From a virus: DNA of 24,479 nucleotides. This document shows positions 1 to 24,479 of this stretch, piece by piece. The stretch is from IMG/VR virus record IMGVR_UViG_3300021376_000342, positions 1 through 24,479 of that record; one strand, given 5' to 3'. How positions within the stretch are numbered: the stretch's first letter is position 1; each line of letters opens with the position of its first letter. The notes below the pieces were generated by a model. It had not been told where the DNA came from, searched no databases, and worked only from the letters and a program-made list of their open reading frames with translations. The translations under genes and the position numbers were made by a program.

Positions 1-2893
1 GACCAGCAAGGGCTTGAATTCTTTGCAATCTTGGTGTGACGGCTGCGGTGAATCTTGCAAGCGTTGCTTCACGATTCGGTTCGAATATGATTGTTTGTGC
101 AATCTCTCGAACTTGTCGACGAATATCGATGAGAAGACGCCTTACGTTGATTCTATCAAGAGCAGATGCAGATTGAAGCATCGTCTTTTGTCCCCATACA
201 ACGACTCCGCCCTTCGGACCGGTTCCACCACGAGTATTTGTCGCTGGAGCGTAGAGAGGGTTTATGTCTTCATCATATAGAGAATCCAAATCTGAATCCT
301 TCAATTGGATGCTAGTCTCTAAAGTCGAAGCTAGATCTCCTCTCGTCAAACCTGCTGGTGCAAACCATGGATGACCTAATGCATCGTTCAATGCTAAAGC
401 TCCCATTACAACGACCGAGGGTGGTACGACGACTGAGTTTGTTTGTAATGATGGATCTTTAATTAAAACGTCAGGGAAGTAAGACGCGGCAAATGAAGTG
501 TTGATGTTTCTTGCCTTGTGTTGAGCCACTGTTTCAGTGACTGAAGGCTTAACGTTAGACGTGATGTTTATTAAGTTTCCATCCTTGTCTACTTGTTCAA
601 CATCCATTATGTAAAGAGCGTCAAAACGTTCTTCAGTCGCTCTGATAGCTTCATCAGTAACGATTGGTGCTCTAATACCTGGTATTGCTAGAAGTTGAAT
701 ATCAACATTCGTTGTATTCTTCATTACCTCTAATGCCTTCAAATATGAAGATACGTTTGGTCCTGAAGATCTTCCTCTGTTAACGTCATCCATGTCTGCG
801 ACGACTGCAGCGTTGTTAATTTCTGACTCATCCTTGTCAAAGATGTTGACCCCGTCAAATCCTCCTTGCATGATGAAAGAGAACTTAAGAAACTTTCTGT
901 TCATCGAAGTGGAAAGATCGCTGACACTTACTGCTCTTGTCTTTGCTGAATCATCTGCAATGATGTTTCCTTTTCTGACGTAAGTAGCATGCTTCCAGTC
1001 ATCATTTTGAACGACTGTTCCATTTGATCCTGTCAATATCTTGACATTTTCTAGAGTAAACAAGTTGTTGCAGAATCTATCAACATCAATGATTCCATTT
1101 TGATCAGTGTCAGCAGCACCTGAGTTATCGCTGACTGCAAAGTTTATATTAGCTGTAGAATGAACTGGAAAATGTTTTGTAAAGCTGTTGAATGACTTGT
1201 CTTGTAAAACTGAACTATTTTGCTCTGTTAAACTTGTTATATGCTCAAACTTTGCACCCCAGTGGTATCTTGAGTTAACCTGAGTCTGTTGCCCTGTTCC
1301 ATCATTTAAATGATTTCTGAAAGGAAGCGGAGGCTCAACTGTATTTCTTAAGAATGTTGAAACTGAAAGTGCAGAAGAATCAACCATTTCTAGAGAAGTC
1401 AATGGAGATGACCCAGAAGTAACTAAGTGAGAAATTCCTCTAAAACCCATCGGAAGAGCAGTAGGGTCAACCGCTTGTTCAGAAACCGCTGATGAAACTT
1501 CTACTCTAACGTACCTTGATCTTAGCTCATAGTTTCCTTCGATGACAAGCTTTTGTGCAGCTTCGTCACGATCGAAATCGTAATATGCTTCAATATCACC
1601 TATTACTTTAGAAATGTATCTATCTGAAGAAGGATCTAGGTTGATTCCTTCCCATTTCTCTAGAGCCTTTTGATCGATGTCTGTGTCATTTAAGCTTCTT
1701 ATTACCAAACTAAATGATCCATACTTGTTGAGAGGATCAGAAGATGGAGTGATGTTGTATATTGAAATCTTAAATTTATTAGAAATTCCATTACCAGAAT
1801 CTAGGGAATGAAGTTTAAATAAGTTTTCATGAGTTCCACCAAACTTTTGAGAGATTACCCAAGGAGATTTTGCGTTTGAAAATCTGTCTCTGAATCCTTC
1901 GTAGTTTGGAACGACCGAAGATCCAACATTTCTTGCTAAAGAAGAAGTCAATAAGAAAACAGACCTTTCGCTGTTTTCAACTGGAGATTCTGAAACTACT
2001 CCTGTACCTGTGACTGCTGCTAATGTTGGGTGAATATCCCAGTGTGCCGCAAGATAATGTCCTGCTTGCTGAATCTTATACGGATCGGTGTTTAAGACCT
2101 TGCTGATATAATTTGCTGCAGTTACATCAAACGATGCAGTTAAAACGTTTGGATATGAAGAATCAGTTCCCTTATGACCGTTAAGAAGAATTGTGAATTC
2201 TTGCTTTTCATGAGAAGAACCGAATACCAATGAACCTAAAAGGGTTCCCTTTGCAGTAGCGTCAGAACCGACAAGGGCTGAGGAAGGTTTGCTTGAATCA
2301 AGCATATTAGCAGAAGCTGAAAGTCTTAAAACGACGCCAGAAGGAGCCATCAAAACTCCTCTAACGATAGGAACCGATGTATCTTCTCCAATTCCGTTAG
2401 AGCTTCCTATTCCTTGAAGTCCAGCTTGATTAAAGAAATTGCATCCAGCAGACTCAGACATGAAGCATCCTAAGAAATATGTCCTTCCTAAAACTCCATT
2501 TTGATTTGCATAAGGATTTGAAGATAAAGTACCATTTGAAGAAGGTAATTGTTCTCCAACAGTGAATCCAGCGTTCGTTACATCTCCAGCGACTTGACCG
2601 CTGATTGATCTCTTTTTACCATCTCCGACGCCCAAAACTCTAAGATAAGTAACTGAAGTTGCTCTTTTAAGCCATTCAGCTACAGCCATCGGTCCAAACT
2701 TCTTAGAATCGCTAGCACCGAATTTTGCAAAAAAGTCATTTAGTGTACCATAAGTTAAAGGAACAAAAGCTGGTCCTTTCACTGCGGTACCAATTATTCC
2801 TGCAGGGACTCCTGTAGGCGATGTCTCAACTGGTCCTGTTAAATCAATTTCTCTAGCTGTTACCCCTGCGCTTCCAAATTTGAGCTGTGCCAT
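1..2893 (-). CDS. gp18: Tail sheath protein, copy A (3' end off the window)
   Basis: The frame is open from ATG 2893 to the left edge: 964 codons with no stop. It would form the contractile sheath around the tail tube of a myovirus. It is clearly homologous to the neighbouring sheath copy B. The N-terminus has the VPAGIIG and KGPAFVP motifs, then KKFGP and YLRVLG; the core has MQGGFDGVNIFD; the C-terminal region has NPLYAP..GVVVWGQKT and SALDRINVRRLL, typical of contractile sheath proteins of the gp18 superfamily. By comparison with copy B about 50 residues are missing past the edge. An AGGAG ribosome site (2902-2906) sits 8 nt before the ATG, and the motif GATACTTATCA (2917-2927) precedes it. 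At roughly 1000 residues it is much longer than T4 gp18 (659), so extra surface domains are likely. Family call firm; division of labour with copy B unknown. Confidence 0.88.
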   Translation of the reverse strand, partial: MAQLKFGSAGVTAREIDLTGPVETSPTGVPAGIIGTAVKGPAFVPLTYGTLNDFFAKFGASDSKKFGPMAVAEWLKRATSVTYLRVLGVGDGKKRSISGQVAGDVTNAGFTVGEQLPSSNGTLSSNPYANQNGVLGRTYFLGCFMSESAGCNFFNQAGLQGIGSSNGIGEDTSVPIVRGVLMAPSGVVLRLSASANMLDSSKPSSALVGSDATAKGTLLGSLVFGSSHEKQEFTILLNGHKGTDSSYPNVLTASFDVTAANYISKVLNTDPYKIQQAGHYLAAHWDIHPTLAAVTGTGVVSESPVENSERSVFLLTSSLARNVGSSVVPNYEGFRDRFSNAKSPWVISQKFGGTHENLFKLHSLDSGNGISNKFKISIYNITPSSDPLNKYGSFSLVIRSLNDTDIDQKALEKWEGINLDPSSDRYISKVIGDIEAYYDFDRDEAAQKLVIEGNYELRSRYVRVEVSSAVSEQAVDPTALPMGFRGISHLVTSGSSPLTSLEMVDSSALSVSTFLRNTVEPPLPFRNHLNDGTGQQTQVNSRYHWGAKFEHITSLTEQNSSVLQDKSFNSFTKHFPVHSTANINFAVSDNSGAADTDQNGIIDVDRFCNNLFTLENVKILTGSNGTVVQNDDWKHATYVRKGNIIADDSAKTRAVSVSDLSTSMNRKFLKFSFIMQGGFDGVNIFDKDESEINNAAVVADMDDVNRGRSSGPNVSSYLKALEVMKNTTNVDIQLLAIPGIRAPIVTDEAIRATEERFDALYIMDVEQVDKDGNLINITSNVKPSVTETVAQHKARNINTSFAASYFPDVLIKDPSLQTNSVVVPPSVVVMGALALNDALGHPWFAPAGLTRGDLASTLETSIQLKDSDLDSLYDEDINPLYAPATNTRGGTGPKGGVVVWGQKTMLQSASALDRINVRRLLIDIRRQVREIAQTIIFEPNREATLARFTAAVTPRLQRIQALAG

Positions 2894-2916
2894 TTATTTC
2901 GCTCCTACGACTTGCT

Positions 2917-2927
2917 TGATAAGTATC
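2917..2927 (-). promoter_or_regulatory. Candidate late-type promoter motif GATACTTATCA
   Basis: Second copy of the RATACTTATMA motif, read on the minus strand. It lies 23 nt upstream of the ATG of sheath copy A, inside the 57-bp gap between the sheath genes. It suggests that copy A can be transcribed separately from copy B. No -35-like box is evident. Confidence 0.4.
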
Positions 2928-2950
2928 AGATTACCTACGAATTTTTAATA

Positions 2951-5900
2951 TCAAACGAACTGAACTCCTGAATTTGTTACGATGAAGTCAATTGCTATAA
3001 ACTCAATTGCTCTTGTCGGAACAACGACGATTCTTCCATTAAGTCTGTTAAGATCGACATCTTCTTGTGTATTGTTAGTTTCATTCATGACGACTTGGTA
3101 TGCTTCAATACCAGCTTGTGCTTGAATTAATCCTAGTTGAAGTATCGAATCTGCAACGAACTTATTACGAACCGCTGGAGTGTTTTGTTCAAACACTATT
3201 CTATTTGCTATATTGATTATCAATCTCTTGACTTCTAAAAGTAATCTACGAACATTGACTCTATCAAGTGCAGACTTTCTTATCTGTAGCGTCTTCTGCC
3301 CATAAATTACGAATCCAAGTCTTGGGAATGTTGCAATTGGATTGATTCTTGCGTCGTATAGTCTATCTCTGTCAGAAACATTAAGTCTGACTTCAACGTT
3401 GTTGACGAAGTCAAGAGCTGCTCTGTTGAATCCTGCAGGAGCGAACCATGGATATGCAACCTTATCGTTAAATCCTAATGCTCCTAGTGCAGCAACTGAT
3501 GATGGAACTTTTACGTATCTGTTATTTGCTGTGTCATTTACGTAAACGTTAGGGAAATAAGTCGCAACATAATTGTTGTCGAAAGATCTAGCCTCAAATG
3601 TTGCAGCAGTGTTTTCGATGTTAATTTTTGTAGTTGAATCATCGTAGATACGATTATTGCTATCATCGTAGTTTGGAAGATCCATGACATACATTCCCAA
3701 TCCATAATCTCTTATTTTCTTTGATGTATAGTTCGTTATGTAGTCCTCTCGAATTCCTGGGAGTGCGAGTAGATTAACGTTAACCTGTAAAGGATCTGTC
3801 ATAACGTCTATTGCGGTGATGTATGAATTGACAGCGTTGTTATCAACACCAGCTCCTGCAAGATTAGTTAACATTCCAGGAGATACGAACGTAGATGATG
3901 CACCTCCCAAGGGTGTTTCAAAGGATGTAGCTTTATCATTCATCCTTGCTGCTGCAGGATCTAATATGTTCAATCCGTCAAATCCACCTTGCATAAAGGT
4001 AGTAAATTTAGCAAATGAAGAATATTTGTTGAACTCATACGGTTCGCCATTTGATAACAACGATGCAAACGTTATTCTTTCTCCTAAGAAAGGATCATTG
4101 ATTGTATACGTTGTTGGATCGACTTTTGCATTTCTAATGTATGCAGCTTCTTTCATGTGAGATCTAACAGTACCAGTAAGCTGTGTGAGCGTGCCTGCAG
4201 AAAATGCAACCTTGGATAATGAAAACTTGTTGTTATTAAAGTTATCTGCTCCAGAGCCGGTCACAAAAACGTCTAACTTTTTGATTCCACCAAACTTAGT
4301 ATAGCTTTCTAATAAAGAATTTTTTACTTCTGAAAGGTTAGAATTTAACGGAAGGTCATTTCTCTCAAACTTAACTCCCCAATAAAACTGAGGTGATGCA
4401 ACTTCTTGAGGTCCAGGATCTCCATCCCATGCAGGAGTTGTCATCGGGCCTTTTGTTACTTTGAACCTGAATGGAACAGGAGGAAGAATTGATTGAGAAA
4501 GAATTCCGACTGAATCAATAGAAAACACTCCAGTCAATCTGCTTGCAGCAGTTAAACCGTCAGACAAAGAATCATTTGTTTTTAACAGTTCAGGTCCTCT
4601 AAATCCGAATGGCAATGAAACAGCTGGAACTTTTTTGTCTTCTACATTTTGGGAAATTATTACCCTAACATATTTGGAAACGTTATCATACTTTCCGCTA
4701 GTTATTATTCTTCTTTCAGAAACTATATCTTGATCAAAGTCATAGGTTACTTTTCTATCTCCGATGACTTTTCCAATGTAGTTATCCGAATCTGGATCTA
4801 AAGAACAATTAACAAATTCTTCTAGAACGGCTGGATTTATATCTGTATCATTCCAGTCTCTTACTTGAACGTTAAACGTTCCATATTCATATGCTTCATT
4901 TTCAGAAACTTTTAGATTTGTTATTGAAATTTTGTATAAGCTATTTGCATATGCACCATCATCCAATGACTCGATTTGGAACAAATCATATTCAGTCGCT
5001 CCAAAAGGTTGTGATATAAAGTTAGAAGTTTTTGGTGATGTAAATCTTGTGTCAAATGCTCCGAAAGCTTGTCTAAATGTAGAAGAAGGTTCTCCTGAGA
5101 CATTGCTAGAGCTTAATGATCCGGACAAAATTGCAACATAATCATCATTTTCTACTGTTGCAATTTCATCGTCGACTGCAAAATCAGAGTAAAGCAAATG
5201 TTGATACTGAACGAATTTTTCAGGATCTCTGTTTAGAATTTTTGCAAAATAATCTCCGCTAGAGGGATCAAAAGATGCAGTATAAATTTTTATTCCAGGT
5301 ATCTGATCGTCGAACGCGAAAGCTGAACCTAGAGTTGAAGAAATGACTAACTTAAATTTGCCACTTTTTACTTGAGCAGCATCGTCGGCCGTAGTAGCTC
5401 CTACAAAAACCGGCTGGACGCTTTCATTTCCATCTAGTACCATCATTCTGGCGCCGGAAGCTAACATCACGACTCCTCTAACAAGACTAACGTTGTTAGT
5501 CTGCTCGCGCGAATCGTTGTCAGTAAACATAGGCATTCCATATGCTTCATTTGTTCGTAGCGTATGATCTGCAGTTATGAACTGAACGGCGCCGTTGTGA
5601 CGCCCTAAAGAATCATGAGAAGCTAAATTTCCTTCAAGCTTAAATCCAGCATTTTTTACTCTTCCTGTAAGAGAAGTTGAAGAAATATCAGTCGCAGTTC
5701 TATTAGCTCCTGCGCCTAATACTCTCATATAAGTCAACGCTGTTCTATTCTTTAAAAACTCATTAACGGCATAAGGACCAAATTTTTTAGGATCTAAATT
5801 ACCGAATAAGCTAACAAACTCATTGAAATTAGCGACAGTAACAGGAACAAATGCTGGTCCCTTATTCGACATTCCAATTACACCAGCTGGTACCCCTACC

Positions 5901-5977
5901 GGTCCTCCTCCTGGTGGCGCTTTTAATTCAATTTCTCTCTCAAAAAAATTAGGAGACCTAAAAACTTGCTCAGCCAT
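2951..5977 (-). CDS. gp18: Tail sheath protein, copy B
   Basis: A complete 1008-residue tail sheath protein. It shares with copy A the N-terminal block (VPAGVIG, NKGPAFVP, KKFGPYAV, YMRVLGAG), the central MQGGFDGLNILD motif and the C-terminal block (NPIATFPRLGFVIYGQKTLQ, SALDRVNVRRLL, then a helical region and VPTRAIEFIAIDFIV). The last part is the conserved sheath domain that packs on the tail tube. An AAGGAG site (5985-5990) lies 7 nt before ATG 5977. The motif AATACTTATAA (6012-6022) lies 34 nt upstream of the ATG. The gene follows the gp15 gene after a 68-bp gap with long T runs on the coding strand but no clear hairpin. It lies 57 bp before copy A, so the two probably arose by tandem duplication and then diverged strongly. 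Sheath function is well supported; whether both copies enter the virion is not visible. Confidence 0.9.
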   Translation of the reverse strand: MAEQVFRSPNFFEREIELKAPPGGGPVGVPAGVIGMSNKGPAFVPVTVANFNEFVSLFGNLDPKKFGPYAVNEFLKNRTALTYMRVLGAGANRTATDISSTSLTGRVKNAGFKLEGNLASHDSLGRHNGAVQFITADHTLRTNEAYGMPMFTDNDSREQTNNVSLVRGVVMLASGARMMVLDGNESVQPVFVGATTADDAAQVKSGKFKLVISSTLGSAFAFDDQIPGIKIYTASFDPSSGDYFAKILNRDPEKFVQYQHLLYSDFAVDDEIATVENDDYVAILSGSLSSSNVSGEPSSTFRQAFGAFDTRFTSPKTSNFISQPFGATEYDLFQIESLDDGAYANSLYKISITNLKVSENEAYEYGTFNVQVRDWNDTDINPAVLEEFVNCSLDPDSDNYIGKVIGDRKVTYDFDQDIVSERRIITSGKYDNVSKYVRVIISQNVEDKKVPAVSLPFGFRGPELLKTNDSLSDGLTAASRLTGVFSIDSVGILSQSILPPVPFRFKVTKGPMTTPAWDGDPGPQEVASPQFYWGVKFERNDLPLNSNLSEVKNSLLESYTKFGGIKKLDVFVTGSGADNFNNNKFSLSKVAFSAGTLTQLTGTVRSHMKEAAYIRNAKVDPTTYTINDPFLGERITFASLLSNGEPYEFNKYSSFAKFTTFMQGGFDGLNILDPAAARMNDKATSFETPLGGASSTFVSPGMLTNLAGAGVDNNAVNSYITAIDVMTDPLQVNVNLLALPGIREDYITNYTSKKIRDYGLGMYVMDLPNYDDSNNRIYDDSTTKINIENTAATFEARSFDNNYVATYFPNVYVNDTANNRYVKVPSSVAALGALGFNDKVAYPWFAPAGFNRAALDFVNNVEVRLNVSDRDRLYDARINPIATFPRLGFVIYGQKTLQIRKSALDRVNVRRLLLEVKRLIINIANRIVFEQNTPAVRNKFVADSILQLGLIQAQAGIEAYQVVMNETNNTQEDVDLNRLNGRIVVVPTRAIEFIAIDFIVTNSGVQFV

Positions 5978-6011
5978 TGTCCTGCTCCTTCATGCGATGA
6001 ATAAACTTCTC

Positions 6012-6022
6012 TTATAAGTATT
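6012..6022 (-). promoter_or_regulatory. Candidate late-type promoter motif AATACTTATAA
   Basis: On the minus strand this 11-mer lies 34 nt upstream of sheath copy B. Nearly identical 11-mers precede sheath copy A and the 790-residue repetitive protein. Position and conservation suggest a -10-like late promoter element, comparable in role to the T4 TATAAATA box. This is inference from three copies only. Confidence 0.4.
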
Positions 6023-6045
6023 AAAAAAAAATCAAAAAATAAAAA

Positions 6046-7374
6046 TCAATCATCCTCACCAAAAATATGGTAGGATAATCCTCCTAACAATGCGTCGACA
6101 GTTAAAGGAGCAGGAGTTGATCCTACTTGAGAAGCAGGTTTTATAACTGACTCTCCAGATGCTTGATTCATCGAATAAACTCTAACGTAACCTCCATTAG
6201 GGGTTTTTTTATAAACAGGTTCAAATTGATATGTTTGAGGGGTTCTCATTCTTCTTGCAGGATCTTGGGACAACGTTACATCTTTAGGATCGTACAGCAA
6301 TGTTCCGTTTGCATTTCTTTGATCAATTCTTCTGTTCTCTGCATCTGCCAATGGAAGGGTCGGATCATCGGACCCTAAAAAGGGATTGACGACTGAAGAT
6401 CCAGCTTCATTGTTAATAACTCCTCCAAGAATGTTAGTTTCAAATGAAACGATAGAATGTGAAACCCACCTTTTTATAGGAACTCCATTTCCAGGATTCT
6501 GGGTTGCAAAGAAATATGACTTTACATTAACAGTAAACTTATACTTTATGACTCTTTCTTCTTGTCCTATTTCATCTAGGTTGTTTTCAGGTTCATATGA
6601 ATTGTTGTCAACGGTGGCAATAAACCAGTATCCTTTAGGCGTTTCAAGTTTCCATGAATTAGCCTGAGGAAGAAATGATGACACTATTTGTTCCAATAGC
6701 TGATTCATGTGTTGTGTATATTGCGTCCACATTGTGACTTCATATGAAACATTATAGAATTGTGGCGATGGTATGACAATCGTTTCATAAATGTTATTGG
6801 TTTTTACGTCAGCCAACCAAGCTCCATCATTCGCCAACGGCTCAGAGGCATTTTCTCCGACAGTTCTATCCGTCAACAACTGAGAATCTAAATGCTCTTT
6901 TGTAGAATTCGTAGCAACATTCTTTTGATTTTTTAACAAAAATCTATTAATAAGATTTTGATAACCTCTGTCAGACTTATCCAACCTTCTTCTTATCACG
7001 ATTTCTCCAGTTTGCTGGTTGATTCCTCTACCTGCAATATCGTTGGACAAGTCTTGAGAAATTGAAGTTCTAGATATGGTAAGCAGCGGTAATATGAGAG
7101 AATTATTTTTGTCTCTTAACGCTCTTTTTTTCTTTAATATGGCCCATTTTTCTCCTGTTGCAAAGATCACAGGAACCTTTTTAAAATCAGAATTATCTCC
7201 ACCTACCTGTAACTTAATTTCATTTTCAAACAATTTAAATAAGGCGATATCAACATCTTCTATGCCTACTGATGGTATCGTTATGTCTGCAATTCCTTGG
7301 TGGTTATCAACATTTATTCCTGTAACGCCAAACCTATCTTGACTTTTAGAATTGAACCTAGTAGGCATAATCAT
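6046..7374 (-). CDS. gp15: Tail sheath stabiliser / tail completion protein (T4 gp15 family)
   Basis: Predicted terminator of the tail tube and sheath, which caps the finished tail and joins it to the neck. The pattern matches T4 gp15 as I remember it: a VPVIFATGEKWAILKK strand (about residues 67-82) against gp15 VPITYASKEHFM; LILPLLTISRTSI against ILPRINL; and SYEVTMWTQYTQHMNQLLEQ with VSSFLPQ (about 205-235) against YELSIFTRYEDDMFQIVEQ with LPYFQP. At 442 residues it is longer than T4 gp15 (272), with extra N- and C-terminal sequence. ATG 7374 overlaps the gp14 stop by 4 nt (ATGA), so translation is probably coupled; ATG 7368 is an alternative start. Its place between the neck genes and the sheath gene agrees with the T4 order. 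Confidence 0.78.
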   Translation of the reverse strand: MIMPTRFNSKSQDRFGVTGINVDNHQGIADITIPSVGIEDVDIALFKLFENEIKLQVGGDNSDFKKVPVIFATGEKWAILKKKRALRDKNNSLILPLLTISRTSISQDLSNDIAGRGINQQTGEIVIRRRLDKSDRGYQNLINRFLLKNQKNVATNSTKEHLDSQLLTDRTVGENASEPLANDGAWLADVKTNNIYETIVIPSPQFYNVSYEVTMWTQYTQHMNQLLEQIVSSFLPQANSWKLETPKGYWFIATVDNNSYEPENNLDEIGQEERVIKYKFTVNVKSYFFATQNPGNGVPIKRWVSHSIVSFETNILGGVINNEAGSSVVNPFLGSDDPTLPLADAENRRIDQRNANGTLLYDPKDVTLSQDPARRMRTPQTYQFEPVYKKTPNGGYVRVYSMNQASGESVIKPASQVGSTPAPLTVDALLGGLSYHIFGEDD

Positions 7375-8042
7375 TCCTCATCATAAAATGCATTTCCAGC
7401 TCCAGTACTGTCACCTTTTTGAGACACTTGCTTCGGTCCAGACAACGGTTCATCAAGAACTCTATTTTTAACGAGGTCCCTGACGTCTCCAGTAGGATCG
7501 CCGTTTAAATCATTCACATATCCTCGTTGCTGAACAAACGTTCCTTGAATTGCATCTTGGTCTGTATACTTAATGTCAGTCGGACCATTAGTGAGGGCTT
7601 TAAACTGGCTTTCACGAACTCTTGTTCCTACAAGAGACACACCATCTATGTTTTCAGATTGCCCATAGATCGTTCGCATGTACTTATATTCTGCGATTTC
7701 ATAGAATATTGCTCCAAAAGAAAAGTAATCTCCTATAGAAGGATTGATCGTTTTTTCTACCATGTCTCTATGTTGTATGTAGACCTCTAAAGTAAATTGT
7801 GCATCAATTCCAAACTTGTTGATCTTAGTTTCAGTTTGGAATTCACTATTCACAAGAACATCAACGACTATAGGATTATCAAATATCTTCTGTAAAGCTT
7901 CATCATATACCTCATGAGACTTTGTCTTTGTCTCAGAGACAGGATAATAGTAAATCTTTTGACCTACTACATCTTTAACAATTTCTTTTGTTATGTCAGA
8001 AATAAAGTTTATTTCTCTTTGTGTGATAAAAAGCCTTGCCAT
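7371..8042 (-). CDS. gp14: Neck protein (T4 gp14 family)
   Basis: Predicted head-tail connector protein of 223 residues (T4 gp14 is 256). The recognisable core is FTLEVYIQHRDMVEKTINPS followed by GDYFSFGAIFYEIAEYKY and YGQSENI. It parallels T4 gp14, where VTLSINPNLF is followed by GDLIYFPMDNSLFEINWVE and YQLGQ. The acidic, flexible C-terminus ends in YDEE. An AAAGGA ribosome site (8047-8052) sits just before ATG 8042. The gene lies 12 nt after gp13 and overlaps gp15 by 4 nt, in one transcription unit. The assignment rests on a short motif plus gene order. Confidence 0.72.
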   Translation of the reverse strand: MARLFITQREINFISDITKEIVKDVVGQKIYYYPVSETKTKSHEVYDEALQKIFDNPIVVDVLVNSEFQTETKINKFGIDAQFTLEVYIQHRDMVEKTINPSIGDYFSFGAIFYEIAEYKYMRTIYGQSENIDGVSLVGTRVRESQFKALTNGPTDIKYTDQDAIQGTFVQQRGYVNDLNGDPTGDVRDLVKNRVLDEPLSGPKQVSQKGDSTGAGNAFYDEE

Positions 8043-8054
8043 ATTATCCTTTCA

Positions 8055-9242
8055 TCACCCTATGACTATTGACTTACCTAATGGCATTGGGATGTATCTT
8101 AATTGTTTTTGCATATTTTCTGCAGCTAAAGCATCTTGTTCTAACAACTTTGCATGAGTCAAATTTGCTAAAAATTCTTTCATTTGAGTTGTTAATTTGT
8201 CTTTATCTTCACGGCCTTGACCAACTAAAGCATCTCCGTTTAGTTGAAGTTCAGCATTTGGAATCGGTATTGTTGAGAACTTAGAACGAATTAATCCTAA
8301 CAATTCTTTACAAAGAGCAAGAGTGTATTGTCTGATCCATTGCTTTCCAGGCTGATTTACTGTTGCAAAGGGTATGTTGCCAAAAGGAATGTTGCTAGGT
8401 CCAGATATACCGTATATAGAATCATCTGCATATGCCGTTGGGTTTAAGGGGTCGTGCGGCGGCATTAGCTTTATGAATAACTTTCCTGTTTGTAAATCAG
8501 TAGAAGGAACAGGATAAATTCTTAAATTACTTCCTATTATTTCATAAGAATAATTTGAGCGCCTAACTCTAAATGCAGTTTCTAACATACCTCTTCTAAG
8601 AACGTCTTCGAAGACTGGAAGAACATAGAACACTGTTGAATTGACGTAAGATTCATAGTTAAAGTTCGTCGCAAGAAAGTTAGTTACGTTCGAAGCATTT
8701 AACAAAAACTGTTGTGACGCTAGGGGTTCCATATGAAATAACTCTACGACCTTTAACTTACCTTTAGATCCAGAAGCTAAAGTGTCATACACTACCTGAT
8801 CTTTATTCACTCCAGATGCAACCTTTACGTCTTTATAAATGTTGTAATCCTGTTGCCCAGAAACAAGGTCGATGTATCCTAACGTAGCATCATATGACCC
8901 ACCGACGTATGCTTCAGTTGCATACGGTTCTGCCATGCGTAGCAAGTATTCTACAGTTCTTTTTGCATATCTGTTTGTAAGGTCAGTCGACCCTGTAGGC
9001 ATGCCTAACACGTTAGTCAAGTCAGAGGTTATCTTCATTTCGTGTATTAAACGAGAATATTCGCAGCATGCCTCTTCAAAACATGCCCAAATTTCTTTTT
9101 TAGTTAACTCAACAGAAAGAACATCATCGCCTAATTTTCTTTTTACAAAAAGAACCATCGAATCAGCTTCAGTCTGAAACGATGCCTCTGCATCAAAAAA
9201 ACCAAACGGCGTTGGATTAATCGTTGTTGCGAATGTTGTCAT
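8055..9242 (-). CDS. gp13: Neck protein (T4 gp13 family)
   Basis: A 395-residue protein and the first gene of the leftward neck-tail unit. Near the N-terminus it has the helical pattern of gp13-like neck proteins: FVKRKLGDDVLSVELTKKEI, then FEEACCEYSRLI (about residues 32-65). A region like GYIDLVSGQQDYNIYKDV follows at about 125-142, then an aromatic-rich core and FIKLMPPHDPLNP. In this family the N-terminal pattern precedes a beta-rich domain bound to the portal and gp14. At 395 residues it is longer than T4 gp13 (309). The only upstream ribosome-site-like sequence is a GAGG about 13 nt before ATG 9242, so the start is less certain. Gene order 13-14-15-18 supports the call more than sequence alone. 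Confidence 0.68.
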   Translation of the reverse strand: MTTFATTINPTPFGFFDAEASFQTEADSMVLFVKRKLGDDVLSVELTKKEIWACFEEACCEYSRLIHEMKITSDLTNVLGMPTGSTDLTNRYAKRTVEYLLRMAEPYATEAYVGGSYDATLGYIDLVSGQQDYNIYKDVKVASGVNKDQVVYDTLASGSKGKLKVVELFHMEPLASQQFLLNASNVTNFLATNFNYESYVNSTVFYVLPVFEDVLRRGMLETAFRVRRSNYSYEIIGSNLRIYPVPSTDLQTGKLFIKLMPPHDPLNPTAYADDSIYGISGPSNIPFGNIPFATVNQPGKQWIRQYTLALCKELLGLIRSKFSTIPIPNAELQLNGDALVGQGREDKDKLTTQMKEFLANLTHAKLLEQDALAAENMQKQLRYIPMPLGKSIVIG

Positions 9243-9360
9243 ATTAAATTTAAACCTCGACGCACGAGATGCTTAAATAAAAATATGGTAGACAACTAAA
9301 ACATCTCAAACATTTTTACCGCGTAATTAACTTCTTGAGCTTGTAATCTGAAAAAATATA

Positions 9361-9382
9361 TTATGACAATTTTATGACAATT
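9361..9382 (+). repeat. Perfect 11-bp tandem repeat (TTATGACAATT x2)
   Basis: Two exact adjacent copies, 9361-9371 and 9372-9382. Each contains ATGACA, one base from the -35 consensus TTGACA. The period of 11 bp puts both copies on the same DNA face, as expected for two bound activator molecules or two phased -35 boxes. Confidence 0.85.
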
Positions 9383-9401
9383 AGTATGTAACTATTTAGA
9401 T
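9374..9401 (+). promoter_or_regulatory. Candidate sigma70-like promoter for the 790-aa gene
   Basis: ATGACA (9374-9379; 5 of 6 to the -35 consensus) is followed after 16 nt by TTAGAT (9396-9401; 4 of 6 to the -10). A start near 9408 would give a leader of about 85 nt. The RATACTTATMA motif at 9419-9429 is a competing promoter for the same gene. Confidence 0.35.
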
Positions 9402-9418
9402 AGCTCAGTTCGTTAGCG

Positions 9419-9429
9419 AATACTTATCA
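9419..9429 (+). promoter_or_regulatory. Candidate late-type promoter motif AATACTTATCA
   Basis: Third copy of RATACTTATMA, here on the plus strand and oriented toward the repetitive virion protein. Its orientation follows that of the gene it precedes, which argues that it is a directional signal rather than chance. Confidence 0.42.
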
Positions 9430-9493
9430 TTGCGTAGAAAATTGAGCGTGGTGCTCGATTACTATGCAAAAAATAACTAAATTAGGTGGTAAA

Positions 9494-11866
9494 ATGGCTT
9501 TTACTAAAGTTCAGCAAGCACAAATTAGTGGTTCGCTTTCTTTCGACGATGGACTCTCTGCAGGTTCATTATTAGCTTCAAGATCTACTCTCGCAGGAGA
9601 TCTTGACGCACTTCGCTCTCAGATGAAGAGAGTCCTCGGCGTATCAAACTGGTACGACGAGCTCGATGGTTCACAAAACCTTTCTGCAATCTACGCTGCA
9701 GTTCATATGGACGGAACCAAGTCAAACTTCCAAGGCGCTATCGACGTCGCTGGAGTTGCTGATTTCGATTCAGCAGCATACTTCGCTAGCTCCGTCGGAA
9801 TCTCTGGTTCACTCGCGGTTGCTCAAGCAGCTTCATTCGCAAATGGAGCTTCTATCTCCGGTGCGGCGCTCGATGTCAATGCTGATTTAACTGCAAACAA
9901 GATCAGCATCGATGGAGATGCAGCAGGACGTCTCTACATCGTCGATGCTGATGGCTCCCTCAAGGACGAAGGAAACCTCATGTACAATGGATCGCAACTT
10001 GACGTCATTGGTAACTTTGATGTTTCTGGTTGGGCGGACATTGGTGGAGCTCTCGACGTAGGTGGAATCGCAACATTCGACTCAGCAATCAGCGGTTCTG
10101 CAGGCCTCGAAATCTCTGCCGGTGGTGCTTCAATCACAGGTGGAGCTGCAATCACAGGAGACCTTGCAGTCACCGAAGATGCAGCAATCATGGGCGACTT
10201 AAGCACGATGTCAGACCTTGCCGTTGCAGGAAACTCTGAACTCGTCGGTACACTCGCAGTGACCGGCAGCGTTCACATGTTAAGCTCTGCAAGAATCGAC
10301 GGTATCCTTGATGTAAACAACGTCGTTTCAGCATCCGCACTCAAGATTGATGGCGATGTTGCACAACGTCTCTACATCGTTAATGCTGACGGTTCCCTCA
10401 AGGATGAGTCCAAACTCACCTTCGACGGATCTGCATTATCAGTCGATGGTGGACTCTATGCAAGCGGACCAGCAGGGCTCTCTGGTTCTCTTCAAGTTGC
10501 AGGAATGGCTGGATTCGCTCAAGCCGTTTCTATGGCAAGCACACTCACCGTAACTGGTGCGACAACCCTCAACGGCGGATTGTCAATGGACTCCGGTGCA
10601 TTCTCAGTACAAGACGGAACAGGAAACGTTGCAACAGCCGGTTCATTGTCCGTCGCAGGAGGAGCACAACTCAATGGTGGATTAACAATGGATACAGACA
10701 AGTTCGTCGTTGCAAACGAAACTGGTAACACCTCCATTGCTGGTACACTCGGGGTTCTCGGCGCAGCACAACTCGGAAGCACACTCGGAGTAACAGGAGC
10801 AGTAACACTCTCCAGCACACTCTCTGCTGGTGCATCTACACTTTCATCACTCGGCGTTACAAACAACGCAACAGTCGGTGGAACGCTCGGCGTGACCGGA
10901 GCAGCTACATTCAATGCAGGTGCAACTATCAACGAAGCAGCTCTCGACGTCAACGCAAACTTAACTGCAAACAAGATCAGCATTGACGGCGACACAGCAC
11001 AACGCCTCTACATCGTTGATTCAGACGGTTCAATGAAGGACGAAGGAAACCTCATGTATGATGGATCTAAACTTGACATCATCGGTGGGCTCCGCGTTTC
11101 CGGTAACGCACAAGTTGATGGTGACCTTCTCGTCAAGGGCGCCTTCACCTACATCGAAACCACAAACATGAAGGTAAAGGATGCATTCATCTACCTTGCA
11201 ACAGGATCTAACGGATCAGTCGATTCCGGTTTCATCCTCAGCAAGGGTGCTGGTGCTTCTTACGACCTTGTGGTCGGACAAGACGGCGGAGCAGGAGAGC
11301 TCATCTTCGCACAAGTTGCACACAATGCAGCTGGTGATTCTCCAGCCGATCTTGCCGGAGCAGCCCTCGTTAAGGCTTGGATGTCTGGATCTTACTACGG
11401 CAGCGTGGAAGGAACAGAACTTGCTCATGTTGGAATCAGCGAAGGAAAGATGGAACTCAAGTCAGCAGCAGGAGTTGATCTCATGCTCGTTGCGCGTGGA
11501 GACGAATCCTTCAAATTAGCTGATGACGGCGACCAAGCACAATTTGAAGCACAATTCGGAGCGGGTGTGTCAATCGTTGATGCAATCATCTCTGCAGCTT
11601 CAGGTGGTAACTTCAAGCAAGATTCATTCGTGCCAGGAGTTGTTGCAGCTGACACAAACATCGCATTCTCTTCAGTCGGTACGCTCCGTGCCGGTGCAGT
11701 CGCTAGCGATGCCATCAAGAAGGTTGCAATGGATGTGTACCTCAACGGCGTTCGCCTTTCATACGGTGACGACTATATAATTTCTTCAACAACACAGCTT
11801 CAACTCAAGGTAGCTACAGTTGCTGAAGATAGAATCTTCGTCGCAATCCACAACGCAGCAGCCTGA
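9494..11866 (+). CDS. Large repetitive beta-rich virion protein (fibre/whisker/decoration type)
   Basis: I choose ATG 9494 (790 residues, MAFTKVQQAQISG...) because AGGTGG (9484-9489) lies just before it; ATG 9464 in the same frame has no convincing ribosome site. The chain consists almost wholly of short units such as GTLGVTGAATFN and GSLAVAQAASFANG, the style of trimeric beta-structured fibre shafts. Three longer units contain KISIDGD..RLYIVD.DGS.KDE. Near the C-terminus, IETTNMKVKDAFIYLATGS and SGFILSKGAG resemble modules in phage tail-fibre and structural proteins. The chain ends with VYLNGVRLSYGDDYIISS, a fold-like unit also seen in the protein at 12609-13013. Codons are mostly C-ending (GAC, AAC, ATC, CTC), unlike its AT-ending neighbours, which suggests very high expression. 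It has its own promoter region and terminator. Its position beside gp13 recalls T4 wac (fibritin), but no sequence link to wac is visible. Confidence 0.75.
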   Translation: MAFTKVQQAQISGSLSFDDGLSAGSLLASRSTLAGDLDALRSQMKRVLGVSNWYDELDGSQNLSAIYAAVHMDGTKSNFQGAIDVAGVADFDSAAYFASSVGISGSLAVAQAASFANGASISGAALDVNADLTANKISIDGDAAGRLYIVDADGSLKDEGNLMYNGSQLDVIGNFDVSGWADIGGALDVGGIATFDSAISGSAGLEISAGGASITGGAAITGDLAVTEDAAIMGDLSTMSDLAVAGNSELVGTLAVTGSVHMLSSARIDGILDVNNVVSASALKIDGDVAQRLYIVNADGSLKDESKLTFDGSALSVDGGLYASGPAGLSGSLQVAGMAGFAQAVSMASTLTVTGATTLNGGLSMDSGAFSVQDGTGNVATAGSLSVAGGAQLNGGLTMDTDKFVVANETGNTSIAGTLGVLGAAQLGSTLGVTGAVTLSSTLSAGASTLSSLGVTNNATVGGTLGVTGAATFNAGATINEAALDVNANLTANKISIDGDTAQRLYIVDSDGSMKDEGNLMYDGSKLDIIGGLRVSGNAQVDGDLLVKGAFTYIETTNMKVKDAFIYLATGSNGSVDSGFILSKGAGASYDLVVGQDGGAGELIFAQVAHNAAGDSPADLAGAALVKAWMSGSYYGSVEGTELAHVGISEGKMELKSAAGVDLMLVARGDESFKLADDGDQAQFEAQFGAGVSIVDAIISAASGGNFKQDSFVPGVVAADTNIAFSSVGTLRAGAVASDAIKKVAMDVYLNGVRLSYGDDYIISSTTQLQLKVATVAEDRIFVAIHNAAA
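9866..11086 (+). repeat. Three internal coding repeats in the 790-aa protein
   Basis: The unit at 9866-10012 (147 nt, beginning ALDVNADLTANKISIDGD) recurs at 10940-11086 with the same length and only a few changes. A shorter, more diverged copy is at 10337-10450. Between them lie many 10-20 residue beta units. The near-identical first and last copies suggest recent duplication or gene conversion within the shaft, so shaft length may vary between relatives. Confidence 0.8.
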
Positions 11867-11911
11867 TATTAGGAAACTAATACAGTCGCAGATCTAGACT
11901 AACAGATCAGG

Positions 11912-11940
11912 GGCCGGAAGGAAACTTCCGGCCTTTTTTT
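11912..11940 (+). terminator. Strong intrinsic terminator after the 790-aa gene
   Basis: A 9-bp GC-rich stem, GGCCGGAAG / CTTCCGGCC, is closed by a GAAA tetraloop (11912-11933) and followed by seven T, then a second T run after one A. This is a textbook Rho-independent terminator 45 nt after the stop. It acts only rightward, since no T run follows on the other strand. Confidence 0.95.
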
Positions 11941-11994
11941 ATTTTTTTACTAAAAGTATCTTGTAAATAATTTATTAATACTTTAGAGGATTTC

Positions 11995-12600
11995 ATGAAC
12001 GAAGAAAAATCTTTTGATCTAAAAACATTGGCATCAAGAATTCAAGTTATTTCAGAAATGGTTGAAGCAAAAACTTCACAATTAAGCACTTTGTCAGAAA
12101 ATTTAAAAAGGGTAGACGGATACGTCTTGGGGTCAAAAGAATCTATAGAAAAGGTAGAAAAATACCTAAAACAACAAAAGAATGAATTAAAAGAATTGAC
12201 CGCACAAGGAAAAATGTCAAAAGAAATTTCTTCATTTTTAGAAAACGTTTTAAACGCAATTCTATCATTTATAAAAAGCATACCTTTAGATGCTGAAAGA
12301 TTATTCTTTTCTAAACAAGGTGAGACTGCATTCTTGAAACAAGACATTGAAAAACTAACGTTTTTAAAGAAGAATCATGAATCTGCAGTAAAAAATGCAG
12401 AAAAAGAAGAACCAAAAAAAGAAACTAAAGAAATCAAAGAAGAAGAACCTCAAAGAGTTAGACCAGATAAAAATCCTCACACAAAGATAGGTCAAGCAGC
12501 TATTGACATAGCTGAACGTAAAAGAAAAGCAAAACAATCTTTAGAAACAGCTAAAGAAAATTCTTCAAAAAAAAGAGGAAGAAAACCAAAAGCTATTTGA
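11995..12600 (+). CDS. Coiled-coil, lysine-rich protein with C-terminal basic tail
   Basis: A 201-residue protein I do not recognise. An AGAGGA ribosome site (11985-11990) lies 4 nt before the ATG. Residues about 5-75 are heptad-like (ISEMVEAKTSQLSTLSENLK and so on), followed by a short hydrophobic helix (VLNAILSFIKSIPLD). Then comes a strongly charged E/K stretch and a tail ending KKRGRKPKAI. The RGRKP core resembles an AT-hook, which binds the minor groove of AT-rich DNA. Codon use is A/T-ending like the rest of the phage, unlike the gene just upstream, and the terminator at 11912-11940 separates the two. The gene converges with the one at 12609, with only 8 nt between. A DNA-binding or scaffold-like role is possible but not shown. 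Confidence 0.75.
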   Translation: MNEEKSFDLKTLASRIQVISEMVEAKTSQLSTLSENLKRVDGYVLGSKESIEKVEKYLKQQKNELKELTAQGKMSKEISSFLENVLNAILSFIKSIPLDAERLFFSKQGETAFLKQDIEKLTFLKKNHESAVKNAEKEEPKKETKEIKEEEPQRVRPDKNPHTKIGQAAIDIAERKRKAKQSLETAKENSSKKRGRKPKAI

Positions 12601-12608
12601 ATGATTAA

Positions 12609-13013
12609 TTAAACAGCCTTTGCATAGGTAACAAGTATCTTCGAATCCTTACGAGGAGGAGAAGAAAATGTTATTGTCTTACCTACTAGGTTGTAGTCTG
12701 CGGAAGAATCATGACGTTCCTGCAAAACTCCGTTGATGAAAATTAGCACCTTACCATTCAACTCAGGAGTGTATTGAAGAATAAACGTTAAATTTGAACC
12801 GTCAACTGTACCAGAAGGAATTTCATTCCAGACAATGGCATCTGAATTAGAGTTAATAGAATTAACAATGTTTTTTATTAATACTACTTCTTTCATAGCG
12901 TTATTAACGTTGTTCATTTCTTCCTCTGTAGCTAGAGCTCGATATATCGGTCTAGGCCTATAGTATGAATAGGCTTTCCTAGTCCTAGAAATATCTCTGT
13001 TGATTATTGCCAT
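12609..13013 (-). CDS. Small virion-type protein with FINGVLQ beta module
   Basis: 134 residues. The N-terminus is basic and tyrosine-rich (RTRKAYSYYRPRPIYRA), followed by a helix. The C-terminal half (about residues 66-132) has the pattern PSGTVDGSNLTFIL, VLIFINGVLQ, DYNLVGKTITFSSPP and ILVTYA. This module recurs in phage tail and fibre proteins and resembles the C-terminus of the 790-residue protein nearby (VYLNGVRLSYGDDYIISS). I infer a structural part, perhaps an attachment or trimerisation unit. No ribosome site is seen before ATG 13013; instead the start codon touches a hairpin (13013-13040). The gene is last in the leftward small-gene unit that includes the lysin. Confidence 0.72.
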   Translation of the reverse strand: MAIINRDISRTRKAYSYYRPRPIYRALATEEEMNNVNNAMKEVVLIKNIVNSINSNSDAIVWNEIPSGTVDGSNLTFILQYTPELNGKVLIFINGVLQERHDSSADYNLVGKTITFSSPPRKDSKILVTYAKAV

Positions 13014-13040
13014 TTCAATGATTAACTATCAACATTGAAA
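13013..13040 (-). promoter_or_regulatory. Hairpin abutting the start codon of the 134-aa gene
   Basis: An 8-bp perfect inverted repeat, TTTCAATG (13013-13020) with CATTGAAA (13033-13040), and a 12-nt loop. The arm includes the first A of the ATG. It has no T run, so it is not an intrinsic terminator; it could limit access to the start codon in the mRNA. Confidence 0.4.
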
Positions 13041-13052
13041 AAATAATGACCT

Positions 13053-13850
13053 TCAAAGCATTTTGTACGCTTCAAAATGCATTCCGTCAGGTCTTCGTTG
13101 AAACCATCCGCCCCAATAAAAACCATGATTATATGCAATATCTACTAATTCTCTTACTGAACCGGTTGTTCCTCTTAGCGCCGGTTGTATTCCTAATTGA
13201 TTCCATTGAACGTTAATATCAAAAGCAGTTGCCCATGCATGATTCGACAATACTGTTCTAGAACCTCTTATAAATCTTGGAGACCATGATCCTCCCCAAG
13301 TCATAAGAAGATAAGATAATCCAGCATTATCCCATGCATTAAAAAGATCAACAAATTGTTGCGAAATAGACTTATGAATTGTAATAATGCATGATTTTGG
13401 AGATCCTGCAATTCCATTTAGTTGAGGAATTTTAACATTTGTAATGTTGTTTTTAATCCAGTCTCCAGTTATCGTGATCCCTTCTGGATTTGATTGTGTA
13501 GGAGAAGCTACATAAGAAAATTTTCCAAAAAGTTTTTCTCTATCTATTGATGATAAAGAATTGACTAATGGTCTAGGCGGCCAATTAGGGCCGTCCGTGC
13601 TTGATGTTGGATCGTCCATCAAAGGATACCCATATTGCAAAGCAACAGATACGGTTTTTGGACCAACTACACCATCAGGTACAAGTCCTTTTTTAGATTG
13701 AAATGACTTTGTCTCTAATTCTGTTTGAACGTCAAAATTACCGTTCGCTATGATGGAACTATTGACAGATTGACCACGCAAAAAGTTTTGCCATCTTTCT
13801 ACATCATTTCCTGTTGAACCTAAGCGAAGAATTTGAATCATGACGATCAC
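13053..13850 (-). CDS. Cell-wall lysin: peptidoglycan-binding domain plus M15-type zinc D-Ala peptidase
   Basis: 265 residues. Residues about 6-72 form a PG_binding_1 domain (LRLGSTGNDVERWQNFL, GNFDVQTELETKSFQSKKGL, PDGVVGPKTV). A linker is followed by an M15-like peptidase domain with the zinc ligands in SNHAWATAFDIN (His204, Asp211) and MHFE (His258, with Glu260 nearby), and a GFYWGGWF strand. The order matches endolysin and CwlK-type D,L-endopeptidases that cut peptide cross-links. There is no signal peptide, so release would need a holin or delivery in the virion. The start is GTG 13850, overlapping the upstream stop by 4 nt (GTGA); ATG 13841 would lose only three residues. It may serve in lysis or as a tail-borne wall hydrolase; lysis is the simpler reading. 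Confidence 0.88.
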   Translation of the reverse strand: MIVMIQILRLGSTGNDVERWQNFLRGQSVNSSIIANGNFDVQTELETKSFQSKKGLVPDGVVGPKTVSVALQYGYPLMDDPTSSTDGPNWPPRPLVNSLSSIDREKLFGKFSYVASPTQSNPEGITITGDWIKNNITNVKIPQLNGIAGSPKSCIITIHKSISQQFVDLFNAWDNAGLSYLLMTWGGSWSPRFIRGSRTVLSNHAWATAFDINVQWNQLGIQPALRGTTGSVRELVDIAYNHGFYWGGWFQRRPDGMHFEAYKML

Positions 13851-14065
13851 ATCGAAGAAATTAGAGCTTGTATAGCTGTTTTTACTCGCTCTTTAAGCTC
13901 ATCAGGAAGTGCTGACAAAAGAACGTACGACTCAGGTCGGATTACATTTTCTACAGGTCCACTCATCATTTCACCACCAGAACGATTCACCCCCACATTG
14001 ATGACCAATGGAGGTGCTCCAACTCTAGTATGAAGTAAAGGCTGATACAGATCTACTCTTTGCAT
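13847..14065 (-). CDS. Small protein of unknown function upstream of the lysin
   Basis: 72 residues, not recognised. The first half is Pro/Gly/Val rich (VGAPPLVINVGVNRSGGEMM), and the second half is a predicted amphipathic helix (LPDELKERVKTAIQALI). There is no membrane segment, so it is not an obvious holin. An AAGGA ribosome site lies at the end of the previous gene, and the stop overlaps the lysin GTG start. It is translationally coupled to the lysin by position only. Confidence 0.7.
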   Translation of the reverse strand: MQRVDLYQPLLHTRVGAPPLVINVGVNRSGGEMMSGPVENVIRPESYVLLSALPDELKERVKTAIQALISSM

Positions 14066-14068
14066 GAT

Positions 14069-14248
14069 TTATCCTTTTAAAATACTTTGATTTTTATTCA
14101 ACGTTTCGTTTAATGAAGTGAAACGATTTTTTAATTCAAATAAAGATTCTTCTATTTGAGTACAATCTTCACCTTTTGATTTTAACTCTGAAAGTTTCTC
14201 TTCTAAAGAAATGATTTGTAATAATAAAGATTCGGTTGTTGCAGACAT
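14069..14248 (-). CDS. Very small coiled-coil protein
   Basis: 59 residues, ATG 14248 to TAA 14069, only 3 nt before the next gene. The sequence begins MSATTESLLLQIISLEEKL and is almost wholly helical, with leucine heptads, and ends NKNQSILKG. No strong ribosome site is seen before the ATG. Support comes from tight packing, the heptad pattern and the fact that its end carries the AAGGA site of the next gene. Function unknown; a small assembly chaperone or coiled-coil linker would fit. Confidence 0.65.
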   Translation of the reverse strand: MSATTESLLLQIISLEEKLSELKSKGEDCTQIEESLFELKNRFTSLNETLNKNQSILKG

Positions 14249-14277
14249 AATAACAAAGTATATCTAATAAACGTTTT

Positions 14278-14490
14278 TTAAATTTTAGCTGCAATTTTTA
14301 TCATCGACTCTATATCTTTAATAGATTTTTCTAATCTAGCCTCTAATGGTAAAACAGCTATTGGGACCACACCAGATCCGTTAATCCCGTTGATTCTCCA
14401 CGAACGTACTAAATCCAATAGACCGCATAAATCATCTCTCGTTTTTAGTAAAGTTATTGCAACTGTAGAAGGTTTAATAATCTGTGCCAC
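14278..14490 (-). CDS. Small protein with its start codon inside a perfect hairpin
   Basis: Unrecognised 70-residue protein if begun at GTG 14490 (MAQIIKPSTVAITLLKTRDD), which I prefer over an in-frame TTG at 14532 that would translate the whole palindrome. No in-frame ATG exists before the last residues. The middle (LCGLLDLVRSWRINGINGSG) and the helical end (LEARLEKSIKDIESMIKIA) look protein-like. The GTG lies within the second arm of the 17-bp inverted repeat at 14483-14531, so a transcript hairpin would hide it. It sits 29 nt before the 59-residue gene in the same direction. Confidence 0.5.
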   Translation of the reverse strand: MAQIIKPSTVAITLLKTRDDLCGLLDLVRSWRINGINGSGVVPIAVLPLEARLEKSIKDIESMIKIAAKI

Positions 14491-14531
14491 GTTACCAATA
14501 ACTATTAAAATTAAATTGGTAACGTGGCACA
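14483..14531. repeat. Perfect 17-bp inverted repeat, 15-nt AT loop
   Basis: Arms 14483-14499 and 14515-14531 (core GTGCCACGTTACCAA / TTGGTAACGTGGCAC) match with no mismatch. No T run follows on either strand, so it is not an ordinary terminator. A separate perfect 12-bp palindrome, TTGTTATAACAA, lies at 14541-14552. The element may be a protein operator, a resolution or processing site, or an mRNA hairpin masking the start at 14490. Confidence 0.9.
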
Positions 14532-14553
14532 AAGTGATTGTTGTTATAACAAT

Positions 14554-15078
14554 TTACTGCCAGTTAATAACTCTAAAATAACCTTCTTCTTGGCCAAGAA
14601 CTCTAATCCATGAAGATGGAACATGTTCAACATCAAAATAGTTCCACGTTCTATCATCACCTTGACCAACTGCTACTTGCAATTCTCTATCATACATTCT
14701 GATATATGTGATAGGTCCAATAGAATCTCTTCCCTTGTCAATCATAAGAAATGTATCAATTTCTCCTGAATCATCATGAATGACATTCTTAAAGGAAAGA
14801 TTTACATCCTTGCCAGATTCACCAACACATGAATTATTAATGTGACCATCCACTGAAGACATTTCGCACAAAGACTCAGGATAAACGTCTCCATCTGTTC
14901 TAAAAGAATCAGCAAATGTCCTATCTTCTTCACCAAATCCTAAAACAAAATCTTCAAAATCTCTTAAAATATCATTTACGTTTTCAACAACAGGATAGTT
15001 CGATCCCATCATCGTCAAAGAGTTATAATGACACAGTACCTTAATCAATGACATCGCAGTCTGTTTGCTAATCTCCAT
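14554..15078 (-). CDS. Acidic protein of unknown function
   Basis: 174 residues with an ideal GGAGG ribosome site (15086-15090) 7 nt before ATG 15078. The N-terminal helix (ISKQTAMSLIKVLCHYNSL) is followed by an acidic region (FEDFVLGFGEEDRTFADSF) and a beta-rich C-terminal half (TFLMIDKGRDSIGPITYIRM, VGQGDDRTWNYFDVEHVP). No known motif is recognised. It follows an intrinsic terminator (15091-15125), so it probably has its own promoter or depends on read-through. Confidence 0.75.
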   Translation of the reverse strand: MEISKQTAMSLIKVLCHYNSLTMMGSNYPVVENVNDILRDFEDFVLGFGEEDRTFADSFRTDGDVYPESLCEMSSVDGHINNSCVGESGKDVNLSFKNVIHDDSGEIDTFLMIDKGRDSIGPITYIRMYDRELQVAVGQGDDRTWNYFDVEHVPSSWIRVLGQEEGYFRVINWQ

Positions 15079-15090
15079 TTCAGTACCTCC

Positions 15091-15125
15091 TATAAAAACA
15101 AAAGGAGAGATCTTTTAATCTCTCC
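15091..15125 (-). terminator. Intrinsic terminator after the 88-aa gene
   Basis: On the minus strand an 8-bp stem, GGAGAGAT / ATCTCTCC (15104-15111 with 15118-15125), has a 6-nt loop and is followed by TTTTGTTTTT (15094-15103). It lies 24 nt after the stop at 15150. Confidence 0.85.
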
Positions 15126-15149
15126 AAAAAAGCTAAGTCAAGAAAGCAT

Positions 15150-15416
15150 TCAGCGACGAGGCTTGCCGGTATACTCATAATGAGTACGAAGTAGTCTGTA
15201 TAGCGTACGAGCCTCGCGACCGCTGAACTCTACTGTCTGTTGATCAAAATCAATAAAGAATCGAGTTGAATCGTTTCGAACATCAGTCGTCAAAGCAGCA
15301 TTAAATCCATCATCACGCCGAGCAGTCTCTGTACGAAGCTTGCCTGTACGATCACGACGGCTGCGGATTGTTGCATTCTTGTTTGTCGCTACATAATTCT
15401 TCTTATTCTTTGGCAT
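15150..15416 (-). CDS. Small basic protein of unknown function
   Basis: 88 residues. The N-terminal third is very basic (MPKNKKNYVATNKNATIRSR). The rest has a short beta element (STRFFIDFDQQTVEFSG) and a helix (REARTLYRLLRTHYEYTG), a pattern I have seen in small phage proteins without a known role. A GGAG site lies about 9 nt before ATG 15416. The gene stands alone between two intrinsic terminators (15510-15543 upstream, 15091-15125 downstream), so it must have its own promoter in 15417-15509, and such one-gene units are often strongly expressed. Nucleic-acid binding is possible from charge alone. Confidence 0.72.
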   Translation of the reverse strand: MPKNKKNYVATNKNATIRSRRDRTGKLRTETARRDDGFNAALTTDVRNDSTRFFIDFDQQTVEFSGREARTLYRLLRTHYEYTGKPRR

Positions 15417-15509
15417 AAAATATTCTCCGATTTATTTAGATTATTTAAATGTCGGCTTGATGTTGCCGGTGATATAAAAGATACTATCAGCATCATGTTG
15501 TGTACAAGA
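15417..15509 (-). promoter_or_regulatory. Likely promoter region of the 88-aa gene
   Basis: Because the gene downstream is insulated by a terminator on each side, a promoter is expected here. On the minus strand TTGTAC near 15503 with TAGTAT about 15 nt later is a weak sigma70-like candidate. I cannot fix the start site. Confidence 0.3.
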
Positions 15510-15543
15510 AAAGAAAAAATGAGAGATCTTTTCAGACCTCTCA
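15510..15543 (-). terminator. Intrinsic terminator after the 825-aa gene
   Basis: On the minus strand TGAGAGGTC / GATCTCTCA (15535-15543 with 15520-15528), a 9-bp stem with one G-U pair and the loop TGAAAA, is followed by six T and more pyrimidines. It lies 21 nt after the stop at 15565. Confidence 0.85.
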
Positions 15544-15564
15544 CTTAATAAAAAGAAGATATGA

Positions 15565-18042
15565 TTACTTGATCAATCCTGCCAACTTTATCCAACGAAC
15601 ATCCTCAACAATCAAAGAAGAATTATTTTTCTTTGAGATTTCGTTCAAGACGATTTTTAACGTTGATTCGTTGATCGCTCCAGCCTTAAACAAAGCAACA
15701 GCAGCATCGCGTTGCTTGATGCTTCGAGGCGCCCAATCTTTTCCTTTAGTAAAATCATTAAGATTTATACCGCTTACGTCTTTTCCGTAAGCACTGGAAA
15801 GTGTATCATCCAATTTTCCTGCTTGCTTAAGCTTTTCCACCATTCCAGGAATTTCATCAACAGCTGCTTTGTCTTTAACTAATTTAGACGCAGCATCTAT
15901 TACCTTGTTTAGATCAATGGCTTTTTCTTGTTTTTCATCAGGTAATGCTACGTTATCATTGTTGATCAAATGCTGTAAAAAGTCTTCTGCAAACTTTTCT
16001 GGTGTCATTCCTTTCGGAAGAAGCTTTTCTTGCCCTCTAACCGCTGCAACGACATCATTGAATAAAGGATGATCTTTTGGGTTTCCTTTATAAGAATCTT
16101 TTTCAACTCTTTTTGCAGTAATGTCAATATCTGCTGCTGTTTCTAGAAGGACATCTTGTAGCCTTCTTCTAGAATCTGCAAGAAGAGCTTTCTTCTTCAT
16201 AAGAGCATTTAACGCGGCTACAACTGGTTGTGATGCAAACTTTTTGTCTTGTCCCTTAATACCCATTGAGTCCAAGAACTTGTTGGCAACTCCTGAAAGA
16301 TATGATCCGCTAGCATTAACTGTCGTCATTTTCTTTACAGGCTTTCCAGCTTCTTTTTCAGGTTCTCCCCCTCCAGGACCGGGAGACGGTTCAGGGGATG
16401 GTCCTGGTCCTGCTTCTCCCTCATCTTCACCTCTATCACGATCATCATCTTCTTCAGGAGGAGGTTCAGGAGGTGGAACCGGTAATGTTTCTTCCTCCTT
16501 TTGTTCTATTTCTCCTACTTTGTCCATAAGGTCATCAAGGAATGCTGCTCTGCTATCTTTCTTGCTCTTTTCTCTGAGGCGACTAATCGCAAACCCAGAC
16601 AACAAGCCTCCTGCTCCAACCGCGCCAGCAACCGCAGCGGCTGTAGCTAGGCCTGCAGAACCAAGAACACCTGCGCCAACCATTCTCGTTATAGTCGTTT
16701 TTACAACCTTGTTAACCAATTGTTTTGCGACAATTCCTCCGATTGATATAGGTCGTCCGGCGGCGCCGCCAAAACGTTCCATTGCTCCACCTACAGAACC
16801 AGGCATTTTGAATGCTTCTTGAACGTCCATGCCACCGGCCATTCTTTTTAAAATGTAATCTACATTTCGACCTTTATCTGTCGCCATGTTAACAGAATTA
16901 AAAAATGTAGTTAATCCTTTCTTTTGATCTCCGTTTCCGTAATTTTTAGCAACGAAATCTAGGAAATCGCTTGAGTTATGACCAGGATCTCCTGTAAGGA
17001 CTATATCTCCTTTTGCTTTTAATTTATCAAAAAATTCAGGAACAAATTTTGTTGCAAATCTTTCTTTAATTTCAATAGGACCAACAACTTTATCTACTTC
17101 TGTAGTAATAGTTTGAACGTCATCAGTCACAATAGCTTGTGCTGTTGAACTAAAAATTTCTGGGTGTGTTGCCAAAATTCCGGCTGCAACAGCCAATCCA
17201 GCTCCACCTAAAACCTTTAAGACGGTGGGCAATACTTTGCTGTTTAACCCTTTTATGGATTCAGAAGAACCTTTCTTCGTTCCTAAAGCTTCTTCTTCCT
17301 TTTTCTCTTCTTCTGCCTCTAGAATAAGCATAGCTCCGGCAAGAGACATATTTTCCATGAAATGTTTGTAATGATCTCCTATCTTCTGATCTAAAAGGTA
17401 GGAAATCCACTTCTTCACAGATTTATACATTTCTGCACGAACACCAGGATCTTCATGCGTTTTAATGAATGCCTCTGCATCGCCTATGGCTTTCATCGTT
17501 TGAGCCTTAAACTCTTCAACGTCTCTATTGTTTGGATAATCTTTAGATGTTGCTGCCTTAAGAATATTGAGGAGCTCTTTTTGATCTTGTTCTAATTTTG
17601 CGTATTCTGCTTGTTGCGCTTTTGATTTTTTGCCCAATCCGAACAAAGATCCACCTTTTTCAAGGCTTCGATTACCAGCAACTGCCCTGCTTACGGACTT
17701 TAATCCTTTTCCAATTGCAGAAGCAACTTTTCCAGCTCCAGATTTAATTTTGTCCCAAATTCCTTCATTAGTTAATGAGTAATTACCTTTTTCATCTTCT
17801 AGCTTAATAAACTGTTCCCATCTTCGAATTCTAGGAGTTGATGAAGCAGCGCTTTCAAAAAGAAAAGATTCTGAATACACAAACTTACTCCACACTTCAT
17901 TGATCTGATCAATTTCGTTAGTTGAAAGATGGTTGCTCCATTTCCTTTTAGAAATCAAATTTCTAAAAGGGATAGAAGACTTATCTAGATCATAGATCTC
18001 GTTAACTAATGAATGTGTGTGATAAATGTCCATATTTTTCAT
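15565..18042 (-). CDS. Large multi-domain protein with two hydrophobic segments; putative internal/ejection virion protein
   Basis: 825 residues, no family recognised. In order: a polar N-terminal part with RRWEQFIKLEDE (about 73-84); a Gly/Ala/Lys amphipathic stretch (about 97-125); helices; hydrophobic segment 1 (about 270-291, LPTVLKVLGGAGLAVAAGIL); a soluble domain; a long Gly/Ala segment 2 (about 455-486); a Pro/Gly/acidic linker (about 520-570, PVPPPEPPP, DDDRDRGEDEGE); then a helical C-terminal domain ending LIVEDVRWIKLAGLIK. Two membrane-compatible segments without a signal peptide suit a protein carried in the head and inserted into the membrane on infection, but this is inference. 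AGG lies 5 nt before ATG 18042. The gene follows the kinase-like gene by 29 nt and ends at an intrinsic terminator. Confidence 0.75.
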   Translation of the reverse strand: MKNMDIYHTHSLVNEIYDLDKSSIPFRNLISKRKWSNHLSTNEIDQINEVWSKFVYSESFLFESAASSTPRIRRWEQFIKLEDEKGNYSLTNEGIWDKIKSGAGKVASAIGKGLKSVSRAVAGNRSLEKGGSLFGLGKKSKAQQAEYAKLEQDQKELLNILKAATSKDYPNNRDVEEFKAQTMKAIGDAEAFIKTHEDPGVRAEMYKSVKKWISYLLDQKIGDHYKHFMENMSLAGAMLILEAEEEKKEEEALGTKKGSSESIKGLNSKVLPTVLKVLGGAGLAVAAGILATHPEIFSSTAQAIVTDDVQTITTEVDKVVGPIEIKERFATKFVPEFFDKLKAKGDIVLTGDPGHNSSDFLDFVAKNYGNGDQKKGLTTFFNSVNMATDKGRNVDYILKRMAGGMDVQEAFKMPGSVGGAMERFGGAAGRPISIGGIVAKQLVNKVVKTTITRMVGAGVLGSAGLATAAAVAGAVGAGGLLSGFAISRLREKSKKDSRAAFLDDLMDKVGEIEQKEEETLPVPPPEPPPEEDDDRDRGEDEGEAGPGPSPEPSPGPGGGEPEKEAGKPVKKMTTVNASGSYLSGVANKFLDSMGIKGQDKKFASQPVVAALNALMKKKALLADSRRRLQDVLLETAADIDITAKRVEKDSYKGNPKDHPLFNDVVAAVRGQEKLLPKGMTPEKFAEDFLQHLINNDNVALPDEKQEKAIDLNKVIDAASKLVKDKAAVDEIPGMVEKLKQAGKLDDTLSSAYGKDVSGINLNDFTKGKDWAPRSIKQRDAAVALFKAGAINESTLKIVLNEISKKNNSSLIVEDVRWIKLAGLIK

Positions 18043-18071
18043 AAAAACCTACTATAAATAGGTCGCAGATT

Positions 18072-18836
18072 TTAATTTACCTTGCGCGTTGCTGTCGTCA
18101 TGACGCGAGTCGAAAAGTTATCGTTGTCTTGAGGTACAAGCGACATTTTTTCAGTTGATGCATAAGCTCGCTGAGTTTCTTGCTTTTGCATTTTCTTTGG
18201 ATTTCTTGGGGGTTTTTTATGAGCATAATGCGCTTTCCAAACTTCTTTTGTAAATCCATAGTCTAAAAGAACGACTCTTCCGTCTGAAGATTTACCCCAA
18301 TGTTCTATTCTTACAACATCGCCTAACATTAACTCTGAATTTTCTATAGTGTTTACAGTGTTTTTTGCAAGATCCGTTGTCGTCTCACTCTTTTCTAGAA
18401 TAGCTTTTTTTACTTCTTGTACAAAATTTTCAAAGTTTATTCCAGCTTCTTTTTCAAACTCTGCTTCTGTATTTAAAATTCTTACTGAATCTGCAATCAA
18501 CCAACGATATCCAGAATCATAATCTTGAATCTTTGCAACCATCGGTTTTGTAAGGGGATTCGTAAAAACATCTAACTCTGCTATGTTTTGATCAATTCCT
18601 TTTTCGTTTAAAGCTATTTTCAAAACTTTATTGCTTGTCAATGAGTAAGCAATTCTTGAAGAACCTTCACCTAAAGCTTGCAAAAACGAATCTGCATAAG
18701 CTTTCATAAAGTTTATGTTTTCTAAAGACTTAAATTTTCTAATATCAAATTTATTTCCAAATGAAGATCCAGTTTTTACAGTTCGAATTTTTTCTAAAAT
18801 CAATCGAACATATTCTTTAATTAGATGCCTATCCAT
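18072..18836 (-). CDS. Protein with kinase-like fold
   Basis: 254 residues. It shows kinase landmarks in order: a glycine-rich loop LGEGSSRIAY (55-64), a VLKIA lysine (Lys73), a helix-C-like Glu87, a hinge region near WLIADSV (112-118), a putative catalytic loop LGDVVRIEHWG with Asp173, and LLDYGFTKE with a DYG (192-194) in place of DFG. There is no HRD motif; the GD form recalls aminoglycoside and choline kinase-type folds, but the Asn expected 5 residues after the Asp is not present (Glu/His there). The C-terminal tail is basic and disordered (HKKPPRNPKKMQKQE). It could be an active phage kinase or a pseudokinase packaged in the virion. No ribosome site is evident before ATG 18836. It is next to, and co-directional with, the 825-residue protein. 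Confidence 0.72.
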   Translation of the reverse strand: MDRHLIKEYVRLILEKIRTVKTGSSFGNKFDIRKFKSLENINFMKAYADSFLQALGEGSSRIAYSLTSNKVLKIALNEKGIDQNIAELDVFTNPLTKPMVAKIQDYDSGYRWLIADSVRILNTEAEFEKEAGINFENFVQEVKKAILEKSETTTDLAKNTVNTIENSELMLGDVVRIEHWGKSSDGRVVLLDYGFTKEVWKAHYAHKKPPRNPKKMQKQETQRAYASTEKMSLVPQDNDNFSTRVMTTATRKVN

Positions 18837-18882
18837 GACATTTAAATATTACGTTGAATTCAACCGATAACCCTTACTTCAA

Positions 18883-20484
18883 TTATTTAAGGTTTATTAA
18901 AGATGGTATGATGTTTGTAGAAACTCCATATTCTGATGTTTTGTTAGAATCTCCGTTTGACGTCGCAAAAACAGCCGCCGCAGATCCAAACGCAGAAACT
19001 TGTTCAGACGTTTTTGTAGAATCGTCCATTCCTGTCAAAGGGTTGTATCCGACTGCATTTTTTCCATTAACTTTATTTGCATACACATGACCGAACCATC
19101 CATTTTTTATATGGTTTCTAGGATCCATGACATACATCCAATTGCATGCATCAGGAGTTGCATCAGGCCATGTAGATCCTACAAGCGGAGTATGAGGCGT
19201 ATCACCATAAGCAACGAAAACAGTGCTCTTATCAAGCTTCTCTGTTGGGTTTTCAGGGTCTATCTGATTCGATAAATATCCATAAAATCCATCCAAAGCC
19301 TTCCCTAAATGTTTTGTCGTATTTCTTCCTTGAGTTAATAACATAGAATTATCGAATGTAACGTGGGGGTCTGTGAAGGTCGTGTCGCTGGTTGGACCAG
19401 GAGACAGAGCCACGATTGCTGTCTTCGACACCCCTAACGTAAATGCTTTTGCAACGACAATAAGAACTCGACCAAACTCCTCAATTCCTACTCTTTGTGA
19501 AGCAGTCATATAAGACGAATTTGCTGTCATACCATCAATCATCTCTTGAATTCCAAAATCTACTAAATCTTGGCTGGTGGGTGTCAGCTGCGCAGCAAAA
19601 TTAAGACCTATAATCCTTGCAGCATTTTTTGTCACTGACATTTGAGGTAACCATGTCGATCTATCAGATGACTTTCTTAATCCTACCAAAGCTTTATAAT
19701 ATGTCTCAAACAATTCTTGATCAACCTTACTTGCCAACGTGAACTGACTTGCAGCTGAATTAAAAAGGTCAATCATTCCTAACGAACTAGGAACAGTTGC
19801 AACTTCAGGAGCGCCCGGGGCTCTACCATATTTTACAGGATCAATTCCTAAAACAGGAACTATTGCTGACGACCCAGCGGCTCCTAAAGAAGCTAATGCT
19901 GCTTGAAGAGATGAATTTCCTGATAATGACATATGCGAAATTGGGAATTCCGTATGCGTTTCATCCTTTCCAGACATATACGCAGTAACAGGATATTTTG
20001 GCTTTCCATTGATGTGGTCGAACCATGGTGCATCAGGACCATAAAAAAATGGCTTGTCTCCACCGTCCCATGATTTTACCCCTGAAGGCAAAGACGGCAT
20101 TGCATTTCCTTTACCGGGCGTATATGTTCCTCTATACCCATTTGCAGGGTTGTAACCTCTTTGAGATGTGTAAAGGTATGAAGACGTTCCTCCAAACGCA
20201 GAAGACAATCCAGGAACGTTTGCATTTTGACAAGATTTTAATCCAACATCAGCAACCGGCCATAGCTCTTGAAACCAAGCGTATACGCCGTTTGGAGAAG
20301 GAACCAACAAAGATCTTCCATAGTTCGACACAGCTGCTTCAGCTAATCCATATCCACCTTCATCAGATAGAAAATTTAGAAGCTTTGTTCTTTCAATTCC
20401 CACAGCGGCTGCTGCAACTGTACACATCTTTAAAAATGTTCTACGGCTATCGCCACGAAGTTCTTTTAATTTCCAATTTGACAT
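18883..20484 (-). CDS. Tat-exported DUF1501-like protein
   Basis: 533 residues. The N-terminus has a classic twin-arginine signal: SRRTFLK (residues 13-19) followed by a hydrophobic stretch MCTVAAAAVGI. It should therefore cross the inner membrane already folded. The body resembles DUF1501 proteins (alkaline-phosphatase-like superfamily, usually with Tat signals): DPHVTFDN, then GKALDGFYGYLSNQI and STVFVAYGDTPHTPL near the C-terminus, in the places where the family usually has a WDTH-like motif, an LD.AL..LL helix and EFGRT. The last motif is replaced by AYGDTP, so activity may differ. A purine-rich site (AAGGGAAAGATGAG) precedes ATG 20484. It is the third gene of a three-gene export cassette, 15 nt after the second. 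The distant DUF1501 match is from memory and moderate. Confidence 0.72.
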   Translation of the reverse strand: MSNWKLKELRGDSRRTFLKMCTVAAAAVGIERTKLLNFLSDEGGYGLAEAAVSNYGRSLLVPSPNGVYAWFQELWPVADVGLKSCQNANVPGLSSAFGGTSSYLYTSQRGYNPANGYRGTYTPGKGNAMPSLPSGVKSWDGGDKPFFYGPDAPWFDHINGKPKYPVTAYMSGKDETHTEFPISHMSLSGNSSLQAALASLGAAGSSAIVPVLGIDPVKYGRAPGAPEVATVPSSLGMIDLFNSAASQFTLASKVDQELFETYYKALVGLRKSSDRSTWLPQMSVTKNAARIIGLNFAAQLTPTSQDLVDFGIQEMIDGMTANSSYMTASQRVGIEEFGRVLIVVAKAFTLGVSKTAIVALSPGPTSDTTFTDPHVTFDNSMLLTQGRNTTKHLGKALDGFYGYLSNQIDPENPTEKLDKSTVFVAYGDTPHTPLVGSTWPDATPDACNWMYVMDPRNHIKNGWFGHVYANKVNGKNAVGYNPLTGMDDSTKTSEQVSAFGSAAAVFATSNGDSNKTSEYGVSTNIIPSLINLK

Positions 20485-20499
20485 TTCTCATCTTTCCCT

Positions 20500-21507
20500 T
20501 CATTGACATGAATGTGCTGCTGAAAGCAACGCTGCGACAACAATATTTCTTTTCTTCATTACGTCAGTTGCATCATTTTTATTCGCTTTATCAAGCAACA
20601 AGTTACAAAGCAACATGTGATCTTCAGTAGCTGGAATTCCAAGCAAACAGCTTACGGATTCTTCGACACAACTGCCGTCGCTGGCAAACATAGGTTTGTT
20701 TTTACCATTCAATGTGCATGCAGGTGCTTTTAAAGGATCTCCAATGTTCGTGATTATTTGCGGAGCAGCTTGAACAAAAATGTCCATTAACTTCATTGCA
20801 GATGCTGTTGAATGTTCTTCTTTTTCTCCTAGACGTGAATCAAGCTTTGGAACGCCCAATGCGTCTTTTCCAGAAAAATAAAGAAATCCAGCAGCGGCTG
20901 GTTTAGCAACGCAATATCCATCAGCAGCGTCAGGAGAATTATTCCCAACATCCAAACAGCTTCTGTTGACTTGGTTCATTTTATCATCTTGATTGCAAAA
21001 ACAAACTTCTCCGCCTGAACAAACAGGATCATTCGTCCCATTGGCAACAGTGACTGCCATCTCACAAGACGATCCGCTTCCTCCAAAAATTGATCCTAAC
21101 GTTTGTGATGAACCAAAAACCGAAATTTGTGTCGTTCGAACGTCAGAAACGTTACCCATAGGTACTGCAACTCCTCTAGATTTTAAAAAATTTCCTAGTT
21201 GAACGTACGAAAGTTTGTGGCAACCGTGAAGTCTCGTAGATATTTCATCTTGCATGGGCGCTTCAAAGTTAGGCAAATCATTCATTCCTGAAGAACTAGA
21301 AGATTGTGGATCATTAACAGAACCACCGGCTCCTGAAGTTGCAGAGGTTGTACCGGAAGCAACAGAAACAGCGACTGAAGATGATTGAACTGACGAATTT
21401 ACGCTGTCTTTTGCACAATCATTTTCGCCTACGTCAGCAACAGGTGCTCCACAAGACTGCAACAATAAAACAAAAGAAAAAATAACTATTTTTTGTAATG
21501 ATCTCAT
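20500..21507 (-). CDS. Exported lipoprotein, middle gene of cassette
   Basis: I choose ATG 21507 (335 residues) because GAGG lies 7 nt upstream and the signal peptide MRSLQKIVIFSFVLLLQSCG then has a proper lipobox with Cys19; ATG 21528 would add seven residues. After a Ser/Thr/Gly-rich linker, the domain starts near LHGCHKLSYVQLGNFLKSRG. It contains many cysteines (GSSCEMAV, CSGGEVCFCNQDD, RSCLDV, GYC, APACTLN, GSCVEESVSCLLG, LLCNLLL, AAHSCQ), suggesting several disulphides in the periplasm. I know no name for this family. It begins 1 nt after the haem lipoprotein stop and is followed by the Tat protein, so one mRNA is likely and the three products probably work together. Confidence 0.78.
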   Translation of the reverse strand: MRSLQKIVIFSFVLLLQSCGAPVADVGENDCAKDSVNSSVQSSSVAVSVASGTTSATSGAGGSVNDPQSSSSSGMNDLPNFEAPMQDEISTRLHGCHKLSYVQLGNFLKSRGVAVPMGNVSDVRTTQISVFGSSQTLGSIFGGSGSSCEMAVTVANGTNDPVCSGGEVCFCNQDDKMNQVNRSCLDVGNNSPDAADGYCVAKPAAAGFLYFSGKDALGVPKLDSRLGEKEEHSTASAMKLMDIFVQAAPQIITNIGDPLKAPACTLNGKNKPMFASDGSCVEESVSCLLGIPATEDHMLLCNLLLDKANKNDATDVMKKRNIVVAALLSAAHSCQ

Positions 21508-21508
21508 T

Positions 21509-22957
21509 TTAAAACCTCGTAAAATCATCAGAAATAAGGATCGTTCTAAAAACTTTTTTCAAATTGTATCCGTTTCCTTTGAACTGGGAAACTAACTTTG
21601 ACATGGTCAATAACTCAGGATTCTCGTCTTTACGATCAGGCAAGCTTACCCAACTTCTACCACCTATCTCAGTAATGTCTGCCCTTCCCATAGAATAATT
21701 CCACATTCTCTTGACCGCACATTCAATGACTTCATCATCTTGTGACATGACTTTTCCTAATTCGTTGATCGTGCCAGCAAGAGCAGCAGAATCAGCACCA
21801 TTAACTTTCATGGTTTTTTTCCATGCAGTAACGTTGTTTCCACCGTTCGGACATTTGGAAGGATCAATGCATAACCAGTCAGACATCTTAGCTCTTGGCG
21901 ATCCTTCTACGGGAACAAAAACAGAATACTCACCGCTTGAAGTCAATGGTTGGAATATTCCCTTTGAATCAAACTGACTGAACAGCGGTGAACGATGATT
22001 CCATGTTGCATGACAATTTGCGCAAACATTGCTTGCATTATATGCATGAAAATCAACTCTTCCACCGTTACATGATCCAGCTATCTCGTTAACTGGCCAT
22101 TTGTTTTGATATCCTGGAATTGGATTTACTCCGCTACAAGGTGACATAGTAGGTGGTTGATCAGTCGGTTCTCCACCAGCTTGCTCATTTCCAGATCTAC
22201 ATAAGAATGTCTCATGATAAAAACGATTACGTCTAAAAGACAAGTTTCCATAGTACAGGCTTTGTGCACCAGGATCGGTAAGAATCCCGGAATGATTCAT
22301 TCCTCCAGGCAAATTCATACAATTACCGTCAGAAAACATTTTTGTCAAAGGGGTATACGTCGGACACGTATTGGTCTCTTGAGTTAAAATGTTTCTCCAA
22401 TCTTTCTCTTCATACACAATCCTTGCAGCAAACGTAGGTGCTGTATCCCTCGTAGGTTCGCCTGAAACAGCGGCTGCTCCACCCATCTTAAATGTGTATT
22501 TAAAAAACTCAACAAGAGTATCTGCAAAACGCGGATCAGATAATTTCTTGTCGATTAATTCTTCATATTTGTCTCTCTGTTGACCGCTCGGCAAATCTCC
22601 TAACTCATAGATCTCTGACAACGTAGGAGAATCTCCAACGATCAAAATGCTAGCTGTTCTCAACGCTTCAGAATAGTCAACTTCTCTTTTATCTAACTCA
22701 GTCTCTTCTTTCTGAGATCCTCCTGAAGATGTTGAAGTAACAGAAACGCCAACTGTCTTGCCGGTCGACGTCTCAACATTTCCAACGCCCGTAGAAACAG
22801 TCGCTGCGTCGTCTTGTGGAGACGGACAATCATTAAAAACAGCAGATGTATCACCAGCAAGCTTATTCGGATTCGGACGCTCACAACCATACAAGGAAGT
22901 GATGACCACAGACATAAAAACCATTCCTCGTTTCAAAAAGCTTTTTTCCATAGACAT
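21509..22957 (-). CDS. Lipoprotein with c-type haem motif, DUF1592/DUF1588/DUF1585-like
   Basis: 482 residues with a lipoprotein signal (hydrophobic VFMSVVITSLYGC, Cys25) and a Ser/Thr/Gly linker. SEALRTASILIVGDSPTLSE (about 96-115) and DPRFADTLVEFFKYTF (141-156) resemble the N-terminal region of planctomycete-type cytochrome-associated proteins. NHSGILTD..NLSFRRNRFYHETFLC (221-253) resembles DUF1588. VCANCHATW (311-319) is a CxxCH haem attachment site. The end, NGYNLKKVFRTILISDDF, matches the usual end of DUF1585-type domains. It would be anchored at a membrane, with covalent haem added by the host maturation system. ATG 22957 and ATG 22951 are both possible; no ribosome site is clear. First gene of the cassette, 41 nt after the HNH gene. 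Confidence 0.8.
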   Translation of the reverse strand: MSMEKSFLKRGMVFMSVVITSLYGCERPNPNKLAGDTSAVFNDCPSPQDDAATVSTGVGNVETSTGKTVGVSVTSTSSGGSQKEETELDKREVDYSEALRTASILIVGDSPTLSEIYELGDLPSGQQRDKYEELIDKKLSDPRFADTLVEFFKYTFKMGGAAAVSGEPTRDTAPTFAARIVYEEKDWRNILTQETNTCPTYTPLTKMFSDGNCMNLPGGMNHSGILTDPGAQSLYYGNLSFRRNRFYHETFLCRSGNEQAGGEPTDQPPTMSPCSGVNPIPGYQNKWPVNEIAGSCNGGRVDFHAYNASNVCANCHATWNHRSPLFSQFDSKGIFQPLTSSGEYSVFVPVEGSPRAKMSDWLCIDPSKCPNGGNNVTAWKKTMKVNGADSAALAGTINELGKVMSQDDEVIECAVKRMWNYSMGRADITEIGGRSWVSLPDRKDENPELLTMSKLVSQFKGNGYNLKKVFRTILISDDFTRF

Positions 22958-22962
22958 AAAAC

Positions 22963-22991
22963 AATTATATAGTCCATAAGAAAATTATATA
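22963..22991 (-). promoter_or_regulatory. Two TATATAATT boxes upstream of the export cassette
   Basis: TATATAATT occurs twice on the minus strand (22983-22991 and 22963-22971), exactly 20 bp apart, each containing a perfect TATAAT. A third copy lies at 23746-23754, upstream of the gene at 23345-23743. No -35 box is visible, so these are -10-type candidates only. Confidence 0.4.
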
Positions 22992-22998
22992 AAAAGTT

Positions 22999-23325
22999 TT
23001 ATTGTTTCCTACGTCTTAATATCAAAGGATTTTCTTTTACCTTCCAGAATTCCTTCTCGAATGGTGGATCTTCTCCGGCACGGAACCACATGAGTCTTCT
23101 TCCTCCCGTAGAAGAATACACACCGATAATCGTTATCTCACCAGCATGAACTAAATCATGACATGAATGGCAAACAACCGCTAGATTGTGATTATCATTG
23201 GTGCATCTAGAGTCACATCTAGGAATGATGTGATGATAGTTTATCGCTGCAGGTCTATCATAACCACAAATCTCGCAACGTTCTTTTGCTAATTTAGGCT
23301 GACCATGTGTTCTACGCTGCTTCAC
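22999..23325 (-). CDS. HNH endonuclease
   Basis: 108 residues. Zinc-ribbon HNH layout: CEICGY (17-22), HHIIPRCDS (31-39), NLAVVCHSCHDLVHAGE, giving the Cys pairs CxxC/CxxC, catalytic His-His, Asn and His. The basic C-terminus (RRRKQ) may bind DNA. It is typical of free-standing phage HNH enzymes, which can act in homing or in DNA packaging. Its distance from any visible terminase gene and its position beside a foreign-looking cassette favour homing. The start is GTG 23325, 19 nt after the previous stop, with no clear ribosome site. Confidence 0.88.
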   Translation of the reverse strand: MKQRRTHGQPKLAKERCEICGYDRPAAINYHHIIPRCDSRCTNDNHNLAVVCHSCHDLVHAGEITIIGVYSSTGGRRLMWFRAGEDPPFEKEFWKVKENPLILRRRKQ

Positions 23326-23344
23326 TAAAGAGATTATACAACAA

Positions 23345-23626
23345 TCATGTATCTTCCTCTTTACGTTCTTCTTCTTTTTTCTTTTTTTCTAAATCTTCTT
23401 CTTGTTTTCTTTGTTTCTCATCATCTGTAGCCATTTTCTTTAACTGTCTGAATAATGGCATGACGCTATCAGGATTATCTGAATATATGATGTCTATAAA
23501 CAATTTTCCTAATTCTTGTTCGTCTTTCGAACTATCATCTAATGGAGATGGAGAAGAAACGTGTTTTAAAGCAAGAGTAACTTTCGACTTATCTGCTTTT
23601 TTTAAAATAGGTTCCAACGATTTCAT
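23345..23626 (-). CDS. Small charged protein (downstream part of an interrupted frame)
   Basis: 93 residues from ATG 23626, ending in a highly charged helix (EKQRKQEEDLEKKKKEEERK). The middle (LGKLFIDIIYSDNPDSVMPL) looks like a folded helical domain. The same frame continues upstream past the ATG for 25 codons (for example EEQPQKPDPTPEEIVRIM), protein-like in composition, to an in-frame TGA at 23699-23701, and beyond that to ATG 23743. The original protein may therefore have begun at 23743. Translation today may restart at 23626 or read through the TGA. Function not recognised. Confidence 0.6.
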   Translation of the reverse strand: MKSLEPILKKADKSKVTLALKHVSSPSPLDDSSKDEQELGKLFIDIIYSDNPDSVMPLFRQLKKMATDDEKQRKQEEDLEKKKKEEERKEEDT

Positions 23627-23743
23627 TATACGAACTATTTCTTCCGGCGTTGGATCAGGCTTTTGAGGCTGTTCTTCATCAGCTTCAAAAATAAACCTTC
23701 ACCATCCCTCAAATAAAACCTTCGTGTCATTGTGACGAGACAT
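23627..23743 (-). other. 5' part of the 23345 gene with in-frame TGA at codon 15
   Basis: ATG 23743 opens MSRHNDTKVLFEGW, then TGA (23701-23699), then RFIFEADEEQPQKPDP in the same frame and onward into the 93-residue protein. CGA to TGA is one transition and would restore EGWRRFIFEADE, which is like RRWEQFIKLEDE in the 825-residue protein here. It may be a nonsense mutation, a read-through site or a sequencing error. Other genes in the window end in TGA, so TGA is not generally a sense codon. Confidence 0.5.
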
Positions 23744-23773
23744 AAAATTATATATTCTCTTCAGGCGACAACA

Positions 23774-24479
23774 TCACGATAAATCCATAAAGTACTTATG
23801 CGATCCACACCCATATATCCTAGAAACTTTTGCTTCAAACGTGATCTGACGCTCTGTCTTTCCGCCTTTTGCCTTAAACTTAAATCTATTGTAACGAAGT
23901 TGATTATCAGTATACCAATAATCTATAGCTGTTGATCCTAGAAAAGAAAACCCTACAGACTTATATCCGTTTCCTTCACCAATGCGACGATCAACATAAG
24001 TTATAATTCCACGATACCCATTTTGGGCGCACCATTCTTTAGCTCTCTTCATCAATTTAGATAAACCTCCAGGAACGGAGGTCAATTGAGCAGTGCTGTA
24101 TCGAGCAATCTCTAGATAACCTTCATACTTCTTGCCGTTCCTTGGTGTACGAAGCGACAGGGCAGCGACGACGGTACCACTCCTGTCTCTCAATCCCCAC
24201 GTTACCTTGGACGGGACGTATCCTGCGATGTGTGTAGAATCGAAGAAAGACCTTTGTTCTTGTGTGCCTAATTCGACGACCTTTGTGGACCAGGTCTTAC
24301 ACCTGTGACGATCCATACCGAGGCGGTGGCGGATCATCGACTCGCATATCGTTCGCTTGTCTCTCCATTCATCCTCAAATATCTGCAGCAACTTTATGCC
24401 GTTCTTCGCAGCAAGGACGGATTTTTCTAGATGCTTGTTCTTATCAAAAACCCCTTGTTTAGAACCTTCGCTGTGCCAG
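23774..24479 (-). CDS. Vsr-like phage nuclease (5' end off the window)
   Basis: The frame is open to the right edge (234 residues visible). It begins within the motif WHSEGSKQGVFDKNKHLEKS and continues GIKLLQIFEDEW, the signature of a family of phage proteins with a very-short-patch-repair-like endonuclease fold. Next come a region like STHIAGYVPSKVTWGLRDRS and a long C-terminal domain (LEIARYSTAQLTSVPGGLSK, ITYVDRRIGEGNGYKSVGF, IDYWYTDNQLRYNRFKFK) always found with it. Such genes are free-standing and scattered in large phages and are thought to be homing-type nucleases. A TTG at 24391 is not the true start, since coding sequence runs past it. The catalytic N-terminus, including any zinc ribbon, lies outside the window. 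Confidence 0.82.
   Translation of the reverse strand, partial: WHSEGSKQGVFDKNKHLEKSVLAAKNGIKLLQIFEDEWRDKRTICESMIRHRLGMDRHRCKTWSTKVVELGTQEQRSFFDSTHIAGYVPSKVTWGLRDRSGTVVAALSLRTPRNGKKYEGYLEIARYSTAQLTSVPGGLSKLMKRAKEWCAQNGYRGIITYVDRRIGEGNGYKSVGFSFLGSTAIDYWYTDNQLRYNRFKFKAKGGKTERQITFEAKVSRIYGCGSHKYFMDLS

Follow-up and report, generated by a model that had tools for sequence, protein, structure and literature searches.

Here we describe a gene of an uncultured T4-like myovirus that is, on balance, probably a long-resident late gene encoding a very abundant fibrous virion protein, expressed from a single-gene mRNA at the position occupied by wac in T4. The window analysed is a complete IMG/VR record of 24,479 bp. 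The open reading frame list, PHROG profiles and relatives define the gene at 9494-11866 on the plus strand, encoding a repetitive, cysteine-free, fibre-like protein of 790 aa. The frame could open at 9464; the start at 9494 is favoured by a Shine-Dalgarno-like AGGTGG (9484-9489, plus strand), kept in the alignment of relatives, and by conservation of the start itself. Codon use, taken together with the flanking control signals and gene architecture, suggests production near the level of the major capsid protein (MCP), which would make a recent borrowing of the gene unlikely.

A protein scan provided 18 relatives with identities from 88% down to 34%. The closest (L002, 88% identical) lies inside a 204,651-bp record, G001, and a further four (L003, L004, L005 and L006) are ~50% identical to the window protein. 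As the 18 include near copies, e.g. L003/L004, L007/L013 and L014/L015, counts among them are not counts of independent events.

Codon use and the MCP

Within the window, C-ending codons make up 0.67 of the two-fold NNY codons of the gene, compared with 0.18-0.45 in the 14 other genes. The gene differs from its neighbours in the leucine codon CTC (0.60 vs 0.02), as well as in ATC (0.80 vs 0.18), TTC (0.88 vs 0.24) and AAG (0.83 vs 0.35), with AAC and TAC completing the set of raised codons. An earlier note made from the sequence had described the gene as preferring C-ending codons, unlike its neighbours; this bias is real, but it is codon-specific rather than simply C-ending, as other families are still led by GCA (0.57), ACA (0.57), CCA (1.0), GAA (0.83) and CAA (0.88), CTG is at 0, and the four-fold families remain A/T-ending. 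Such a codon-specific preference has the shape expected of a translation optimum and not of GC pressure. The same note had reasoned that its reading would fall if all late genes of the phage shared the bias; sought in the sheath, gp15, gp13-like and endolysin genes of the window, the bias was absent.

To place the gene within larger genomes, we defined an index from the codon use of the window gene and applied it to ORFs of at least 100 aa. Among the 176 such ORFs of G001 (mean 0.234, sd 0.092) the two highest scores belong to the MCP (0.74) and the homologue of the gene (0.65), which is thus second behind the MCP alone. In a further record, G003, the homologue ranks 7th of 205 (0.61), preceded by the MCP and by five ORFs at 186-211 kb, a GC-rich stretch. 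This part of G003 (~186-211 kb, L049-L050) carries 12 tRNA genes along with numerous high-index ORFs and is possibly foreign or chimeric. When the MCP codon table serves as the reference, the homologue ranks 2nd among the 176 ORFs of G001 and 3rd among the 205 of G003, and it scores 21.5 sd (G001) and 17.2 sd (G003) above simulations of the same protein written in genome-mean codons. Codon frequencies of the window gene correlate at 0.91 with the G001 MCP, compared with 0.40 for the rest of G001. Across the eight records in which both genes are readable, scores for the MCP and the fibre-like gene are.74/.65,.74/.61,.74/.61,.76/.63,.85/.68,.73/.74,.75/.75 and.86/.89. In G001, in G003 and across these eight records, codon use resembles that of the MCP and departs from that of the genome at large, and this tracking of the MCP lends support to the very abundant product that had been proposed for the gene.

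The bias extends to all 18 loci, at each of which the gene scores above the mean of its neighbours (locus GC 0.30-0.53). The margin narrows in L019 (0.18 vs 0.10), in which another ORF scores as high as the gene, and one other ORF outscores it in five loci (L002, L003, L004, L006 and L008), the stretch concerned in L002 including the MCP end. In G001 the tail tube (0.37) and three sheath paralogues (0.21-0.33) fall much below the homologue. The PrkA kinase, RNR, DNA ligase and DnaE of G001 are also fairly high on the index, so that copy number cannot be read from the score, and these enzymes count against a purely virion reading of it. G001 carries its PrkA kinase and a DnaE (DNA polymerase III alpha) split in two ORFs with intein splicing domains (L036:588-2525, L033:10312-15206).

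That phage genes for head and tail can be selected for codons preferred by the host is known (PMC2266997). Selection for translational efficiency would have shaped the codons of the gene studied here and of the MCP alike, possibly through adaptation to those of the host. In cyanophage S-RIM2, the protein at the equivalent position showed no distinct bias among 10 genes compared, and the bias is therefore a property of the present lineage. The best match of the G001 PrkA (72%) is on a contig, L052 (PBIO01000025.1), in a Halobacteriovorax MAG. This contig is itself phage-like, with several genes in common with G001 and G003, and its presence in the MAG may reflect either faulty binning or a clue to the host. 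We did not retain Halobacteriovorax as the host, given the phage-like contig and an EF-Tu of the MAG that uses CTT, not CTC, for leucine; freshwater actinobacteria are a conceivable host. Among EF-Tu codons from further genomes of two phyla (24 readable EF-Tu from 60 loci), the best correlation with the window gene was 0.72.

Putative transcription signals flanking the gene

The gene runs on the strand opposite to all larger genes of the window except the next one (11995-12600, plus strand), which encodes a lysine-rich protein that by eye is probably a coiled coil. Its earlier description as isolated, against nearly everything around it, therefore holds for orientation but not entirely for isolation. 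Upstream, it forms a divergent pair with a gp13-like gene. The structured leader between the two and the strong GAAA-loop terminator, both previously proposed to frame the gene, are each supported.

Within the leader, the sequence AATACTTAT at 9419-9427 (plus strand) matches AATAYTTAT, which we infer to be a late promoter element. The window holds two matches, the second being AATACTTAT at 6014-6022 (minus strand), found by motif scan upstream of the sheath gene; they occur before these two genes only, and a pair of matches does not in itself exceed chance, since at least two arise in 25 of 100 shuffles. More informative are G001 and G003, in both of which the motif precedes the fibre-like gene (-74/-75), the first sheath gene (-46) and the tail tube gene (-40/-41), compared with an expected frequency of 0.0017 per 100-nt window. 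Among 9-mers allowing one pyrimidine wobble, the motif alone recurs in all six of these windows, and none of 300 random sextets of windows had any such common 9-mer. Since the motif was picked after seeing the leader of the gene, the independent tests are those of sheath and tube. The upstream regions of the MCP in G001 and G003 both lack it. L017 has a further copy before an ORF of 390 aa that takes the place of the gp13-like gene. The T4 late promoter TATAAATA was considered and rejected, showing no upstream strand preference (sense/antisense 2/2 in G001 and 3/3 in G003).

Three bases past the motif begins a two-tier RNA hairpin (9430-9469, plus strand), recovered on refolding. The folding z score is -3.3 for the leader over 258 nt and -4.8 for the 50 nt that follow the promoter-like motif. 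Hairpins at the very 5' end are a feature of known mRNA stabilisers, and the predicted transcription start near 9433 would place this one at or near the very end of the message. Its covariation was assessed in six hand-aligned leaders, MAFFT having misplaced the 3' arm of L003/L006 by two columns: of 12 pairs, three have changed on both sides from one standard pair to another, and a standard pair is lacking in 2 of 72 cells. Outside this count are L007, L009 and L013, whose hairpin is longer, and L005, whose leader matches that of L003 there; L004 was not folded. Beyond the close group, z scores range from -3.0 to -4.8 for L014, L015, L017 and L018, and from -0.8 to -1.4, which is not convincing, for L008, L011, L016 and L019. 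The idea that the gene has its own control signals consequently needs qualification, as the promoter-like motif is common to sheath and tube, and the 5' hairpin is noted, from incidental observation, only here.

At the other end of the gene, an intrinsic terminator stem capped by a GAAA loop lies at 11909-11936 (plus strand) and leads into a T run, and the surrounding region (11864-11960) folds with a z score of -5.3. Terminator-like hairpins follow 16 of the 17 genes scanned in the window and 16 relatives, the exception being L018; 12 of these 16 have a GAAA loop, and the terminator is kept across relatives while its stem sequence changes. We propose that a late promoter at AATAYTTAT starts a single-gene mRNA that would have a stable hairpin close to its very beginning and would end at the strong intrinsic terminator, an architecture that should yield a stable, heavily translated message.

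Also in the divergent promoter region is a tandem pair, TTATGACAA-NN-TTATGACAA (9361-9380, plus strand), a putative regulator site with an 11-bp period. One copy is found in each of the window, G001 and G003; the pair is present in 10 of the 18 leaders, and an exact scan recovered it in 35 viral contig stretches, mostly outside the 18 relatives. Its spacing resembles that of a PhoB box. A further leader stretch, TAGATAGCTCAGTTCGTTAGCGAA (9397-9420, plus strand), resembles a tRNA D-arm and is kept in L002. We discarded the notion of a tRNA remnant, as ARAGORN returned none there and the stretch is missing in L003; the window as a whole gave no tRNA by ARAGORN and no Rfam family match.

Architecture, position and likely role of the protein

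The 790-aa protein can be divided into several regions. A conserved N-terminal domain (residues 1-75; 9494-9718), which is probably a docking part, is conserved above the level of the shaft in most relatives; it matches phrog_36281, to which PHROG assigns no function, and the first 100 aa had no match among 50,697 phage records. The shaft (residues 76-534; 9719-11095) appears from DNA repeats, a weak structural model and relatives to be made of beta-repeats and contains three RLYIV-type insert modules. It is followed by a module, GDLLVKG..TYIET..KDAFIYLATGS (residues 535-610; 11096-11323), identified by hhalign and alignment and better kept than the shaft in most relatives, and by a C-terminal beta domain (residues 706-790; 11609-11863; fold matches at Z 6-8) of which two types are swapped among relatives. 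All 19 sequences counted are free of cysteine, and the repeats are rich in Gly, Ala, Ser and Asp. The DNA repeats are real but diverged; for example, one of 208 nt occurs twice at 75% identity and one of 91 nt occurs three times at 75-80%. Complete relatives span 551-1023 aa and carry the RLYIV insert in 0-5 copies, and L003 has near-tandem 99-nt units. The shaft thus changes length among relatives, as had been suspected from its repeats, and would do so by gain and loss of modules.

AlphaFold models the whole protein at low confidence (pLDDT 55.9), and the C-terminal 257 residues reach 61.6, which leaves the shaft fold and a trimeric state as guesses, while most blocks of the last ~85 residues reach a confidence of 75-91. 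Foldseek found no match at E 0.001. Comparison of the shaft with beta-helix proteins gave a best Z of 15.3 (4wa0), which says little for a low-confidence repeat model. Against PDB chains the protein matched none at E 1 by sequence and none at E 0.1 by profile, T4 fibritin and the fibre of Anabaena phage A-1(L) among those unmatched; these two were not in the VIA fold-comparison lists, so that their absence there excludes nothing. The C-terminal domain had no Pfam match, a Pfam Arr-ms match was dismissed on judgement as repeat-driven, and no similarity was found to the Flavobacterium immuto fibre-like protein.

One link to known proteins is phrog_697, a structural protein profile of the head-and-packaging class, matched by the window protein at E 1e-14 and by 13 of 15 alignment members, although part of this similarity may come from repeats. 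Its cyanophage members include LIS111010_095 of S-RIM2 (1912 aa), and hhalign gave 98.2% over the shaft and a GDL.VNG..T module. Full-length homology was not found, alignment being confined to profile columns 289-578 with no common N-terminal domain. The S-RIM2 protein directly precedes the neck genes, and the gene studied here also adjoins a gp13-like gene, but inverted; the S-RIM2 protein is furthermore more than twice as long, co-directional with the neck genes and without distinct codon bias. Cyanophage virion proteomics is reported in PMC3037559.

The divergent neighbour, a head-tail adaptor Ad2 or gp13-like neck gene (8055-9242, minus strand), is identified by phrog_211 and synteny, and belongs with the tail sheath, a gp15-like sheath stabiliser and a 223-aa protein among the minus-strand genes. 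It is divergent from and directly adjoins the fibre-like gene in 10 of the 18 relatives; in L017 it lies ~3 to 4 kb away, and at the other seven loci it was not detected. In T4, wac lies next to gp13. Like T4 fibritin (wac, the neck whiskers), the gene therefore sits beside a gp13-like gene and has a fibrous product. Unlike fibritin, it is on the opposite strand and has MCP-like codon use; its weak model suggests, at low confidence, a beta-repeat with short strands and few helices where fibritin has a long segmented coiled coil and C-terminal foldon. A neck-attached fibre is also described (PMC10966104) for the freshwater myophage A-1(L), as a trimeric assembly of gp82/gp81/gp80 that is multi-copy through the ~14 gp81 repeats of each fibre. 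That fibre is a bead chain of three proteins, as opposed to one long repetitive protein here.

The C-terminal 85 residues resemble the N-terminal docking domain of T7 gp17 and comparable appendage domains, among them those of TSP4, cyanophage A4 and the DT57C/T5 neck (7boz, Z 6.9, 67 aligned, 2.8 A; 7rfv, Z 7.2, 64, 2.1 A; 9k09_U, Z 7.9, 76, 2.7 A; 8hqo_P, Z 7.1, 69, 2.2 A). With Z below 8, and with the domain C-terminal here but N-terminal in T7 gp17, the likeness to a docking domain is suggestive only. This fold, similar also to N4 tail proteins, is one reason to ask whether the product is instead a receptor-binding tail fibre or adhesin present in ordinary virion numbers, its codon bias arising from its length, from its repeats or from pressure for accurate translation. 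Fast evolution would suit such a role, as the neighbours are far better kept than the gene itself (in L003, 91% for the gp13-like protein and 90% for the sheath, compared with 50%), as would the two C-terminal types and the matches of 5 of 15 alignment members to phrog_4549, a tail fiber protein. Yet long proteins of the virion, among them the sheath (1008 aa) and an 825-aa ORF, lack the bias, the docking-like domain sits at the C-terminus, and nothing recognisable as a baseplate or long-tail-fibre gene adjoins the gene in the window; we consider this reading unlikely, though not negligible.

An abundant late product outside the virion, e.g. a released fibre acting as a decoy or in lysate aggregation, has only the expression argument in common with an abundant virion fibre and is helped by the high-scoring non-virion enzymes of G001, but the structural annotation of phrog_697, the wac-like position and a promoter-like motif identical to that of sheath and tube make it improbable. 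The earlier suggestion of recent gain from a GC-richer genome, with composition a leftover of origin, is the least credible, for although the gene is an island of GC 0.50 in ~0.37 surroundings (0.30-0.41 in 13 of the 14 other genes, 0.45 in one 88-codon ORF), runs on the opposite strand and diverges much faster than its neighbours, the MCP has the same codon table, four-fold families still end in A/T, and the bias recurs in 18 of 18 relatives and the neck-gene location in 10.

Under the favoured reading of an abundant virion fibre, the product would probably be a cysteine-free homotrimer with an N-terminal docking domain, a beta-repeat shaft and an exchangeable C-terminal beta domain, most likely projecting from the neck or capsid given the wac position of its gene. 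This would give a compact, testable model, comprising promoter motif, 5' hairpin and terminator, for the selective high output of a single fibre gene in a T4-like phage, with a hint that a fibre encoded at the wac position can rise to be a major component of the virion. It also suggests a finder, based on sequence only, of super-abundant virion proteins other than the MCP in uncultured phages, namely genes that share the MCP codon optimum while their neighbours do not. A bolder scenario, which we regard as improbable, is that a lineage of large T4-like phages bears such long fibres of variable length over the capsid as well as the neck, by the hundred. They would be produced at near-MCP level by a transcription unit of their own, with a protective hairpin at the start of its mRNA, and this unit would be divergently coupled to the neck/tail operon through the one 11-bp tandem activator site. 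If so, and given the likeness of that site to a PhoB box, virion hairiness might respond to phosphate state.

Several minor observations concern the surrounding genes. A 134-aa neighbour (12609-13013, minus strand) with a weak tail-fibre PHROG match ends in INGV..DY..TITF, which by eye resembles the C-terminus of the fibre-like protein; comparison of this INGV..DY module with that protein gave no profile support (hhalign probability 0.64%). The 825-aa ORF (15565-18042, minus strand) has no PHROG match and is missing between the flanking genes in G001, indicating a lineage-specific insertion. The MCP lies past the window end, and near its expected place are a partial homing endonuclease (23774-24391, minus strand) and a small HNH-like gene (22999-23325, minus strand). 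Finally, the window has at least two tandem tail-sheath genes (2-2893 and 2951-5977, minus strand), and G001 has three (102281-111697) of 1016, 1016 and 1039 aa, with paralogues at 27-33% identity to the window sheath.

Follow-up and report, generated by a model that had tools for sequence, protein, structure and literature searches.

Gene trees and gene order show that an operon encoding three exported proteins, one of them a predicted haem lipoprotein, has been captured from bacteria at least twice by T4-like phages, in the same genome neighbourhood. We propose, with roughly even confidence, that the captured operon is an active envelope enzyme module that supplements the host's own, a reading that we favour over a change of the host surface that excludes other phages.

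The cassette and its phage genome

The window analyzed here is the whole IMG/VR record IMGVR_UViG_3300021376_000342 (24,479 bases). By PHROG and Pfam matches it encodes two tandem tail sheaths, a sheath stabiliser and a head-tail adaptor, and it also encodes a peptidase with a peptidoglycan-binding domain. Among the markers tested for T4-like myophages (tail sheath, sheath stabiliser, T4-type major head protein and head-tail adaptor), phrog_23, 227 and 211 were found in the window and phrog_138 in a related 211-kb record (G008), where homologues of the window's structural genes lie mostly in the same order, with 72–91% identity for the sheath, stabiliser and adaptor genes. By these matches the window is a fragment of a T4-like myophage, and the triplet sits in its head/tail region. 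The cassette and its surroundings are as follows.

18072..18836, minus strand: phrog_4301 gene (earlier "kinase-like"), with a match to a family of unknown function only
18883..20484, minus strand: g1, predicted Tat-exported protein, remote DUF1501 relative; 533 aa
20500..21507, minus strand: g2, predicted Cys-rich exported lipoprotein without known family; 335 aa
21509..22957, minus strand: g3, predicted exported mono-haem c lipoprotein of a divergent PSCyt2/PSD2 (DUF1549/DUF1585) type; 482 aa, one CxxCH (CANCH)
22958..22998, minus strand: g3 leader, AT-rich, with a TATAAT-like hexamer ~10 nt before the ATG
22999..23325, minus strand: HNH endonuclease, which marks the insertion neighbourhood
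23774..24478, minus strand: C-terminal part of a phage homing endonuclease (phrog_3339), the gene being cut by the contig end

An earlier note on this DNA had described three adjoining co-directional genes with gaps of 1 and 15 nt, and this layout held: g3, g2 and g1 are intact co-directional ORFs, with 15 nt between g2 and g1 and 1 nt between g3 and g2 if g2 starts at 21507 (an ATG after ACGAGG); the longest g2 ORF begins at 21528 and overlaps g3. The two lipoprotein signals and the twin-arginine signal that it had read were likewise borne out. The Tat signal of g1 exceeds the cut-off of NCBIfam TIGR01409 (20.0 bits, cut-off 16.7), the N-termini of g2 and g3 are lipoprotein signals, and the lipobox cysteines of g2 and g3, the twin arginines of g1 and the CxxCH of g3 (C312..H316) are invariant across about 20 phage homologues, the CxxCH also in all aligned bacterial homologues. 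As for the flanks, the HNH gene stood, but the "Vsr-like" nuclease proved to be the homing endonuclease part and the "kinase-like" gene matched phrog_4301 only.

The g3 leader has no clear ribosome site, and neither do the g3 leaders in five other contigs (L018, L021, L024, L026 and L036), where the region upstream of g3 is an AT-rich leader with TATAAT- or TATTAT-like hexamers close to the ATG. Such a leader may be a putative phage promoter of the cassette's own, giving a leaderless transcript. The T4 late promoter TATAAATA showed no enrichment, and a search of G008 for a late-specific upstream motif returned none that was convincing.

Two other features of these phage genomes are worth recording. 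The tail-sheath genes are tandem paralogues, two in the window (2-2893 and 2951-5977) and three in G008 (30487-39918), of about 1000 aa each and 28–50% alike. The window also carries, on the opposite strand at 9464-11866 (+), a repetitive 800-aa gene of ~50% GC in a 40% GC genome, with partial likeness to a phage structural protein family.

The first three scans of IMG/VR returned 16, 28 and 14 loci in which g1 and its neighbours recur, and broader profiles added more. Counted by contig name, about 38 contigs besides the window carry cassette genes, whose order is the same in every contig long enough to show it, and g2 and g3 lie directly upstream of 21 of the 22 distinct g1 sequences (some g3 genes being cut by contig ends). 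Records of 204,651, 211,097 and 187,069 bases hold one copy each, in contigs that are possibly partial. The bacterial origin of the cassette genes, documented below, might raise the suspicion of an assembly chimera of phage and bacterial DNA, but the cassette DNA has phage-like third-position GC and is linked to HNH and capsid genes in many contigs. Because many metagenome assemblies made independently contain the same junctions, a chimera is ruled out, its probability being very small; the join is real, and the cassette lies inside a phage genome as the earlier note had placed it.

Among sequenced phages and in the literature we found no counterpart. Neither g1 (in either version) nor g3 had a match among 50,697 sequenced phages, a bacterial DUF1501 protein likewise had no match in sequenced phages, and a literature search found no phage system of this kind. 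Within IMG/VR, g3 matches were restricted to contigs of the two triplet-carrying phage groups described below. The position of the genes within the structural region would suit ordinary virion proteins whose N-termini resemble signals by chance, yet no PHROG family matches g1, g2 or g3, and the twin arginines, lipobox cysteines and CxxCH are invariant; close bacterial orthologues in bacterial operons rule out this reading, to which we attach a negligible probability.

Bacterial relatives, hosts and a second capture

When one genome per species was scanned, ten loci came up, every one in a Myxococcota MAG and most in MAGs labelled Polyangiaceae, with g1 identities of 51–76%; at best, phage g1 proteins and freshwater Polyangiaceae copies share 76% identity. 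The bacterial loci lie in DNA of 63–71% GC among bacterial neighbours, with g2 before g1, and g3 too in most cases where the contig reaches that far. In the MAGs nearest to the phage copies, two to three close copies stand alongside one diverged copy. A match was found in 16 of 331 Myxococcota genomes, and nearly all of those loci have g2 and g3 homologues beside g1, so the triplet is an old bacterial operon. A search of viral and bacterial genomes for the triplet, which had been suggested as a check, therefore recovered it both in the IMG/VR contigs and in Myxococcota. In several bacterial loci (L053, L054, L057 and L060) the operon often adjoins a large Clp-type N-domain-like gene upstream of g3, a neighbour that may have a possible functional link to the operon.

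The window's phages (group 1) make up a single clade of the g1 tree (99/98), inside the bacterial clade that holds the freshwater MAGs; they group with L054 at 88/85, which falls short of naming the exact donor. The g2 tree agrees on nesting in bacterial clades, but does not resolve the window-phage clade itself. Trees and operon conservation both give the cassette the host-derived origin by which an auxiliary metabolic gene is recognised, and they strongly support the view that it is a bacterial operon from freshwater Polyangiaceae-like (Myxococcota) genomes, in agreement with the earlier note's suggestion of a module taken from a host. These large uncultured lake viruses probably infect myxobacteria-like bacteria (Polyangiaceae), an assignment based on gene kinship only.

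The G008 record also encodes (L141:16245-18563) a 772-aa Cys/Trp-rich lipoprotein with YVCGWRWREV repeats and no Pfam match, which is 66–83% identical to genes of the same Polyangiaceae-like MAGs and was not found in the other phage contigs tested. By this kinship it is a second host-derived envelope gene; it therefore supports the host assignment, and it fits an enzyme or an exclusion reading alike.

A profile scan added three more phage contigs (L198, L199 and L201; group 2), one of them of 200,303 bases, in which g1 is only 34% identical to that of the window. For group 2, both g1 and g2 fall within another bacterial clade (g1: 97/91 with L105), and the two phage groups are close by their capsid protein (80%). 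In both groups the triplet lies a short way downstream of the capsid gene, but the same HNH gene, which related phages retain whether or not they have the cassette, is on one side of it in group 1 and on the other in group 2. A single capture followed by common descent does not explain the clades of groups 1 and 2 and their HNH sides. Separate bacterial clades and opposite HNH sides instead imply two bacterial transfers, or a capture and a replacement.

Among 80 capsid relatives, those with a capsid identity of at least 74% and at least 5 kb downstream divide about evenly into carriers and non-carriers of the operon, and records of 298, 162 and 66 kb are without it anywhere. The contig of L017/L196 (around 939-1749) has lost g3, g2 and the N-terminal half of g1; only the C-terminal half is left, preceded by remnants of a homing endonuclease. 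Because of this decayed contig and the close relatives that lack the operon, we regard it as not essential. The slot downstream of the capsid gene varies (L201, L210, L220, L222, L223 and L267); it contains homing endonucleases, HNH, nucleotidyltransferase-like, CxxC-rich or glycosyltransferase-like genes, or little else.

Third-position GC is 0.22–0.40 in the phage copies, as in phage genes, compared with 0.77–0.89 in the bacterial copies, and so indicates long residence in phages. With median pN/pS values of 0.15 (g1), 0.22 (g3) and 0.28 (g2), at synonymous sites near saturation, the phage copies are under strong purifying selection, tightest on the Tat protein g1. Of the 43 g1 columns that are conserved with no more than one exception among 32 bacterial g1 proteins, four vary in phage group 1 and two in group 2; none of the 20 phage g1 proteins breaks the twin arginines, H177, D372, P373, H374, D428, W439 or D441. 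Judged by these alignments, the phage copies retain the export and haem residues and nearly all family-invariant residues.

Relationships of the three proteins

Window g3 falls under the Pfam cut-offs for PSD2 (PF07624; 21.5 vs 25.8) and PSCyt2 (PF07583; 18.5 vs 29.8), whereas its bacterial homologues exceed some of them (L054, PSD2 29.5; L060, PSCyt2 44.1). These profile scores make g3 a probable, if divergent, member of the PSCyt/PSD group; the "DUF1588/1585-type" label that it had been given is weak for the window protein itself and is reached by some of its bacterial relatives.

Pfam DUF1501 (PF07394) did not match window g1 at E ≤ 1, and neither DUF1501 nor HXXSHH matched any of 30 g1 homologues at E ≤ 0.1. 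A profile of diverse g1 homologues aligned collinearly with DUF1501 in hhalign (probability 96, E 4e-9 in a pairwise comparison) and also with HXXSHH/DUF1552 (PF07586; probability 94); a narrow g1 alignment reached a probability of only 7 against DUF1501. The D-x-H motif of DUF1501 is retained as DPH (372-374), the histidine of GRDH is absent, and GRTPR...GRDH has become GDTPxxP...WPDxTP. As this last motif is not retained, a catalytic role of g1 is not certain. The "DUF1501-like" description therefore survives as remote homology and fails as a Pfam match, and we class g1 as a remote DUF1501 relative only.

An AlphaFold model of g1 reached a pLDDT of 73.7 with the wider alignment (34 with the narrow one), and a fold search with the former returned no match at E ≤ 0.001. 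Its best PDB matches, LtaP, sulfatases, iPGM and autotaxin, all had E > 0.2 and were mostly alkaline-phosphatase-superfamily enzymes; the best BFVD match was a DUF1501-annotated protein of an uncultured phage (E 0.11, non-significant). A PDB sequence search gave no credible match, and searches of Pfam, PHROGs and NCBIfam with g1 and g2 found no family beyond the Tat signal. The profile and structure searches that the earlier note had advised thus yielded a PSCyt/PSD likeness for g3, neither a Pfam family nor a significant fold for g1, and no known family for g2.

Proposed role and comparison with known systems

We propose that phages of ~200 kb with T4-like gene sets captured a complete envelope operon and keep it as an active copy. 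Expression during infection would probably be late, as suggested by its co-orientation with capsid and tail genes. The products would rely on host systems for Sec/lipoprotein and Tat export and for cytochrome-c maturation: g3 and g2 would be membrane-anchored as lipoproteins, g1 would fold in the cytoplasm before Tat export, and the three together may form a periplasmic or outer-membrane enzyme with g1 as the catalytic unit, remotely DUF1501-like and perhaps of the alkaline-phosphatase superfamily, and g3 as the electron-transfer subunit. The phage copy would supplement or outlast the host paralogues, and the enzyme would act on the envelope or on an imported substrate, maintaining nutrients or electron flow as host expression falls. 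Retention of all three genes, the haem site and the invariant residues, with g1 most constrained, argues for an active enzyme over mere display, and the capture of two different paralogues in the same neighbourhood suggests selection for a shared activity.

Since two of the three products are lipoproteins, surface blocking fits too. As a tentative alternative, less probable than the enzyme module, the phage may display its own version of the envelope complex, or modify the surface with it, for remodelling or superinfection exclusion; competing phages could then not adsorb or, on an equally tentative footing, released progeny would avoid sticking to debris. The several diverging paralogues that hosts maintain, the patchy occurrence among closely related phages and the second host-derived Cys-rich lipoprotein of G008 would all suit exclusion. 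Receptor-blocking phage lipoproteins are known, such as T5 Llp, which acts on FhuA from the periplasm (PMC9586334). The cassette shares with T5 Llp and Cor (PMC9586334) the principle of phage-encoded lipoproteins in the host envelope, but these excluders are small single proteins, whereas here a whole system of three larger proteins, with haem and a Tat protein, is kept together with its invariant residues, most tightly in g1, which is not a lipoprotein. A chemical change of the host envelope by a haem-linked DUF1501-like complex, of which phages captured different bacterial versions to switch the surface type and lock out competitors, is rather unlikely. Still more improbable is a prolonged carrier state in which the triplet helps the infected cell or its population, say in substrate use or competition, rather than the acute production of phage: a moron-like patchy gene set with a candidate promoter of its own would accord with it, but the T4-like gene set and the run of the cassette with structural genes would not.

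In other bacteria, PSCyt genes have genes for DUF1501/HXXSHH-type proteins as neighbours. With those proteins g1 shares collinearity by profile and a common twin-arginine-type N-terminus, but its homologues lack their Pfam match and the GRTPR...GRDH motif is replaced. Host genes carried by phages as auxiliary metabolic genes or morons include psbA in T4-like cyanophages; the cassette resembles such genes in being host-derived, patchy, placed beside structural genes and under purifying selection. It differs in that a whole three-gene operon for exported haem lipoproteins was taken up at least twice, which, as far as we could find, is new. In freshwater Verrucomicrobia, a 2017 study found PSCyt genes adjoining conserved partner genes of unknown functions (PMC5615132). 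Like these PSCyt/PSD sets, the cassette pairs a predicted exported haem-c protein of PSCyt2/PSCyt3/PSD type with a conserved partner; unlike them, it is a fixed triplet with an extra Cys-rich lipoprotein, a partner outside Pfam DUF1501 and a g3 lipoprotein of ~480 aa with one CxxCH, found in phages and Myxococcota.

The result singles out Polyangiaceae-like freshwater bacteria as probable hosts of an uncultured phage clade with genomes of ~200 kb and reveals a variable slot beside the capsid gene in that clade. PSCyt/DUF1501-type sets fill many genomes of Planctomycetota, Verrucomicrobiota and Myxococcota and, to our knowledge, have no known function; nor do we know of one for the triplet, even in the bacterium. 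The phage triplet offers a small self-contained gene set for assaying such systems. That phages have taken it up repeatedly implies that the operon earns its place during infection, and suggests a part in infection for a bacterial enzyme system of the surface or periplasm that has so far gone unstudied.
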